Part shown: positions 1 to 64,000 of the stretch, one piece after another
Numbering within the stretch: the first letter of the stretch is position 1
Layout: the number at the start of each line of letters is the position of its first letter
Origin: Eikenella sp.
GTDB taxonomy: Bacteria; Pseudomonadota; Gammaproteobacteria; Burkholderiales; Neisseriaceae
Assembly (NCBI GenBank): GCA_030528345.1
Contig: JAUMZB010000004.1
Location: forward strand, 1-64,000
Direction of reading: 5' to 3'
DNA length: 64,000 nucleotides
Notes under the pieces: model-generated
Seen by the model: the letters and a program-made list of their open reading frames with translations, nothing else
Told to the model about the DNA's origin: nothing
The model's database searches: none
Made by a program: the position numbers and the translations under genes

Positions 1-67
1 TTCCTTCCATTCGGGGGAGAAAATTGAACCCTTAAAGTCTGGGACTATACACCTAAAGACAAGCCGT

Positions 68-589
68 TTAGCCGATGGCGGGCAGGGTTTTCGCCACGGC
101 CAGGGTGTTGCCGATCAAACCCAAATCCCGCTCGGCAAAGCAGGCGTTTTCCAGAATCAGGCCGCCGTGCGGGCGGCCGGCATGCAGGCTCATGCGCATT
201 TGGGCGGGCGTGAAGGGCAGGCCACGCTCACGCGCAAATTCGGCAGCGCGTCGGTTGGCGGTTTTCAGCATCGGAATCAGGGTCACGTCCAGATGGAACA
301 CCCGCACGCCCAACACCAAAATGCGGGCGGCAAACCAATCGGCTTCTTCGGTAAACACTTCGGGGCTGCGGCCGTCGAAACGGTGGCGTTTGGCCGCAAT
401 CAGGCAGGCCACGGTGCGGATTTGCGGCAGCAGGGCTTCGCTGAGCATAAACGCTTTGCCGGCCGGGACGGCGGTTTGCAGGTCGGCACGGTGCTGGTTG
501 CCGTCTACCGCCAGATACCAGCGTTGCAGCTCAACGGCGGCTCGGGTTTGGGCGGCGGGGCGGCATTCGGTTTTCAAAGCGGCGTTCAT
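68..589 (-). CDS. Hypothetical protein, 173 aa
   Basis: I do not recognise this protein. The start chosen is the ATG at 589 (MNAALKTE), because AGGAA lies about 8 bases before it; an ATG 30 bases upstream (619) has no such site. The sequence has no signal peptide or membrane segment. It is rich in Ala, Arg and Leu, with a central hydrophobic stretch (ILVLGVRVFHLDVTLIPML) and a Gly/His-rich segment near residue 140 (HAGRPHGG). It runs in the same direction as ubiX but a strong terminator lies between them, so it is probably transcribed alone. Base composition matches the neighbours. Coding status is likely but function is unknown. Confidence 0.55.
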   Translation of the reverse strand: MNAALKTECRPAAQTRAAVELQRWYLAVDGNQHRADLQTAVPAGKAFMLSEALLPQIRTVACLIAAKRHRFDGRSPEVFTEEADWFAARILVLGVRVFHLDVTLIPMLKTANRRAAEFARERGLPFTPAQMRMSLHAGRPHGGLILENACFAERDLGLIGNTLAVAKTLPAIG

Positions 590-658
590 GGGAGGTTCCT
601 TATCGGCTGGTCGGATCATGGTGTCGTTTCTACAATCGAGCGGCCTGCCGAAAGCAAT

Positions 659-690
659 AAAAAAAACCGCTCGGTGGGTTTCCGGGCGGT
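659..690 (-). terminator. Intrinsic terminator after ubiX
   Basis: On the minus strand a 9-bp stem (arms 682-690 and 666-674, one G-U pair) with a 7-base loop is followed by a run of eight T. It sits about 140 bases after the ubiX stop, with nothing else recognisable in between, and would stop ubiX transcription before the gene at 589. Confidence 0.7.
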
Positions 691-832
691 GGCTTTTCTA
701 TTCGCTGGCCGTGCGTTTCAGGCGCACGCGAAAAAGTACCGCACGGCTGTGTGGTACCAATAAAAATAAACGAAAGAGAAGCGGTTTTGCGTATTCATGG
801 TGCCGCACTTTAATGCAGTGCCATCGGCGGTG

Positions 833-1474
833 TCAAGCTTTTTCCGCCGCTTCGCCCCATCTGGGCAGCAGGGCGTGCGCCACACCGAGCTGGTCGAGAA
901 TGCGCGCCACCACAAAATCCACCATGTCTGCAACGCTTTGCGGGTGGGTGTAAAACCCGGGTGCCGGCGGCAACACGGTCACGCCCAAACGCGCCAGCTT
1001 GAGCAGATTCTCCAAATGGATGGCCGAGAGCGGCGTTTCCCGCGGCACCACCACCAAAGGCCGCCGCTCTTTGATGCACACATCCGCCGCCCGTTCCAAG
1101 AGGTGATCAGAGGTTCCGGCCGCCACCGCCGCCACCGCGCCCATGCTGGCCGGGCAAATCACCATCGCATCGGCCGGGTTGCTGCCTGAGGCGGGCGGTG
1201 CAAACCATTCGTCGCGCCCGAACACCCGCAGCCTGTTTTCAGGCAGCCCGAAGCGTTCGCACAGCACGGCGCGGCATGGCGCGGGCTGCGAAGGCAGGGT
1301 GAGGCCGCATTCCTGCTGCGCCACAATTTGCGCCGCCTGCGAATACAGCAGCCAAACCGTAACGTCGGCACGCACCAGGCATTCCAGCAGCCGCAGGCCG
1401 TAAGGCAGGCCGGAGGCACCGGTCCAGGCCAGCGTAACGGTGCGGACGGGGCGCGGGGCAGCGGGGTAAAGCAT
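833..1474 (-). CDS. ubiX: Flavin prenyltransferase UbiX
   Basis: UbiX joins dimethylallyl phosphate to FMN to make the prenylated flavin cofactor used by the decarboxylase UbiD in ubiquinone synthesis. The 213-aa protein matches the family over its full length: the N-terminal nucleotide-binding TGASG motif (about residues 19-23), the central CPASMGAVAAVAAG segment, and the C-terminal region with VVVPRETPLS and the HLENLLKLARLG helix, followed by PAPGFYTHP. The usual family length is about 190-210 aa. It is monocistronic here; ubiD is not in the window. The start at 1474 is the only ATG upstream of the conserved Rossmann-like strand. Confidence 0.93.
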   Translation of the reverse strand: MLYPAAPRPVRTVTLAWTGASGLPYGLRLLECLVRADVTVWLLYSQAAQIVAQQECGLTLPSQPAPCRAVLCERFGLPENRLRVFGRDEWFAPPASGSNPADAMVICPASMGAVAAVAAGTSDHLLERAADVCIKERRPLVVVPRETPLSAIHLENLLKLARLGVTVLPPAPGFYTHPQSVADMVDFVVARILDQLGVAHALLPRWGEAAEKA

Positions 1475-1508
1475 GGTTAAACGCTTTCGGGATGGTTGGC
1501 GGGACTGT

Positions 1509-1514
1509 TATTAT
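1509..1514 (+). promoter_or_regulatory. Probable -10 box of the lipoprotein gene
   Basis: TATTAT lies 40 bases before the TTG start at 1555 and is divergent from ubiX. No convincing -35 box is visible. Confidence 0.35.
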
Positions 1515-1554
1515 AGCCGCTTTCCCACCCTGTCCGCGTCACGGAGGAAACATC

Positions 1555-2022
1555 TTGAACCGCCGCCTACTGCCCTGCCTGCCGATTCTGCTGCTGGCCG
1601 CCTGCGCCCTGCCCCAAGCCGCCACGCCCGAGGCTGCCGCCATCCGCAAAGACCAGGCCAACATCCGCTATGACGACGACGTCAAACTCGACAACACCCG
1701 CACCTCTTACGACTTCCGCAGCCTGCCCGAACGCCCCACGAAGCCCGATGTGAATGTGGACAGCAGCCGCCCTACCGAAGCGGTGGTGCAGTGTCTGAAA
1801 CAGCAACTGCAAACCCGCTTCCGCCTGCCCGACGACTTCCTGCAGATCCGCAGCTACACCAACAACGTACAAACCGTGGCCCTGCACAACCCTTTCACCC
1901 GAAAAGACGGCATTTTGATGGACGTACACCAGCGCGGCGTCGGCAGCGCCACCATCAAGCTGTATGCCAACGGCACCACCCTCTCGCGCGCCTGGCGCAA
2001 CCTGCCCAATAGCTGCAAATAA
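1555..2022 (+). CDS. Putative lipoprotein, 155 aa
   Basis: This is an unrecognised lipoprotein, expected to be lipid-anchored in the envelope. The start chosen is TTG at 1555, because GGAGGA at 1543-1548 is ideally placed before it and the protein then begins with a classic lipoprotein signal (MNRRLLPCLPILLLAAC). The lipobox LLAAC puts the lipidated Cys at residue 17. An upstream ATG at 1492 would add 21 residues with no ribosome site. The mature part is polar, with a Tyr/Asp-rich segment (RYDDDVKLDNTRTSYDF), and ends in a small beta-rich domain with Cys near 88 and near the C-terminus (NSCK) that could pair. No enzymatic motif is visible. Confidence 0.72.
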   Translation: MNRRLLPCLPILLLAACALPQAATPEAAAIRKDQANIRYDDDVKLDNTRTSYDFRSLPERPTKPDVNVDSSRPTEAVVQCLKQQLQTRFRLPDDFLQIRSYTNNVQTVALHNPFTRKDGILMDVHQRGVGSATIKLYANGTTLSRAWRNLPNSCK

Positions 2023-2037
2023 GCGCCCGCCCGCCGC

Positions 2038-2049
2038 AGGCTACCTGAA
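2038..2049 (+). repeat. DNA uptake sequence (AG-eikDUS), example copy
   Basis: AGGCTACCTGAA is a perfect copy of the Eikenella DUS dialect. Single copies like this also occur at 4856, 16001 (reverse), 18468 (reverse), 28929 (reverse), 30292 and about 48499, among others. Many further copies form inverted pairs, which are listed here as terminators. In naturally competent Neisseriaceae the pilus-associated receptor ComP binds DUS-bearing DNA preferentially. Confidence 0.9.
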
Positions 2050-2124
2050 AAAGCGCGTTTCCGTTATGATGGCGCCACAGCAGGCTAAGAGGCCGAAATA
2101 CTCGAACAAACAAGGGAGTCAAAC

Positions 2125-2517
2125 ATGAAAAAATATCTGTTGATGCTGTTGCTCGGCCTCAGCTCGGCCGCTTGGGCACAGCGCTTTCCGGTGGACAATA
2201 TGGAAGTGGCGGTGTTGAAGTCGGCCCGATTCCCGCAGGCGGAGCTCACCAGCCAAGGCTTCTCTTGGCTGCGCTTCCTCACCCTGGGCTGGCTGGACGG
2301 CGCCAAAACCTTCAATATGGTGCAGGGCGTGCGCATCAAAGACGAAAACAACCGCTTCATCACCCACGGCATGCTGCCGCAACACGCCGGCAAAGTGGTG
2401 GCGCTGCGCCGCAACGGCGCCGGCGAGATCATGGAAATCTGGATTCTCACCCCAACGGAGCATCAGGCTTTCCAAGAACGCGCCGCACGCCTTCAGCAGC
2501 AAAACGTCGGCCAATAA
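2125..2517 (+). CDS. Secreted hypothetical protein, 130 aa
   Basis: I do not recognise this protein. It begins with a clear Sec signal peptide (MKKYLLMLLLGLSSAAWA, cleavage after AWA at about residue 18), so it should be periplasmic or secreted. The mature domain of about 110 residues has no Cys pair and no known catalytic motif. It contains a hydrophobic stretch (FSWLRFLTLGWLDG) and a Gly-rich turn (RRNGAGEIMEIWIL), suggesting a small beta-rich fold. AAGGGAG lies before the ATG. A -10-like TATGAT is at 2065-2070, after the DUS at 2038. It ends before a DUS hairpin shared with the convergent actP. Confidence 0.7.
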   Translation: MKKYLLMLLLGLSSAAWAQRFPVDNMEVAVLKSARFPQAELTSQGFSWLRFLTLGWLDGAKTFNMVQGVRIKDENNRFITHGMLPQHAGKVVALRRNGAGEIMEIWILTPTEHQAFQERAARLQQQNVGQ

Positions 2518-2565
2518 ACAAGCCGCCGTTTCAGCAGAAATCCGCACCAATCATCCAATATGCGA

Positions 2566-2597
2566 AAAGGCTACCTGAAAACTTTCAGGTAGCCTTT
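2566..2597. terminator. DUS inverted-repeat terminator (two-sided)
   Basis: Two DUS copies face each other across a short loop. The stem is extended by A on the left and T on the right, giving terminators in both directions for the convergent secreted-protein gene and actP. Confidence 0.8.
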
Positions 2598-2620
2598 GGC
2601 TTTATCGGTCTCGCCAGGGC

Positions 2621-4297
2621 TTAATGGTCGCTGGCTTCCGCCGCACCGATGCCGGTCATGGCGCGGATATATTGTGCTTCGTAGCCGGCGCGGTCTGCCT
2701 TGGCCTGCTCCGATTGGTCGGTGACCGACACAATCCACGCCACGATAAAGGCCAGCGGGATGGTGAAGATGGCCGGGTTGCCGTAGGGGAAGACGGCGCT
2801 TTCAAAACCCAACACTTTCACCCACACGGTCGGGCCGAGAATGATGAGCAGCGCCGCGCTGAGCAGGCCGGCAAAGCCGCCGACCACGGCACCGCGGGTG
2901 GTCAGCCCCTTCCAGAACATCGAGAGCATCAGAATCGGGAAATTGCCGGATGCCGCCAAGGCAAAGGCCAAGCCCACCATAAAGGCCACGTTTTGGTTTT
3001 CAAAGGCAATGCCCAGAATGATGGCCAGCACGCCCAAAGCCAAGGTGGAAATTTTCGACATTCTCATTTCTTCCGCAGTGGTGGCGTGGCCTTTGCGGAT
3101 GACCGAAGAGTACAGGTCGTGACTCACGGCAGAAGCGCCCGAGAGGGTCAGCCCCGCCACCACGGCCAGGATGGTGGCAAAGGCCACGGCGGAAATAAAG
3201 CCGAGGAAGTAATCGCCGCCCACCGCTTCGGAGAGGTGTACCGCCGCCATATTGGTGCCGCCGATCATCTCGATCACCGGCTTGCCGTCGCGCATCACTT
3301 CGTGGAAGAAATTGGGGTTGTCTTTGGTCACCAGCATGATGGCGCCGAAGCCGATGATGAAGGTGAGGATGTAGAAATAGCCGATGAAGCCGGTGGCCAC
3401 AAATACGGATTTGCGCGCTTCTTTGGCATCGGGCACGGTAAAGAAGCGCATCAGAATATGCGGCAGGCCGGCGGTACCGAACATCAGCGCCACGCCCAGG
3501 GAAATGGCGTCAATCGGGTTTTTCACCAAGCCGCCGGGCGCCATGATGTCCAGCCCTTTTTCGTGGATTTCGGTGGCCTGTTTAAACATGATTTCCGGGC
3601 TGAAGTCGGCCGCTTTGAGCACCATGATCGCCATAAAGCTGGCGCCGGAGAGCAGCATCACCGCTTTGATGATCTGCACCCAAGTGGTGGCGAGCATGCC
3701 GCCGAACAGCACATACAGCACCATCAGCACGCCCACAATCATGACCGCCCAATGGTAATCCAAGCCGAACAGAAGCTCGATCAGCTTACCCGCACCCACC
3801 ACTTGCGCAATCAGGTACAGCGCCACCACCAACAGCGTGCCGGTGGCCGCAAACACGCGCACCGGGGTTTGTTTCAGGCGGTAGGCCGCCACGTCGGCAA
3901 AGGTGAATTTGCCCAAGTTGCGCAGGCGCTCGGCAATCAGAAACAGCACAATCGGCCAGCCCACCAAAAAGCCGGTGGAGTAAATCAGGCCGTCGTAGCC
4001 GGTGGTGAACACCATGGCGGAAATGCCGAGAAAGGAAGCGGCAGACATATAGTCGCCCGCCAGCGCCAAACCGTTTTGAAAACCCGAAATGCCCCCGCCG
4101 GCGGTGTAAAAGTCTTTTGACGACTTATTGCGCTTGGCCGCCCAATAGGTGATGTAGAGCGTGGCCGCCACAAAGATGAAAAACATAATAATGGCCGGCA
4201 GGTTCAGCGCCTGTTTTTCCACATCGCCGGTCAGCGCATCGGCCCACAGACTGCCTGAAAGCCCCAACCACAGGGGCAAGGTGTTCCATGCCTTCAT
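2621..4297 (-). CDS. actP: Cation/acetate symporter ActP
   Basis: ActP is an inner-membrane sodium:solute symporter family protein that takes up acetate and similar short monocarboxylates. The 558-aa length and sequence fit the family: an N-terminal signal-like segment, then about 13 membrane spans, including the conserved [30 protein letters not shown]-type region (residues about 59-88) and the VSHDLYS motif characteristic of the SSS family. It overlaps the upstream DUF485 gene by four bases (ATGA), the usual yjcH-actP pairing. No acs is in the window, so uptake is presumably served by acetate-activating enzymes elsewhere. Confidence 0.93.
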
Positions 4298-4617
4298 TGG
4301 CGGCCTCCTTTCATCACTTCATCGATCACGCGGCGGGTCATGCGGTCGAATTCGCCGTTGGCTTTGCGCACATAAATGCCGGTAATCACAAAAGAAAACA
4401 CAATCACAAACAGACCGATGTAAATGCCCCAAGTGGTGATGCCGCCTTCCGATACGGGAACGGCAAAGCTCTCCGGGCTGATGCCGATAAAGGCGATGTA
4501 CACCACATACATCACAAACACCAAGGCTGAAAAGCCCCAGCCGAGCACGGATTTTTTCCGCGCCATCCGGCGGAATTCGGGGTGTTCCAGAATCCGCTTT
4601 GCCGTTTCTCTTTCCAT
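4294..4617 (-). CDS. yjcH: DUF485 membrane protein (YjcH-like)
   Basis: This small inner-membrane protein is almost always encoded just before actP and is thought to assist or regulate the permease; its exact role is unknown. The 107-aa product has two membrane spans (about residues 25-47 and 62-84) and the family's C-terminal signature ([19 protein letters not shown]). The start at 4617 is supported by AAAGGAG 8 bases upstream; a longer reading frame to 4725 adds a low-complexity basic tail and is rejected. It overlaps actP by four bases, implying translational coupling. Confidence 0.88.
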
Positions 4618-4953
4618 GATTTGACTCCTTTGTCTGCCCGGCCGCCGGATGCGGCAGGACGGTGGCGCATTAAAAAACAGCCCCGCCCGCTTAGGCCAAT
4701 TTTTTTTTTGAATGAAGCGCATCATGGCGACTAATGATTCAGAATATAGTCATGTTTTTTTAAGTATTTTTCAATCTTTATTTCCACATCCGGCTTGCCC
4801 GGCCGGCGGTACAACGCGGGCCACTCCCGGCTTCAACAGAACCATGCCGCCCTTCAGGCTACCTGAAACACCCGCACCGACAGAAATGCGCCGCCGGCAG
4901 CCAAACTTGCTATAATCGGCCCGCCATCCATACCGATAACAAAAGCCCAAGCC
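4618..4953. promoter_or_regulatory. Divergent intergenic region between yjcH-actP and dxs
   Basis: This 336-base region has no gene. Its left half is AT-rich (about 4697-4790), contains a run of ten T at 4700-4709, and probably carries the yjcH-actP promoter. The right half has a DUS at 4856 and the dxs -10 box at 4911. Confidence 0.5.
4911..4916 (+). promoter_or_regulatory. dxs -10 box (extended type)
   Basis: TATAAT is preceded by TGC, giving an extended -10, with no clear -35. It lies 38 bases before the dxs ATG. Confidence 0.6.
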
Positions 4954-6837
4954 ATGAGCCAAACGCCCCTTCTCGACACCATTGACTCCCCGCAAGATTT
5001 ACGCCGCCTGCGCGAAGAGCAACTGCCGCAGTTGGCCGACGAGTTGCGCGCTTTTCTGCTGGAGAGCGTGGGCCGCACCGGCGGGCATTTCGCCAGCAAT
5101 CTCGGGGCCGTCGAGCTCACCGTGGCGCTGCATTATGTGTACGACACCCCGCACGACCATCTGGTATGGGACGTCGGCCACCAAAGCTATCCGCACAAAA
5201 TCCTCACCGGCCGCAAGCAGCGCATGCACACCATCCGCCAATGCGGCGGCTTGGCCGGCTTCCCCAAACGGGCCGAATCCGAATACGACGATTTCGGCGT
5301 CGGCCACTCCTCCACTTCCATCGGCGCCGCCTTGGGCATGGCCGTGGCCGACAGGCTTTCAGGCCGCCGCCGCCGCAGCGTGGCCGTCATCGGCGACGGC
5401 GCCATGACCGCCGGCCAGGCATTTGAAGCGCTCAACAACGCCGGCGCCATGGACACCGACCTGTTGGTCATCCTCAACGACAACGAAATGTCGATTTCCC
5501 CCAATGTCGGCGCCCTGCCCAAACACCTCGCCTCCGAAGTGGTGCGCGATATGCGCGGCGCCCTGCGCAGCATCAAGCACAAATCGGAAAAAGTGCTCGA
5601 CAAACTGCCCGGTGCGCTCGACATCGCCCAGCGCGTGGAAAACCGCCTCCGCAGCATGGTGGACGAAGTGCAGGGCGGGCAAAACTCCCTGTTCAACAAC
5701 TTCGGCCTCGACTATACCGGCCCGGTGGACGGGCACGACGTGCGCAAACTGGTGGCCGTGCTGCGCGAAATGAAACAACGCACAGGCCCGCAACTGCTGC
5801 ACGTGCTCACCCGCAAAGGCCAGGGCTACCCGCTGGCCGAAAACGATCCGGTCGGCTTTCACGCCGTCGGCAAATTCAACCCCGCCGAAGGCTCTTCCAA
5901 ACCCGCCGCCCCCGCCAAACCCAGCTACACCCAGATTTTCGGCGACTGGCTGCACGACCAAGCCACAGCCGATCCGAAACTGGTGGCGATTACCCCCGCC
6001 ATGCGCGAAGGCAGCGGCTTGGTGGCCTTCGAGCAGCACTTCCCCGAACGCTATTTCGATGTCGGCATTGCCGAACAGCACGCCGTTACCTTCGCCGCCG
6101 GCCTCGCCTGCGAAGGCGTCAAACCGGTGGTGGCGATTTACTCCACCTTCCTGCAACGCGCCTACGACCAGCTGATTCACGATGTGGCGCTGCAAAACCT
6201 GCCCGTCTTGTTCGCCATCGACCGCGCCGGCATTGTCGGCGCCGACGGCCCCACCCACGCCGGCGCCTACGATTTGAGCTACCTGCGCTGCATCCCCAAT
6301 ATGGTGGTGGCCGCCCCCAGCGACGAAAACGAATGCCGCCTGCTGCTTTCCACCTGCTACGCCCTCAAACAGCCCGCCGCCGTGCGCTACCCGCGCGGCA
6401 GCGGTTGCGGCGCCGCCGTTTCTGCGGGTTTGGGCACGGTACCGCTGGGCAAAGGCATCGTCCGCCGCCGGGGCAGCGGCACCGCCGTGCTCGCCTTCGG
6501 CAGCATGGTGCAACCCGCGCTGACCGCTGCAGAAGCACTCAATCTTACCGTGGCCGATATGCGCTTTGTGAAACCGATAGACGAAGCGTTGATTATCGAA
6601 CTGGCACAGCAGCACGAACGCTTGGTCTGCATCGAAGAAAACGCCGTACAGGGCGGCGCCGGCAGCGCGGTATTGGAAGTGCTGGCACAACACGGCCTCT
6701 GCCGCCCCACCCTGCTGCTGGGCATTCCCGACGTGGTAACCGAACACGGCGACCCCGCCGTTCTGCTCGACGGCATGGGCCTAAGCGCCGGCAAAATCGA
6801 ACAGCGCATTGCCGCTTGGCTACCTGAACAGGCCTGA
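4954..6837 (+). CDS. dxs: 1-deoxy-D-xylulose-5-phosphate synthase
   Basis: DXS condenses pyruvate and glyceraldehyde 3-phosphate to DXP using thiamine diphosphate. This is the first step of the MEP isoprenoid pathway and also feeds thiamine and pyridoxal synthesis. The 627-aa length is typical. Visible are the conserved GHQSYPHK segment (about residues 74-81), the ThDP-binding [15 protein letters not shown] motif (about 149-163), and the transketolase pyrimidine-binding domain with [15 protein letters not shown] (about 370), followed by the C-terminal domain. The Shine-Dalgarno is weak. It is monocistronic; the end of the gene contains an in-frame DUS-like sequence encoding WLPEQA. Confidence 0.96.
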
Positions 6838-6903
6838 TGCCCAAACGGCCGCAAACCGCCGCAGCAACCGGTTTGCGGCCCCTTCTTTTTCCGTCACACC
6901 GGC

Positions 6904-7416
6904 ATGCCGCATTTCATCCTGCAAAAAACCGAAGCCGGCCAATTCGGCGACTACCTGAGCTTGGTGCAAAACCCCCGCATCATGGCTTTGATCAGCGGCC
7001 GGGCATTGGACGCAACGGAAGCCGAAACCCAATACGCCGCCATACAGGCCCGCAACCTGCTGCATCCGGCCTGCGGCTATTTCTACCTGCGCGACCACAA
7101 CGGCCGGCTGATGGGTTTGTGCAAACTGCAAATCAACCGCCCCAACGAATCCGAAGCAGAAATCGGCTACCTGCTGCACCCCGACTACTGGGGATGCGGC
7201 ATCGCTTCCGCCGTCTGCACCGAGCTGTTGGTGCGGGCACACGGGCTGCCTTTCATCCATCGCCTGCGCGCCCTCACCGACCCCGCCAACCACGCCTCGG
7301 CACACATCCTGCGCAAACACGGCTTTGCCCTGCAAACCGAACCGGTCAATGAAAACGGATTCCGACGGCAACTGTGGCTATTGCCGCTTCTGCCGACAAA
7401 CAATCAGGCTACCTGA
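6904..7416 (+). CDS. GNAT family N-acetyltransferase
   Basis: This is a 170-aa acetyltransferase of the GNAT superfamily, closest in layout to the RimJ/RimL group that acetylates protein N-termini or small molecules; the substrate cannot be told. The acetyl-CoA binding region is visible as EIGYLLHPDYWGCGIASAV (about residues 90-108), followed by the DPANHASAHILRKHGF helix typical of the family's C-terminal half. The final residues (NNQAT) and stop codon are encoded by the left arm of a long perfect hairpin that includes a DUS, so terminator and coding end overlap. Confidence 0.82.
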   Translation: MPHFILQKTEAGQFGDYLSLVQNPRIMALISGRALDATEAETQYAAIQARNLLHPACGYFYLRDHNGRLMGLCKLQINRPNESEAEIGYLLHPDYWGCGIASAVCTELLVRAHGLPFIHRLRALTDPANHASAHILRKHGFALQTEPVNENGFRRQLWLLPLLPTNNQAT

Positions 7417-7446
7417 ACACCTTCAGGTAGCCTGATTGTTTGTCGG
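7393..7446. terminator. Perfect 25-bp DUS hairpin overlapping the end of the GNAT gene
   Basis: Arms 7393-7417 and 7422-7446 are perfectly complementary over 25 bases, with a CACC loop, and each contains a DUS. The left arm includes the stop codon of the acetyltransferase gene. No long T run follows, but the stem is very stable. The convergent NYN gene ends at 7553. Confidence 0.75.
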
Positions 7447-7552
7447 AAGCCTTGACGCACATACACGCAAGATACAGATATTGTACAGGGCAGCATCGCA
7501 CACCCGTTCAACACCACAGGCGGGTATGGTCGGTGCACCTCAGCCAACACAC

Positions 7553-8374
7553 CTAAGTTTTCAGCCGGACATACATATGCTCCTGCGTACCCTCCGCATT
7601 TTTACGCATTTCATATTCAAAAATATCGGGATGTTTTTTCACTAAATCCGTAAATTTCTTGCAGCCGTAAGTACGCGGATCCATATCTATCTGCAGCCGC
7701 TTCCAGGTTGCGCCAAACGCCGTCATGGCAACCCATTCGGAATCGAATTGTTCAAAAACTTTTCTGATGGTCGCTATCGGCAGTTCGGTAGCTTGCATCA
7801 AACCTTGTACGGCCGCGTCGGGAAGAAAGGCTCCGTTTCGTTGGCCGGCTTGTATCGCTTCATGGTTATTCGTCGTCTTATGCTCAGCTTCTTTCAGTTC
7901 GGGTAGCAGGTTTTCCACATAGATAAATTGGCTGCAAGCATTGCGGAATGCTTCGGGCGTCTGCTCTTTACCGAACCCGTAAACCGTTACCCCCTGTTCT
8001 TTAAGGCGGATGGCTAAGGCGGTAAAGTCACTGTCGCTGGACACAATGCAAAAACCGTCAAAACGGTTGGTATACAACAAATCCATTGCATCGATAATCA
8101 TAGACCCATCGGTTGCATTCTTGCCTTTCGTATAAGCAAACTGTTGCATGGGTTTGATGGCGTATTCGTTGATGACGGCTTTCCATTTTTTGCCGCTGTC
8201 ACCGACAAAATTACCGTATATACGTTTAACGGTTGCCTCCCCAAATTTTGTGGATTCTTCCAAAATCGCTTTGATTGTTTTGGCAGACGCATTGTCGGCA
8301 TCAATTAAAACAGCCAGACGCGCAGACTTCTCTTCAATAACGTTGAAACTGGTTTTGATTTTGGACATGTCCAT
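7553..8374 (-). CDS. NYN domain protein with C-terminal OST-HTH (LOTUS) domain
   Basis: This is a predicted RNA-binding or RNA-cleaving protein. Residues about 18-160 form a NYN (PIN-like) nuclease domain: ARLAVLIDADNAS carries the first acidic site, TDGSMIIDAMDLLY the second, and CIVSSDSDFTALAIRLKEQG the third, so the acidic cluster is intact. Residues about 195-270 match an OST-HTH/LOTUS domain (VFEQFDSEWVAMTAFGATW, then DPRTYGCKKFTDLVKK). The 273-aa layout is like bacterial LabA/MARF1-type proteins of unknown role. The gene is clearly AT-richer than its neighbours, suggesting transfer. An ATG six bases in (8368) is an alternative start; neither has a strong ribosome site. Confidence 0.85.
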   Translation of the reverse strand: MDMSKIKTSFNVIEEKSARLAVLIDADNASAKTIKAILEESTKFGEATVKRIYGNFVGDSGKKWKAVINEYAIKPMQQFAYTKGKNATDGSMIIDAMDLLYTNRFDGFCIVSSDSDFTALAIRLKEQGVTVYGFGKEQTPEAFRNACSQFIYVENLLPELKEAEHKTTNNHEAIQAGQRNGAFLPDAAVQGLMQATELPIATIRKVFEQFDSEWVAMTAFGATWKRLQIDMDPRTYGCKKFTDLVKKHPDIFEYEMRKNAEGTQEHMYVRLKT

Positions 8375-8458
8375 TCTCTTAGCTTGATGAGTCTGATGAT
8401 TGAAACACTACCTGAAAAACGTTGCCGCCATCGGTTCGGCATGGATGCCGCCACTTGC

Positions 8459-8470
8459 TTTCAGACGGCC
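8459..8470 (-). repeat. Neisseria-dialect DUS (AG-DUS) at the hrpA stop
   Basis: On the minus strand AGGCCGTCTGAA, the dialect of many Neisseria species rather than Eikenella, spans the last codons and the TGA stop of the truncated hrpA. It is the only full copy of this dialect I found in the window. Confidence 0.8.
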
Positions 8471-9858
8471 TCTTCCACCGCCCCCAATTCCAACAACACC
8501 TGAAACCCGTCATTAATATAACGCTGCTCAGGCGCTTCGAGGAACGGGAAAGCCGCCACATCGCCCAGTTTCAACGCGGCCATGCGCAGGATGACTGCGG
8601 CCAGATTGCTGCGGATGATTTCGGGGTCGGTAAAGGCGGGGCGGGTGTTGAAATCTTCTTCGCTATACAGGCGCACGGCTACGCCGGCGGATACGCGGCC
8701 GCAGCGGCCGGAACGTTGGCGGGCGGCGGCTTGGGAGATTTTTTCCACATGAAGCTGTTCCACTTTGGCGCGCGCGGAATAGCGTTTTACCCGCGCCAAG
8801 CCGGTGTCGATCACGTATTTGATGCCCGGCACGGTGAGCGAGGTTTCGGCCACGTTGGTCGCCAGCACGATGCGCCGTTTGCTGCCGCCCGGGTGGAAAA
8901 TTTTGTGCTGTTCGGCGTTCGACAAACGGGCAAACAGCGGCAGGATTTCATCATCACGGCGCAGCGGCGATTTGCGCAGGGCTTCGGCGGCTTCGCGGAT
9001 TTCGCGCTCGCCGGGCAGGAACACCAGAATGTCGCCGTCGCCCAGTCGTGCCAGTTCGTCGGCGGCATCGACAATCGCGTCGGTCAACTCGATTTCCGCT
9101 TCGTCTTCATCTTGCGAATGCAGCGGGCGGTAGAGAATGTCGACGGGGAAAGTGCGCCCGCTCACTTCCAGCACGGGCGCGTTGTTGAAATGTTTGGAAA
9201 AACGGTCGGCATCGATGGTGGCCGAGGTGATGATAACTTTCAAATCGGGGCGGCGCGGCAGAAGTTGTTTCAGGTAGCCGAGCAGAAAATCGATGTTGAG
9301 GCTGCGCTCGTGCGCTTCGTCGATAATAATCGTGTCGTAGGCGGTAAGATAGCGGTCGGTTTGGGTTTCGGCGAGCAGAATGCCGTCGGTCATCAGCTTC
9401 ACATAGGCATCGCGCGAGGTGTTGTCGTTGAAACGCACTTTGTAGCCGACGGTTTGGCCGATGTTGCTGCCCAATTCTTCGGCAATCCGCTCCGCCACCG
9501 AACGCGCCGCCAACCGCCGCGGCTGCGTGTGCCCGATCAAACCGGCCGCGCCGCGCCCCAGCTCCAAGCAGATTTTCGGAAGCTGGGTGGTTTTGCCCGA
9601 ACCGGTTTCGCCGCAAATAATGGTTACTTGGTTGTTTTGAATGGCGGTTTTGATGTCGTCCAAACGCTCGTGCACCGGCAGCGTGCCGTCATACTGCGGC
9701 TTGGGCAGCGCGGCTTGGCGTTTTAAAAACGTGTCGTGCGATTTTCGGTATTTTTTCTGCACGGCTTCGATGCCGCCGAAACGTTTGGGGTTTTTGAAGG
9801 CGTTTTGCAGGAAATGGCGGTCGCGGGAGAGCGTTTGGGTGAAGTCGGGCTGCTGCAT
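8461..9858 (-). CDS. hrpA: ATP-dependent RNA helicase HrpA, C-terminally truncated
   Basis: HrpA is a DEAH-box RNA helicase; the E. coli protein is about 1,300 aa and acts on mRNA and stalled ribosomes. Here only 465 aa remain. The two RecA-like domains are complete: Walker [11 protein letters not shown] (about residues 84-93), [27 protein letters not shown], and motif [10 protein letters not shown]. The protein stops just after the segment corresponding to LLEELGA in E. coli, so the ratchet/HA2, OB-fold and DUF3418 regions are missing. The last codons and stop lie in a Neisseria-type DUS and are followed by the AT-richer NYN gene. It could still be translated, but is better read as a gene remnant. 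Confidence 0.85.
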
Positions 9859-9901
9859 GGTGTGGGTAAAAATCTAGGTAAAACAAAGGCGGGGATGATA
9901 A

Positions 9902-9936
9902 CACAGGCTACCTGAAAAACCGTTTCAGGTAGCCTT
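9902..9936. terminator. DUS inverted-repeat terminator
   Basis: DUS copies at 9905-9916 and 9924-9935 face each other between the lpxL stop and the hrpA start. A second, imperfect pair follows at 9988-9999 (AGGCTGCCTGAA) and 10011-10022 (a one-base DUS variant), right at the lpxL stop. Confidence 0.65.
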
Positions 9937-10013
9937 GATTGGGGCCATCAGATAACTTGCTGCTGACAAAACCTGAGCAATGCAAGCAGGCTGCCTGAAA
10001 CCCACTTCTGCTT

Positions 10014-10901
10014 TCAAGTAGCCTGCCCTTCATCGGCCGGACAATGCGGTGCCCCGGCGGGGTGTTTGTAGCGGTTGTAGGCAAACAGGTATTGCTCCGG
10101 GAAACGGCGCACCCAGGCCTCCACATTGCGGTTGATGATTTCGGCATCGTGGTGTTTGTCGCCGTTGAGGCTGCCCTGCAAAGGCTCGATGTAGAGGGCG
10201 AAACCTTCGCTGTGCGGCAGGCGGCGGCCGCAGAAAAACAGGGTACGCACATTTTTTACCTGCGCCAGCTTGGCCGCCAGGGTCATGGTGTAGGCGTAGC
10301 GGCCGAAAAACGGCACCCATACGCCGTCACCGTGTTCGTCGGGCACATGGTCGGGCAGCACAATGGTGGCCTCGCCTTGGCGCAGGGCCTGGATAATCTG
10401 TTTCACGCCCTGCCTATTGGTGGGCGCGGTGCGGCCTTTGTCGCGCACCCGGCCGGCCTGCATCACGGCATCCAGCGCTTTGATTTTGGGCGGTTTGTAC
10501 ATGGCGGTCAGCGGAAAAGGCAGGCGGTGGCTGAGGTAGCGGCCGGCCAAATCGTAACTGCCCAAATGCGGGGTGATCAGCAGCAGGCCCTCGCCGGCAT
10601 CGAGGGCGGCCTGCACATGTTCCCAGCCGTGTACTTCGCGAAACAGGGCGGCAATGTCGGCGGGCGGGCGGAAGAAGGCAACGGGCAACTCCAGCACACC
10701 GCGGGCGGTTTCCCGAAAAACCGATTGGACCATGGCCTTATCTGCTATAATCCCGGCCGCTTGCAGATGGCGGCGCACCCGCCGCCGGCCGGCCGGCGAC
10801 AGCCAGTAAAACAGGCGGCCGGCCATGCTGCCCAAGATGTGCAGCACGCGCAGGGGCAGCATGGAAAGAAAACGGCACAATAAAAAAATCAGGGTTTGCA
10901 T
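10014..10901 (-). CDS. lpxL: Lipid A biosynthesis acyltransferase (LpxL/HtrB family)
   Basis: This inner-membrane enzyme adds a secondary acyl chain to lipid A in lipooligosaccharide synthesis. The family's catalytic HX4D motif is visible as HLGSYD, followed by the FPLTAMYKPPKIKALD segment and the later VLPDHVP motif. The ATG at 10901 gives 295 aa starting with a hydrophobic anchor (MQTLIFLLCRFLS). It is preferred because a TACAAT -10 box at 10931-10936 would leave almost no leader for the ATG at 10919. The last codons (QAT, stop) come from a DUS variant. Whether it is LpxL or LpxM (MsbB) cannot be decided from sequence alone. Confidence 0.85.
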   Translation of the reverse strand: MQTLIFLLCRFLSMLPLRVLHILGSMAGRLFYWLSPAGRRRVRRHLQAAGIIADKAMVQSVFRETARGVLELPVAFFRPPADIAALFREVHGWEHVQAALDAGEGLLLITPHLGSYDLAGRYLSHRLPFPLTAMYKPPKIKALDAVMQAGRVRDKGRTAPTNRQGVKQIIQALRQGEATIVLPDHVPDEHGDGVWVPFFGRYAYTMTLAAKLAQVKNVRTLFFCGRRLPHSEGFALYIEPLQGSLNGDKHHDAEIINRNVEAWVRRFPEQYLFAYNRYKHPAGAPHCPADEGQAT

Positions 10902-10930
10902 CACGAGGCAGCCACTCATAAAGAGGCGCC

Positions 10931-10936
10931 ATTGTA
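10931..10936 (-). promoter_or_regulatory. lpxL -10 box
   Basis: TACAAT on the minus strand lies 30 bases before the ATG at 10901, the same spacing seen for several other genes here. Confidence 0.5.
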
Positions 10937-10963
10937 ATGGAAATTTCCCCCTACCCGACAGGG

Positions 10964-11108
10964 TGAGACCTTTGCAAAACCTCCATCTGCGGCGCATTTC
11001 TGCGTTGTGCGCTGCTCACTCACTTGCCTATCTATCTGATATGTCTGCGTTCGCTGCGCTGCTACGCCTTGAACTGCATCCACATCTGGAGGTTTTGCAA
11101 AGGTCTCA
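10964..11108. mobile_element. MITE-like element, family A, copy 1 (complete)
   Basis: This 145-bp non-coding element has near-perfect terminal inverted repeats: the first 22 bases (TGAGACCTTTGCAAAACCTC and onward) are the reverse complement of the last 22. It encodes no transposase. Related copies lie at 41697, about 51190 and 58389. Its last base is the first A of a DUS. The ends resemble those I recall for IS5-type elements of Neisseria, so it may be moved by such a transposase (inference). Confidence 0.75.
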
Positions 11109-11143
11109 GGCTACCTGAAACCGTACGGCTTTTCAGGTAGCCT
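11108..11143. terminator. DUS inverted repeat next to the MITE-like element
   Basis: Two DUS copies form a 13-bp stem with a 10-base loop between the MITE-like element and metK. No T run is evident. Confidence 0.5.
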
Positions 11144-11218
11144 CATCCACGCCGTCCTGCCCCGTTTACCGGCCCGAACAGCCGGCCATAATTGATGTTG
11201 ATCAGCGAAAGTCATGCC

Positions 11219-12388
11219 ATGAGCGAATATCTGTTTACTTCCGAATCGGTTTCCGAAGGCCATCCCGACAAAGTGGCCGACCAGATTTCCGATGCCATTC
11301 TCGACGCCATCCTCAGCCAAGACCCCGCCGCGCGCGTGGCCGCCGAAACCCTGGTCAACACCGGCCTGTGCGTGCTGGCCGGCGAAGTCACCACCCGGGC
11401 GCACGTCAACTATATTCAGGTCGCCCGCGACACCATCCGCCGCATCGGCTACAACGCCTCCGAGCTGGGTTTCGACGCCGACGGCTGCGCGGTGATGGTG
11501 TGCTACGACGAGCAGTCGCCCGACATCGCCCAAGGCGTGAACGAAGGCGAAGGTTTGGATTTGGACATGGGCGCCGGCGACCAAGGCCTGATGTTCGGCT
11601 ATGCCTGCGACGAAACCCCCACCCTGATGCCGTTTGCCATTTATTACGCCCACCGCCTGATGCAGCGCCAAAGCGAAGTGCGCAAAGACGGCCGCCTGCC
11701 CTGGCTGCGCCCCGACGCCAAAGCCCAGCTCACCTGCGTTTACGATGCCGACACCGGCAAAGTAAAACGCATCGACACCGTGGTGCTCTCTACCCAACAC
11801 CATCCCGACATCGGCCATGCGGAATTGTGCGCAGCGGTGATGGAACACATCATCCGCCCGGTGCTGCCCGCCGATATGCTCACCGCAGACACCAAATACC
11901 TGATCAACCCCACCGGCCGCTTCGTCATCGGCGGCCCGCAGGGCGACTGCGGCCTCACCGGCCGCAAAATCATCGTCGATACCTACGGCGGCGCGGCGCC
12001 GCACGGCGGCGGCGCCTTCTCCGGCAAAGACCCCACCAAAGTAGACCGCTCCGCCGCCTACGCCTGCCGCTATGTGGCCAAAAACATCGTGGCCGCCGGC
12101 CTGGCCGACCAATGCCAAATCCAGCTTTCCTACGCCATCGGCATCGCCGAACCCACCTCGATCGCCATCGACACCTTCGGCACCGGCAAGCTGGACGAAG
12201 CGGCGCTGATTGCCCTGGTGCGCCGGCATTTCGACCTGCGCCCCAAAGGCATTATCCAAATGCTCGACCTGCAACGGCCGATTTACAGCAAAACCGCCGC
12301 CTACGGCCACTTCGGCCGCGAAGAGCCGGAATTCACTTGGGAACGCACCGACAAAGCCGCCGCCCTGAAAGCCGCCGCCGGCCTGTGA
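11219..12388 (+). CDS. metK: S-adenosylmethionine synthase
   Basis: MetK makes S-adenosylmethionine from methionine and ATP in the cytoplasm. The 389-aa protein is full length and shows the three-domain family pattern: [17 protein letters not shown] near the start (catalytic His), the [12 protein letters not shown] motif (about residues 117-128), and the Gly-rich [19 protein letters not shown] loop (about 262-280). The start at 11219 (MSEYLF) is the family start; an upstream in-frame ATG at 11192 adds nine unrelated residues. No SAM riboswitch is visible in the 75 bases upstream. Confidence 0.96.
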
Positions 12389-12408
12389 TCCAACCACCGT
12401 CCTCCATA

Positions 12409-12450
12409 CGACCCGCCCGCTCTCTAACAGCGAGGCGGGTCGCTTTGTTT
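12409..12450 (+). terminator. Intrinsic terminator of metK
   Basis: A 9-bp GC-rich stem (12409-12417 with 12434-12442) is followed by CTTTGTTT, 20 bases after the metK stop. Confidence 0.8.
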
Positions 12451-12618
12451 GCAGGCTGCCGGAAAGCAAACGGCAAACCGTCCGGCCTCTCGCGGCATGG
12501 TTTCTTGACTACTGTTACGGACCCGCTCCGTTTCCCGCCGCAACCGCACCGCAACAGAAAACCGTTTCCGCCGCGCCGAACGCCCTGCAAACCGCCTGTC
12601 GAAACAATTGAGAAATAT
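12451..12618. other. Intergenic stretch, nothing recognised
   Basis: Between the metK terminator and the next promoter I see no gene, repeat or RNA, only a degenerate DUS-like sequence near 12452. Confidence 0.5.
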
Positions 12619-12647
12619 TTGTTTTTTGCTCCGTTCCGCGTGATAAT
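12619..12647 (+). promoter_or_regulatory. Sigma-70 promoter of the AI-2E family permease gene
   Basis: TTGTTT (12619-12624) and GATAAT (12642-12647) are separated by 17 bases and lie 30 bases before the ATG. This is the best-formed two-box promoter in the window. Confidence 0.65.
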
Positions 12648-12677
12648 GCGGCGCTGCAACAATTGAAGATAGCGTAA

Positions 12678-13751
12678 ATGTATCAGGCAAAAAAACGCCC
12701 GTGGATGCCTTGGCTGTTCGGCTTCGGCCTATTGCTGGCCATCGGTTTGGCCGTCGGCTATATGCGCGACATCCTCACTCCTTTCGTTACCGCCGCAGTA
12801 TTGGCCTACATCCTCAACCCGCTGGTGGAAAAACTGCGCGACCGCGGCATCAAGCGCGGCATGGCGGCCATGATGGTGATGGTGTTCGCCCTGCTCTTAT
12901 TGCTTGCCCTGCTCCTGATCGTGGTGCCGATGCTGATCCAGCAGTTCGGCAATCTGGCGGCTCGGCTGCCGGCGCTGTTTGCCTTCGTGCAAGACAAAGC
13001 CCTGCCTTGGCTCAACAGCCATTTGAATACCGACTGGGTGCTGGATCAGGAATTTGCCGCCTCTTGGTTTCAAGACAATCTGGGCAATATCCAAGCCACT
13101 TTGTCGAAAGCCATGCCCACCTTGGTGCAGCAAAGCGGCAATCTGGTGGCCTTAATCAGCAATCTGTTCCTGCTGCCCTTCCTGCTCTACTACTTCCTGC
13201 TCGACTGGACCCGCTGGAATTTCGGCATCAAGCTGATGGTGCCCCGCCGCTACATCGAAACCTACACCCGCATCACCCGCAATATGGACACCGTGCTCGG
13301 CCAATTCATGCGCGGCCAGCTCACCGTGATGCTGATCATGGGCTTGATTTACGGCCTCGGCCTGATGCTCACCGGCCTCGATTCCGGCTTCGCCATCGGC
13401 ATGGTGGCCGGCCTCTTGGTATTCGTGCCGTATTTGGGCGCTTTCACCGGCCTGCTCTTGGCCACCATGGCCGCCCTGCTGCAGTTCGGCTCTTGGCAGG
13501 GGCTGCTGATGGTGTGGGCGGTGTTTGCCGTCGGCCAGTTTTTGGAAAGCTTTTTCATCACCCCGAAAATCGTGGGCGAGAGCATCGGCCTGTCGCCGTT
13601 TTGGGTGATTTTCGCCTTGATGGCCTTCGGCAGCCTGTTCGGTTTCGTCGGCATGCTCCTGGCCTTGCCGCTGGCGGCCGTGGTATTGGTTTTGCTGCGC
13701 GAAGGCGCCGATGCCTACCTGAACAGCCGTTTCTACCGCCGGGAAAAATAA
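12678..13751 (+). CDS. AI-2E family transporter (PerM-like permease)
   Basis: This 357-aa inner-membrane protein belongs to the AI-2E/PerM family, whose members export small molecules or exchange ions; the substrate here is unknown. The layout is typical: two or three spans at the N-terminus (from residue 12), an extracytoplasmic segment (about 90-150), then five spans ending at about 340. Family landmarks include AYILNPLVEKLRDRGIKRG near residue 40 and the C-terminal half segments VPYLGAFTG and GESIGLSPFWVIFALMAFGSLFG. It has its own promoter and is followed 72 bases later by an SDR gene. Confidence 0.88.
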   Translation: MYQAKKRPWMPWLFGFGLLLAIGLAVGYMRDILTPFVTAAVLAYILNPLVEKLRDRGIKRGMAAMMVMVFALLLLLALLLIVVPMLIQQFGNLAARLPALFAFVQDKALPWLNSHLNTDWVLDQEFAASWFQDNLGNIQATLSKAMPTLVQQSGNLVALISNLFLLPFLLYYFLLDWTRWNFGIKLMVPRRYIETYTRITRNMDTVLGQFMRGQLTVMLIMGLIYGLGLMLTGLDSGFAIGMVAGLLVFVPYLGAFTGLLLATMAALLQFGSWQGLLMVWAVFAVGQFLESFFITPKIVGESIGLSPFWVIFALMAFGSLFGFVGMLLALPLAAVVLVLLREGADAYLNSRFYRREK

Positions 13752-13823
13752 TGTCCGCCGCCCCGCCGTTTGCCGGGCGGCATCCCACCCACCTCATCTT
13801 GACTTGACTAAAGGAGATTATTC

Positions 13824-14564
13824 ATGCGTTTAGCAAACAAAGTAGCCGTGATTACCGGCGCCGCCAGCGGCATCGGTTTGGCCACTGCCGAGAAATTCGC
13901 CGCCGAAGGCGCCACCGTCATCGTGTGCGACCTGAACCGGGCCGGCATCGACGCGGCGGTGCAAGCCATTACCGACCAAGGCGGCAAAGCCGAGGGCTAC
14001 GTGGTAGACGTCACCAATAAAGAACAAATCAACGCCATGCGCGACGCCGTTTTGGCCAAACACGGCCGCATCGACACCTTGGTGAACAACGCCGGCATCG
14101 TGATGGACGCCCAACTGGTGAAAATGACCGAAGAGCAGTTCGACAAAGTGATCGACATCAACCTGAAAGGCACTTACAACATGGCCCGTGCGCTGGTGGA
14201 CACCATGGTGGCGCAGGGCAGCGGCGTGATTTTGAACGCCAGCTCCGTTGTCGGCGTGTACGGCAACTTCGGCCAAACCAACTACGCCGCCACCAAATTC
14301 GGCGTGATCGGCTTTGTGAAAACCTGGTCGCGCGAGCTGGGCAAAAAAGGCATCCGCGTCAACGCCGTGTGCCCCGGCTTCGTGTCCACCCCCATCCTGA
14401 AAGACATGCCGGAAAAAGTATTGGCCGCCATGGCCGACAAAGTGCCGATGAAACGCCTGGCCGACCCGAGCGAAATCGCCAATGTATACGCCTTCCTCGC
14501 CAGCGACGAAGCCAGCTACATCAACGGTGCGGCATTGGAAGTCACCGGCGGCCTGACCCTGTAA
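13824..14564 (+). CDS. 3-oxoacyl-ACP reductase FabG-type SDR
   Basis: This 246-aa short-chain dehydrogenase/reductase shows all classical motifs: the NADP(H)-binding TGAASGIG (about residues 11-18), NNAG (about 89-92), the catalytic Ser (LNASSVVG) and YAATKFG (Tyr and Lys of the active site), and the C-terminal EVTGGLTL end typical of FabG. It reduces a 3-oxoacyl group, in fatty acid or hydroxyalkanoate synthesis. Because the other fab genes are absent, it may be a second FabG-like enzyme rather than the fab-operon copy. AAAGGAGA lies before the ATG. Confidence 0.85.
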
Positions 14565-14580
14565 ACAGGCTTGCAAAACG

Positions 14581-14615
14581 AACAGGCTACCTGAAACGCT
14601 TTCAGGTAGCCTGTT
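14581..14615. terminator. DUS inverted-repeat terminator
   Basis: A 16-bp stem built of two DUS copies, with a 3-base apex, lies 17 bases after the SDR gene. Confidence 0.75.
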
Positions 14616-14632
14616 TGCTTTGGGCATATAAC

Positions 14633-14665
14633 AAACCGCCCCTGCTTGTTTAGCCGGGGCGGTTT
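14633..14665 (-). terminator. Intrinsic terminator of rlpA
   Basis: A 10-bp GC-rich stem (14633-14642 with 14656-14665) sits just after the rlpA stop. The A/T-flanked arms give a terminator readable from either side. Confidence 0.7.
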
Positions 14666-14677
14666 TGGTCTGCCGGC

Positions 14678-15466
14678 TTAGGCCGAAGCCAGCACCGTTT
14701 GTTTCAGGCTGTCCGCCTGCTCTTGCTGTTGGAATGGGCCCAAGCGCACCACAAAGCCGCCGCCCTGAGGCACCAGCAACAGCTGCTGCGCGGTATTGTT
14801 CATATGGCGCAGCTGGCGGGTGGTTGCTTCCAGATAGCTTTGTGCGTCGGCGCGGTTGTCGAAGCGGCGCAGATTCACATAAATGCTGCCGGCTTCACGC
14901 ACCGGCGCGGCAGCCTGCTGTTGTTCGGGCACGATTTGCTCGATGCGCACATTGGCGGTGCCGCTGTTGATGAAGCCCAGGCTACGGGCGGCGGCTTGGG
15001 AGACGTCGATCACCCGGCTGCCGTGGAAGGGGCCGCGGTCGTTGATGCGCACCACCACGCTCTTGCCGTTGGACAGATTGGTCACGCGGGCATAGCTGGG
15101 AATCGGCAGGGTTTTGTGGGCGGCGGTCATCAGATTCATGTCGTAACGCTCGCCGGAGGCGGTAAGGCGGCCGTGGAATTGACGGCCATACCAGGAAGCA
15201 CGGCCGGTTTGGCTAAAGGCTTGAACGCGGGTGGCGGGGGTGTAGCGCACGCCGCGCACTTGATAGCTCCGGTTGGCTGAACGATGCAGTCTTTCGGGTT
15301 TGGCCACGGCGCTGGGATGCAGATTGGCCGTGCTGCCGTGATACACCGGGGCGGTGAGTCTGGCCTGATTGCCTGAAGACTCTGCCGAAGCAGTATTCAT
15401 CAAGCTGCTAAACAGACCGATGCAGGTGGTCATACCGATAAAAAATGCGTTTTTCAGTTTCGCCAA
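14678..15466 (-). CDS. rlpA: Septal ring lytic transglycosylase RlpA family protein
   Basis: RlpA proteins cleave or bind denuded peptidoglycan at the division septum. The 262-aa protein starts with a signal peptide (cleavage after NTASA, about residue 28) without a lipobox Cys, so it is periplasmic rather than a lipoprotein. The double-psi beta-barrel domain spans about 85-175 (TGRASWYGRQFHGRLTASGE, NGKSVVVRINDRGPF, VIDVSQAAARSLG), and a SPOR-like domain follows from about 190 to the end. The start is TTG at 15466, with GGAG placed before it; the next in-frame ATG would cut into the signal peptide. Confidence 0.88.
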   Translation of the reverse strand: MAKLKNAFFIGMTTCIGLFSSLMNTASAESSGNQARLTAPVYHGSTANLHPSAVAKPERLHRSANRSYQVRGVRYTPATRVQAFSQTGRASWYGRQFHGRLTASGERYDMNLMTAAHKTLPIPSYARVTNLSNGKSVVVRINDRGPFHGSRVIDVSQAAARSLGFINSGTANVRIEQIVPEQQQAAAPVREAGSIYVNLRRFDNRADAQSYLEATTRQLRHMNNTAQQLLLVPQGGGFVVRLGPFQQQEQADSLKQTVLASA

Positions 15467-15520
15467 AACGGGCTCCGTTCTTGAGTGGTAGGGATGTGTG
15501 TTGCGGTGGGGCGGATTGTT

Positions 15521-15985
15521 TTATTCGCCGCCCGCGTAATCGTTTTGCCGCCATGCTTCGTACAGCATCACGGCCACGGTATTGGAAAGATTCATGCTGC
15601 GGCTGCCGGCTGCCATCGGCAGCCGCAGTTTCTGCGCCGCAGGCAGGCTGTCGAGGATGTCGGCCGGCAGGCCGCGGGTTTCCGGACCGAACAAAAACAC
15701 GTCGCCGGGCCGGAAAACGGCCCGGTCGGGACGGGTGCGGCCTTTGGTGGTGAGCGCGAAAATGCGTCTGCCCGCCAAAGCGGTCAGGCAGTCGGCAAAG
15801 GTTTCGTGTACCGTGAGGCGGGCGAACTCGTGATAGTCCAATCCGGCCCGCTTCATTTTGGCCGAATCGAGCGGAAAACCGAGCGGTTTCACCAAGTGCA
15901 GGTCTGCCCCGCTGTTGGCGCACAGGCGGATGATATTGCCTGTGTTGGGCGGGATTTCCGGCTGATACAAAACGACGGTAAACAT
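15521..15985 (-). CDS. trmL: tRNA (cytidine/uridine-34-2'-O)-methyltransferase TrmL
   Basis: TrmL methylates the wobble-base ribose of tRNA-Leu using S-adenosylmethionine. The 154-aa protein is a single SPOUT domain with the knotted SAM-binding motifs: [16 protein letters not shown] near the start, [10 protein letters not shown] (about residues 98-107) and [19 protein letters not shown] (about 128-146). The start at 15985 ([12 protein letters not shown]) matches the family; a TTG two codons upstream is possible. It is followed by rlpA on the same strand after a 54-base gap. Confidence 0.93.
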
Positions 15986-16032
15986 GGTCAAATCTGCCGT
16001 TCAGGTAGCCTGAAGCGCTTTTTCCTTCCAAT

Positions 16033-16061
16033 AAAAAAGGCTGATTCACAATAAATCAGCC
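16033..16061 (-). terminator. Intrinsic terminator of comF
   Basis: On the minus strand an 8-bp stem (16054-16061 with 16039-16046) is followed by six T. A second GC-rich hairpin lies at 16071-16102, between it and the comF stop. Confidence 0.75.
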
Positions 16062-16115
16062 GCTTAGCAACGGGGCGCATGATGCCGCACACCGGCGCCC
16101 CGCGTCAATTTTTTT

Positions 16116-16838
16116 TCAATCCGGCCGGGCCAGCACCCAGCAGTAAACCGCCGCCGCGCCAGCGCGCATCAGGGTTTGCGACAATTCGGCCAGTGTTGCG
16201 CCGGTGGTAACAACATCATCGATTAACAGCAGTTTACGCCCCTTTACCGCCCCGGGGTCGGCTACCTGAAACACCCCGCGCACATTGCGCCGGCGCAGCG
16301 CTTTGGGCAGCGTGCTTTGCGCCGCACGGTGTTGCCGGCGCAATACCGAAGGCGGCAGCAGCGGCAGTTGCAGATGCCCGGCCACCGCGGCCGCCAGCAG
16401 AGCACTTTGGTTGAAACCGCGCCGGTGCAGGCGCTGCCGGCTCAAAGGCACGGCCAACACCGCATCGGGCGCCGCCCCTTCCGGCCAGGCCGGTATGTCG
16501 GCCAGCATCCATTCGGCCAACACCGCGTACAAATGGTTCTGCCCCAGAAATTTATAGGCATACAGCAAATGGCTCAGCGGCGGCGCATAGCGGAAGGATG
16601 CCCGCAAATATTGCTGCGGCGGCGGTTTGCGCTGGCAGGCGCCGCAGGGCGTGCCCCAGGCCGACGGCACGCCGCACAGGGGACAGTGCCGCCCCGCATC
16701 CAGCCGTAATGTGTCCACATCGGCGCTGCAGGCGGCACAAACCGCCTGCACTCCGCTGGGCGCATGGCATAATGCACAGCAGTTTTGTCCGCCTACGGCC
16801 TGCTTGAGCCGACGGCACCATTGAGAAAGCCAAGCCAT
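16116..16838 (-). CDS. comF: ComF family phosphoribosyltransferase-like protein
   Basis: ComF is needed for DNA uptake in competent bacteria, probably as a cytoplasmic helper of single-strand import. The 240-aa protein has an N-terminal double zinc ribbon (four CxxC-type pairs: CALC, CAAC, CPLC, CGAC between residues about 20 and 66) and a C-terminal PRTase domain with LLLIDDVVTTGAT (about 206-218). The start at 16838 has GGGAGGGG 8 bases upstream. Its start codon overlaps that of divergent bioH by two bases. The comF/gntX-bioH neighbourhood is also seen in E. coli. Confidence 0.88.
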   Translation of the reverse strand: MAWLSQWCRRLKQAVGGQNCCALCHAPSGVQAVCAACSADVDTLRLDAGRHCPLCGVPSAWGTPCGACQRKPPPQQYLRASFRYAPPLSHLLYAYKFLGQNHLYAVLAEWMLADIPAWPEGAAPDAVLAVPLSRQRLHRRGFNQSALLAAAVAGHLQLPLLPPSVLRRQHRAAQSTLPKALRRRNVRGVFQVADPGAVKGRKLLLIDDVVTTGATLAELSQTLMRAGAAAVYCWVLARPD

Positions 16839-17595
16839 GTCCGATACCCCTCCCGTTTGGCTGCTGCACGGCTGGGCCGCCAACCGCCATGCGTTCGACC
16901 CGCTGGCCGAACGCCTGCAAACGGCCGCCGTGGTCTGCCCCAACCTGCCCGGCCACGGCGATGCCGCTTATGACGGCTGTTTCGACATCGCCGCCATCGC
17001 CGACCGCTACGCCGCTCAAATGCCCGCCGCCGTCCACCTGCTCGGCTGGTCGCTCGGCGGCCTGATTGCGCTGTATCTGGCCGCGCGGCATCCGCACAAA
17101 GTGCTCAGCCTCTGCCTCACCGCCTCTTTTGCCAAACTGCAGGCCGCGCCCGACTACCCGGCCGGACTCAAGCAGCCCGCGCTGGGCAAAATGCTGCCGC
17201 TGTTTCAGCAGGATTACGCCAAATATATCCGCCAATTCATTCAGTTGCAATTTCTCTACAGCAAGCGCCACGCCGATGTGCAGGAAGCCGTGATCGCCAA
17301 ACTCGCCGCCGCCCCCGCCCCGCCGGCGCTGGCCGATGCCTTAAACGCCCTCCTGCAGGCCGACGCCCGCCCCCTGCTGGCACAGATCCGCTGCCCCACC
17401 CTGCTGCTGTTCGGCGACAAAGACAGCCTCACCCCGCCGCGCATGGGCGAATACCTGCACCAACACCTGCCCCGCAGCCGGCTGCAACGGATGCCCGGCG
17501 CCGTCCACGCCCCTTTTCTCAGCCACGCAGACGAATTTGCCGCACACTATCGGGATTTCCTTCTGCAAACCGACCGGCCGCCTGCGTTCAGGTAG
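16837..17595 (+). CDS. bioH: Pimeloyl-ACP methyl ester carboxylesterase BioH
   Basis: BioH removes the methyl group from pimeloyl-ACP methyl ester, ending the BioC-BioH branch of pimelate synthesis for biotin. The 252-aa alpha/beta hydrolase shows the oxyanion HGWAANR motif (about residues 11-17), the nucleophile GWSLGG (Ser72), the acid Asp in FGDKDSLTP and the catalytic His in VHAPFLSH. GAGAAAG lies before the ATG, inside the opposite comF gene. The last residues and stop (F-R-stop) are encoded by a reverse DUS (TTCAGGTAG). No other bio gene is in the window. Confidence 0.9.
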   Translation: MSDTPPVWLLHGWAANRHAFDPLAERLQTAAVVCPNLPGHGDAAYDGCFDIAAIADRYAAQMPAAVHLLGWSLGGLIALYLAARHPHKVLSLCLTASFAKLQAAPDYPAGLKQPALGKMLPLFQQDYAKYIRQFIQLQFLYSKRHADVQEAVIAKLAAAPAPPALADALNALLQADARPLLAQIRCPTLLLFGDKDSLTPPRMGEYLHQHLPRSRLQRMPGAVHAPFLSHADEFAAHYRDFLLQTDRPPAFR

Positions 17596-17628
17596 CCTTC
17601 CGCCCCACCCCTTCACAGGAGCCGTGCC

Positions 17629-18456
17629 ATGAAACGCCTTTCCCTCTGCCTGTGTTTTCTGCTCCTCGCCGCGCCTGCCGCCGCCGAAAACGTCCGCCCC
17701 GCCGACATGATGCTGGCGCAGGAGTACCGCAGCCAAGACATCCGCGGCTGGCTGGCCAGCGAGAAACTTGACGGCGTGCGCGCCTTTTGGAACGGGCAAT
17801 ACCTCATCAGCCGCGGCGGCCACATTCTGCCCGCACCCGCTTGGTTTACCCGCGGCTTTCCGCCCTACGCGCTGGACGGCGAACTCTACGGCGGACGCGG
17901 CCGTTTCGAGCACACCGCCGCCGCCGTGCGCGGCCACCGGCCTGAAGCCTGGCGCACCCTGCACTACCATGTTTTCGACGTACCCGATGCCGAAGGCGGC
18001 CTGCTGCAACGCCTCTCCGCCCTCTCGGGCTACCTGAAAAACCGGCCGGACACCCGCATCCGCCTGATCGAACACATACCGGTGGCCGATGCCGCCGCCG
18101 CCCGCACCCTGTTGCGGCGCATTGAAGCCGCCGGCGGCGAAGGGCTGATTCTGCGCCATCCCCACGCCCCCTATCCGCGCGGCCGCAGCCCACTGATTCT
18201 GAAAATGAAAAGCGAACACGATGCCGAATGCCGCGTGGTGGCGCACCACCCCGGCCGCGGCCGTTACCGAGGCCTGCTCGGCGCGCTTTCCTGCGAAAAC
18301 CGGCACGGCCGCTTCCGCATCGGCTCCGGCTTCAGCCGCTACGACCGCGCCCACCCGCCGCCCATAGGCAGCACCATCACCTACCGCTACCGCGGCTTTA
18401 CCCGCCACGGCACCCCGCGTTTCGCCACCTTCGTCCGCCAACGGCCGACCGAATAA
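17629..18456 (+). CDS. ligE: Periplasmic ATP-dependent DNA ligase (LigE type)
   Basis: This is a minimal ATP-dependent DNA ligase. Family members are exported and are linked in Neisseria to extracellular DNA, biofilm or uptake. The 275-aa protein begins with a signal peptide (MKRLSLCLCFLLLAAPAAA, cleavage at about residue 19). The nucleotidyltransferase domain follows: motif I EKLDGVRAFW with adenylated Lys46, the ALDGELYGG motif III region, EGLILRHPHAPY (motif IV) and LILKMK (motif V), then a short OB-fold. It lies 33 bases after bioH and may be cotranscribed. The context of a DUS-rich, competent genome with comF next door fits a role with incoming DNA. Confidence 0.87.
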   Translation: MKRLSLCLCFLLLAAPAAAENVRPADMMLAQEYRSQDIRGWLASEKLDGVRAFWNGQYLISRGGHILPAPAWFTRGFPPYALDGELYGGRGRFEHTAAAVRGHRPEAWRTLHYHVFDVPDAEGGLLQRLSALSGYLKNRPDTRIRLIEHIPVADAAAARTLLRRIEAAGGEGLILRHPHAPYPRGRSPLILKMKSEHDAECRVVAHHPGRGRYRGLLGALSCENRHGRFRIGSGFSRYDRAHPPPIGSTITYRYRGFTRHGTPRFATFVRQRPTE

Positions 18457-18530
18457 CACCCCCCGCTTTCAGGTAGCCTGCCGCCATCAAACACTTGATG
18501 AAAAATCCAATAACACGGAAACCGCACGCC

Positions 18531-18783
18531 GTGAAAAAACACTTCCCTTTCATTTACTGCCGGTTGCCCAATGGCCGCTGCCCGCCTTTCTGCTGTGGCA
18601 GGCATGCCAACAACGGCGGCAATGGTCGTGGCGGTGATCGGCCGGCACGCACCGGCCTTGTGGCGGCTACGCTGTTTGGGGCTTTTGCTCAGTGCGCAAT
18701 CCTACCGGCGCGAACGCACGGGCGATGCTTGGTTTGCGGTGCTGACTTCGCCTTTGGTCGTGGAGCTGTTGCCGGCAGGATAA
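18531..18783 (+). pseudogene. Possible frameshifted small membrane protein remnant
   Basis: The 400 bases between ligE and lrp contain no intact recognisable gene. Two overlapping frames together look protein-like: one gives HLLPVAQWPLPAFLLWQACQ and the next gives LRCLGLLLSAQSYRRERTGD then AWFAVLTSPLVVELLPAG before a stop at 18783. A single frameshift near 18640 would join them into a polypeptide of about 80 aa with two hydrophobic segments. I do not recognise the family. This is tentative; it may be chance in GC-rich DNA. Confidence 0.22.
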
Positions 18784-18858
18784 GGAATGGCGAGTCAACA
18801 GCATCGATAAAAATCATGCGCCTCAAATTTACCCGCCCCGCAGGCTACCCGAAACCGC

Positions 18859-19329
18859 CTATTCCCCCCACATCAACAAGCCGCCCTCGCGCACTTCCTC
18901 CATCACCACATAGCTGCGGCTCTCCACCGCCGAAGGCAGCTGGAGCAGGATTTTGCCCAACATATCGCGGTAGGCCGACATATCCGGTAAGCGCACTTTA
19001 AGCAGATAATCGTATTCGCCCGACACCAAATGGCATTCCAGAATCTGCGGAATTTTCAGCACTTCGCGGCGAAACTCCTCAAAAATATCGCCCGATTTGG
19101 AATGCAGTTTGATTTCCACAAACACCAACAAGCCGTAGCCCAAGCGGGCGGGGTTCAAACGGGCGTGGTAGCCCGTGATGTAGCCGTCGCGCTCCAGCCG
19201 CCGCACCCGCTCCGTTACCGGCGTGGCCGACAGCCCCACCCGCTCCGCCAGCTCGGTCATGCTCAGGCGGCCGTTTTCCTGCAACAGCTTCAAAATTTTG
19301 CGGTCGATCTTATCGGCCTCTTTAATCAT
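18859..19329 (-). CDS. lrp: Lrp/AsnC family transcriptional regulator
   Basis: This 156-aa regulator has an N-terminal winged helix-turn-helix (DRKILKLLQENGRLSMTELAERVGLSATPVTERVRRLERDG region, residues about 8-48) and a C-terminal RAM/AsnC ligand-binding domain (about 68-145, including HLVSGEYDYLLKV). It is divergent from dadA across a 132-base AT-rich gap. In proteobacteria an Lrp-type protein commonly controls dadA in response to alanine, so this is probably the local dadA regulator (inference from position). Confidence 0.9.
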   Translation of the reverse strand: MIKEADKIDRKILKLLQENGRLSMTELAERVGLSATPVTERVRRLERDGYITGYHARLNPARLGYGLLVFVEIKLHSKSGDIFEEFRREVLKIPQILECHLVSGEYDYLLKVRLPDMSAYRDMLGKILLQLPSAVESRSYVVMEEVREGGLLMWGE

Positions 19330-19461
19330 ATGGAATTTCCCTATTTAAAAGATAATTTTCAAAATATTCCATCTTAAAAATATCCCAATAAAGTGAAAAA
19401 TGCTAGTAAAAAACCTTTAGACTTGCCCGATTCACTACAAAACAATATACGAGGAGAAAAT
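19330..19461. promoter_or_regulatory. Divergent lrp/dadA control region
   Basis: This 132-base gap is strikingly AT-rich for the window, with repeated A/T tracts (for example around 19342-19385) of the kind bound by Lrp proteins. A reliable -35/-10 pair cannot be assigned. GAGGAG before the dadA ATG is clear. Confidence 0.5.
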
Positions 19462-20718
19462 ATGCACGTTATCGTGATGGGTGCCGGCATCACCGGCATT
19501 GCCACCGCCTGGTATTTGCGTCAGGCCGGCCATGAAGTCAGCGTAATCGAGCGCGAACAGGGCGCGGCGCTGGAAACCAGCTTTGCCAACGCCGGCCAGC
19601 TCTCTTACGGCTACACCACGCCTTGGGCCGCCCCCGGCATCCCGCAAAAAGCCGCCAAATGGCTGTTCAAACAACACTCCCCCCTGCTGCTGCGACCCGA
19701 CGGCAGCCTGTTCCAATTGCAATGGCTGTGGCGGATGCTGCAAAACTGCACCGACTCGGCCTATATTGCCAACAAAGACCGCATGGTGCGCATTTCCGAA
19801 TACAGCCGCGAAATGCTCGCCCGCTTGGAAGCGGAAACCGGCATTGCCTACGAAGGCCGCCAACAGGGCACGCTGCAAGTATTCCGCACCCAACAGCAAA
19901 TCGATGCCGCCGCCAAAGACATGCAGGTGCTGCGCGACTACGGCGTGCCCTTCGAGCTTTTGGAAGGCGCCGCCGCCTGTGCCGCCAAAGAGCCGGCCTT
20001 GGCGCAAGCCGCCCATCTGATTGCCGGCGGCCTGCACCTGCCCAACGACGGCACCGGCGACTGCCATCTGTTTACCACCCGTCTGGCCCAAATGTGTGCC
20101 GATGCCGGCGTGGTGTTCCATTACGGCCGCGAAATCCAACACATCGCCACCCAAGGCAACCGCATCACCGGCCTCACCGCCGGCGGCGAGCATTTCAGCG
20201 CCGAGCGCTATGTGTGCGCCTTGGGCAGCTTCAGCCGCCCATTATTGGCGCAATTAAATATCCGCCTGCCGGTGTATCCGGTAAAAGGCTACTCGCTCAC
20301 CATTCCGATGAGCGACGAATCCCGCGCGCCGGTGTCCACCATCATCGACGAAACCTATAAAGTGGCCGTCACCCGCTTCGACCAACGCATCCGCGTGGGC
20401 GGCATGGCCGAACTTTCCGGCTACCGCCTCCAACTGCCGGCCAAACGCCGCGAAACGCTGGAGTTAGTGGTGAACGGGCTGTTTCCCGGCTGCGGCGATG
20501 TGGGCGCGGCCAGTTTCTGGAGCGGCCTGCGCCCGATGACGCCCGACAGCACGCCGATTATCGGCGCCACCCGTTTTGCCAATCTGTTTACCAACACCGG
20601 CCACGGCACGCTGGGTTGGACCATGGGCTTGGGCTCGGGCAAAATCACCGCCGACCTGGTGGGCGAAGTCAAGCCCGAAATCGAAACCAGCGATTTGTCG
20701 CTGATCCGCTACGCCTGA
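19462..20718 (+). CDS. dadA: D-amino acid dehydrogenase DadA
   Basis: DadA is a membrane-associated FAD enzyme that oxidises D-alanine and other D-amino acids to 2-oxo acids and passes electrons to the respiratory chain. The 418-aa protein starts with the FAD-binding [20 protein letters not shown] motif (residues about 7-26), followed by the family segment [22 protein letters not shown], and ends with [18 protein letters not shown] near residue 385. The start at 19462 has GAGGAG 7 bases before it; a longer in-frame extension to 19393 has no ribosome site. dadX (alanine racemase) is not adjacent. Confidence 0.93.
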
Positions 20719-20735
20719 TCGCAAAGCACACACCC

Positions 20736-20765
20736 AAGCCCCGCCGCATCATGCGGACGGGGCTT
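20736..20765 (+). terminator. Intrinsic terminator of dadA
   Basis: A compound stem (AAGCCCCG with CGGGGCTT, inner CCGCAT with ATGCGG) is followed by GATTGTTG, 18 bases after dadA. Confidence 0.75.
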
Positions 20766-20811
20766 GATTGTTGCCGCCAAGCGCTTCCGTTGTCTGCCGC
20801 CCGCAACAAAT

Positions 20812-20841
20812 CAGGCTACCTGAAAGGTTTCAGGTAGCCTG
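20812..20841. terminator. DUS inverted-repeat terminator
   Basis: Two DUS copies form a 14-bp stem with a 2-base apex between dadA and the convergent small secreted-protein gene. Confidence 0.65.
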
Positions 20842-20861
20842 TGTGACTGCGGAGGCGTGTA

Positions 20862-21152
20862 TCAGCGGCAGGACAAGCCCAGCATGGTGGGCGGATTGGC
20901 GTTGGACAGCTTCACGCGGCAAGTGGTGGCCGAACTGCCGGACACCACGGCATAGCGGGTGCCGTTTTCGGTTTTCAGGCTCACATTCATCGGCTCTTTC
21001 ACGCCCATGGATTTGGAAGAGTGGGCGATGTTTTGCACCATTTCCGCAGGCAGGCCGGAAGTATCGGAAGCAATCTTCACTTCGTCTGCGGCCCAAGCGG
21101 CGGCGGGCAGAGCCAAAGCCAGCATCAGGGCTGCGGTCGGTTGGATGTTCAT
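20862..21152 (-). CDS. Small secreted protein, 96 aa
   Basis: I do not recognise this protein. The start at 21152 has AAAGGAA 8 bases upstream and yields a good Sec signal peptide (MNIQPTAALMLALALPAAAWA, cleavage at about residue 21). The mature protein of about 75 residues is polar and ends with two Cys (TTCRVKLS and LSCR) that may form a disulphide. There is no catalytic motif. It is transcribed alone, with a short G/C-rich leader and a DUS hairpin after it. Confidence 0.7.
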   Translation of the reverse strand: MNIQPTAALMLALALPAAAWAADEVKIASDTSGLPAEMVQNIAHSSKSMGVKEPMNVSLKTENGTRYAVVSGSSATTCRVKLSNANPPTMLGLSCR

Positions 21153-21263
21153 AAATATTCCTTTCGGTGTGCGCTGCCGGGCGGCAGACGTGGGGCACTC
21201 TACTATAGCCCCCGGCGCGGGGCAAGCGGGCGGACACAATTTTGCATTCCCGCAGACGCCTGC

Positions 21264-22145
21264 TCAAGCGGCCGGCACGCTGCGGCGGCGCAGCCAATCG
21301 GCCAAGGGCGTATCCGCCGGTACCAAGCCGTGGCGCAGGCAGGCATCCAGCGTGGCCAGCAGCGCATCGTTCATCAAGCGGCCCGCGAGCATGGCTTCCA
21401 GCAGCGCCTGCGGCGCAAGCAGCATAAATTCGGCCACTTCGCCGTCCTGATTTTCCGGCGTCCAGCCTGCGGGCAGCAACACATCGAAAACATGCAGCCA
21501 TTCGCGGTGCAGGCCGCGCGGCACTTCGCGCAGGCTGAGCAGGCGGCTTTGCTCGGCCGCTCCGGCCAATAACGCCGCCGGCAGGCCGGCTTCCTCAAAC
21601 CCTTCGCGCAACAAAGCCGCTGCAATGCTTTCGCCGGCCGCCAAACCGCCGCCCACCAGATTGTCGAGCTTGTCCGGATCCACCGCCTTAAACGGGCTGC
21701 GGCGGGCCATCCAGAAACACCGGCCCTGCCCGGTTTCGGCCAGGCCGTTGATGTGCACGGCGCGGCTGCACAAACCCAATGGACGGAAAGCGGCGCGCTC
21801 CAACGCAAACAAAGCGTTGCCCGCTTCATCTTCCGCCGCAAAGCGCTCGTTGCGCCAGCCGTTCAGGTAGCCCAAGCGGTGCCAGCCGTGGGCCATATTC
21901 TGCAGCGCATCGGCCAGCATCAGCCAATCGTCGGCCGCCAGCCAAACGCCGTCTTTGTTGTGCGCCAAGCAGTGCGGCCAGTCGGCCAGCACATAAGACA
22001 GCCACGGCTGTTTCAGGTAGCCCAAATGCCGGCGGTTGAGGTACAGCGGCACCCAGGCGGCCTCGTCCACCGCAAACCGCTGTTGCAGCAAATCCAATAA
22101 AGCCGCGCAGTCGCGGGCAGAAAACGGAATCGGGAAATGGGGCAT
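21264..22145 (-). CDS. Nudix hydrolase with N-terminal DUF4743 domain
   Basis: This 293-aa protein pairs an N-terminal DUF4743-type domain (residues about 1-125) with a Nudix domain. The Nudix box is perfect: GGGLAAGESIAAALLREGFE continuing EAGL, matching GX5EX7REUXEEXGU. Proteins of this kind resemble thiamine pyrophosphokinase-associated Nudix enzymes and may clean up damaged thiamine or other nucleoside diphosphate derivatives; the substrate is not known. The start at 22145 is at the conserved MPHFPIPFS; the longer reading frame upstream overlaps the next gene and is rejected. It lies five bases after the membrane-protein gene, so probably in one operon with rsmJ. Confidence 0.87.
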   Translation of the reverse strand: MPHFPIPFSARDCAALLDLLQQRFAVDEAAWVPLYLNRRHLGYLKQPWLSYVLADWPHCLAHNKDGVWLAADDWLMLADALQNMAHGWHRLGYLNGWRNERFAAEDEAGNALFALERAAFRPLGLCSRAVHINGLAETGQGRCFWMARRSPFKAVDPDKLDNLVGGGLAAGESIAAALLREGFEEAGLPAALLAGAAEQSRLLSLREVPRGLHREWLHVFDVLLPAGWTPENQDGEVAEFMLLAPQALLEAMLAGRLMNDALLATLDACLRHGLVPADTPLADWLRRRSVPAA

Positions 22146-22150
22146 TCGGG

Positions 22151-22600
22151 CTACCTGAAAAACAAAGGGAAACGGGCAGACAACACTTTCCGGCCGAACC
22201 ACCACAAACCTGTCAGCGCCGCAGCAAGCAGCACGGCAGGCAGGGCGGCGTAGCGGAACTGGTAAACCAAGCGCTCGGCAGGCAGAAACACGCCCCACAT
22301 GCGGTCGGACAGCAAAGCATCGTTCGCCCAAGCCCACGCCGCCAGCAGCAACAGCCACCGCAGCAGCCAAAAGCCGGACCGCTCGGGCAGCCGGACAAAC
22401 AGCACGCCCAAGGGCAAGGCCACGATGGCCGCCCACAGCCGTATGTCGTCTTCAAAACGGCAAGTGGCACAGGCAATCGATTCATTGCCGCCCAACAAAC
22501 CGCCCCACGCCCAGCGCAACTGCAGCCAAGACACCAGCCACAGCAGCGGCCACAACACCAGCAAACGCCCCGCCTGCACCCATACACGCCGCACCGTCAT
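22151..22600 (-). CDS. Integral membrane protein, 149 aa
   Basis: I do not recognise this family. The protein has about four hydrophobic segments (residues about 11-32, 55-72, 78-96, 118-138) separated by short loops; the first loop contains CATC, a possible redox or metal pair. The start at 22600 follows AAGGAG by 7 bases, and its ATG overlaps the rsmJ stop by one base (TGATG), which implies translational coupling. The gene sits between rsmJ and the Nudix gene in an apparent operon. Confidence 0.72.
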   Translation of the reverse strand: MTVRRVWVQAGRLLVLWPLLWLVSWLQLRWAWGGLLGGNESIACATCRFEDDIRLWAAIVALPLGVLFVRLPERSGFWLLRWLLLLAAWAWANDALLSDRMWGVFLPAERLVYQFRYAALPAVLLAAALTGLWWFGRKVLSARFPLFFR

Positions 22601-23349
22601 CAAGCTTCTCCTTCCGGCCGCAACGGCCGGTAGACATCGAAACGGGTGGACTTGCCGCGATAACAATAGTCCGGCTCACTGCCGCACAGGTTTTCACCCA
22701 AACGCGGACGCTTCACCACCACCCGTTTGCCGGCCACCGCCAAAGCCGCGTCCAACAAGGCCGCCTCGTCCTGCGCGGCGCCCACCAATTCGTGAAAATA
22801 CGCCATCTCTTTTTTCACCGCCGCCGATTTCTGCCGTTCGGGATACATCGGATCGAGATACACCACCTCCGGGCGGCCGAAACATTCGGCCAAGTGCGGC
22901 ATTTCCGCCGCCGCATCGGCCGCATGCAGGCTGATGCGGGCGGCAATTTCGGCCGTGTCGGGATGCTGCCGCGCCCGCGCCAAACCGTCGGCCAGCAGGC
23001 AGCAAACGGCAGGGTGCCGCTCGAATACGCGCACGGACAAACCCAAGCCGGCCAGCACGAAGCTGTCCCGCCCCAAGCCGCCGGTGGCATCCCACACCTG
23101 CGGGCGGCTGCGGTGCTTGACCGCCTTGGCCAATAATTCGCCGCCGCCCTGCACCCGGCGGTGGCGGGCGGCGCCGGCGGCAAAATCCACCCGCACCCGC
23201 CCTTTTTCGCCGGCCTTGGCCAAGGCCATGCCGTCGGCGTCCCGCAGCAGATACACGCCCGCCTGCGGCTCCTCGGCCACACGCCGCAAAGCGGGGTGGC
23301 AGGCATAGTCGGGCAGCGGCCCGTCAATCAGTGTATAAAGGGGAATCAT
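22600..23349 (-). CDS. rsmJ: 16S rRNA (guanine-1516-N2)-methyltransferase RsmJ
   Basis: RsmJ methylates G1516 of 16S rRNA. The 249-aa protein shows the N-terminal family region, then the SAM-binding motif VWDATGGLGRDSFVLAGLG (residues about 84-102), and the catalytic-type motif YLDPMYPERQKSAAVKKEM (about 166-184) followed by VVVKRPRLGENL. It is the first gene of an apparent operon with the small membrane protein and the Nudix hydrolase. No clear Shine-Dalgarno precedes the ATG. Confidence 0.92.
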   Translation of the reverse strand: MIPLYTLIDGPLPDYACHPALRRVAEEPQAGVYLLRDADGMALAKAGEKGRVRVDFAAGAARHRRVQGGGELLAKAVKHRSRPQVWDATGGLGRDSFVLAGLGLSVRVFERHPAVCCLLADGLARARQHPDTAEIAARISLHAADAAAEMPHLAECFGRPEVVYLDPMYPERQKSAAVKKEMAYFHELVGAAQDEAALLDAALAVAGKRVVVKRPRLGENLCGSEPDYCYRGKSTRFDVYRPLRPEGEA

Positions 23350-23360
23350 GGCGTTATTGG

Positions 23361-23391
23361 CTTTTCAGGTAGCCTTAGGCTACCTGAAAAG
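23361..23391. terminator. Head-to-head DUS palindrome between pilR and rsmJ
   Basis: Reverse and forward DUS copies abut with a single base between them, giving a 31-base near-perfect palindrome. It could terminate pilR transcription, although its apex leaves little loop. Confidence 0.5.
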
Positions 23392-23413
23392 CGGGAAACC
23401 GAGGCGAAGGGCA

Positions 23414-24994
23414 TTATTCGATATTCAGGCGTTCCATGCGGTAGCGCATGGAGCGGAAACTGATGCCGAGCAGTTTGGCGGCCTGGGTGCGGTTGTAACG
23501 GGTTTTCTGCAGCGCCTGCTCGATAATCGCGCGCTCGACATCGTCAAGATAATCTTGGATCTGGGTGCGCCCGAGCACGAAGTCGGCCAAGCCGCCTACG
23601 GCTTCGCCCGTATCGGCCGGCGGTACGGCTTCCTCCGCGCCGCCGTTTACGGCGGCCAAGGCGCTGCCCCAATCATCGTCCTCCTGCAACAGCGGCGAAC
23701 TGGTGAGTTGCAGGTCTTGCGCGTCGATGGTTTGGTTGACCGCCAAGGCCACCGCGCGTTCGAGAATATTTTCCAGCTCGCGGAAGTTGCCGGGGTAGCT
23801 GTATTGCAGCAGAGCCTGTTTGGCCGCCTGGGTGAGCTGGTAGTCGCCGCCTTGGCGGTGTTTGCGCAACAGCTGTGTGATCAGCTTGGGCAGGTCTTCG
23901 CGCATTTCGCGCAAAGGCGGCATGGTGAGCGACACCACGTTGAGGCGGTAAAACAAGTCTTGGCGGAAGGCGCCTTTGGCCACCAGCGCGGCCAAATCTT
24001 TGTGGGTGGCGGAAATGATGCGCACGTCCACTTTCACCTCCTGCGCGTCGCCGATGCGGCGGACGGCTTTTTCCTGTATCGCCCGCAGCAGCTTCACCTG
24101 CATGTGCAGCGGCAAATCGGCCACCTCGTCAAGAAACAGCGTGCCGCCGTGGGCATGCTGGAAAAAGCCCAAGCGGTCTTGATCGGCACCGGTAAAGCTG
24201 CCTTTCTTGTAACCGAAAAACTCGCTTTCCATCAGGTTTTCCGGTATCGCGCCGCAGTTGACCGCCACAAAGGGCTGGCCTCGGCGGTCGGAAAGCTCGT
24301 GGATGCTGCGCGCGGCCTGTTCTTTACCCGAGCCGGATTCGCCGGAAATATAAACCGGCACCGCGGTGTGGGCGAGCTTGCGGATCATCTGCCGCGCTTC
24401 TTCAATCTGCGGCGAACGGCCGATGAGGCGCGGAATGTCGTTTTGGCCGCCGGTCGGCGCGGACGGCGCCGGGGGCGGAGCGGCAGATGCCGCCCGGGTC
24501 TCCGGCTCGGCGCGCTCGGCCGCCGGCACGGCGGACGGCGGAGGCGGCAGGGTTTCCGGCTCGGCCTCAGGCGGATCCGGCTCGGGTTCCGGTGCCGGCG
24601 GCCGGCGGTCTTCTTCCTTGATTTTCACCGCCGACTTCACCAAAGTGCGCAACTGGGCCAACGTGATCGGCTTTTGCAGGTAGTCGAAGGCACCGGCTTT
24701 GATGGCCTGCACCGCCTGATCGGCATTGCCGAAGGCGGTGATCACCGCCACCGGCACATCCAAGGCCTGTTCGTTGATGTACTCCACCACTTCCAAACCG
24801 GAGCCGTCGGGCATGCGCATATCGGTGAGCACCAGAGAAAATTTCTTCTCCGCCAGCCATTTCTTGGCGGCGGCCACGCCGTGGGCGGTTTCCACCGACA
24901 AGCCCATTTTCATCAGCGTCATTTCCATCAGATCACGGATGTCCTGCTCGTCGTCCACCACCAAAACGGGTTTCTGCAAACTGTTTTTATTCAT
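23414..24994 (-). CDS. pilR: Sigma-54 response regulator PilR
   Basis: PilR activates sigma-54-dependent pilin transcription in response to PilS. The 526-aa protein has an N-terminal receiver (VLVVDDEQD, phospho-acceptor Asp in VLTDMRMPDG at about residue 58, Lys in LQKPITL), an unusually Pro/Glu/Ala-rich linker (about 127-180), an AAA+ domain (Walker A GESGSGKEQ, a GAFTGA-loop variant GSFTGA, Walker B GGTLFLDEV), and a C-terminal Fis-type helix-turn-helix (NRTQAAKLLGISFRSMRYRM). It overlaps pilS by eight bases. The GSFTGA loop is a conservative change in the sigma-54 contact. Confidence 0.9.
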   Translation of the reverse strand: MNKNSLQKPVLVVDDEQDIRDLMEMTLMKMGLSVETAHGVAAAKKWLAEKKFSLVLTDMRMPDGSGLEVVEYINEQALDVPVAVITAFGNADQAVQAIKAGAFDYLQKPITLAQLRTLVKSAVKIKEEDRRPPAPEPEPDPPEAEPETLPPPPSAVPAAERAEPETRAASAAPPPAPSAPTGGQNDIPRLIGRSPQIEEARQMIRKLAHTAVPVYISGESGSGKEQAARSIHELSDRRGQPFVAVNCGAIPENLMESEFFGYKKGSFTGADQDRLGFFQHAHGGTLFLDEVADLPLHMQVKLLRAIQEKAVRRIGDAQEVKVDVRIISATHKDLAALVAKGAFRQDLFYRLNVVSLTMPPLREMREDLPKLITQLLRKHRQGGDYQLTQAAKQALLQYSYPGNFRELENILERAVALAVNQTIDAQDLQLTSSPLLQEDDDWGSALAAVNGGAEEAVPPADTGEAVGGLADFVLGRTQIQDYLDDVERAIIEQALQKTRYNRTQAAKLLGISFRSMRYRMERLNIE

Positions 24995-26576
24995 CGTTTT
25001 CCCTCGGCAAAATCAGTTCGAATCCTTTTACGGCGGGATGGTAATCCAACTGTCCCAAATTGGCGTGCGCCAATTCGCGGGCCACATAAAGCCCCAAACC
25101 GGTGCCTTCGGCGCGGGTGGTGAAAAAAGGCTCGAACAATTGGGCCTGATTCTCCGCCGGCACGCCGGGGCCGTCGTCAATCACCATCAGCGAAACGGCA
25201 TGCCTGTCCTGCACCGGTTTCACCAATATCCTTATCGAATCCTTCTGCCGGCTGCCGTGCTGCCAGGCGTTATTGAGCAGGTTCCACAAAATCTGCTGCA
25301 GATGGCCGCCGTCAAAGCGCACTTTCAGCGGTCCGCCGTCGCTCTCCATGAAAAAGCGGATACAGGGCGCGGCTTCGGGGCGGATCAGTAGGAATTCGTT
25401 TTTGAACGCCAGCCAGAAAGCCATCAGATTGATGGTTTCCGGATTCAGGCGGTCGCTTTTGTTGAGGCGGGACACTTCTTCCAGCATTTTGTCGATGCGG
25501 GCGATGTTGTTGTCGATGATGCCGTGCAGTTTGGCGGTTATCGGGTTTTCATTGTCTTCGGCCAAAAGGCCGTTGGACTGGCGGATGGCGGAGAGCGGAT
25601 TGCGGATTTCGTGCGCCAGATTGGCGGTCAGCTGGCCCAAAGCCGCCAGCTTGGTGGCCAAGGCCTCTGCCGCCAAATCTTTTTGCGAGCGGATAAACAG
25701 CATCAGCAGCGATTCGTCGTCACGCACCAAGGGGCGGGCGCGCACCTGCACCGCCTGTTCGTCGATTTCGGTACGGGTCATGAAGGCGCGGCTGGGATAG
25801 CGCTGCCAACGCTGCACCAGCCAGGCAAACTCTTGAGCCTGCTGCTCGCGCCGCAGCCACGGAAAATAGTTTTGCGCCTGGCGGTTCATCAGCCACACCC
25901 GCTGGCCGGCATCCAACACCACCACCGCCTCGTTCACATGGTTGAGTACCAGTTCGTTCAAGCCTTTCAGCCGGTCGAAGGCGCGGCGGTGGCGGTTGAG
26001 GCTGCTGGTGGCTTTGTTGAGGAAGGAAGCCGAAAACGAAGTCAGCAGGGCCACCAGATAACAGCTGCCGCCCAACACCACGGTCTGCACCATCACGGCC
26101 ACATGGGCGTCATCCTGAAACGGCCAATACAGAATGGCGGCGCTCAATATCAGCAGCATCACCGCATACGAAGCATACAGCAGCGCGTAACGCCCGTAAC
26201 TCATCAAGCAGGAGGTCACCACAAAAGGCAGCATCAAAATCCCCAACCCGCTGCCCACCCCGCCGCCGATGTGCATCAACCAGGCAATCATGGTGATGTC
26301 GGCCACCGCCCGGGCATTGGGCATCTGAATGCTTTGCCGCTGCCAGTTGGGGAAAAACAGGCTGGCCAAAATCAGCATGCCGTACACCAACGCCCACAGG
26401 TAAAAAGGCGCGCTGAACACCGGCAGCGCCCGCAGCTTCAGGCCGATGTCGTCGCCGTAGGTATTCACCAACACATGAAAGGTTACCAGCGACAGCAACA
26501 GGCTGACACGGGCAATGTTCATCAAACCGGGCAAACGATCCAGCTGGCGGTCCCAATCTTCCTGTACCTGGTTCAC
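24987..26576 (-). CDS. pilS: Sensor histidine kinase PilS
   Basis: PilS is the inner-membrane kinase partner of PilR. The 529-aa protein has about six membrane spans in its first 190 residues, a PAS-like segment (about 205-290), a HisKA domain with phospho-acceptor [15 protein letters not shown] (about residue 318) and an HATPase domain (N box [10 protein letters not shown]1 box [11 protein letters not shown]2 boxes [16 protein letters not shown]). The start is GTG at 26576, overlapping the parC stop by four bases (GTGA), so translation appears coupled to parC. Confidence 0.9.
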
Positions 26577-28876
26577 GGCGCCTCCCCCAGCGCGGTCAGG
26601 CTACCTGAAATGTCCAGCAGCCGGCCTTTTCTGCCCCGTTTGTTGTTGATATCTTGAATCCGCAGGCGTTCTTTGCGGTTTGCGCCGCGCTTGCCGACGC
26701 TTTCGACCACAAATTCGGGCGACGAGGTTACCGCAATATGTTCGAGTTTGACGCCGTCTGAAAGGCTGATGAGTTGCAAGCCCCTGCCTTTGGCCATGAC
26801 TTCCAGTTCGCCGATGGCAAACGCCAACAGACGCGGTTCGCTGCTGGCCAGCAGCACTTTGCTGTCGGGATGGATGAGAGAGGCGGCGTCAATGCCGACC
26901 GGCGGCAGGGTCCGCTCCCCGGTTTTGAGTGTCATCACAACTTTACCCGCTTTGATCCGGCCGGCCATCTCGCCGAGTTTGGCGATAAAGCCGTAGCCGC
27001 CACTGTTGCTCAACAAATAGTGCTGTTCGGGCAGGCCGGTCATCATGGCGACGACTTCGGCTCTGTTTTGCAGTTCGATGAGCGAGGCTACGGGTACGCC
27101 GTCGCCGCGACCGCCGGGAATGTCCGCCGCATCCAGCGTGTAGGTGCGGCCGTACGAATCCAGCACCACAACCGGCCACACGGTACGGCCTTCGATTACC
27201 TGTTTCAGCCCGTCGCCTTCTTTGAAAGCGGTTTGGCTCAAATCGACGTTGTGGCCGGCGCGGCTGCGTATCCAACCTTTGTTCGACAAAATCAGCGTAA
27301 CCGGTTCGTCGGCGGTGGTTTGGGTGAGCACGGCGCGTTCGGCCGCCTCTACCAAGGTGCGCCGCGCATCGCCGTATTGCACCATGTCGGCCTGCATTTC
27401 CCGAACAAGGAGCCGGCGCTTTTCGCCTTCATCGGCCAATACGCCGTTCAGGTAGCCTGCTTCTTCGCGCAAATCGTTCAATTCTTTTTCCAGTTTGAAG
27501 CCTTCCAAGCGGGCCAACTGACGCAGGCGGATGTCGAGAATATCTTCGGCTTGGATTTCGGTGAGGCCGAAAGCGGCCATCAAATCGGGCTTGGGCTCGT
27601 CGGATTCGCGAATCACCCGAATCACGTCGTCGATGTGCAGGAAGGCGGTCATGCGGCCTTCCAAAATATGGATGCGCTTTTCCACCTGGTTCAGGCGGTG
27701 CCGCAGGCGGCGCGTGACGGTACGGATGCGGTAATCCAGCCATTCCTGCAAAATGGTTTTCAGGTTTTTCTGCGCCGGCCGGTTGTCCAAACCCATCATC
27801 ACCAGATTCATCGGCACATTGCCTTCCAAGCCGGTTTGTGCCATCAGGGTGTTGACGAATACTTGCGGGTCGACGCGGCCGGACTTCGGTTCGAATACCA
27901 GGCGGACGGGTTGTTCGCCGTCCGATTCGTCGCGCGCCCTGTCCAGCAGCGAGAGCATCAGCGCCTTGGTGTTCTGCTGCTCTTGGGTAAGGTTTTTTTT
28001 ACCGGCTTTCGGTTTGGGATTGGTTTGCTCTTCGATTTCGGTGAGGATTTTCTGCGCGCTGGTATGCGGCGGCAACTCGGTGACAATCAAGCGCCATTGC
28101 CCGCGCGCCAGCTTTTCGATTTCATAACGCGCCCGCACCCGCACACTGCCTTTGCCGGTTTCGTAAATCTGCCGCAAGTCTTTGGCCGGCGTGATGATGT
28201 GGCCGCCACCGGCAAAATCGGGTGCCGGCACATACTGCATCAAATCGGCCACTTCCAGCTGCGGCTGTTCCAATAAGGCAATCGCCGCGCGGCCGACTTC
28301 GTTGAGGTTGTGGGAAGGAATTTCCGTGGCCAGGCCGACGGCAATGCCGGAGGCACCGTTGAGCAGCACCATCGGCAGACGGGCCGGCAGCGACACCGGT
28401 TCCTCGAAAGCACCGTCGTAATTGGGCACGAAATCCACCGTGCCCATATTGATTTCGGCAAGCAGCAGTTCGGCAATCGGCGTGAGCCGCGCCTCGGTAT
28501 AGCGCATGGCCGCCGCCCCGTCGCCATCACGAGAGCCGAAGTTGCCGATGCCGTCGATCAGAGGGTAACGCAGGGTGAAATCCTGAGCCATGCGCACCAT
28601 GGCATCGTAGGCGGAGGCATCGCCGTGCGGGTGGTATTTGCCCAAGATTTCCCCCACCACGCGCGCCGACTTCACCGGTTTGGCGCCGTGCACCAATCCC
28701 ATGTCGCGCATGGCATAGAGGATCCGCCGCTGCACCGGCTTCTGGCCGTCGCCGACATCCGGCAGCGCCCGCCCTTTGACCACGCTCATGGCATACTCCA
28801 GATAAGCGCGCTCGGCATACTGGCCCAGTAGGAGCGTATCGTCACCGCCAACGGCAGCACTCGGGTATTCGGACAT
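26573..28876 (-). CDS. parC: DNA topoisomerase IV subunit A
   Basis: ParC is the DNA-cleaving subunit of topoisomerase IV, which unlinks daughter chromosomes. The 767-aa protein is full length: catalytic Tyr126 in [11 protein letters not shown], and a C-terminal beta-pinwheel domain from about residue 500. In the quinolone-determining region ([15 protein letters not shown]) the position equivalent to gonococcal Ser87 is Ala87. The ATG at 28876 is chosen; a GTG at 28891 would add five residues. The gene carries the Neisseria 10-mer DUS core at 26753-26762, and it leads an overlapping operon with pilS and pilR. parE is not in the window. Confidence 0.94.
26753..26762 (+). repeat. Neisseria 10-mer DUS core inside parC
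   Basis: GCCGTCTGAA is the core of the Neisseria DUS and not the Eikenella one. It lies in the coding sequence near the end of parC, and is possibly a mark of past gene exchange. Confidence 0.6.
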
Positions 28877-29030
28877 AAAATGATGACTCACAGACTGAAA
28901 CTGCCGTATTGTAAAGCAAGCACACTGTTTCAGGTAGCCTGGGCGCCGGGCACGGGTATTGCCTGACGCCCTGCCGCACCCACAAAGCCGAAGAAACTCC
29001 CTTCGACGGGCGCAACAGACGGTAAAAACC

Positions 29031-29074
29031 GACCCGTAAAAAAACCCGCCCTAACAGCAGGTTTTTTACGGGTC
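29031..29074 (-). terminator. Intrinsic terminator of ftsZ
   Basis: A 15-bp stem with A-rich and T-rich inner parts (left arm 29031-29046, right arm 29060-29074) lies 17 bases after the ftsZ stop. Confidence 0.75.
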
Positions 29075-29090
29075 GGCGGCAAACACGACA

Positions 29091-30263
29091 TCAATCGGCC
29101 TGGCGGCGGATTACTGCGGGAATTTCAAAGTCGTCCAATACCGATTGGTTGGCGAAATCGGCGGCAGCCAGATTCAAGGTGCGGGCATGGCGGCCGGAAC
29201 GGATCACGCTGTCGATTTCGGGGAAGCCGCCGTCGGTGCCGGTGGCTTGGGCGGCTTTCACCATGCGCAGATTGGGGTTCTGCGCCTGCTCGCCCTGCTC
29301 TTTCAAACCGGTGGCGATGATGGTGACGCGGATTTCGCCTTCTTCCATCGAAGCGTCTTCCGCCGTACCGTATTTCAGTTCGGCATCGGGATGGGCGTAC
29401 TCGCTCACCACCGACATGATTTCTTTATATTCTTTCATGGTCAGGCATTCCGGCGCGGTGGTGATGTTCACCAAAACGCCGCGTGCGCCTTCCAGCGTCA
29501 CATTGTCCAGCAGCGGGCTGGCAATGGCCTGCTCGGTAGCCAAACGGGCGCGGTCGATGCCGTGCGCCTGGCCGGAACCCATCATCGCCATGCCCATGAT
29601 GCCCATTACGTTTTTCACGTCGGCGAAGTCCAAATTGATCATGCCGGGGCAGGTCACCACTTCGGTGATGCCGGCCACCGCATTGCGCAGCACATTGTCG
29701 GCGGCGCGGAAGGCCTGGCGCACGGTCACGTCTTCGCCCAAGGCGCTCATCAGCTTGTCGTTGGGGATCACAATCAAAGAGTCCACTTGGTTTTTCAGGG
29801 TTTCCAAGCCTTCTTTGGCAATGTTGATGCGCTTGCCTTCGTGCTCGAAGGGGCGGGTCACCACCGCCACGGTGAGGATGCCCATTTCGCGGGCGATTTC
29901 GGCCACCACGGGCGCCGCGCCGGTGCCGGTGCCGCCGCCCATGCCGGTGGTGATGAACAGCATATTGGCGCCCTGAATGGCTTCGGCGATGGTTTCACGT
30001 TCTTCCAAAGCGGCGTTGCGGCCCACTTCGGGGTTGGCGCCGGCACCCAAACCTTTGGTCAGATTGGTGCCGAGCTGGATGCGTTTGGGGGCTTTATTGC
30101 CCTGCAGGGATTGCGCGTCGGTGTTGGCGCTGATGAATTCGACACCTTGGACGGTGTTGTCAATCATATTGTTGATGGCATTGCAGCCGCCGCCGCCGAT
30201 TCCGATCACTTTGATGACTGCAGGGCTGGTTGCCGATTCGACAACGTCATAAACCAATTGCAT
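29091..30263 (-). CDS. ftsZ: Cell division protein FtsZ
   Basis: FtsZ is the tubulin-like GTPase that forms the division ring. The 390-aa protein shows the N-terminal IGIGGGGCNAINNM motif, the tubulin signature GMGGGTGTGAAP (about residues 107-118), the T7-loop region with NLDFADVKNVM, and a C-terminal tail ending DDFEIPAVIRRQAD, the site that contacts FtsA and ZipA. AAGGAG lies 8 bases before the ATG. It is the last gene of the murC-ftsZ cluster, and a -10 box at 30320 suggests an extra promoter of its own. Confidence 0.97.
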   Translation of the reverse strand: MQLVYDVVESATSPAVIKVIGIGGGGCNAINNMIDNTVQGVEFISANTDAQSLQGNKAPKRIQLGTNLTKGLGAGANPEVGRNAALEERETIAEAIQGANMLFITTGMGGGTGTGAAPVVAEIAREMGILTVAVVTRPFEHEGKRINIAKEGLETLKNQVDSLIVIPNDKLMSALGEDVTVRQAFRAADNVLRNAVAGITEVVTCPGMINLDFADVKNVMGIMGMAMMGSGQAHGIDRARLATEQAIASPLLDNVTLEGARGVLVNITTAPECLTMKEYKEIMSVVSEYAHPDAELKYGTAEDASMEEGEIRVTIIATGLKEQGEQAQNPNLRMVKAAQATGTDGGFPEIDSVIRSGRHARTLNLAAADFANQSVLDDFEIPAVIRRQAD

Positions 30264-30319
30264 GAAACACTCCTTTTTGCACCTTGCCGAAGGCTACCTG
30301 AAAACGTAAAAACGCCCGC

Positions 30320-30325
30320 ATTATA
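30320..30325 (-). promoter_or_regulatory. Probable ftsZ -10 box
   Basis: TATAAT on the minus strand lies about 57 bases before the ftsZ ATG, in the 101-base ftsA-ftsZ gap, which also holds a DUS at 30292. The -35 is weak. Confidence 0.45.
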
Positions 30326-30364
30326 TAGTTCCGGCCTGTATTTGTGTGGAAATTTTACGGAAAA

Positions 30365-31597
30365 TCAAAAATTGTTTTTCACCAGATCAATCAGTCGGCG
30401 GAAGATCGAATTACCGCTTTCCGGACGGCTCAGGCTGTAGCCGTGCACGTTCCGCTGCTCTACCGCGGCCTGCAGCAGACCGATGGCGGTGGCGTAACGC
30501 GGATTGCGGATGCGCTCGGACAAACCGCCCATTTCCTGCGGCACGCCGATGCGGGCGGGCAGGTTGAACACATCCTCGGCCAAATCCACCACGCCCGACA
30601 ACAGGGACGCGCCGCCGGTCAGCACCACGCCGGAAGTGAGCACTTCTTCGGGAAAACCGGAGCGGCGCAATTCGTTCAGCGTCAGTTCCAGAATTTCCTC
30701 TACCCGCGGGCCGATCACACTGGCCAGCACGCGGCGCGAAATCTGGCGCGGGCTGCGGTCGCCCACGCTGGGCACTTCCACCATTTCGTCCAAGCCTTCG
30801 CCGCTGGCCAAGGCCACGCCGTGGTGGATTTTGATGTATTCGGCGGCGCTGTACGGCGTGCGCAGGGCTTGCGCCAGGTCTTTGGTAATCAAATCGCCGG
30901 CCACCGGAATCACGGCGGTGTGGCGGATGGCGCCGTTGGTGTACACCGCGATATCGGTGGTACCGCCGCCGATGTCGATCACGCACACGCCCAATTCTTT
31001 TTCGTCTTCGGTCAGCACGGCCTGGCCGCTGGCCAGGGGCTGCAGCATGATGTTGTCAATGTGCAGGCCGCAGCGCTCGACGCATTTCTGGATATTCTGC
31101 ATCGCGGTTACCGCCCCGGTCACGATGTGGATGCGCGTATCCAGGCGCACGCCGCTCATGCCGATCGGTTCTTTTACGCCGGGCTGGTTGTCGATGATGT
31201 ACTCCTGCACCACGGTGTGCAGGATTTGGTGGTCGGGCGGAATGTTGACCGCTTTGGCGGTTTCGATGGCGCGGTCGATATCGGCCTGCATCACTTCGCC
31301 TTCTTTGATTTTCACCACGCCTTGCGAATTCATGCTGCGGATGTGGTTGCCGGCAATGCCGGTAATCACGCTGTCGATCTGGCTGTCCGCCATCAGCTGC
31401 GCTTCTTCCACCGCCTGGGTAATCGCTTGGGCGGTGGCGTCGATATTGGTCACCATGCCCGCCTTCAGGCCGTGCGAAGGCGCCTGCCCCAAGCCGATGA
31501 TGTGGATTTCGCTGTCGTCCTGCACTTCGCCGATCAGGGCGATGACCTTGGAAGTACCGATGTCCAGCGCCCCTACCAACTGTTTTTCTTTTGCCAT
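30365..31597 (-). CDS. ftsA: Cell division protein FtsA
   Basis: FtsA is an actin-like ATPase that anchors FtsZ to the membrane and recruits later division proteins. The 410-aa protein has the phosphate-binding LDIGTSKVIALIGE motif near the start, the second nucleotide motif VIDIGGGTTDIAVY (about residues 205-218), and the conserved VVLTGGASLL near 335. It ends with a short amphipathic segment (RRLIDLVKNNF) that fits the membrane-targeting helix. AGGAAAA precedes the ATG at 31597; the longer frame to 31663 lacks a site. Confidence 0.95.
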   Translation of the reverse strand: MAKEKQLVGALDIGTSKVIALIGEVQDDSEIHIIGLGQAPSHGLKAGMVTNIDATAQAITQAVEEAQLMADSQIDSVITGIAGNHIRSMNSQGVVKIKEGEVMQADIDRAIETAKAVNIPPDHQILHTVVQEYIIDNQPGVKEPIGMSGVRLDTRIHIVTGAVTAMQNIQKCVERCGLHIDNIMLQPLASGQAVLTEDEKELGVCVIDIGGGTTDIAVYTNGAIRHTAVIPVAGDLITKDLAQALRTPYSAAEYIKIHHGVALASGEGLDEMVEVPSVGDRSPRQISRRVLASVIGPRVEEILELTLNELRRSGFPEEVLTSGVVLTGGASLLSGVVDLAEDVFNLPARIGVPQEMGGLSERIRNPRYATAIGLLQAAVEQRNVHGYSLSRPESGNSIFRRLIDLVKNNF

Positions 31598-31659
31598 AAT
31601 TTTCCTATTCCACTTCCACACTAATCCGTTATTTCGTGCCGCTCCGCTTCGCAGCCGCC

Positions 31660-32427
31660 TCAAGGTTCGGCATCACCGTGCCCCTCTGCCGAAGCGGCCC
31701 GCTCTTCCGCCGCCGGGGTTTCCGCCCCGTTGCGGTAGCGCACGGCAAAGCCGTCTTTATAACGCAGATCCACATAACGCACGCTATCGGCGCGGCTGTG
31801 CAGCACCTCGTGCCAGGCCTGAACAAAGCGGCGCAAACGGCTGTCTGCATCCAAACGGCCCAAACGCAGCACAAAACCGTTGTCCAAAGTCAGGGTGCGC
31901 GCCGCGCGCTGGCCGTAATCCAAACGGTCGATTTTCAGGCCGGTCGGCTCCAGAATGGCACGGAAACGGCTGTATTCGTCCACCATGATTTTGCGCGCGC
32001 CGGCAGCGCCGGAAAACACCGGAAAATGTTCGTCGGTAGGCGCATCGAAGGCTCTGCCTTCGCTGTCTACCAAGCCCCCGCCTTCCCAGCGCGCCACCGG
32101 TTCGCGCTCGGCTACCTGAATCTGCACGGTATCCGGCCACATGCGGCGGATTTCCACCTCGGCCACCCAAGGCAGGGCTTCGAATGCCTCGCGCGCCGCA
32201 TTGAGGTCGGCCTTAAAAATATTGCCGCGGATGTGCTGCCGGGCGGTCTGCTGGAGCTGGGCGGCATCCAAGCGTTGCAGCCGGCCGTCGATTTTAACCG
32301 ATTTGATCGGAAAATACGGCGAATTCATCATCCACACCACCGCTGCGGCCAGCAGGCTGAAAATCACCAGCACATACAGGCCGTTGTTGATGCGCTTGAG
32401 CGCGCCGGCGTTATCCCACAGTCGCAT
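31660..32427 (-). CDS. ftsQ: Cell division protein FtsQ
   Basis: FtsQ is a bitopic inner-membrane protein that links early and late divisome proteins. The 255-aa product has a short cytoplasmic start, one membrane span (about residues 16-34), a POTRA domain (starting at YFPIKSVKIDGRLQRLD) and the FtsQ domain (VAEREPVARWEGGGLVDSEG and onward). The last 20 residues are Glu/Ala-rich and polar. The ATG at 32427 overlaps the end of ddl by 17 bases, typical of this cluster; an ATG at 32457 is also possible. Confidence 0.92.
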   Translation of the reverse strand: MRLWDNAGALKRINNGLYVLVIFSLLAAAVVWMMNSPYFPIKSVKIDGRLQRLDAAQLQQTARQHIRGNIFKADLNAAREAFEALPWVAEVEIRRMWPDTVQIQVAEREPVARWEGGGLVDSEGRAFDAPTDEHFPVFSGAAGARKIMVDEYSRFRAILEPTGLKIDRLDYGQRAARTLTLDNGFVLRLGRLDADSRLRRFVQAWHEVLHSRADSVRYVDLRYKDGFAVRYRNGAETPAAEERAASAEGHGDAEP

Positions 32428-33322
32428 GACGCAGAATTTCAACGCACAAATCGGCAAAACTCCAGCCGGCCTGCGCCGCGGCTTTCGGCACCAGGCTGTG
32501 GTCGGTCATGCCCGGCACGGTATTGATTTCCAACACATACAGTTTGCCGTTGCGGTCTTTCAGAAAGTCCACCCGCCCCCAGCCGCGGCCGCCCACCGCA
32601 TCAAACGCAGCCTTGGCCACGCGGCGGATTTCCGCTTCCTGCTCGGCATCCAAATCGCTCGGACATTGGTACACCGTGTCGTCGCGGTGGTATTTGGCTT
32701 CGTAATCGTAAAATTCGTTCGCCGGAATGATGCGGATGCTCGGCAGCGCTTCCCGCCCCAATACGGCACAAGTGTATTCGCCGCCGTCGATGCAGCGCTC
32801 GGCCAAAATCTCGCCGTGCAGATGCTTTACCTCATCCAGCACGGCGGGCAGGCGGCCGGCCTCTTTCACTTTCACCACGCCCACGCTGCTGCCCTCGGTG
32901 GACGGTTTCACAAACAGGGGCAGACCCAGTTGCCGCTCAATGGCGGCAAAGTCGCTGCCTTCGCGCAGCACGGCAAACTCCGGCACCGGCAAACCCAAGG
33001 CCAGCCACACCAGCTTGCTGCGGTATTTGTCCATGCCCAAGGCGGAAGCCGCCACGCCGCAGCCGGTGTAGGGAATGCCCAAGGCATCCAACACCGCCTG
33101 TACCGTGCCGTCTTCGCCGTAAGTGCCGTGCAGCACATTAAAGGCTAGCTGGAAACCCTGTGCCTTCAGCTGCCATATGTCTTGCTCCCGGGGGTCGAAA
33201 CCGTGGGCATCGATGCCTTTGCTGCGCAGAGCCGCCAATACTGCGGCGCCGCTTTTGAGCGACACCTCGCGCTCGGCGGAAAAACCGCCGTACAAAACCG
33301 CCACTTTGCCGAAATTCTGCAT
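32411..33322 (-). CDS. ddl: D-alanine--D-alanine ligase
   Basis: Ddl joins two D-alanines for the peptidoglycan stem peptide. The 303-aa ATP-grasp enzyme shows VAVLYGGFSAEREVSLKSG at the N-terminus, FVKPSTEGSSVGVVKV (about residues 136-151), EYTCAVLG and, near the end, the metal-binding VLEINTVPGMTDHSLVPKAA. The length is that of DdlB. It lies in the usual place before ftsQ, but upstream it is separated from murC by two unknown paralogous genes. Confidence 0.95.
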   Translation of the reverse strand: MQNFGKVAVLYGGFSAEREVSLKSGAAVLAALRSKGIDAHGFDPREQDIWQLKAQGFQLAFNVLHGTYGEDGTVQAVLDALGIPYTGCGVAASALGMDKYRSKLVWLALGLPVPEFAVLREGSDFAAIERQLGLPLFVKPSTEGSSVGVVKVKEAGRLPAVLDEVKHLHGEILAERCIDGGEYTCAVLGREALPSIRIIPANEFYDYEAKYHRDDTVYQCPSDLDAEQEAEIRRVAKAAFDAVGGRGWGRVDFLKDRNGKLYVLEINTVPGMTDHSLVPKAAAQAGWSFADLCVEILRHATVG

Positions 33323-33386
33323 CCTTACTTCCCATCCGGTGCGGCGCCCAATGCAGCCGCACCCGTTTGTTCAAACCATCTGGTCT

Positions 33387-33421
33387 TTCAGGTAGCCCCG
33401 CCGCAGGGCAGGCTACCTGAA
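33387..33421. terminator. DUS inverted repeat upstream of ddl
   Basis: Reverse and forward DUS copies (arms 33387-33397 and 33411-33421) with a 13-base loop lie between the unknown gene and ddl, so some termination inside the cluster is possible. Confidence 0.45.
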
Positions 33422-33447
33422 ACACACACAACCAATCTGCTTCCGCC

Positions 33448-34536
33448 TCACGGCAGCACGCGGTAATGCGCCCAAGTCGGATCGTATTCGCAGGCGCAAA
33501 CCGCCTGCACCGTTTTAAAACGGGCACACAGCACCTTGGCTTTCGCCAACAGCACCGCCGGCTCCGCCGTTACCGCATACAGCGTGCGCATACTGCGGTC
33601 GGCATGGGTGCACACCAAGGTGCCGATGCCGTTTTGCCGCTCCTCGGCCGCCGCATAAAACGCCTGCTCCAGCATCCCGGCAGCGGCCGCACCGCCGGCA
33701 AGGTCCAAGCGGCAGGACAGCGACACGCACCACGTCATGTCCGCCCGCCCGAGCAGGGCGGCCGCCGCTTCGTTGCGCTTCAAAGCCAAAGCATCCTGCC
33801 CCGCCGCTTCGTCCGCCTCCGCCCGATAATATGCGGCCTGCCATGCCGGCTGCGGATAGCGGCCGCTGCGGCCCAAACCGCGCCAAAAGGCATCCAGCTG
33901 TTCAGGCAGTCTATAGAGCGGCACCGCATCGTCGGCAATGTCGGTCAAGAAATCCACCGTACCGATTTTCACCGCCGCATCCCACTCGCCCACCACATGA
34001 TCGAGCAGAATGAAGGCCATATTCCGCGCATGCGGCAGCAGACGGGTGTCGATGTGCTTGGCAAACGCCACCTGTAAAGCCGCACGCTCGCGGCGGGCGG
34101 TGCAGCGCACCCATATATCGGCGGCATCCAAGGCCAAACCGGCCATGCGGACACTCAATTCCCTACCCGCTCCCGCCGCACGGCGGCGGAAGCCGCGCAC
34201 GCAGCCGCCGCTTGCCGGAGCGGCCTCCAACAGCGCCTGCACTTGCGGAAAATGCGCCAGTTCGCCGTTGGCGCTGAACACCAAACAGGCATCGTCCGCG
34301 CCGGCTGCCGCGCCTTCCAGTTCAAGCAGCACATAACGGCAATGCCGCTGCAAAACCGCATTGGCGGCACACACAAAGCCGACCGCATCCATGCCGCGCA
34401 AAGCCGGCGCCTCCTGCTGCCAATCCGCCCAAAAAGCCCGGGCATTCGCTTGCAGCTGCGCCAAACGACCCGCATCCCCCTGTTCCGCCCGCCAATGCTT
34501 GCGCCGGCCGGGCACCGATTCGCCTACTGCCTCCAT
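33448..34536 (-). CDS. Unknown protein, paralogue B in the murC-ddl interval
   Basis: I do not recognise a characterised family. The 362-aa cytoplasmic protein (no signal peptide or membrane span) is paralogous over its whole length to the product of 34653-35684. Shared landmarks are the N-terminal FW..WQQ segment, a middle region (VVGEWDAAVKIGTVDFL, then PLYRLPEQLDAFWR), [20 protein letters not shown] (about residues 256-275) and a C-terminal CEYDPTWAHYR. The DPxWxxY ending and alternating pattern recall DUF695-type domains (low-confidence inference). AGGGAGAG precedes the ATG. It lies among cell-wall genes on the same strand. Confidence 0.75.
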   Translation of the reverse strand: MEAVGESVPGRRKHWRAEQGDAGRLAQLQANARAFWADWQQEAPALRGMDAVGFVCAANAVLQRHCRYVLLELEGAAAGADDACLVFSANGELAHFPQVQALLEAAPASGGCVRGFRRRAAGAGRELSVRMAGLALDAADIWVRCTARRERAALQVAFAKHIDTRLLPHARNMAFILLDHVVGEWDAAVKIGTVDFLTDIADDAVPLYRLPEQLDAFWRGLGRSGRYPQPAWQAAYYRAEADEAAGQDALALKRNEAAAALLGRADMTWCVSLSCRLDLAGGAAAAGMLEQAFYAAAEERQNGIGTLVCTHADRSMRTLYAVTAEPAVLLAKAKVLCARFKTVQAVCACEYDPTWAHYRVLP

Positions 34537-34652
34537 CTGACTCTCTCCCTATCGCAGCGGCCGCCGAAACAGCGGCCTGTCCTTGTTTTCAGATAGCCCT
34601 GATATGGTGCCGATTGTTACGGTTGTTCTTAATTATTCAAGCGGCACTCAAA

Positions 34653-35684
34653 CTAAAAACGGTAATGCCGCCAAGACGGATCAAACTCGCACGCCACCCG
34701 GGGGTTTAAACGCAGATAGCGGCCGGCAATCTCTTCTGCCGCCGCCACCGCCGCTTCAGGCTCCGACACCATGCCGCATACCTGGTAAACGCCTTCCACC
34801 AAATCGGTGTAGGCCGTGGTCACGATGCCTTGTCCCTCGCGGCCGAGCGCGGCAGCGAAAGCCGATTCGATTTCCGATGCCCAGCCCAAACTCATGTCGT
34901 CATACACCTCGCAGCCGAGGCTGACGCACCACGCCATATCGGCCCGCCCAAGCAGGGCTGCGGCCGATTCGTTGCGCAACAGCACAGGCGGCCGCAAACC
35001 GCCCGCGCGCTGGCCTTCGTACACCGAATAATCGTGTTTGCCCCACGGATACACCCCGTTGCGGCCCAAGCGGTCGCGCCACAAAGCATCAAACGCGGCC
35101 GGCAGCGCCGGCAGCGGCACCGCACCGCCGGGCACTTCGGCCACCAACTCGATGCCTTCCACTTTCACATTTAAATCCCACTGCCCCAAGGCATCGGCCA
35201 ACAGCTGCCACACCGCCACATGCTGGCCGCGGTGCGTGGTCGGCAAACCGTTTTCCACCCACACCGCCAACGCCAGCAAACCGCCTTCGCCTGCCGAACA
35301 GGCTACCTGAAGCCGGCTGCCGCGCACGTCTGCGCCGCCGAACACCGAACGGCGCTGCGCCAAACCGGCCGCCGGACGGCGGCGCAACAGCGCCTGCAAC
35401 TCGAAAGGCAGTTGGGGCGCCGCTTCCGCCAATAAAACGGCATCGGCCATCGGCAAAATTTTATTGGCGCTGCTCAAGGCTACCTGAAACGCTTTTCCCG
35501 CGCCGTCTTCGGCCGCCACCTGCAGCGAAACGTCGGGGAAATAGCGGTGCAGCAGGCGGTTGCCTTTCCCGGCCAGCTCGCCGGCAGACAGCGCGTGCCA
35601 CGGCACGCCAGCCTGCTGCCATGCCTGCCAAAACGATGCCGCCCGCGCTTTCGCCGCCTGCCGCCGGCTCAGGAAATCGTTCAT
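34653..35684 (-). CDS. Unknown protein, paralogue A in the murC-ddl interval
   Basis: This 343-aa protein is the tandem paralogue of the 33448-34536 gene; its function is unknown. It begins [20 protein letters not shown] and has a middle region [20 protein letters not shown], then [20 protein letters not shown]. The most conserved stretch is [20 protein letters not shown] (about residues 238-257), and the end is [12 protein letters not shown]. No signal peptide or membrane segment is visible. Its ATG overlaps the murC stop by four bases (ATGA), so it is translationally coupled to murC. This coupling suggests a cell-wall or division link, but that is inference. Confidence 0.78.
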
Positions 35685-37087
35685 GTCGGGCGGCCGCTCA
35701 AATCAATCAGAGCCTGCGGCACCTTGTTGATGCTGCCTGCACCCATATTCAACAGCAAGTCGCCGTCTTTCAAAATCTGCAGCAGGGTGGGCGCCAGCTC
35801 GTTCACGCCGCCGCAATACACGGTTTCCAGCTTGCCGCGCTGGTGGCGCAGCACTTGCGCCAAGGCCGGGCTGTCGGCATGCGGAATCGGCGCTTCGCCG
35901 GCGGCATACACATCGGTCAGCACCACGCTGTCGGCGGTATTGAGCACATTGACAAAATCGTCGAACAAATCGCGGGTGCGGGTGTAGCGGTGCGGCTGGA
36001 AGGCCAACACCAGGCGTTTGTCGGGATAGGCGCCGCGGGCGGCGGCCAGCGTGGCGGCCATTTCCACCGGATGGTGGCCGTAATCGTCGATCACCAGCGC
36101 CGAGCCGCCGCCGGGCAGGGCGATGTTGCCATAGCTTTGGAAACGCCGCCCCACGCCGCCGAAATCCGCCAGACCGCGCTGAATCGCCGCCACCGGCACT
36201 TCGCATTCCAAAGCCACGCCGATGGCCGCCAGCGCGTTGAGCACATTGTGGCGGCCGGGGAAATTGAGGCGCACGGCAAACGGTGCCGCGCTGCCGTCTT
36301 TTACGTGCACGGTGAAACACATCTGCGCGCCTTCGCTGCGCACATCGGCGGCGTAAATATCGGCGCTGTCTTCCAAACCGTAGGTGGCGAACGGCTTTTT
36401 CACCTGCGGCAGAATGGCACGCACGTGCTCGCTGTCGATGCACAAAAACGCCTTGCCGTAAAACGGCATGCGGTGGATAAATTCCACAAAGGCCTGGTGC
36501 AGCTTGTCTACGCTGTGGCCGTAAGTGTCCATGTGGTCGGTGTCGATATTGGTCACCACCGACATCACCGGCGTCAGATACAGAAAGGAGGCATCGGATT
36601 CGTCGGCTTCGGCCACGATGTATTCGCCGCCGCCGAGCTGGGCATTGGTGCCGGCGGCGGTGAGTTTGCCGCCGATCACAAAAGTGGGATCCAACCCGCC
36701 TGCCGCCAGAACGGAGGCGGTCAGGCTGGTGGTGGTGGTTTTGCCGTGGGTGCCCGCAATCGCAATGCCTTCGCGGAAACGCATCAATTCGGCCAGCATC
36801 AGCGCACGCGGAATCACCGGCACTTTCGCCGCCAGCGCCGCCGCCACTTCGGGGTTGTCCTGCTGCACCGCAGTCGACGTCACCACCACGTCGGCGCCGG
36901 CAATATGCTCGGCGGCATGGCCGGCAAACACCCGAATCCCCAAACCGGCCAAGTGGCGCGTGACGGCGCTTTCGGACCGGTCGGAACCGGAAACGGTGTA
37001 GTTCAGATTGTGCAGCACTTCGGCCAGGCCGCACATGCCGGAACCGCCGATACCGACGAAATGGATGTGTTTGACGCGGTTTTTCAT
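35681..37087 (-). CDS. murC: UDP-N-acetylmuramate--L-alanine ligase
   Basis: MurC adds L-alanine to UDP-MurNAc, the first step of the peptidoglycan stem peptide. The 468-aa protein shows [17 protein letters not shown] at the start, the ATP-binding [14 protein letters not shown] (about residues 110-123), [12 protein letters not shown], and the C-terminal [14 protein letters not shown] with the [10 protein letters not shown] motif. The start at 37087 has GGAAAG upstream. It leads the cluster murC-unknown A-unknown B-ddl-ftsQ-ftsA-ftsZ. murG, its usual upstream neighbour, is absent. Confidence 0.96.
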
Positions 37088-37272
37088 GAGGGACTTTCCA
37101 ACAGACAACGGCGCAGCCCGAACGGACCGCAAACAAAGCCCTTATTGTAAAGGCGGCATGGCCGATATGCCATGCTTGAAATGTAAATTGGCATTTACAC
37201 GGGACTTTGCACCGGCAGGCTGTCTGAAACCTTTTCAGGCAGCCTTCAGCCGGCCCGATATCCGGCTTCCGC
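37088..37272. promoter_or_regulatory. Region upstream of murC with an 18-bp palindrome
   Basis: This 185-base region has no gene. It contains TGTAAATTGGCATTTACA at 37182-37199, a perfect 7-4-7 inverted repeat that looks like an operator, and a further GGCAT/ATGCC repeat at about 37156-37173. A hairpin of two DUS-like sequences (AGGCTGTCTGAA at 37217 and a reverse AGGCTGCCTGAA ending at 37244) lies next to the DUF2459 gene end. Confidence 0.5.
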
Positions 37273-37899
37273 TTAACGCCCCGACAACAGCGGGCGGTCG
37301 AAAGGCGACCACAAAGGCACGGGCACACCGATGCGGTACAGACGCTGGCGCATCCATTCGTTACAGGTCAGCCACGGCTGGTAGCGCCCGTGCGCCGGAT
37401 AAAAATCGGGATAATCCCTCAGCGGGCGCGTGCCGTCGAACTGCGCCGCCAAATCGGCCGCCAGCAAACGGTATTGCGCGGCACTGAGGCGGATGGCCCG
37501 GCTGGCGGCGGAAGGCGGCGGCGCGGCACCGGCCCATACCTGCAGAGCACTGTCGTCGAAAGCCAGAGCCTTCAACGCGGTTTGCGGCGTCAAATCCGAC
37601 CACTGCGGCACTTGGGTATAAAACGTGCGGCTGCCCCAACCGATATACACATAAGGCTGTTCGCGCCAGGCCGGCTGTTTCAGGTAGCCTGCCCAATCGA
37701 AATGGCGGTTGTGCACCGGCACGGCGATATTGACGTGCACGCCGTTGCTGAGCAGATACACCGTTTCCCCTTCACCCGCCTCCGGCGCAGGCACCGCCGC
37801 CGACACCGTAATATAGGCCGACACCCCGGCCGCCGCCGCATACAGCAGGGGCAGCAACAACAAGCCGAACAATATCCGCTTGAGCAAACGCCAAATCAT
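37273..37899 (-). CDS. DUF2459 (TIGR02117) family protein
   Basis: The function of this family is unknown. The 208-aa protein has one N-terminal membrane span (about residues 7-32) and a periplasmic domain with the family motif VYLLSNGVHVNIAVPV (about 47-62), YIGWGSRTFYTQ, and the later LTCNEWMRQRL segment with a conserved Cys. The Cys and His residues suggest a papain-like or NlpC-like hydrolase fold, but this is inference. The ATG at 37899 directly follows a GGGAGGGGG tract; an ATG at 37909-37911 is an alternative. Confidence 0.78.
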   Translation of the reverse strand: MIWRLLKRILFGLLLLPLLYAAAAGVSAYITVSAAVPAPEAGEGETVYLLSNGVHVNIAVPVHNRHFDWAGYLKQPAWREQPYVYIGWGSRTFYTQVPQWSDLTPQTALKALAFDDSALQVWAGAAPPPSAASRAIRLSAAQYRLLAADLAAQFDGTRPLRDYPDFYPAHGRYQPWLTCNEWMRQRLYRIGVPVPLWSPFDRPLLSGR

Positions 37900-37952
37900 A
37901 CCCCCTCCCATGCTCCGCCCGCCTGCAGCAGGCTACCTGAAAACTTGGGCTT

Positions 37953-38789
37953 TCACACCGCCTGCCGTTCCAGCAGATAGCGTGCGCCGCCGTCTTGCGC
38001 CAAACGTTCGGCCAACACCGGCAGCGCCGCCTGCAACTGGTCGTGTAGCACATAGGGCGGATTGAGCACCCACATGCCGCTGCCGTGCATGCCGAAACCG
38101 TCGGCACGCGGCGCATGCACATGCAGCTCCGCCCGCAACCAGCTTTCCGCGCCGCTTTTTTGCAGCGCGGCCGGCAGATTCAGGCTTTCTTCGCGCGACA
38201 AACAGGGATACCACAACAGATAACAGCCGTTGGCAAACCGCTTGCGCGCCGCCTGCAAGGCCTGCACCACCCGTGCGTAATCCTGTTTCTGCTCATACGG
38301 CGGATCCACCAGCACCACCGCGCGGCGCGTGGGCGGCGGCAGCAGGGCGCTCAGACCGGCATAGCCGTCGGCCTGCCGCACCACGATGCGGCGGTCGCCC
38401 GCCAGATTCCGCTTCAGCAGAGCGGCATCGACCGGATGCAGCTCGAACAGGCGCAGGCGGTCGCTTTCGCGCAGCAGGTGTTTGGCCAGCCAGGGCGAGC
38501 CGCAATAAGCATCCGGCTGCGGCAACACCGCCTGCACGTACGCCAGAAACGCCGCCAAGGGCTCGGGCAGTGCGGCGGCATCCCGCAAACGGCCGATGCC
38601 CGCGCGGTATTCGCCCGCCTTCTGCGCCTGCGGCGCCGACAAATCATACAGACCCGCGCCGCTGTGGGTGTCGAGATACCAATAGGGTTTGTCTTTTTGG
38701 TTGAAATAGCGCAACACCAAAAACAGCGTCAGGTGTTTGAGCACATCGGCATGGTTGCCGGCATGAAAAGCGTGGCGGTAGCTGAGCAT
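37953..38789 (-). CDS. rlmJ: 23S rRNA (adenine-2030-N6)-methyltransferase RlmJ
   Basis: RlmJ methylates A2030 of 23S rRNA. The 278-aa protein starts with the family signature MLSYRHAFHAGNHADVLKH, followed by YWYLDTHSGAGLYDL (SAM-binding) and the catalytic VVLVDPPYE motif (about residues 163-171). It ends with GMWVLNPPYVL and the usual C-terminal helix. The start at 38789 is fixed by this signature; longer frames upstream are rejected. In competent gammaproteobacteria homologues were once called ComJ/YhiR and linked to using DNA as nutrient. Confidence 0.93.
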   Translation of the reverse strand: MLSYRHAFHAGNHADVLKHLTLFLVLRYFNQKDKPYWYLDTHSGAGLYDLSAPQAQKAGEYRAGIGRLRDAAALPEPLAAFLAYVQAVLPQPDAYCGSPWLAKHLLRESDRLRLFELHPVDAALLKRNLAGDRRIVVRQADGYAGLSALLPPPTRRAVVLVDPPYEQKQDYARVVQALQAARKRFANGCYLLWYPCLSREESLNLPAALQKSGAESWLRAELHVHAPRADGFGMHGSGMWVLNPPYVLHDQLQAALPVLAERLAQDGGARYLLERQAV

Positions 38790-38859
38790 GGCAAGGGAAG
38801 GAGCAGGCAAAATAAAACCGGATTGTAACCGAAACCGCCCGCCGCCCGGAGCGGGCAAA

Positions 38860-38895
38860 ACACAGGCTACCTGAAAGCCTTCAGGTAGCCTGTGT
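38860..38895. terminator. DUS inverted-repeat terminator
   Basis: Two DUS copies form a perfect 16-bp stem with a 4-base loop between the ABC permease gene and rlmJ. Confidence 0.7.
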
Positions 38896-38913
38896 CCGTT
38901 TGCTCCGCCAAGA

Positions 38914-39678
38914 TCAACGCTCGTTGCTGACGCTGTATTTCTTCTCCAGCCAAGACAGCAGCGCGGTGAGGCCCATGATCATCACCAGATACACCAGCGC
39001 GATGAAGTAATACGGCTCTTCATACACCGAGTAGCGGCCGGAGGCGCTTTTCGCCACATAAGCCAGCTCCGCCACGGCAATGGCCGACACCAACGAGCTG
39101 TCTTTCAGCAAAGTAATGAATTCGTTGCCGAAGGGCGGCAGCATGCGGCGCACCGCCTGCGGCAAGATGATGTAGCGCATGGCCTGCACATAGCTCATGC
39201 CCAGCGAGCGGGCCGCCTCCATCTGGCCGCGGTCGATCGACTGGATGCCGGCGCGGAAAATTTCGGTGATGTAGGCACCGGCATTCACCGACAAAGCCAA
39301 ACCGCCGGCAATCAGCGCGGCGTAGTTCTGACGCAGATAAGCCGCGGTATCGCCGCTGATCAGCAGGCCGTGCTGCGGGTGCACCACAAAGGGCGACCAA
39401 ATGTGGTACCAGATAAAAATCTGGATAAACAGCGGCGTGCCGCGAAACAGAGTGAGATACAGCCAAGAAAGCTGCTTGAGCACCCACACCACCGTACGGG
39501 TAAAGAAATTGCCCTGCTCCACTTTAATCACCCGGATCAGGGCATTGATCAGCCCCAAAATGGTGCCGAACACCACCGCCACCACGGTCAGCCCCAAGGC
39601 GGTGAGCGCCCCCTTGAAAAACATCTCGCGGTATTCATAGATGATAGGGAAATTCTGCTGGAAGAATTCTGCAATCAT
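38914..39678 (-). CDS. Polar amino acid ABC transporter permease
   Basis: This 254-aa inner-membrane permease belongs to the His/Glu/Gln (polar amino acid) ABC family. It has about five or six spans and the conserved EAA loop ITEIFRAGIQSIDRGQMEAARSLGMSYVQAMRYIILPQAVRRMLPP (residues about 139-184, with EAARSLG at its centre) that contacts the ATPase. It stands alone: no ATP-binding or binding-protein gene is adjacent on either side, so the partners must be elsewhere or the gene may serve a shared system. The start is the ATG at 39678. Confidence 0.85.
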   Translation of the reverse strand: MIAEFFQQNFPIIYEYREMFFKGALTALGLTVVAVVFGTILGLINALIRVIKVEQGNFFTRTVVWVLKQLSWLYLTLFRGTPLFIQIFIWYHIWSPFVVHPQHGLLISGDTAAYLRQNYAALIAGGLALSVNAGAYITEIFRAGIQSIDRGQMEAARSLGMSYVQAMRYIILPQAVRRMLPPFGNEFITLLKDSSLVSAIAVAELAYVAKSASGRYSVYEEPYYFIALVYLVMIMGLTALLSWLEKKYSVSNER

Positions 39679-39921
39679 GACGGGTGTTTCCTTTGTTTAT
39701 GTCTGTTTTATCGTGTTGTGCGGCACCGGCCGGCAGCCCCGCATACGTTTAGTTTTGTAAAAATCGGCGGCTATTGTACAAGAAAACCGGCGGGCTGCAA
39801 CGGCCAATTCCGCATAACGGGATAAATTTCACGACAGCCTACTGATCGCTAAATGATTGTGCGGGCGCAGCAAAATACACCGGCCGGCCATCTAAAGCTG
39901 GTTTCACGCCGATGCTGCGTT

Positions 39922-39927
39922 TACAAT
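39922..39927 (+). promoter_or_regulatory. ribF -10 box
   Basis: TACAAT lies 28 bases before the ribF ATG, with a weak TGGTTT 17 bases upstream as a possible -35. The 170-base AT-richer gap before it (39680-39850) holds no gene. Confidence 0.45.
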
Positions 39928-39954
39928 ACGCCCTTTTTTGCCCGCCACTTTGCC

Positions 39955-40884
39955 ATGATTATCCGCTTCGGCAACCACATCCGCTGGCCGCACCCGCACG
40001 GCAGCGCCGTCACCATCGGCAATTTCGACGGCGTCCACCTCGGCCACCGCCACATTTTCCAACGCCTCAAAAACGAAGCGCAAGTCCGCGGCCTGCCCGC
40101 CGTGGCCGTGGTGTTCGAGCCGCAGCCGCAGGAATTTTTCAGCCGCAAAAACCACGCTGCGCCGCCCTTCCGCCTCAGTCCGCTGCGCGACAAACTGCGC
40201 CTGCTGCGCAACACCGGCTGCGTGGATGCGGTTTGGGTGCTGCGCTTCAATCAGGCGCTGGCCGCGCTGAGCGCGGAGGACTTCATCGGCCAACTGCTGC
40301 GCCGCCGCCTCGACACCCGCTACCTGCTCATCGGCGACGACTTCCGCTTCGGCACCGGCCGCCGCGGCGATTTCGCCCTGCTGCAAAACTGCCCGGAAAT
40401 GGTAAGCGAACGCACCCCCTCAGTGATGGTGGAAAACATCCGCGCCAGCAGCACCGCCGTGCGCCAGGCGCTGCATCAGGGACGTTTGGCCGATGCCGCC
40501 GTCCTGCTCGGCCATCCCTATTCCCTCAGCGGCCGCGTGATGCACGGCGCCAAGCTCGGCCGCACCCTCGGCTGCCCCACCGCCAACATCCACCTGCCGC
40601 CGCACCACTATCCGCTCAGCGGCGTGTTTGTGGTGGAGGCACACGGTTCCTTCGGCCGCCGCCGCGGCGTGGCCAGCTTCGGCCTCAACCCCACCGTTTC
40701 CGGCAGCGGCAAACAAAAACTGGAAGTCCACCTGTTCGACTTCGACGGCCGGATTTACGGCAGCCGCCTGCGGGTGGACTTTCTGCACAAACTGCGCGAC
40801 GAGCAGAAATTCGACAATCTGGAAACCTTACAGCGGCACATCCGGGCCGATATGGACGCCGCCCGCAACTGGAGCCGCACATAA
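39955..40884 (+). CDS. ribF: Bifunctional riboflavin kinase / FAD synthetase
   Basis: RibF phosphorylates riboflavin to FMN and adenylates FMN to FAD. The 309-aa protein has an N-terminal nucleotidyltransferase domain (VTIGNFDGVHLGHRHIF with the HxGH motif at about residues 25-29; LIGDDFRFGTGRRGD; the second-motif ENIRASSTAVRQAL) and a C-terminal riboflavin kinase domain (LGRTLGCPTANIHLP, GVFVVEAH, and EVHLFDFDGRIYG). The ATG at 39955 fits both family length and the -10 box; an in-frame ATG at 39853 lies upstream of that promoter and is rejected. Confidence 0.94.
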   Translation: MIIRFGNHIRWPHPHGSAVTIGNFDGVHLGHRHIFQRLKNEAQVRGLPAVAVVFEPQPQEFFSRKNHAAPPFRLSPLRDKLRLLRNTGCVDAVWVLRFNQALAALSAEDFIGQLLRRRLDTRYLLIGDDFRFGTGRRGDFALLQNCPEMVSERTPSVMVENIRASSTAVRQALHQGRLADAAVLLGHPYSLSGRVMHGAKLGRTLGCPTANIHLPPHHYPLSGVFVVEAHGSFGRRRGVASFGLNPTVSGSGKQKLEVHLFDFDGRIYGSRLRVDFLHKLRDEQKFDNLETLQRHIRADMDAARNWSRT

Positions 40885-40941
40885 GCCGCCTGTCCTTTAT
40901 TGGCGGCAAGCGTCCGCACACACCGGCAGCGCCTGCCGACC

Positions 40942-40981
40942 AAAGGCTACCTGAAACCCAACCTGCTTTCAGGTAGCCTTT
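40942..40981 (+). terminator. DUS inverted-repeat terminator after ribF
   Basis: Two DUS copies form a 15-bp stem (40942-40956 with 40967-40981) ending in T, between ribF and the upp promoter. Confidence 0.7.
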
Positions 40982-41008
40982 TACCGTCCGAAACCCCGCC
41001 GTTGCCGC

Positions 41009-41014
41009 TATAAT
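41009..41014 (+). promoter_or_regulatory. upp -10 box
   Basis: A perfect TATAAT lies 35 bases before the upp ATG; no good -35 is visible. Confidence 0.6.
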
Positions 41015-41048
41015 ACGGCCCGTTTCCCCCTTACCCCGCGAGACACGC

Positions 41049-41681
41049 ATGAACATCACCGTGATCGACCACCCCTTGGTCAAACACAAACTCACCCTGA
41101 TGCGCGAAGCCGAATGCAGCACCTACCGCTTCCGCACCCTCACCAAAGAGCTGGCGCGCCTGATGGCCTACGAAGCCAGCCGCGACTTCGAGCTGGAAAA
41201 CCTCGACATCGAAGGCTGGTGCGGCACCATCCAAGGCCGGCAGATTAAAGGCAAAACCGTTACCGTGGTGCCGATTCTGCGCGCCGGCTTGGGCATGCTC
41301 GACGGCGTGCTCGACCTGATTCCCACCGCCAAAATCAGCGTAGTCGGCCTGCAGCGCGACGAAGAAACCCTGCAGCCGGTGTCCTATTTCGAAAAACTGG
41401 TCAGCAAAATGGACGAGCGCCCCGCGCTGATTCTCGACCCCATGCTCGCCACCGGCGGCTCTATGGTCGCCACCATTGATCTTCTGAAGAAAAAAGGCTG
41501 CCGCCACATCACCGCCCTCGTATTGGTGGCCGCGCCCGAAGGCGTGAAACTGGTGAACGGCGCCCACCCCGACGTGAAAATCTACACCGCCGCCCTCGAC
41601 AGCCACCTCAATGAAGACGGCTACATCATCCCCGGCCTGGGCGACGCCGGCGACAAAATCTTCGGCACCCGCCAAGACTAA
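41049..41681 (+). CDS. upp: Uracil phosphoribosyltransferase
   Basis: Upp salvages uracil to UMP using PRPP. The 210-aa protein shows [12 protein letters not shown] near the start, [15 protein letters not shown] (about residues 77-91), and the PRPP-binding motif [20 protein letters not shown] (about 126-145); the C-terminal [12 protein letters not shown] (about 197-208) binds the uracil. It has its own promoter and is followed directly by a MITE-like element. Confidence 0.96.
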
Positions 41682-41696
41682 AACCGCCCAAAAGGC

Positions 41697-41857
41697 TGGA
41701 GCCTTTGTAACCCCCCGGATGCGGATGCAGTCCGAGGCGCGGCAGCGCAGCGAGCGAAGACATATCACATAGACAGGCAAGCGAGCGAGCCGTACCCCTA
41801 GGGCATAAGCACACAACGCAGAAATGCGCCGCAGATGGTTTTTTTGCAAAGGTCTCA
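41697..41857. mobile_element. MITE-like element, family A, copy 2
   Basis: This copy lies in the opposite orientation to the 10964 element and aligns with its reverse complement along most of its length (shared stretches such as GACATATCA, AGGCAAG, CGCAGAAATGCGCCGCAGAT). The right end (TTTGCAAAGGTCTCA) is intact and the left end is degraded. Its last base is again the first A of a DUS. It fills the gap between upp and tsaB. Confidence 0.7.
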
Positions 41858-41887
41858 GGCTACCTGAAACCCTTCCCCCTTCCCGCC

Positions 41888-42574
41888 ATGCCACAACCTG
41901 ATTTTTCCCGTCCCATTCTGGCCGTCGATACCGGCACCGCCCATCTGTCGCTCGCCCTGCAGGCAGACGGACGGCTGTATGCCGAACACATAGAAGCCGG
42001 CAACCGCCAATCCGAGGAGATTCTGCCGCGCATCGCTGGCCTGCTGGCCCAAGCCGGCATCGGTGCCGCCGATTTGGGCACACTGGTTTACGCCCAAGGG
42101 CCGGGCGCATTTACCGGCCTGCGCATCGGCGCCGGCGTGGTGCAGGGCTTGGCCGCCCCCTTCGGCCTGCCCCTCATCGGCATCCCCTCGCTGGACGCCG
42201 CCGCCGCGCTCTGCCCCGGCCGCCCCGCCGTACTGGCCGCCACCGACGCGCGGATGGGCGAAGTGTTTTATGCCTGGTACGACACCGAAAACGGGCGGCG
42301 CCACAGCCCCTACCAAGTCGGCCCCGTCCACGGCATCCGGCTACCTGAAAGCCTGAGCGGGCGCGAAGTGTGCGGCATCGGCAACGCCTTCGCCCTGCCC
42401 GAGCCGCCGCCCTTCCCCGGCCGCAAAGATATGCCCACCGCCGCCGACTTCCTCCGGCTCGCCCTAAGCGGCCGCTATCCGGCGGTGGCCGCCGCCGAAG
42501 CCGAACTGCTGTATGTGCGCGACAAAGTGGCGCTCACCGCCAAAGAACAGGCCGAGCGGCGGGCGGCCACATGA
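41888..42574 (+). CDS. tsaB: tRNA threonylcarbamoyladenosine biosynthesis protein TsaB
   Basis: TsaB is the partner of TsaD and TsaE in making t6A at position 37 of ANN-decoding tRNAs. The 228-aa protein has the ASKHA fold start ILAVDTGTAHLSLAL (residues about 10-24) and the signature YAQGPGAFTGLRIGAGVVQGLA (about 68-89), and lacks the metal-binding motif of TsaD as expected. It overlaps rimI by four bases (ATGA), a common bacterial pairing. Confidence 0.93.
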   Translation: MPQPDFSRPILAVDTGTAHLSLALQADGRLYAEHIEAGNRQSEEILPRIAGLLAQAGIGAADLGTLVYAQGPGAFTGLRIGAGVVQGLAAPFGLPLIGIPSLDAAAALCPGRPAVLAATDARMGEVFYAWYDTENGRRHSPYQVGPVHGIRLPESLSGREVCGIGNAFALPEPPPFPGRKDMPTAADFLRLALSGRYPAVAAAEAELLYVRDKVALTAKEQAERRAAT

Positions 42575-43014
42575 TTGTCCGCGCCGCCCGCCCCGACGAC
42601 TGCCCCGCCCTGGCCGAACTGGATGCCCTCTGCAACCCCTCGCCCTGGTCGGCACGCCAGTTTGCCGCCTGCTTGGCACACGCCCACGAAACCGTGCTGC
42701 TGGCCGAACACGGCCGCGAACTGGCCGGGCTGATGGTGTGGCAGAAAATCGCGGACGAAGCCGAACTGCATCTGATCGACACCGCCCCCGCCATGCGCCG
42801 CCGCGGCGTGGCCTCGCTACTGCTGCAACACCTGTTCGATCAAGCGGCCGCCCAAGGCGTGCACCGCATCGTGCTCGAAGTGCGCCGCAGCAATCCGGCT
42901 GCGCAGGCGCTTTACCGCCGCCACGGTTTCCGCGCATGCGGCCGCCGCCCGAACTACTACCCGCTGCCCGACGGCAGCCGCGAAGAGGCCATTCTGATGG
43001 AGAAACCATGCTGA
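42571..43014 (+). CDS. rimI: Ribosomal protein bS18 alanine N-acetyltransferase RimI
   Basis: RimI acetylates the N-terminal alanine of ribosomal protein S18. The 147-aa GNAT protein shows the family's N-terminal CNPSPWSARQF segment, the acetyl-CoA loop MRRRGVASLLLQHLFDQA (about residues 74-91) and the C-terminal EVRRSNPAAQALYRRHGF (about 106-123) followed by RRPNYYPLPDG. The ATG overlaps the tsaB stop, and the stop overlaps the next ATG, so tsaB-rimI-UDG-like genes form one coupled operon. Confidence 0.92.
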   Translation: MIVRAARPDDCPALAELDALCNPSPWSARQFAACLAHAHETVLLAEHGRELAGLMVWQKIADEAELHLIDTAPAMRRRGVASLLLQHLFDQAAAQGVHRIVLEVRRSNPAAQALYRRHGFRACGRRPNYYPLPDGSREEAILMEKPC

Positions 43015-43997
43015 GCAGCCGCTATCTGCACCTGCACCAAGCCCTCGGTTTGGGCCCGATGTGGCTCAAGCGCGGCGCGCATGTGCGGCCGGCCGGAGCG
43101 GCAGCACCGACGGCAGCCGCGCCTACTCAGGCAACAAAACCGCCCGCCCCCGCAGCCACCCTTCCCACCGCATTTCCGCCGGCGGCATCCGCCCCCGCAG
43201 CTTCGACACCTACCGAACCACCGTCTGTTGCCGCACCCGATACGCCGCCCGCTCCGCCACAACGGCCGGCAAACCGGCTCGCGCCCAACGCTCCAACAGA
43301 CACCGCCCCCCGCCGCCGCGCCAGCCCGCAAGGCGCCGCCCTGCTGGACGACCTCGACCAGCGAACCGACGGCCATACCGGAGCCGTGCCCGAACCGCCG
43401 GCCGAAACCGCCTTGCAAGCGGCCCGGTGTCTGTGGGCCGCCCGCACGCCCGCCACCTTCACCGACTTGCCGCAGCTGCGCCAACAGGCGGCCGACTGCA
43501 CCGCCTGCAAGCTGCACGGCGAACGCAAACAGGCGCTGGCCGGGCACGGTGCCTTGCCGGCGGAAGTGTTGGTACTCTGCCTCAACCCCACCCTGCACGA
43601 CGACGATGCCCGCCAACTGTTCAGCGGCAGCCACGGCCGCCTGCTCGACAATATGCTGGCCGCGATTGGGCTGGATGCGGCACCGATATTCCGCACCGCC
43701 TGGCTGCGCTGCACCCCGCGCATTTCGCCCAAGCCCTCGCCCGAAGAGCAAGTGGCTTGCGCCGCCTTTCTGGAGCAGGAATGGGCGTGGGCGCAGCCGA
43801 AAGCCGTGCTGCTGCTGGGCGACGGTTTCCGCGACGAAGTGCAGCAGTGGCTGGTAAAACAAATCATCGGCTCCACCCCCTGCTTCATCCTGCCCCATCC
43901 CGCCGCCCTATTGCGCCAGCCCTTGCTGAAAGCCCAAGCCTGGCCGGTGTTGCAGGCCTTGCGCAGGGCGCTCGACCACGCCCCGCAGGCTGCCTGA
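43008..43997 (+). CDS. Uracil-DNA glycosylase-like protein with long N-terminal linker
   Basis: Residues about 150-325 resemble type 4 (Fe-S) uracil-DNA glycosylases: CTACKLHGERKQALAGHG at the N-terminal side, FSGSHGRLLDNMLAAIGL in the middle and LGD plus HPAALLRQPLLK near the end. The usual glycosylase motif GEAPG is replaced by CLNPT and only two of the four cluster Cys are obvious, so activity is uncertain. Residues about 20-130 are a Pro/Ala/Thr-rich, probably disordered linker. The 329-aa gene overlaps rimI by seven bases. Its last codons and stop lie in a DUS of the AGGCTGCCTGAA dialect. Confidence 0.78.
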   Translation: MLSSRYLHLHQALGLGPMWLKRGAHVRPAGAAAPTAAAPTQATKPPAPAATLPTAFPPAASAPAASTPTEPPSVAAPDTPPAPPQRPANRLAPNAPTDTAPRRRASPQGAALLDDLDQRTDGHTGAVPEPPAETALQAARCLWAARTPATFTDLPQLRQQAADCTACKLHGERKQALAGHGALPAEVLVLCLNPTLHDDDARQLFSGSHGRLLDNMLAAIGLDAAPIFRTAWLRCTPRISPKPSPEEQVACAAFLEQEWAWAQPKAVLLLGDGFRDEVQQWLVKQIIGSTPCFILPHPAALLRQPLLKAQAWPVLQALRRALDHAPQAA

Positions 43998-44017
43998 AAG
44001 CTTTTCAGGCAGCCTGC
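43985..44017 (+). terminator. Terminator hairpin made of Simonsiella-type DUS
   Basis: Two copies of AGGCTGCCTGAA (the dialect described for Simonsiella) form a perfect 15-bp stem with a 3-base apex. It overlaps the stop codon of the UDG-like gene. Confidence 0.7.
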
Positions 44018-44137
44018 GAACCGGCGGCAACCGCATCCAACAACCCGCCTTTGCCGCCGCAGCCATTAACCCATCCGGCCGTTCGTCTTATCCGCAAGCA
44101 CATTCCGCCCTCCTCCCAACCGGTTTTCAGGTAGCCC

Positions 44138-45082
44138 ATGAGCTATATCGGACGTTTCGCCCCCAGCCCCACCGGCCTCTTGCACATCGGCTCGCTGCTC
44201 ACCGCGCTGGCCTCTTATGCCGATGCCCGCGCCCACGGCGGACGGTGGCTGGTGCGCATGGAAGACCTTGATCCGCCGCGCGAGATGGCCGGCGCCGCCG
44301 ACCGCATCCTGCACACCTTGGAAGCCTTCGGTTTCGAATGGGACGGCGAAGTGGCCTACCAAAGCCGCCGACACGCCCGCTACCGCGAGGTGTTAAACGA
44401 ACTGCGGCAAAAAGGACTGGTCTACCCCTGCTATTGCAGCCGCAAACAATGGCAGCAGTACGCCCGCGCCGGCGCAGACGGCCGGGTGTACAGCGGCCGT
44501 TGCGCCCACCGGCCGCCCGATGCGGCGGCACCCGGCAAACCGCCGGCCTGGCGGCTGCGCGTGCCCGAAGACGACATCGGTTTTACCGACCGCATCGTCG
44601 GCGGCTACCGGCAAAACTTAGCGCGCGACATCGGCGATTTCGTGCTCCTGCGCGCCGACGGTTTCTGGGCCTACCAGCTGGCCGTGGTGGCCGACGATGC
44701 CGAACAGGGCGTCACCCACATCGTGCGCGGCCAAGACCTGCTGGTTTCCACCCCGCGCCAGATTTATCTGCAACAATGTCTGGGCTACCCCCAACCCGGC
44801 TACGCCCACCTGCCGCTGCTCACCAACGGGCACGGCCAAAAATGGTCGAAACAAACCCTGGCTCCCGCTTTGGATCTGCGGCAGGCAGAAGCTCTGCTGC
44901 GCCAAGTATCCGCCTATCTGCGCCTGCCGCCCGCGCCCGCAGTGGACAAACCGCAAGACCTGCTCGCTTGGGCGGCGGCCCACTGGCAGATGGAACGGGT
45001 GCCGCCCCACCCCATCGACACCACTGCCGGCGCAAACGATATGCCGCCCGACAGGCTGTCCGAACAACCGCAGGCTACCTGA
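44138..45082 (+). CDS. gluQ: Glutamyl-Q tRNA(Asp) synthetase
   Basis: GluQRS adds glutamate to queuosine in the anticodon of tRNA-Asp. The 314-aa protein is a truncated GluRS-like enzyme without an anticodon-binding domain, as expected. It shows the HIGH-type [16 protein letters not shown] motif (residues 5-20), the zinc site CYCSRKQW...CAH (about 98-125) and a KMSKS-type KWSKQT loop (about 234-239). The last codons (PQAT) and stop are encoded by a DUS. Confidence 0.94.
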
Positions 45083-45138
45083 AAACCGTTCCGCCCATAA
45101 CAGAGAAAGGCCGCACCATTACCGCCCTGCTCCGCCTG

Positions 45139-45753
45139 ATGTCGTCGCACCCGCTGCTGTTGGAAGGCGTGATGAAACTGTCTGCCCTCACCGGCATCGT
45201 CTGGTTTGCCGCCCAAGTGTGGCAGACCTATCTGCGCACCGGCGAAACGGTGCTGCTGTTGCTGTTGGCCGGCGAAATCCTCACCCTAAGCCTGGTGCTG
45301 CTGGCCAAACCCACCACCACGCGCAGTTTTGCCCCCGCCTCGCTGGCGGTGATTGCCGCCCTCTCGTTTTACTTTGTTTGGGTGCATCTGGAGCCGGGCA
45401 CCGCGCTGGCGCCGCCTGCCGTATCGGCCGCCCTCATGGGCGCGGGCATTATGTGGCAGATGTATGCCAAACTGTGGCTGGGCCGCTGCTTCGGCATCCT
45501 GCCCGCCTGCCGCGGCATCGTGGTCGGCGGCCCCTACCGGCTGGTGCGCCATCCGATTTATCTGGGCTACTTCCTGACCCACGCCGCTTTTCTGCTCGGC
45601 CATTTCTCCGCTTTCAATCTGGCCGCTTTCGCCGCCTATTACGTCCTCAAGCTGTGCCGCATCCATTACGAAGAGCGCCTGCTGTCGGCCCACCCCCGCT
45701 ACCGCCGCTATCAGGCCGAAGTAAAATACCGCCTGATCCCGTTTATCATTTAA
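45139..45753 (+). CDS. ICMT/PEMT-like membrane methyltransferase
   Basis: This 204-aa integral membrane protein has about five spans and the isoprenylcysteine carboxyl methyltransferase signature GGPYRLVRHPIYLGYF (about residues 132-147), then EERLLSAHPRYRRYQAEVKYRLIPF near the end. The bacterial substrate is unknown. The start is uncertain: the ATG at 45139 has no Shine-Dalgarno, while GGAAGG precedes the internal ATG at 45172, which would give 193 aa and remove only an amphipathic stretch. It lies 56 bases after gluQ. Confidence 0.8.
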   Translation: MSSHPLLLEGVMKLSALTGIVWFAAQVWQTYLRTGETVLLLLLAGEILTLSLVLLAKPTTTRSFAPASLAVIAALSFYFVWVHLEPGTALAPPAVSAALMGAGIMWQMYAKLWLGRCFGILPACRGIVVGGPYRLVRHPIYLGYFLTHAAFLLGHFSAFNLAAFAAYYVLKLCRIHYEERLLSAHPRYRRYQAEVKYRLIPFII

Positions 45754-45805
45754 AATCCGCTCCCTTCCGCACGCTTGCACACACAATCTTCACAAGGATC
45801 CGCAC

Positions 45806-46672
45806 ATGGCTTTTGCCTCCCTGTTCACCCTGCTCGACGACATCGCCTCCGTTCTCGACGACGTGGCGCTGATGACCAAAATGGCCGCCAAGAAAACCGC
45901 CGGCGTGGTGGGCGACGATTTGGCGCTCAATGCCAACCAAGTCACCGGCGTGAGCGCCGAACGCGAATTGCCGATTGTGTGGGCGGTGGCCAAAGGCTCG
46001 TTTGCCAACAAACTGATTCTGATTCCCGCCGCCCTTTTGCTCTCGGTGTTCGCACCCGCCCTGATTGTGCCGCTGCTGATGATCGGCGGTGCCTATCTCT
46101 GCTTCGAAGGCGTGGAAAAACTGCTGCACAAGCTGCTGCACCGCCACGAAGCGCACGAAGGCAGCACACCCGACGAATTGATTGACGAAAACGCCAAAAT
46201 CAAGGGCGCCATCCGCACCGATTTCATTCTCTCCGCCGAAATCATCATCATCGCCCTGGGCGTGGTGGCGGCCGCTTCGCTCACCACCAAAGTCCTGGTG
46301 CTCTCCGCCGTGGGCATCGGCATCACTTTTTTGGTGTACGGCGTGGTGGCGCTGATTGTGAAGGCCGACGATTTCGGCCTGCACCTGATGAACACCCCGG
46401 CCACCGCACCGGCGGGCAAAGCCATCATCCTCTTTATGCCGTGGTTTATGCGCTCGCTCAGCATCATCGGCACCCTGGCCATGTTTCTGGTGGGCGGCGG
46501 CATCTTCACCCACTACTGGCCGCAACTGCACCACTGGCTGCACGCCCGGCAATGGGACAGCGGCCTGACGGGGCAGTTCGCCGCCCTGCTCACCGGCATC
46601 GCCGTCGGCGCCGCGGTCTGCGCCGTGGTGCTACCGCTGATCAAAGTGTTCGGCAAAAAAGACGCCCATTGA
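45806..46672 (+). CDS. DUF808 membrane protein (YedI-like)
   Basis: The function of this family is unknown. The 288-aa protein matches it over its full length: MAFASLFTLLDDIASVLDDVALMTKMAAKKTAGVVGDDLALNA-type start (about the first 43 residues, key block DDIASVLDDVA), then about six membrane spans, with a His/Glu-rich loop (KLLHKLLHRHEAHEG, about residues 108-122). AAGGAT lies before the ATG. It ends shortly before a very strong DUS hairpin. Confidence 0.88.
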   Translation: MAFASLFTLLDDIASVLDDVALMTKMAAKKTAGVVGDDLALNANQVTGVSAERELPIVWAVAKGSFANKLILIPAALLLSVFAPALIVPLLMIGGAYLCFEGVEKLLHKLLHRHEAHEGSTPDELIDENAKIKGAIRTDFILSAEIIIIALGVVAAASLTTKVLVLSAVGIGITFLVYGVVALIVKADDFGLHLMNTPATAPAGKAIILFMPWFMRSLSIIGTLAMFLVGGGIFTHYWPQLHHWLHARQWDSGLTGQFAALLTGIAVGAAVCAVVLPLIKVFGKKDAH

Positions 46673-46685
46673 GGGGCTTTCCTTC

Positions 46686-46738
46686 CGGGCGCAATCAGGC
46701 TACCTGAAAAAGGGTTTCAGGTAGCCTGATTGCGCCCG
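46686..46738 (+). terminator. Perfect 24-bp DUS hairpin after the DUF808 gene
   Basis: Arms 46686-46709 and 46715-46738 are fully complementary over 24 bases and contain the DUS; the extension beyond the DUS (CGGGCGCAATC) is matched on both sides. Confidence 0.75.
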
Positions 46739-46759
46739 CCGGCCATACCCGCAAAGTGG

Positions 46760-46765
46760 TACAAT
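46760..46765 (+). promoter_or_regulatory. murI -10 box (extended type)
   Basis: TACAAT preceded by TGG forms an extended -10, 30 bases before the murI ATG. Confidence 0.5.
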
Positions 46766-46794
46766 CCGCCGCCTGTTATTTTTCCCTTACCGCC

Positions 46795-47610
46795 ATGTCC
46801 CCATCTGCTTTGGCCCAACGCCCCATCGGCGTGTTCGATTCCGGTGTCGGCGGCCTCACCGTGGTGCGCGCGCTGATGGAGCGTCTGCCCAACGAAAACA
46901 TCGTCTATTTCGGCGACACCGCCCGCGTGCCCTACGGCGTGAAATCGCGCAGCACCATCGAAACCTTCACCGCCCAGATTGTCGAATTTCTGATGCAGAA
47001 CGAAGTGAAAGCGCTGGTGATCGCCTGCAACACCATTGCCGCCGTGGCCGGGCAGCGCGTGCGGCAAATGGCGGGCAATATGCCCGTGCTCGACGTGATT
47101 GCCGCCGGTGCCGAAGCCGCACTGGCCACCTCGCGCCGGCACCACATCGGCATCATCGCCACCAGCACCACCGTCAACAGCAACGCCTACGCCCGCGCCA
47201 TCCACGCCCACCAGCCACAGGCGCGCGTGCAGTCGCAGGCCTGCCCGCTCTTGGTGCCGCTGGTGGAGGAAGGCTGGCTGGATCACGAAGTCACCCGCCT
47301 CACCGTGCGCGAATACCTCAAGCCCTTGCTGGCCGAAGACATCGACACCCTGGTGCTGGGCTGCACCCACTACCCCCTGCTCAAGCCCCTGGTCAAACAG
47401 GAAGCCCCGCATCTGCAACTGGTGGATTCCGCCACCACCACCGCCGAAGCCGCCGCCCGCGCCCTGACCGCCGCCGGCCTGCTCAATCCCGATACCGCCC
47501 CCGCCGACTACCGCTTTTACGTGAGCGACATTCCGCTGCGCTTCCAAACCATAGGCGAGCGCTTTTTGGGGCGCAGCCTCGAACAAATCGAAATGATGCG
47601 CCTGGGCTGA
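46795..47610 (+). CDS. murI: Glutamate racemase
   Basis: MurI makes D-glutamate for peptidoglycan. The 271-aa protein shows GVFDSGVGGLTVVRAL at the start, the first catalytic Cys in VIACNTIAA (about residue 80) and the second in VLGCTHYPLL (about 190), with NENIVYFGDTARVPYG between. The ATG at 46795 is chosen from the family start and the -10 box; an in-frame ATG at 46756 overlaps the promoter. Confidence 0.95.
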   Translation: MSPSALAQRPIGVFDSGVGGLTVVRALMERLPNENIVYFGDTARVPYGVKSRSTIETFTAQIVEFLMQNEVKALVIACNTIAAVAGQRVRQMAGNMPVLDVIAAGAEAALATSRRHHIGIIATSTTVNSNAYARAIHAHQPQARVQSQACPLLVPLVEEGWLDHEVTRLTVREYLKPLLAEDIDTLVLGCTHYPLLKPLVKQEAPHLQLVDSATTTAEAAARALTAAGLLNPDTAPADYRFYVSDIPLRFQTIGERFLGRSLEQIEMMRLG

Positions 47611-47653
47611 TGCCGCCTCAGGCTACCTGAAACCTCCTTCCTTCCGTCCGACC

Positions 47654-48283
47654 ATGAAAAACATCGTCATCCTGATTTCCGGCCGCGGCTCCAATATGCA
47701 GGCCTTGGTGCAGGCCGCCATTCCCGGTGCGCGCATCGCCGCCGTTTTGTCCAACCGCCCCGATGCCGCCGGCTTGGCTTGGGCGGCCGAACAAGGCATT
47801 CCCACCGCCGCCCTCGACCACCGCCACTACCCCGACCGCGCCGCCTTCGACCAAGCCATGATGCGCCTCATCAACGGCTACGCGCCCGATTTGGTGGTGC
47901 TGGCCGGCTTTATGCGCGTACTCACCTCCGAATTCTGCGCCCATTACGCCGGCCGCCTGATCAATATCCACCCCTCCCTGCTGCCCGCCTTTCCCGGCCT
48001 GCACACCCACCAGCGCGCCTTAGACGAAGGCTGCCGCCTGGCCGGCTGCACCGTGCATTTCGTGACCGCCGAGCTCGACAACGGCCCCGTCATCGCCCAA
48101 GGTGCGGTGCCGGTATTGGACGGCGACAACGCCGACGAACTCGCCGCACGCGTGCTGGCCGTCGAACACCGCCTGCTGCCGCAAGCCGTGGCCGACTTTG
48201 TGGCCGGGCACCTGCACATCGAAGGCAAACGCGTGCGCAACAGCCGCCACAACGCCGCCGCCGACAGCTTTCTGCTGGCATAG
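47654..48283 (+). CDS. purN: Phosphoribosylglycinamide formyltransferase
   Basis: PurN transfers a formyl group from 10-formyl-THF to GAR in purine synthesis. The 209-aa protein shows VILISGRGSNMQAL (residues about 4-17), the catalytic-region LINIHPSLLPAFPGLHTHQRAL (Asn and His, about 104-125) and GCTVHFVTAELDNGPVIAQG (with catalytic Asp, about 133-152). The TAG stop codon coincides with the left edge of a MITE-like element (48281), so the C-terminus may have been altered by that insertion. Confidence 0.95.
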   Translation: MKNIVILISGRGSNMQALVQAAIPGARIAAVLSNRPDAAGLAWAAEQGIPTAALDHRHYPDRAAFDQAMMRLINGYAPDLVVLAGFMRVLTSEFCAHYAGRLINIHPSLLPAFPGLHTHQRALDEGCRLAGCTVHFVTAELDNGPVIAQGAVPVLDGDNADELAARVLAVEHRLLPQAVADFVAGHLHIEGKRVRNSRHNAAADSFLLA

Positions 48284-48454
48284 GGTCTGTTGACAATTGG
48301 TATGATGGCGGTATTTTTGGCGTAAATCCCCGCCTACTGCGGCCAAAATGCTCGCAAGATGTTCAATCTTGCTGCGCTTTTAGTCTTGTATGCAAAGATT
48401 TCCACTCAAAAAACCGCTACACCAACCACACCGCTGCGCTGTCAACAGCCCCTA
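48281..48454. mobile_element. MITE-like element, family B, at the purN stop codon
   Basis: This 174-base non-coding segment has terminal inverted repeats (GGGTCTGTTGACA left, GGGGCTGTTGACA when the right end is read inward; one mismatch) flanked on each side by TA. The left TA-G is the stop codon of purN. TA flanks are typical of IS630/mariner-type insertion. Inside are a GGCGG-type repeat and a small hairpin (GCAAGATGTTCAATCTTGC). No transposase is encoded. Confidence 0.6.
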
Positions 48455-48660
48455 AACCGCCTTTCAGGTAGCCCGATTTTGCTACCCCATATCAGCCATC
48501 AGGCTACCTGAAACCACAGCCACACCACAGGCGGGGATTTTTGACCCCAAACACCGCCGCACGCCAAAGACGACACGCCCTAACAGAACTTTAAAACGAC
48601 TTAACCCGCCGCCATGCTACATTGGCGCCCGTTTGATTCCGTTTTCCCGAAAGAGAGCCC
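48455..48660. other. Gap between the family B element and the DUF3108 gene
   Basis: No gene is seen in this 206-base stretch. It holds a one-base DUS variant (48463) and a perfect DUS (about 48499), and ends with a likely promoter region of the DUF3108 gene (a TACATT sequence near 48616). Confidence 0.4.
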
Positions 48661-49350
48661 ATGACCCCCGCCCTCCGCCGCAGCCTGCCCGTGTTCGCCC
48701 TGGCCTGCGCCTTTGCCGTCCCCGCCCAAGCCGACACCGCCTTCCCGCAAAAAGCCGAACTGCAATACGTCGGCCCCTACGGCGTGCCCGCCGTGATGAC
48801 CTTCGAGCGCAACGGCAGCCAATACCGCGTGGTGGCCGACATCAACGCCCCCATGTACAAAATGCGCTTCACCTCCCAAGGCCGCATTTCCGGCAACCGC
48901 CTCAGCCCCGCCAGCTACAGCGACATCCGCCGCGGCCGCCCCTATGCCGGCGCCACCTTCAATTACGGCGCCAAAACCGTCAGCTACGGCAAAGCCGGCG
49001 CCACCGAAACCCAGCCCATGAACGGCCCCACCTTCGACCTCTTCACCCTGGCCTGGCAGCTCGCCCTCAACAACGGCCGGCTCCCCGCCAATCTGCACAT
49101 TACCAACGGCAAGCGCCTCTACAGCGTGCAGGGCATGACCCGCCTCTCCCCCACCCGCTACAACATCAACGGCGGCAGCATTCCGGTCAACCGCTTCCGC
49201 GTGAAGCGCGGCGACGACACCATCGAATATTCCTTCGCCCCCGATTTTGCCAACATCCCCGCACGCATCAAATACACCGACGACGGTACCACCTACGAAC
49301 TGAAACTGCGCAGCGCCAAAATCGACGGCGTGACCATCCAGCCCAAATAA
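48661..49350 (+). CDS. DUF3108 domain periplasmic protein
   Basis: The function of this family is unknown. The 229-aa protein begins with a signal peptide (cleavage after VPAQA, about residue 24). The mature part is the beta-rich DUF3108 domain, with FERNGSQYRVVADINAPMY (about residues 48-66), a FDLFTLAWQLA helix and a C-terminal IEYSFAPDFANIPARIKYTD stretch resembling lipid- or LPS-binding beta-barrel-like folds (inference). DUF3108 genes next to purN occur in other Neisseriaceae as I recall. It is followed by an rRNA methyltransferase gene 90 bases later. Confidence 0.85.
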   Translation: MTPALRRSLPVFALACAFAVPAQADTAFPQKAELQYVGPYGVPAVMTFERNGSQYRVVADINAPMYKMRFTSQGRISGNRLSPASYSDIRRGRPYAGATFNYGAKTVSYGKAGATETQPMNGPTFDLFTLAWQLALNNGRLPANLHITNGKRLYSVQGMTRLSPTRYNINGGSIPVNRFRVKRGDDTIEYSFAPDFANIPARIKYTDDGTTYELKLRSAKIDGVTIQPK

Positions 49351-49440
49351 ACCGCCTGCGGGCACATCGGGGCGCGCACCTCTGCCGCCCCGAGACCTTT
49401 CTGCCGTCCGCCCCATCCACCCTCAGGCTACCTGAAACCC

Positions 49441-50709
49441 ATGCTCCTCCCCCGCACCCTCCGCCAAGCCGCCGACGTTTTGCCCCAAGTGCTCGCCTTC
49501 CGCCAGCCGGCCGACGCCGTGCTGGCCGCCTATTTCCGCACGCACAAACAAATCGGCCGCCAAGAGCGCCAAACCGTGGCCGACACCGTATTCGCCGCCA
49601 TCCGCCACCGGCAGAAAATCCTCACCGCCCTGCCGCAGGCCGACCGCCATCCCGAACACACCGCCTTGGCCGCCGCCTACTTCGGCGCCTTGGCTACCCC
49701 CGAACAGCTCGCCGCTTGGGCCGCAGAGCATCACGCCGCCCACCTGCCGCCCCGTTTGGCCGACACCGCCGCCCAAGCGGCGCAAAGCCTGAATACCGCC
49801 GCCGAGCTGCCCGCCTGGCTGATCGACACCTTACACCGCGACGGCTGGCACAACGACGCAATTCTCGCTTTCGGCCACAGCACCGCCCAAGCCGCCCCGC
49901 TCGACCTGCGCGTCAACACCCTCAAAGCCAAACGCGATGCCGTACTCGCCCAACTGCGCGGCGCAGGCCTGGCCGCCGAAGCCACCCCCTATTCGCCTTG
50001 GGGCATCCGCCTGCACGACAAAACCGATTTCGGCCGCCACCCCCTCTTTCTCGACGGCCGCATCGAAATCCAAGACGAAGGCAGCCAGCTGCTCGCCCTT
50101 CTCAGCGGCGCCAAACGCAACGAAATGGTGGTCGATTTCTGCGCCGGCGCCGGCGGCAAAACGCTGGCCATGGGCGCCATGATGAAAAACAGCGGCCGCC
50201 TGTATGCCTTCGACGTGGCCGAAAAACGGCTGGCCAAGCTCAAGCCGCGCCTGCAGCGCGCCGGCCTCAGCCAAGTCCATTTACAGCGCATCGAGCACGA
50301 ACAAGATCCCCGCCTCGCGCGCCTCTGCGGCAAAGCCGACCGCGTCTTGGTGGACGCCCCCTGCTCCGGCCTGGGCACCCTGCGCCGCAATCCCGACCTC
50401 AAATACCGCCAGTCGCCCGAGAGCGTGGCCGAAATGGCCGCCCGCCAAGCCCGCATTCTGGCCGCCGCCGCCCGCCTGGTGCGCCCCGGCGGCACCCTGA
50501 TTTACGCCACCTGCAGCGTGCTGGCCGCCGAAAACGAAGCCCAAATCGAACGCTTCCTCGCCGAGCAGCCCGGCTGGCAACGCCGGCCCGCCCTACTGCC
50601 GAAGGGGGATACGCAAATGCCGCAGACAGGTGTATATTTGCGCCCCAATCCCGCCGAACACCAAACCGACGGCTTTTTTGCCGCCGTTTTGCTGCGTCAG
50701 GCTACCTGA
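49441..50709 (+). CDS. RsmB/NOP family RNA 5-methylcytosine methyltransferase
   Basis: This 422-aa S-adenosylmethionine-dependent enzyme methylates cytosine C5 in RNA, most likely 16S rRNA, as RsmB does at C967. It has an N-terminal helical region, then the SAM-binding motif VVDFCAGAGGKTLAM (about residues 237-251), VLVDAPCSGLGTLRRNPD with the first Cys (about 302-319) and the catalytic YATCSVLAAENE (about 355-366). The N-terminal NusB-like domain of true RsmB is reduced, so the exact target is uncertain. The last codons (RQAT) and stop come from a DUS. Confidence 0.85.
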   Translation: MLLPRTLRQAADVLPQVLAFRQPADAVLAAYFRTHKQIGRQERQTVADTVFAAIRHRQKILTALPQADRHPEHTALAAAYFGALATPEQLAAWAAEHHAAHLPPRLADTAAQAAQSLNTAAELPAWLIDTLHRDGWHNDAILAFGHSTAQAAPLDLRVNTLKAKRDAVLAQLRGAGLAAEATPYSPWGIRLHDKTDFGRHPLFLDGRIEIQDEGSQLLALLSGAKRNEMVVDFCAGAGGKTLAMGAMMKNSGRLYAFDVAEKRLAKLKPRLQRAGLSQVHLQRIEHEQDPRLARLCGKADRVLVDAPCSGLGTLRRNPDLKYRQSPESVAEMAARQARILAAAARLVRPGGTLIYATCSVLAAENEAQIERFLAEQPGWQRRPALLPKGDTQMPQTGVYLRPNPAEHQTDGFFAAVLLRQAT

Positions 50710-50735
50710 AACCCTCCCACACCCTGAGGACAACC

Positions 50736-51047
50736 ATGAGCAATATCCAAGAAGAAATCAAAAAAGTCGTTACCGAAAACCGCGTGGTGCTGTTTATGAA
50801 AGGCAGCAAGCAATTCCCGCAATGCGGCTTCTCCGCCCGCGCCGTGCAAATCCTGCAGGCCGCCGGCTGCACCGACTTCGTGACCGTCAACGTGCTGGAA
50901 AACGACGCCGTGCGCCAAGGCATCAAAGAATACGCCGACTGGCCCACCATCCCGCAGCTGTATGTGAACGGCGAATTTCTCGGCGGCTCCGACATCATGA
51001 TGGAAATGTTCGAAGCCGGCGAACTGCAAGAAGCCCTCAAAGCATAG
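50736..51047 (+). CDS. grxD: Monothiol glutaredoxin, Grx4 type
   Basis: Grx4 proteins carry and deliver Fe-S clusters. The 103-aa protein has the CGFS active site with Cys30, the preceding FMKGSKQFPQ block, the TIPQLYVNGEFLGGSD glutathione-binding segment (about residues 70-85) and the usual C-terminal helix. CTGAGGA precedes the ATG. It lies 26 bases after the RNA methyltransferase gene and is followed by a DUS terminator. Confidence 0.95.
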   Translation: MSNIQEEIKKVVTENRVVLFMKGSKQFPQCGFSARAVQILQAAGCTDFVTVNVLENDAVRQGIKEYADWPTIPQLYVNGEFLGGSDIMMEMFEAGELQEALKA

Positions 51048-51073
51048 GGCATACCGCCGGCCCCGCCGAAAAA

Positions 51074-51111
51074 CACACAGGCTACCTGAAACTTTTCAGG
51101 TAGCCTGTGTG
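51074..51111 (+). terminator. DUS inverted-repeat terminator after grxD
   Basis: A perfect 18-bp stem containing two DUS copies with a 2-base apex, 26 bases after grxD. Confidence 0.7.
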
Positions 51112-51189
51112 CCAAGCAACCGGCTCTCTTTGCACATCGCAATATGCCCATGCCGACTAACAGACCAGCAAAACCGAAACCTTCGCCCC

Positions 51190-51244
51190 CTGCGGGCACA
51201 TTTCTGCGTTATGCGCCGCAGATGGGGGTTTTGCAAAGGTCTCA
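51190..51244. mobile_element. MITE-like element, family A, partial copy 3
   Basis: Only one end is clear: ACATTTCTGCGTTATGCGCC, GCAGATGG and TTTTGCAAAGGTCTCA match the 10964 element. The left part (from about 51120) is too diverged to define. It lies between grxD and the glutathione S-transferase gene, about 40 bases before the latter. Confidence 0.5.
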
Positions 51245-51284
51245 GCCCGTGCACCCGCCCCGCTGTTTCCACCCGGAGAACCAC

Positions 51285-51950
51285 ATGATCACCCTGTACG
51301 CCCTCAAACAATCCCGCGCCTACCGGATCGCCTGGCTGCTCGAACTGCTCAATCTGCCCTACCAGGCCGAAGTCATCGAGCGGGATGCCGCCACTTCGCT
51401 CGCACCCGAGCAGCTGCGAACCCTCCACCCGCTGGGCAAATCGCCCCTGATCAAGGACAACGGCCGGGTTCTGGCCGAAAGCGGCGCAATTGTCGAATAC
51501 CTGCTGGCACGCTACGGGCAAGGCCGCCCGCTAAAGCCGTCTGCAGACAGCCCCGCCTACCCCGACTATCTGTTTTGGCTGCACTATGCGGAAGGCTCGC
51601 TGATGCCTTTATTGGTGATGTCACTGGTCTTCCGCAAAATCGACGAGCGCAAAATGCCGTTCTTCGCCAAACCCGTCGCCCGCAAAATCACCGGCGGCGT
51701 GCGCCAGGCGTTTTTGCAACCGCAACTGAAGCTGCATCTCGAGTTTGTCGAGCAGCAGTTGGCCGGCCGCACCTGGCTGCTCGGAGAGGCGCTCAGCGGC
51801 GCCGACATCATGATGAGCTTCCCCCTGCAGGCCGCCTTGTCGCGCAGCCCGCTGGCGCTGCCGAATATCGCCGCCTATGTCGCCCGCATCGAAAACGACC
51901 CCGCTTATCAACGGGCGCAAGCGCGCTTGGGCAAACTGACCTTGCTGTAG
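51285..51950 (+). CDS. Glutathione S-transferase family protein
   Basis: This 221-aa cytoplasmic protein has a thioredoxin-fold N-terminal domain (ITLYALKQSRAYRIAWLLELL; the SRA segment corresponds to the catalytic Ser/Cys region) with the glutathione-binding GKSPLIKDNGRVLAESGAIVEYLL (about residues 50-73), and an all-helical C-terminal domain including LLGEALSGADIMMSFPLQ. The substrate is unknown; it resembles the Ser/Arg-type bacterial GSTs. CGGAGAA precedes the ATG. Confidence 0.88.
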   Translation: MITLYALKQSRAYRIAWLLELLNLPYQAEVIERDAATSLAPEQLRTLHPLGKSPLIKDNGRVLAESGAIVEYLLARYGQGRPLKPSADSPAYPDYLFWLHYAEGSLMPLLVMSLVFRKIDERKMPFFAKPVARKITGGVRQAFLQPQLKLHLEFVEQQLAGRTWLLGEALSGADIMMSFPLQAALSRSPLALPNIAAYVARIENDPAYQRAQARLGKLTLL

Positions 51951-51987
51951 CCCGGTCAAACGGCATACGCAAAGCATGCGGACAAAC

Positions 51988-52018
51988 AAAAACCGAATCT
52001 GGCACAGATTCGGTTTTT
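51988..52018. terminator. Two-sided intrinsic terminator
   Basis: A perfect 13-bp stem (AAAAACCGAATCT with AGATTCGGTTTTT) and a 5-base loop serve the convergent GST and rpsT genes. Confidence 0.88.
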
Positions 52019-52036
52019 CGCGTCGGGGCACAGGGC

Positions 52037-52300
52037 TTAGGCCATGGCTTTAACTTTGGCAGACAGGCGGCTTTTGTGGCGGGCGGCTTTGTTTTTGTGG
52101 AACACGCCTTTGTCGGCGATGCGGTCCATTACTTTGGTGGCAGCCTGCAGCTCGGCCTGGGCGGCGGCTTTATCGCCGGTTTCCACCACTTTCAATACTT
52201 TTTTCACCGCAGTGCGAAAGGCGGTACGCAGGCTGGCATTGTGGGCGCGGTTTTTTTGCGCCTGACGGGCGCGTTTACGGGCTTGTGCGCTATTGGCCAT
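52037..52300 (-). CDS. rpsT: 30S ribosomal protein S20
   Basis: S20 binds 16S rRNA early in 30S assembly. The 87-aa basic protein matches the family: [20 protein letters not shown] at the start, [14 protein letters not shown], and [20 protein letters not shown] at the end. GGAG lies before the ATG at 52300; a longer frame to 52327 is rejected because S20 starts MANS. It is transcribed alone, as is usual. Confidence 0.96.
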
Positions 52301-52429
52301 AAGAAAACTCCTAAAGAATAAGGTCAAATTTGCAAACGCGGAATTTTAATGTTTTCAGGTTTTAAATGCAAGCGCGGATTCGGTTTTCCGCTTGCGCCTG
52401 ACACCAAAACGCCACCGCCGCAGGCGGCT

Positions 52430-52864
52430 TCAGGTAGCCGGTTTGCGCGCCACCACCATATTGCTCATGCTCATGGCACACACCAGCCGCCCTTTCTCGT
52501 CGGTCACTTCCATCTCGGTGTAATGCACACTCGTACCTTTACGCCGCAATACCGCACGGCAGTACACGGTGCCGGCAAACACCGGGCGCAGATGGTGGGC
52601 GGTGATGTCCGTGCCCACCGCCATCAGGCCGCTGTCGGTCAAAACATGATTCGACAGCGTGGAACCCACGCTCTCACCCAAGGCCACGCTGGCACCGCCG
52701 TGCAACAAACCGTAGGGTTGGTGCACCTGCGGGCGCACCGGCATTTTGGCCAGCAGAAAATCTTCGCCCACATCAATAAATTCGATGCCCATCCACTCGA
52801 GCATGCTTCCGCGGGACAATTCGTTTAGCTGCCGCAACAAGGCGGCTTGGTCTGTTTCGTTCAT
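52430..52864 (-). CDS. Hotdog-fold thioesterase (PaaI/YbdB-like)
   Basis: This 144-aa acyl-CoA thioesterase of the hotdog superfamily shows the motif QPYGLLHGGASVALGESVGS (about residues 47-66), with the active-site region HGG plus the following Glu, and the strand HYTEMEVTDEKGRLVCAMSMS. In length and motif it resembles 1,4-dihydroxy-2-naphthoyl-CoA or hydroxyphenylacetyl-CoA type thioesterases; the substrate is not decided. GAGGAG precedes the ATG at 52864. The last codons (PAT) and stop are encoded by a DUS. Confidence 0.88.
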   Translation of the reverse strand: MNETDQAALLRQLNELSRGSMLEWMGIEFIDVGEDFLLAKMPVRPQVHQPYGLLHGGASVALGESVGSTLSNHVLTDSGLMAVGTDITAHHLRPVFAGTVYCRAVLRRKGTSVHYTEMEVTDEKGRLVCAMSMSNMVVARKPAT

Positions 52865-52892
52865 TAAGCGCTCCTCTCTATTTTCATGATTT

Positions 52893-53375
52893 TCATGCCG
52901 ACGCCGCGCGCAAAATCCGTACGCTGCGCAGCACGAAAAAACCACCCAACATTCCCAGGGCAAACGCCACCGGTAAAACCAGCGCCACATTTTCCATACC
53001 TGGCCAATGACGTGCCGCTGCCACACCCAAAACATAACGCATCACAAAAATGGCCAGCATCCATACCCCCGGCCACCGGCTGCCCGGCACCTGGATACGC
53101 CCGTCTTGACGGAGATGGGCGCCGGGCATGGCAGGCAAAAAACGCAACGACCACAACGGCAGCAACAGCCCTGCCAACCAACCGCCCCATACCCATGCCG
53201 ACCAACCGAAGCCGGCAGCCAATCCATAGACGGCAAACACAGGCATCATCACCGACAACAGCAAAAGCGCACCACGCGGCACAGCACGCGTGCGGCTTTG
53301 CCGAAAGCCAAGCACCAACAGCAGCAGCAAGACGCCCCATACCCACACCGGCGTATGTTGTACGATTTTCAACAT
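52893..53375 (-). CDS. DUF6622-like membrane protein, 160 aa
   Basis: The function is unknown. The protein has about five hydrophobic segments (residues about 10-24, 36-58, 62-76, 102-118, 128-148), begins MLKIVQHTPVWVWGVLLLLL and has the FRQSRTR loop that I associate with small membrane proteins of the DUF6622 group (family name from memory). It lies just before the thioesterase gene on the same strand, with a 28-base gap, so the two may be cotranscribed. The gene start is the only ATG in a suitable place. Confidence 0.7.
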   Translation of the reverse strand: MLKIVQHTPVWVWGVLLLLLVLGFRQSRTRAVPRGALLLLSVMMPVFAVYGLAAGFGWSAWVWGGWLAGLLLPLWSLRFLPAMPGAHLRQDGRIQVPGSRWPGVWMLAIFVMRYVLGVAAARHWPGMENVALVLPVAFALGMLGGFFVLRSVRILRAASA

Positions 53376-53485
53376 TTGCCTTCCCTATCTCACAATCCCG
53401 CCATAAACCGTAGTTTAAGGTCGGGCACACAGTGCCCAACCTACGATAAAAGTGCCGGCTCCTACCCGTTCCAGCCGGGCAGGCT

Positions 53486-53491
53486 ATAATA
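53486..53491 (+). promoter_or_regulatory. hflX -10 box
   Basis: TATAAT lies 30 bases before the hflX ATG; no -35 can be assigned. Confidence 0.55.
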
Positions 53492-53521
53492 AACGCCCTT
53501 TTCCCTACCGGCCAGCCCGTC

Positions 53522-54727
53522 ATGTCCCGCCGAACCCTTTTCCAACTCGATAAATCTCTGGAACGCCCCGAACGCGTGATGCTGGTGGGCGTGATGCTGG
53601 CCGACAGCTTCAGCGGCAGCAATGAGTGCCGCGAACGCGCTTTCCGTGCCGCCCTGCAAGAAGCCGCCGAACTGGTGGCCGCCACCGGCGGCGAACTGGT
53701 GCACACCGCAACCGCCAAGCGCGAACGCGCCCACAGCGCTCTGTTTGTGGGCAGCGGCAAGGCGGAGGAGCTGGCCGCCGCCGTGCAACAGCACCACATC
53801 GAGCTGGCCGTGTTCAACCACGAGCTCACCCCCACCCAAGAGCGCAATCTGGAAAAAATCCTGCAATGCCGCGTATTGGATCGCGTGGGGCTGATTTTGG
53901 CCATTTTCGCCCAGCGTGCGCGCAGCCAGGAAGGCCGCCTGCAAGTAGAACTGGCGCAACTCACCCACCTTTCCGGCCGCCTGGTGCGCGGCTACGGCCA
54001 CCTGAAAAGCCAAAAAGGCGGCATCGGCCTCAAAGGGCCGGGCGAAACCCAACTCGAAACCGACCGCCGCCTGATCCAAACCAAAATCACCGCCCTGCGC
54101 CGCCAACTCGATGCGGTGAGAAAACAGCGGGAAACCCGGCGCAAATCGCGCCTGAAAGCCGGCACCACCGCGCCCGACGGCCGCTTCCACGCCGTGAAAA
54201 CCTTTGCCATCGTCGGCTACACCAATGCCGGCAAGTCCAGCCTGTTCAACCGCCTCACCAAGGCCGACGTGCTGGCCAAAGACCAGCTCTTCGCCACCCT
54301 CGACACCACGGCGCGGCGGCTGTATCTCGATGAACACACCAGCATTATCCTCACCGACACCGTGGGCTTTGTGCGCGACCTGCCGCACCAACTGGTGGCC
54401 GCCTTCTCCGCCACCCTGGAAGAAACCGCGCTGGCCGACGCGCTGCTGCACGTGGTGGACGTTTCCCACCCCGACCACGAGCGCCAAATCCAAGACGTCA
54501 ACGCCGTGCTGGCCGAAATCGGCGCCGACGGGCTGCCGCAACTGTTGGTGTACAACAAAACCGATCTGCTGCCGCCCGCACTGCGCCGCGAAGGCGTCCT
54601 GCGCAACGCCGCCGGCCAAGCCGTGGCCGTGGGCATTTCCGTGCACACCGGCAGCGGTTTGGACGAACTGCGGCAGGCTCTTAGCGAATGGGCGCAAACC
54701 CCTGCGCCCACACAGCAGGCTACCTGA
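53522..54727 (+). CDS. hflX: Ribosome-rescue GTPase HflX
   Basis: HflX is a GTPase that binds the 50S subunit and splits stalled ribosomes after stress. The 401-aa protein has the N-terminal HflX domain (FVGSGKAEELAAAVQQHHIE; FNHELTPTQERNLE), a coiled linker with the signature GPGETQLETDRRLI (about residues 173-186), and the GTPase domain: G1 GYTNAGKSS, G3 DTVGF, G4 NKTD. The last codons (QQAT) and stop come from a DUS. hfq is not adjacent, unlike in gammaproteobacteria. Confidence 0.95.
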   Translation: MSRRTLFQLDKSLERPERVMLVGVMLADSFSGSNECRERAFRAALQEAAELVAATGGELVHTATAKRERAHSALFVGSGKAEELAAAVQQHHIELAVFNHELTPTQERNLEKILQCRVLDRVGLILAIFAQRARSQEGRLQVELAQLTHLSGRLVRGYGHLKSQKGGIGLKGPGETQLETDRRLIQTKITALRRQLDAVRKQRETRRKSRLKAGTTAPDGRFHAVKTFAIVGYTNAGKSSLFNRLTKADVLAKDQLFATLDTTARRLYLDEHTSIILTDTVGFVRDLPHQLVAAFSATLEETALADALLHVVDVSHPDHERQIQDVNAVLAEIGADGLPQLLVYNKTDLLPPALRREGVLRNAAGQAVAVGISVHTGSGLDELRQALSEWAQTPAPTQQAT

Positions 54728-54831
54728 AAGCCTGTTCAATATTGCCATCCCCCATCTTTCAAACACTTTTTCAGGTAGCCCGCACCAGGCTGCCTGAACA
54801 GGCTTTCCTCACAGACCGCCCCGCTTTCCGC

Positions 54832-54837
54832 TACAAT
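54832..54837 (+). promoter_or_regulatory. prmA -10 box
   Basis: TACAAT lies 36 bases before the prmA ATG. A nearby AGGCTGCCTGAA (54788) is a Simonsiella-type DUS. Confidence 0.5.
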
Positions 54838-54873
54838 GGCGGCCTTATTCCCAACTGTCTACCCCATCACGCC

Positions 54874-55767
54874 ATGTCTTACCAACAAGCCGCCATTCCC
54901 GTGAGCGAACGGGTGGCCGAAGCCTTTTCCGATGCCCTGATGACACACGGCGCCCTCTCCGCCGCCATTGAAGACGCCTACGCCGGCACCGATGAAGAAC
55001 AGGCCATCTTCGGCGAGCCGGGCGAACCGACCGAACAATTGTGGCAACGCAGCCGCATTCTGGCGCTGTTTGCCCAAGATGCCGATGTGGCAGCCGTTAT
55101 TCAGGCCGCCGCCGCCGACTGCCGCATGCCGGTGCCGCCCCATCACATCGACGAACTGCCCGAACAGGATTGGGTGCGCCTGACCCAAGCCCAATTCGAC
55201 CCGATCCGCATTTCCGAACGGCTGTGGATTGTGCCCACTTGGCACGACATCGCTGACGAGGCCGCCGTCAATCTGCGCCTTGATCCCGGCTTGGCCTTCG
55301 GCACCGGCAGCCACCCCACCACCCACCTCTGCCTGCAATGGCTGGACGAACAGCTGCAAGGCGGCGAGCGGGTGCTGGACTACGGCTGCGGCTCTGGCAT
55401 TCTGGCCATTGCCGCCCTCAAACTGGGCGCCGCCGCCGCCGACGGCGTCGACATCGACGGGCAGGCCATCCGCGCCAGCCGCGACAATGCCGAGCAAAAC
55501 CAAGTGGCCGCCCGCTTCTTCCTGCCCGACGCGCTGCCCGAAGGCCGTTACGACGTGGTGGTGGCCAATATTCTGGCCAACCCTTTGCGCATGATCGGCA
55601 GCATGCTGGCCGCCCGCACCCAACCCGGCGGCCGCATCGTGCTCTCCGGCATCCTCGAAGAGCAGGCCGACGAGTTGGGCGGCATCTACGCCGAATGGTT
55701 CGACATGCAGCCGCCCGTTGCCGACAACGGCTGGGTGCGCCTGAGCGGCGTGCGCAAGGCCGACTGA
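54874..55767 (+). CDS. prmA: Ribosomal protein L11 methyltransferase
   Basis: PrmA trimethylates ribosomal protein L11. The 297-aa protein has an N-terminal substrate domain and a C-terminal SAM domain with LDPGLAFGTGSHPTTHLCLQ (about residues 137-156), VLDYGCGSGILAIAAL (about 168-183) and the catalytic-region VVANILANPL (about 229-238). The start at 54874 follows the -10 box; a longer in-frame ORF from 54688 overlaps hflX and is rejected. Confidence 0.95.
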   Translation: MSYQQAAIPVSERVAEAFSDALMTHGALSAAIEDAYAGTDEEQAIFGEPGEPTEQLWQRSRILALFAQDADVAAVIQAAAADCRMPVPPHHIDELPEQDWVRLTQAQFDPIRISERLWIVPTWHDIADEAAVNLRLDPGLAFGTGSHPTTHLCLQWLDEQLQGGERVLDYGCGSGILAIAALKLGAAAADGVDIDGQAIRASRDNAEQNQVAARFFLPDALPEGRYDVVVANILANPLRMIGSMLAARTQPGGRIVLSGILEEQADELGGIYAEWFDMQPPVADNGWVRLSGVRKAD

Positions 55768-55835
55768 GCCAACACAAAACCGACACTTGGCCTCATCAGG
55801 CTACCTGAAAGATGACAGCCGCCGCCAAACCTTCC

Positions 55836-55841
55836 TACAAT
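55836..55841 (+). promoter_or_regulatory. -10 box of the zinc-ribbon gene
   Basis: TACAAT at 55836 overlaps an in-frame ATG at 55840, which argues that translation starts at the next ATG, 55873, 32 bases downstream. Confidence 0.5.
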
Positions 55842-55872
55842 GCCCTCTACCCAACCACCGCCCACGACGCCG

Positions 55873-56859
55873 ATGAAGACCGTTCCGCTCACATGCCCGA
55901 AATGCGAAACTGAAAACAGCTACGCCGTTGCCGACATCAAAGCCGCCAACGGCCAAGTTGAATGCACTTGGTGCGCTCATCGGTTTACCGTGGTACGCAA
56001 AGCCAAACCGGCGGCAGACACCCCGCCGCCCGCACCGCAGGCCGCTCCCGCAGCCGACACCGATCTGCGGCACGCCAAAATCCCCCTGCGCGAAAAACTG
56101 GCCCGCCTCAAACAACATTCCGAAGCCCTAGCGGCCCAACAATCCGCCCAACAAGCAGCCCGCCAAACCGCAGATCCCGCAGAGCCAGCATCCGCCTCCC
56201 CCGCTCCGCAGCCGCGAACAGCAGCTGCAGACACCGCCTCCCGCCCGCCCTCCGCAGCCGAGCCCGCCAACGCCGAACCAACGCCTGCGCCCGCAACCGA
56301 AGCACTCGACAAGACGGCAAGCGCCGAACCCGCTCCGCTTGCCGATAAGAAAGCCGAAGCACCCGACATCCGCACCCTGCTCCAGCGCCATGCCGCCATC
56401 GACAACGAAACCGGCCAACCGCTGCCCTTCCGCCTGTATCAGGAGCCGGCCCACCCGACAGCCGTGCGCACCGATTCCGCCGCCGCCATCGAAGCCCTGC
56501 TGCAACGCACCTCAACGCAAGCTTCGCCGCCGGCCACCCTGCCGAATATCGATTCCCTGCTGAAAACCATTCAGCAAAACACCCCGGCCGCTCCCGGCGG
56601 CCACACGCAAAACATCCACATTCAGGCGCAAAGCCTGGTGTTCAATCTGGTGTCCGGCAAAGACAGCGCCGCCCCCCCGCCCCAATCGGCCGGCCTGCTG
56701 CCCGCCGTGATCGATCAAGCCGCAGGCGGCGGCCTGCCCCTTGATCCGCCGCCGCCCGCCAGCCGGCCGGAACACGACTTCAATTGGACGCTGGCCTCTT
56801 TGGTGGCGCTAACCGTACTGATTATCCAGCTGTTTTACTATCTCTTGATTATGCGCTGA
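55873..56859 (+). CDS. Zinc-ribbon (MJ0042-type) membrane-anchored protein
   Basis: This 328-aa protein starts with an MJ0042-type zinc ribbon: CPKC near residue 8 and CTWC near residue 34. A long Ala/Pro/Glu-rich disordered region (about 50-270) follows, and one membrane span near the C-terminus (WTLASLVALTVLIIQLFYYLL). In related proteobacterial proteins next to prmA the zinc ribbon is followed by a DUF3426 domain after the membrane span; here the chain ends right after the span, so the DUF3426 part is missing. Function is unknown. Its stop is one base before the argA start. Confidence 0.72.
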   Translation: MKTVPLTCPKCETENSYAVADIKAANGQVECTWCAHRFTVVRKAKPAADTPPPAPQAAPAADTDLRHAKIPLREKLARLKQHSEALAAQQSAQQAARQTADPAEPASASPAPQPRTAAADTASRPPSAAEPANAEPTPAPATEALDKTASAEPAPLADKKAEAPDIRTLLQRHAAIDNETGQPLPFRLYQEPAHPTAVRTDSAAAIEALLQRTSTQASPPATLPNIDSLLKTIQQNTPAAPGGHTQNIHIQAQSLVFNLVSGKDSAAPPPQSAGLLPAVIDQAAGGGLPLDPPPPASRPEHDFNWTLASLVALTVLIIQLFYYLLIMR

Positions 56860-56860
56860 T

Positions 56861-58180
56861 ATGCAGGCCGCCTCCGACGATTTCATCCTACACTTCCGCG
56901 AAGCCGCCCCCTACATCCATGCCCTGCGCGGCAAAACCGTGGTCATCGGCATCAGCAGCGCCCTCCTGGCCGGCAATACCCTCACCGCCCTGGCAGCCGA
57001 CATCGGCCTGTTGGCGGGCTTCGGCGTCCGCTTGGTGCTGGTGCACGGCACCCGCTGCCAAATCACCGCACAAACCGAAGCCGACGGCGACACCCCGCGC
57101 TACCACCGTAACCGCCGCATCACCGATGCCGCCACCCTGCGGCGCACCAAACAAGTGTGCGGCGTGCTGCGCACCGATCTCGAAGCCGCCCTCTCCTTAG
57201 GGCTCTCCAACCTGCCCGGACGCGGCCGCAGCCTGCGCATCGTCGGCGGCAACTTCGTGACCGCCCGCCCCTACGGCGTGCTCGACGGCATCGACATGGG
57301 CTACACCGGCCAAGTGCGCAAAATCGACTCCCAAGCCCTGCAAGACTGCCTCGACAGCGGTGCCGTGGTTCTGCTCAGCCCCATCGGCCACTCGCTCAGC
57401 GGCCGCAGCTTCAACCTCAGCATGACCGATGTGGCCGAAGCCGCCGCCATCGCCCTGCAGGCGGAAAAACTGGTGTTTGTCACGCCCCAGCCCGGCATCA
57501 CCGACACCGGCAACCGCCTGCTCACCAACCTCACCGCCCAAGAAGCGCGCCAACGCTTAAACGAACAACAAGTGCCGCCCGAGCAGCAGCGCCTGCTGCA
57601 AGCCGCCCTCAATGCCTTACGCCATCATGTGCGGCGCTGCCAGATTGTTTCAGGCAGCCTGGACGGCAGCCTGATCCGTGAACTGTTTACCCGCCACGGC
57701 GCCGGCACCTCGATTGCCGGCGGCGAATTCCTCAACATCCGCCCCGCCCGCAGCAGCGACATCGCCGACATCGTCCGCCTCACCCGCCCGCTGGCCGAAC
57801 AAGGCATCCTGCTGCCGCGCAGCCGCGGCTATCTGGAAAACCACATCGGCGAATTCAGCGTATTGGAAGACGACCGCCACCTCTGCGGTTGCGTGGCTCT
57901 GAAGACCTACCCTGAAGCACAGGCAGCCGAACTCGCCTGCCTCGCCATCTCCCCCGAAGCCCGAGACAGCGGCTGCGGCGAACGGCTGCTCGACTACGTG
58001 GTGCAGCAGGCACACAGCCGGCGGCTGAACAAACTGTTCGCCCTTTCCACCCAAACCGGCGAATGGTTTCTTGAACGCGGCTTCCGCCCCGCCAGTGCTG
58101 CCGATCTGCCCGAAGCACGCCGCCGCCAATATCAGGAAAACGGCCGCTGCTCGCATATTTTCCTGCGCGAGCTGCCATAA
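56861..58180 (+). CDS. argA: Amino-acid N-acetyltransferase (N-acetylglutamate synthase)
   Basis: ArgA acetylates glutamate, the first step of arginine synthesis, and is normally feedback-inhibited by arginine. The 439-aa protein has the expected two parts: an amino acid kinase-like domain (residues about 1-280: KTVVIGISSALL, LVLVHGTRCQI, and GNFVTARPYGVLDGIDMGYTG) and a C-terminal GNAT domain (about 290-439: FLNIRPARSSDIADIVRLT, LAISPEARDSGCGERLLDY, WFLERGF). A Simonsiella-type DUS (57647) lies in the coding sequence, encoding VSGSL. It starts one base after the zinc-ribbon gene stop and is likely cotranscribed with it. Confidence 0.93.
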   Translation: MQAASDDFILHFREAAPYIHALRGKTVVIGISSALLAGNTLTALAADIGLLAGFGVRLVLVHGTRCQITAQTEADGDTPRYHRNRRITDAATLRRTKQVCGVLRTDLEAALSLGLSNLPGRGRSLRIVGGNFVTARPYGVLDGIDMGYTGQVRKIDSQALQDCLDSGAVVLLSPIGHSLSGRSFNLSMTDVAEAAAIALQAEKLVFVTPQPGITDTGNRLLTNLTAQEARQRLNEQQVPPEQQRLLQAALNALRHHVRRCQIVSGSLDGSLIRELFTRHGAGTSIAGGEFLNIRPARSSDIADIVRLTRPLAEQGILLPRSRGYLENHIGEFSVLEDDRHLCGCVALKTYPEAQAAELACLAISPEARDSGCGERLLDYVVQQAHSRRLNKLFALSTQTGEWFLERGFRPASAADLPEARRRQYQENGRCSHIFLRELP

Positions 58181-58388
58181 ACCGCCCGCATCCCGGTACC
58201 GGCAACCGACTCATGCAGGATCAGCATAGGCTCCGAGTCTGTAAAACCACCTCCTGCATCTGCCGCCGGTTACAAGTTCAGGCTACCTGAAAGCCCGCCC
58301 GACACACAGCAGAGCGCTTCATTCAGCAGATAAACACCCCGTCATCCGATATGCGGCCTTATCACCGGAAGACGTCCCCACAGGACAA

Positions 58389-58485
58389 ACATATCACGCG
58401 ACAGGCACAAGAACGGGCAGCGCCCATAGGGCATAAACGCACCAGGCAGAAATGCGCCGCAGATGGTTTTCGGGCAAAGGTCGCA
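58389..58485. mobile_element. MITE-like element, family A, partial copy 4
   Basis: The sequence from ACATATCACGCGACAGGC through TAGGGCATAA, GCAGAAATGCGCCGCAGAT and GGTTTTCGGGCAAAGGTC aligns with the right two thirds of the 41697 copy. The right terminus carries several substitutions and the left terminus cannot be defined. Confidence 0.6.
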
Positions 58486-58527
58486 AACCGCTAAAGCGCC
58501 GCCCTGCCGCCCTCCCAACAACAATAA

Positions 58528-58554
58528 AGGCGACCTGAATCCTTTCAGGTCGCC
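58528..58554. terminator. Terminator hairpin of a variant DUS with matched changes in both arms
   Basis: The left arm is AGGCGACCTGAA and the right arm its near-exact complement. Both differ from the Eikenella DUS at the same position (T to G and A to C), so pairing is preserved. CTCTTT follows on the plus strand and an A-rich stretch lies on the other side. It lies between the convergent argA and typA. Confidence 0.72.
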
Positions 58555-58593
58555 CTCTTTCGACAGCCTCATTTAAACCGCACTACCGACAAA

Positions 58594-60402
58594 TCAATCT
58601 TTCTTGAAATGACGGCGGCGCTCCTGTTCCGTCAGATAGCGCTTACGCAGGCGGATGGACTTAGGCGTGATTTCCACCAATTCATCATCGTCGATGAACT
58701 CTACCGCACTCTCCAGCGTCAACTTGATCGGCGTGGTCAGACGTACCGCCTCGTCGGTACCGCTGGCGCGCACATTGGTGAGTTTCTTGCCCTTGAGCGG
58801 GTTCACCACCAAGTCATTGTCGCGGCTGTGGATGCCGATAATCATGCCTTCGTAGAGTTTCTCGCCCGGCGACACAAACATGCGGCCGCGGTCTTCCAGA
58901 TTCCACAAGGCATAAGCCACCGCCTCGCCCTGCTCTTGCGACACCAGCACGCCATTGTGGCGACCGGGCATGTCCGGCTTCACCGGCGCGTAATCATCAA
59001 ATACATGGCTCATCAGGCCGACGCCGCGGGTCATGGTCATAAACTCGCCTTGGAAACCAATCAGGCCGCGGGCGGGGATGTGGTATTCCAAACGGGTGCG
59101 GCCGTTGCCGTCGCTCTCCATATTGGTCAGCTCGCCGCGGCGGCGGCCCAGTTCTTCCATCACCGCACCCTGGTTGTCGTCCGGCACGTCCACAGTGAGG
59201 TTTTCATACGGCTCGCATTTTTGACCGTCAATGTCGCGGTACACCACACGCGGTTTGCCCACCGCCAGCTCATAGCCTTCGCGACGCATGTTTTCCAACA
59301 GAATGGTCAGGTGCAGCTCGCCACGGCCGGAAACGCGGAATACGTCGGCATCTTCGGTGTCTTCCACCCGCAACGCCACATTGGTGAGCAGCTCTTTTTG
59401 CAAGCGGTCGCGGATTTGGCGCGAGGTAACAAACTTACCCTCGGTGCCCGCCAGAGGCGAGGTGTTGACCATAAAGTCCATAGTCAAAGTGGGCTCGTCC
59501 ACGCTGAGCATGGGCAGGCCTTTGGGATGGTCTTTGTCGCTGATGGTGACGCCGATGCCAATGTCTTCGATGCCGGAAATAATCACGATGTCGCCGGCTT
59601 CGGCCTCCTCCAAGGGCACGCGCTCCAGCCCCTTAAAGCCCAGCAGCTGGTTGATGCGGCCCTGCGCCACCTGTTGCTCGTGCTTCATCACCGCCACCAC
59701 TTGGCCGGGTTTGATGCGGCCGTTGAGGATGCGGCCGATACCCAAACGGCCGGTATAGTTGTCGTAATCAAGTTGGGAAATTTGCAGCTGCAAAGTTTCG
59801 TCGGCACTGCCGGAAGGCTGCGGGGTGTGCTTGAGAATGGTCTCGAACAACGGGCGCATATCCTGGCTGTCATCGCCTTCATCCAGCTTGGCGAAACCGG
59901 AAAGGCCGGAGGCATACACGATGGGAAAATCCAATTGCTCGTCACTGGCCCCCAGTTTGTCGAACAGCTCAAAGGTTTGGTCGATCACCCAGCTGGGGCG
60001 GGCGCTGGGCTTGTCGATTTTGTTGATCACCACAATCGGGCGCAGGCCCAGAGCCAAGGCTTTTTTGGTGACAAAACGGGTTTGCGGCATCGGCCCTTCT
60101 TGGGCGTCGACCAGCAGCACCACACAATCGACCATGCCCAATACCCGCTCCACTTCACCGCCGAAATCGGCGTGCCCGGGCGTATCGACGATATTGATGT
60201 GGTAGCCCTCGTATTCAATGGCAGTATTTTTGGCCAAGATGGTGATGCCGCGTTCTTTTTCGATGTCATTACTGTCCATCACCCGCTCGTCAACCTGCTG
60301 GTTGGCGCGGAAAGTACCCGACTGGCGCAGCAATTGGTCGACCAAGGTGGTTTTACCGTGGTCGACGTGGGCAATAATGGCGATATTGCGAATGGATTTC
60401 AT
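58594..60402 (-). CDS. typA: Translational GTPase TypA/BipA
   Basis: TypA/BipA is an EF-G-like GTPase that binds ribosomes and helps 50S assembly and stress growth. The 602-aa protein shows the G1 motif [10 protein letters not shown] (residues about 10-19), G2 region ERGITI, G3 DTPGHADF, G4 NKID, then the beta-barrel domain, the EF-G-like domains and the typA C-terminal domain. The start at 60402 ([17 protein letters not shown]) matches the family; there is no Shine-Dalgarno in the AT-rich leader. Confidence 0.96.
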
Positions 60403-60440
60403 AAATATTATATTCAAAATAGATGATTTAAAACTTGTTA

Positions 60441-60446
60441 ATTATA
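60441..60446 (-). promoter_or_regulatory. typA -10 box (extended type)
   Basis: On the minus strand TATAAT preceded by TGC lies 38 bases before the typA ATG. Confidence 0.55.
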
Positions 60447-60514
60447 GCAACCTAGCGAAAATGATGGCACAAAAGCCGTTGGACCGCCTATCGTCACACC
60501 GTCTCGGCCTTCAT

Positions 60515-60541
60515 AAAAAAAGGGTCGAAACAAATCGACCC
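60515..60541 (-). terminator. Terminator of the ribosomal protein operon
   Basis: On the minus strand a GGGTCGA/TCGACCC-type 7-bp stem is followed by seven T, 30 bases after the rplQ stop. Confidence 0.82.
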
Positions 60542-60570
60542 CTTTCAGCGCCTTTCAAAATCAGGCGAAA

Positions 60571-60960
60571 TTAATTTTGCTCTGAAGACTCTTCAGTATT
60601 GGCCGCCAAATCGGTCAATTGCACCAAAGCCAAAGGTGCATTGTCACCCTTACGGAAACCGTATTTCAGAATACGCACATAACCACCGTTACGATTGGCG
60701 AAGCGTACGCCCAACTCATCAAACAGTTTCACAACCACATCACGATCACGGGTACGGTTAAAAGCCAGACGGCGGTTGGCCAAAGAAGGTTTTTTGCCCA
60801 AAGTAATCAGCGGCTCCACAACGCGACGCAGTTCTTTGGCCTTAGGCAGCGTAGTCACAATGGTTTCATGGGTCAACAAAGAGTTGGCCATATTACGCAG
60901 CATGGCAGCACGATGGCTGCTGGTGCGATTCAGTTTACGGTTAGCATTACCATGACGCAT
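60571..60960 (-). CDS. rplQ: 50S ribosomal protein L17
   Basis: L17 is a 50S assembly protein. The 129-aa basic protein shows the family N-terminus [20 protein letters not shown], the [25 protein letters not shown] block (from about residue 31) and [24 protein letters not shown] before an acidic tail. It is the last gene of the alpha operon, 25 bases after rpoA. Confidence 0.97.
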
Positions 60961-60985
60961 GTCATTATCCTTTTATCATCAATTC

Positions 60986-61969
60986 TTAAAGCTTATCCAA
61001 GCCGGCGGGCGGCCAAGCTTCCAATTTGGAACCCAGAGTCAAACCTTTGGAAGCCAGAACTTCTTTGATCTCATTTAAAGATTTACGACCCAAGTTTGGG
61101 GTTTTCAAAAGTTCGGTTTCGGTACGCTGAATCAGATCACCAATATAGTAAATATCCTCTGCTTTCAAGCAATTAGCAGAGCGCACAGTCAACTCCAAGT
61201 CATCAACCGGGCGAAGCAGTATCGGGTCAATCGGCGGCGCTTTTTCTTCGACTTCTTCAACCGGCGTACCTTGAAGATCTGCAAAAATAGACATCTGATC
61301 AATCAGAATGCGGGCTGCACTACGCACAGCTTCTTCAGGATCAATCGAACCATTGGTTTCAATATCTAAAATCAAGCAGTCCAAGTCTGTACGCTGTTCT
61401 ACGCGCGCAGGCTCAACATCAAAGCTTACTCTGCTGATCGGCGAAAAACTCGCATCCAAATGAATGGCACCAATCTGCTTATAGTCGTCTTTACGCGTAC
61501 GGTTATTAACCGACTGATACCCGCGGCCTTTTTCCACTTTAATGGATAACTCGATTTTTCCGTTGTCTGCCAAATGGCAAATAATATGATCAGGGTTGAT
61601 AACTTCGACATCGTGCGGCAACTCCAAATCACCTGCCGTCACAGCGCCACCACCAACCTTTTTCAAACCAACTTGAACAGAGTCTCGTCCGAGTAATTTA
61701 AATACCACACCCTTGATATTCAAAAGAATATCAACAACATCTTCTTGAACGCCGTCAAGAGTGGAGTACTCATGCAAGACACCCTCAATCGATACTTCCG
61801 TGGGTGCAAAACCATTCATTGATGACAGTAAGATACGGCGCAAAGCATTACCTAATGTGTATCCGAAACCGCGCTCGAAAGGCTCCATGGATACTTTGGC
61901 GCGGGTGGCTGACAAGGCCTCAACATCAATCTGGCGAGGCTTGAGAAATTCGGAAGTGCTGTTTTGCAT
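60986..61969 (-). CDS. rpoA: RNA polymerase subunit alpha
   Basis: The alpha subunit dimerises to start RNA polymerase assembly and its C-terminal domain contacts promoters and activators. The 327-aa protein has the N-terminal domain ([23 protein letters not shown], about residues 31-53), a linker with [20 protein letters not shown] (about 235-254) and the C-terminal domain ([20 protein letters not shown] and [21 protein letters not shown]). The usual position between rpsD and rplQ is kept. Confidence 0.97.
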
Positions 61970-61996
61970 TTAACGGTCCCTCACTGAGCTAATGGA

Positions 61997-62617
61997 TTAT
62001 TTCGAGTAGAATTCAACCACTAACTGTTCATTAATATCACCGTACAATTCAGCACGATCAGGCATATTCTTGAAAGTACCTTCCAATTTATCTGCATCTA
62101 CGCTCACCCAACCGGGCAAGCCGATTTGAGTAGCCAAGCTCATGGCTTCCAAAATACGAGCCTGTTTCTTCGCTTTTTCACGAATAGAAACCACATCACC
62201 CGGCTTAACTTGAAAAGAAGGAATATTCACCACTTGGCCATTAACCAAAATGGCTTTGTGTGAAACAAGCTGACGGGCTTCCGCGCGGGTAGAACCAAAA
62301 CCCATACGGTAAACCACATTATCCAAACGAGATTCTAAGAGCTGCAACAACAATTCGCCTGTAGAACCTTTGCGACGAGCCGCCTCGGCAAAATAGCGTC
62401 TGAATTGGCGCTCCAATACTCCGTAAATACGACGAATTTTCTGTTTCTCACGCAATTGCAAACCGTAATCGGACAATCTGCCGCGACGGGCACCATGCTG
62501 GCCTGGCGCACTATCCAATTTACATTTAGACTCCAAAGAGCGACGGGCGCTCTTCAGGAAAAGATCCGTACCTTCACGGCGTGACAACTTACATTTAGGA
62601 CCGATATAACGTGCCAT
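61997..62617 (-). CDS. rpsD: 30S ribosomal protein S4
   Basis: S4 starts 16S rRNA folding and in many bacteria represses the alpha operon translationally. The 206-aa protein shows [20 protein letters not shown] at the start and the S4 RNA-binding domain ([34 protein letters not shown], from about residue 94). No repressor pseudoknot can be confirmed by eye upstream of rpsM. Confidence 0.97.
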
Positions 62618-62636
62618 ATCTCAAGTACTCCAAAAA

Positions 62637-63032
62637 TTAAATACGACGCTTTTTAGGCGGACGGCAGCCGTTATGAGGCAACGGGGTAACGTCTGTAATA
62701 CTGGTGATTTTGAAACCAAGAGCATTGAGGGCACGAACAGAAGATTCACGGCCTGGACCAGGGCCTTTGATGCGCACTTCCAAATTTTTCACGCCATACT
62801 CTTGGGCAACTTTACCAGCGGCTTCTGCTGCTACCTGAGCAGCAAACGGTGTACTTTTACGCGAACCTTTAAAACCTGCACCACCGGAGGTAGCCCAAGA
62901 TAATGCATTGCCTTGACGGTCAGTGATGGTAATAATAGTATTGTTGAAAGATGCATGAACATGCACAATACCTTCACTTACGGTTTTGCGTACTTTTTTG
63001 CGTACACGCGAGGCTGTGTTTGCTTTAGCCAT
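62637..63032 (-). CDS. rpsK: 30S ribosomal protein S11
   Basis: S11 lies on the 30S platform. The 131-aa protein shows [20 protein letters not shown] (about residues 24-43), the [20 protein letters not shown] block and the C-terminal [18 protein letters not shown]. The ATG at 63032 is chosen over an in-frame TTG one codon upstream. Confidence 0.97.
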
Positions 63033-63051
63033 CAATTAAATCCTTAAAAAA

Positions 63052-63414
63052 TTATTTCTTACCTGCAATTGCTTTACGCGGGCCTTTACGAGTACGAGCA
63101 TTGGTTCTCGTCCGCTGGCCCCGACAGGGCAAACCGCGACGGTGACGGAAGCCACGATAGCATCCCATATCCATCAAACGTTTGATGTTCATCGTCACTT
63201 CACGACGCAAATCACCTTCTACTTCATACTTGGCAACTTGCTCCCGTAAAGCGTCTAATTGAGATTCATCCAAGTCCTTCACTTTGGTGCTGGCTGGCAC
63301 GCCAGCAGCCTCACAAATCGACTTGGCACGAGTGGCGCCGATACCGTAAATGGCTTGCAAGCCGATAACGATATGCGCATGATTAGGGATATTAACCCCT
63401 GCAATACGAGCCAT
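63052..63414 (-). CDS. rpsM: 30S ribosomal protein S13
   Basis: S13 contacts the P-site tRNA and forms bridges to the 50S subunit. The 120-aa protein shows [20 protein letters not shown], the helix-two-turn-helix region ([19 protein letters not shown]) and the basic tail [20 protein letters not shown]. It is the first gene of the classical alpha operon, and here follows rpmJ closely. Confidence 0.97.
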
Positions 63415-63473
63415 ACTTATTCCTCAATTTGGCAACTACTAACTAATCTGTCACTTACCCAAGGCAAATAAAA

Positions 63474-63587
63474 TTAACCTTGACGCTGCTTGTGACGCGG
63501 ATCTGTACAAATTACACGCACTACTCGATTTCGACGGATAATTTTACAATTACGACAAATTTTTTTTACAGACGGTTGAACACGCAT
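63474..63587 (-). CDS. rpmJ: 50S ribosomal protein L36
   Basis: L36 is the smallest 50S protein. The reading frame encodes 37 aa starting [20 protein letters not shown] and ending DPRHKQRQG. It has the zinc-binding pattern Cys, Cys, Cys, His (residues 11, 14, 27 and 32), so this is the zinc-containing (C+) form. AAGGAAA precedes the ATG at 63587. It lies between infA and rpsM, its standard place. Confidence 0.95.
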
Positions 63588-63605
63588 TTCATTTCCTTTT
63601 TAAAA

Positions 63606-63824
63606 TTAACGGGCTCGAAAAACAATTCGCGCACGCGATAAATCATAAGGCGTCATCTCAACAGTAACCTTGTCGCCGGGAGAGATTCGGATATAGTGCA
63701 TCCGCATTTTACCAGAAATATGCCCCAACACCTCATGACCATTCTCCAACTTTACTCTAAAAGTTGCATTGGGGAGAGTTTCCAAAATTTCTCCCTGCAT
63801 TTGAATCGTATCTTCTTTAGCCAT
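63606..63824 (-). CDS. infA: Translation initiation factor IF-1
   Basis: IF-1 blocks the A site during initiation. The 72-aa protein is a single OB-fold: [20 protein letters not shown], then [20 protein letters not shown] and [20 protein letters not shown]. The position between secY and rpmJ is common in beta-proteobacteria. Confidence 0.97.
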
Positions 63825-63850
63825 AAGTTTCTAAATTTAATTGTCCCAGT

Positions 63851-64000
63851 TTATTTTTTTGCAGCCGGTTTGCGCAACAAATGCTCATACTGTTGGTTCA
63901 TGCGATATGAAGCAATTTGCGTTCCAAAGTCCATTGTAACAACCACTAAAATCAAGAGGGAGGTGCCACCCAGATAGAATGGGATTTTCAGCATGCCAGT
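63851..64000 (-). CDS. secY: Preprotein translocase subunit SecY, C-terminal part (cut by the window end)
   Basis: SecY is the channel of the Sec translocon. Only the last 49 codons are in the window. Translated from the edge they give TGMLKIPFYLGGTSLLILVV, a membrane segment, then MDFGTQIASYRMNQQYEHLL and RKPAAKK before the stop. This is the conserved SecY C-terminus (last span and cytoplasmic tail). The gene continues to the right on the minus strand, probably as the end of the spc operon. Confidence 0.92.
   Translation of the reverse strand, partial: TGMLKIPFYLGGTSLLILVVVTMDFGTQIASYRMNQQYEHLLRKPAAKK

Follow-up and report, generated by a model that had tools for sequence, protein, structure and literature searches.

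Among the described systems closest to the repeats analysed here is the ATR of Neisseria meningitidis, a type II miniature inverted-repeat transposable element (MITE) present in 19 copies, for which the insertion sequence (IS) ISNme1 has been proposed as parent (accessible part of PMC4596501). BrickBuilt and MITE464/PgRS of Porphyromonas gingivalis have ends of a related type (GAGACC.TTGCA and similar) that are shared, or nearly so, with IS5-family elements, and their accessible descriptions give them internal tandem repeats; the BrickBuilt duplications are reported in the same part of PMC4596501 to differ in length and sequence. The Correia element (CREE/NEMIS) is also a neisserial MITE, 100–155 bp long and with many copies, for which the accessible part of PMC3898611 gives 26-bp ends and a TA duplication. 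A short intergenic element of enterobacteria, ERIC/IRU, is listed among the MITEs in the part of PMC10969869 available.

The link between the Eikenella repeats described here and an IS of the ISNme1 kind parallels that of ATR, a likeness drawn from the description of ATR and from IS ends alone. Their 15-bp ends are identical to those printed for ISNme1, a member of the IS5 family, in the accessible part of PMC4596501. Unlike ISNme1, the repeats encode no transposase, and they share no interior with the IS that we find in a congener (genome G001) and in another genus (g10); these IS combine ISNme1-type ends, 5-bp duplications and an IS5-type transposase, their comparison with ISNme1 being one of printed ends alone. 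The copies read here show none of the internal tandem repeats of BrickBuilt and MITE464/PgRS. In contrast to the Correia element, the family has ends of 15–22 bp, and membership of the Correia family was rejected because a 5-bp duplication is found instead of TA. ERIC/IRU differs in hosts and in sequence and is likened by description alone. No paper joining Eikenella with 'miniature inverted' was found in the literature searched, and the one match joining Kingella with that term was an Acinetobacter paper. The family is new but belongs to a known kind, and its target is unusual. We conclude that the repeats are very probably non-autonomous IS5-family MITEs moved in trans by an ISNme1-type transposase, with a 5-bp target duplication and a preference for AGGCT/AGCCT-like pentamers that would bring most of them to the heads of DNA uptake sequences (DUS).

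The element and its family

The initial annotation of the window (the whole stretch of 64,000 nucleotides that was analysed) described a 145-bp copy with 22-bp inverted ends at 10964–11108. This copy is real: positions 10964–10985 are the exact reverse complement of 11087–11108, and the arms run on to 29 nt at 90%. Alignment of the flanks showed that the mobile unit is GAGACC...GGTCTC, lying between 5-bp direct repeats; the repeat is thus where it was said to be, but the outer T and A counted as part of it belong to the 5-bp target duplication. The terminus TGAGACCTTTGCAAAA occurs four times in the window, every time exactly although up to three mismatches were allowed, compared with 0.49 expected from shuffles. 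The features of the site are as follows.

10965–11107, plus strand: complete MITE, block-less core of 143 bp (GAGACC...GGTCTC), from its arms and the family HMM
10965–10985, plus strand: left terminal inverted repeat, initial 15 bases identical to IS5-family ends
11087–11107, minus strand: right terminal inverted repeat
10960–10964, no strand: left target duplication AGGGT, one mismatch against the right copy
11108–11112, no strand: right target duplication AGGCT
11108–11119, plus strand: whole DUS AGGCTACCTGAA adjoining the element, its bases 1–5 being the target duplication
11132–11143, minus strand: second, inverted DUS of the pair

The left duplication AGGGT is a decayed form of AGGCT. A lysophospholipid acyltransferase gene (NF006487) lies on one side of the element and metK (TIGR01034; from 11219 on) on the other, and an intact inverted DUS pair begins with the right duplication of the element. 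A promoter and terminator scan of 10850–11250 gave nothing within the element. The acyltransferase reading frame can be extended upstream into the MITE (10902–10997, minus strand), which could mislead annotation of the start codon. The earlier statement that the copies encode no protein agrees with the length of the core, which at 143–186 bp is too short for a transposase and holds no such ORF; the element is therefore not itself an IS.

A profile HMM of the family, searched against the window, recovers all four places named in the initial annotation, with matches at 10965–11107 (plus strand, E 7.5e-44), 41701–41856 (minus, E 4e-41), 58372–58484 (minus, partial, E 2.2e-18) and 51211–51243 (minus, E 7.7e-07), the last with a second arm at 51187–51216 (plus, E 5e-4); 50 shuffled windows gave 0 matches at E ≤ 0.001. 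The further features are these.

41701–41856, minus strand: MITE copy that carries block 1 but lacks block 2, its far end decayed, from the HMM and the block scoring
41857–41868, plus strand: DUS directly abutting that copy
51176–51243, minus strand: short deletion or fold-back derivative of ~68 bp, limits partly inferred
58372–58484, minus strand: incomplete and decayed copy of the longer MITE form, from the HMM

The copy at 41.7 kb has an extra block of 17 bp in comparison with the focal copy. At 51.2 kb the near end GGTCTC is exact and the far end GAAACCTTCG, read by eye, is decayed; the place holds, but instead of a diverged or partial copy with the limits first given, this is probably a complete short derivative covering 51176–51243.

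The expectation of many copies genome-wide was borne out by BLAST against the 2.13-Mb draft to which the window belongs (G000, 105 contigs), which gave 53 matches for the 145-bp copy and 45 when the longer form was the query, both counts including end-only self matches. The draft has at least 52 copies of the family, truncated ones included, and further half copies lie at its contig ends. With up to two mismatches the terminus is found 104 times, against 3 for the reversed control, and a 15-bp terminal consensus was obtained across 46 copies. Inverted repeats at the termini, target duplications of constant length and the large number of copies mark these repeats as a family of MITEs. By a rough longest-ORF rule, 25 of the 36 copies examined lie between ORFs and 10 of the 36 inside one. 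Presence on plasmids or phages was considered and discarded, as the 186-bp copy L014 used as query had no match at E 1e-5 in either the plasmid or the phage collection. That the repeats might be an artefact of assembly or annotation has a negligible probability in our view: the draft is in 105 contigs, some of which end inside elements, but copies with unique flanks and duplications are found within contigs, and there are 14 copies in a genome that is a single contig (G003).

Two size forms are seen, one of 184–186 bp and one of 143–145 bp without two blocks of about 17 and 24 bp. Scored by a fuzzy match in 52 sequences of G000, truncated ones included, both blocks are present in 33, block 1 only in 4, block 2 only in 4 and neither in 11; the calls are used for G000 only, since the fuzzy block-1 pattern also marked six copies of genus g4 which, at 142–146 bp, have no room for the block. 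All four combinations occur (L001, L005–L007, L010, L011, L015, L019 and L021 among others), and copies without and with blocks can have nearly the same core (L001 and L008). Parsimony requires six changes for each block on a core tree that is weakly resolved, with few resolved forks. This distribution suggests exchange between copies or repeated loss.

Another multicopy IS of the draft, with ends TGTWTAGTCCCGCC / TGTATAGTCCCAGAC, is almost always found where contigs end, its E1 end being found on 21 contigs (loci L077–L090 and L288–L296). Of the 21 E1 flanks, eleven close with CTAG followed by one or two bases and four with GGCTACC or GGTAGC, sequences also seen in the DUS; this pattern is reminiscent of the target rule of IS481. 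Six ends of this IS lie inside MITEs (E1 in contigs C2, C4, C30 and C63, E2 in C32 and C47), four of them at CTAGG of block 1. The landing of this IS in MITEs, at contig ends, thus explains some of the assembly breaks. A different IS5-type element (NF033580), apparently frame-broken and with ends ATTGCGTCGTCA / TGACGACAAT, occupies L075:1143–1973 (contig C75) and is nested in a MITE at CTAG. The MITEs therefore also serve as landing sites for other IS.

The hairpin fold

The focal copy folds as one long imperfect hairpin, with energy z-scores of − 9.8 and − 10.8 on the two strands, and a 184-nt copy reaches z − 5.5. ERIC, too, is a full-length imperfect palindrome, and one may ask whether the repeats are kept by selection as RNA or hairpin elements, the rod over the whole repeat serving to process or stabilise transcripts as ERIC or Correia can, with transposition as history only. 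We regard this as unlikely. In an alignment of 37 copies, drawn from G000, G003, g4 and two loci of g10, a rod of 56 pairs obtained by averaging single folds is paired in 93.0% of cells against 31–46% in slid controls, and double changes occur in 210 rod cells against 72 in shuffles, values that speak for an RNA role as the z-scores do; the test favours the rod, since this was derived from the very sequences scored, and the shuffles take no account of relatedness. Counted by pairs, however, those with a double change number 23, little above the 18.7 of the shuffles, of which 2 in 500 get as high, and pair types are no more numerous than in shuffles (266 of 500). From this alignment RNAalifold predicts 25 pairs in all, mainly those of the arms, both strands fold, and the G-U excess on one strand is weak (145 G-U against 74 A-C cells). 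No match at the gathering score was found in Rfam for the five loci searched, and an origin of that type was accordingly set aside.

Moreover, covariation would also be expected in a long palindrome that is maintained because the transposase recognises both ends or because repair is templated by the hairpin. Within G000 the two arms of one copy share the same deviation 17 times, compared with 6.8 in shuffles (maximum 15 in 2000), but in 79 cases a deviation affects a single arm. This covariation may stem from hairpin-templated correction, from selection that keeps both ends good, from the history of subfamilies or from a function as RNA.

Ends shared with IS5-family elements

We searched 83 genomes of the bacterial family for exact copies of the 15-mer GAGACCTTTGCAAAA that ends the MITEs of the window's own genus. 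Paired copies about 1.2 kb apart are, among the matches listed, found for example in congener G001, which has five intact IS of 1219–1228 bp with GAGACCTTTGCAAAA at both ends, four of the five between perfect 5-bp duplications; MITE ends and congener IS ends are thus the same. The same 1.2-kb IS5-family element, with identical 15-bp ends, is present in four genomes of genus g10. Its transposase of 335 residues (366 from an upstream TTG) matches NF033581 (IS5 family, 5.4e-78), PF01609 and PF05598, and perfect 5-bp duplications flank 24 of 30 distinct IS copies in G001, G023, G045, G046 and G047. The 15-mer also occurs in a primer in the accessible part of PMC5070880. The impression recorded in the initial annotation that the ends resemble those of IS5-type elements in Neisseria is therefore correct, in that the accessible part of PMC4596501 prints the same ends for ISNme1 of N. 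meningitidis. The annotation had also called for an IS with matching termini, which exists in G001 and in the g10 genomes and was not found in the window's own draft; its proposal of mobilisation in trans is supported by this IS5-family element sharing both the 15-bp ends and the 5-bp duplications. As evidence against the proposal it had named fixation of the copies at identical sites together with the lack of any IS sharing the ends; such an IS was found. Mobilisation by an IS5 transposase is very likely.

Draft G000 yielded no transposase of the G001 type, its one match, at 31%, being a different IS. Nor does it hold an autonomous copy: the sole PF01609 match, in contig C75, belongs to the different IS nested in a MITE. 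The transposase is therefore assumed to have been lost or to lie outside the draft. No relative of it was found in G020, G013, G024 or G086, and in G003 and G087 there are broken transposases only. Partial relatives, with about 85% identity over 44%, were seen in two N. gonorrhoeae records (H1, NZ_CP119140.1; H3, NZ_CP119142.1), which at about 2.17 Mb in a plasmid collection look like misfiled chromosomes.

Ends and duplication length are the same in MITE and IS, as they would be in an ordinary internal-deletion derivative of the IS (a type I MITE). BLAST of MITE against IS, however, gave significant matches over 15–25 terminal bases and no clear similarity further in, and the same unrelated interior is common to several genera; a derivation of this kind is very improbable and we have rejected it. 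An 82-bp element in G047 is, in contrast to the MITE, of the internal-deletion kind. It is one of several short elements with GAGACCTTTGCAAAA ends and other interiors, namely L188 and L189 in G042, L187 in G047 and L096:2756–2872, with sizes of 172, 165, 82 and about 117 bp. It appears, then, that this GAGACCTTTGCAAAA-ended IS is common to several families of MITEs.

The ends of the MITEs differ by genus, and three types can be distinguished, GAGACCTTT, GAAACCTTT and GAAACCCC. MITEs of G003 end in GAAACCTTTGCAAAA, which is also found on two termini 2.4 kb apart that bracket the broken IS of this genome. A subset of the g4 MITEs has CCCC-type ends (GAAACCCCTGCAAAA). The g4 genome G087 has a 51%-identical transposase with one stop in frame, flanked by GAAACCCCTGCAAAA on one side and on the other by GAACCCCCTGCAAAA, with GAAACCCCTGCAAAA further out; there is no clear duplication around this IS, and its nearest second terminus is GAACCCCCTGCAAAA. 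Other g4 MITEs have GAAACCTTT ends, for which no matching IS was identified in g4. The resemblance of MITE ends to the ends of the local IS holds in three genera and, seen with one intact and two broken types of IS, appears to be good evidence for mobilisation in trans.

Target duplications and DNA uptake sequences

A search for target duplications, which the initial annotation had also suggested, gave 5-bp duplications. Among 49 two-ended copies of G000 the duplication is perfect in 29, has one mismatch in 13 and two in 7, each boundary being allowed a one-base shift with a penalty and the half or truncated copies (L012, L017, L055, L061–L063, L065, L069, L075, L203 and L206) being left out. 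It is perfect in 12 of 14 copies of G003 and in 12 of 16 of genus g4, where the rows L031 and L032 represent a single site, orthologous between two genomes, and L050, a repeat of L043, is left out. AGCCT/AGGCT accounts for 23 of the 29 perfect duplications in G000.

The 12-mer AGGCTACCTGAA, which we take to be eikDUS, occurs 45 times in the window, where 0.00 would be expected, and it starts with AGGCT. With one mismatch allowed, a DUS overlaps the insertion site of 21/29 copies with perfect duplications in G000, 11/12 in G003 and 9/12 in g4, or 31/49, 11/14 and 10/16, respectively, when all copies are counted. Insertion at the DUS head leaves one whole DUS adjoining the element. According to the accessible part of PMC3630211, eikDUS is found in E. 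corrodens and N. shayeganii and is the sole dialect with A at + 4; the main text does not print the 12-mer, but the uptake sequence of the window fits the description.

The pentamer alone goes some way towards the DUS. By a rough ORF rule, 42 AGGCT/AGCCT sites lie outside ORFs in the window and 21 of the 42 are exact DUS heads; the AGCCT-type duplications of G000 fall at an exact DUS head in 17 of 23 cases against this background of 50% (p 0.017), or, with one mismatch, in 19 of 23 against 24 of 42 (p 0.0095). Pentamer preference and intergenic position therefore explain much of the DUS effect, and the excess beyond the pentamer is moderate. A bias that is mainly one of survivorship and plain pentamer preference, in which copies are lost unless they lie in intergenic DUS pairs and terminators, is a serious alternative that we hold at somewhat less than even: besides the background and the moderate excess, the intergenic position of most copies examined and the diverse targets of the sampled IS copies fit it. 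Yet AGCCT/AGGCT is far more uniform among the MITE duplications than any target is in the sampled IS, and survivorship alone predicts no fixed register within the DUS. In g4, copies with CCCC-type ends have TTTCA/TGAAA, the DUS tail, in 4 of 5 perfect duplications, and those with GAAACCTTT ends have AGGCT/AGCCT in 5 of 7.

The IS copies use broader targets than the MITEs. Only 4 of 24 IS copies with perfect duplications overlap a DUS compared with 41 of 52 such MITE copies (Fisher p 4.5e-7, one row of the pair L031/L032 dropped), a comparison that is descriptive since the genomes and the DUS patterns differ. Sharing a transposase thus does not by itself explain the concentration of the MITEs on the DUS. 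One could picture a lineage of MITEs, spread over several genera of this bacterial family and specialised on the DUS in a fixed register, at the head for GA(G/A)ACCTTT ends and at the tail for CCCC-type ends, whose own duplication restores a working DUS. The element would then travel with an uptake signal, so that spread by natural transformation as well as transposition would be possible, its ends following whichever IS5 transposase the genus has. This picture is tentative, and we think it rather less probable than not. Among the matches listed, no title dealt with MITEs or transposons inserting at DNA uptake sequences.

The joined flanks of 14 sites in G000 were compared with congener G001. 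A DUS or DUS pair and no element is found in G001 at the counterparts of L002 and L014 (left flank of each) and L016 (right flank), one flank each, the base-exact junctions being lost to divergence. The two flanks of L016 match far-apart places in G001, and those of L022 places about 6 kb apart; a base-exact comparison failed at most of the 14 sites because the intergenic DNA does not align. The 30 loci of G001 examined gave no family HMM match better than E 0.58, and this genome has one decayed relic of the family. In G003 there are two pairs of identical copies at different sites, which indicates recent movement. The g4 genomes G020 and G024 have two copies at shared sites, which indicates inheritance.

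Returning to non-autonomous MITEs moved in trans, we envisage that the transposase comes, or once came, from a full-length ISNme1-type IS that has the same 15-bp ends; this enzyme would bind both MITE ends and move the element. Insertion would make the 5-bp duplication, with AGGCT/AGCCT-like pentamers preferred. As about half of the intergenic AGGCT/AGCCT sites of the window belong to a DUS, most copies would end at a DUS head and leave one intact DUS. We infer that pentamer preference together with survival between genes makes the DUS a landing site.

Uptake sequences and transposable elements, which are usually treated apart, are linked here. The resemblance between MITE ends and genus-specific IS ends would give a natural record of a non-autonomous element following its transposase. 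Should the DUS prove to be a favoured target, transposons could be marking, multiplying or silencing sites of uptake and be carried along with them in transformation.
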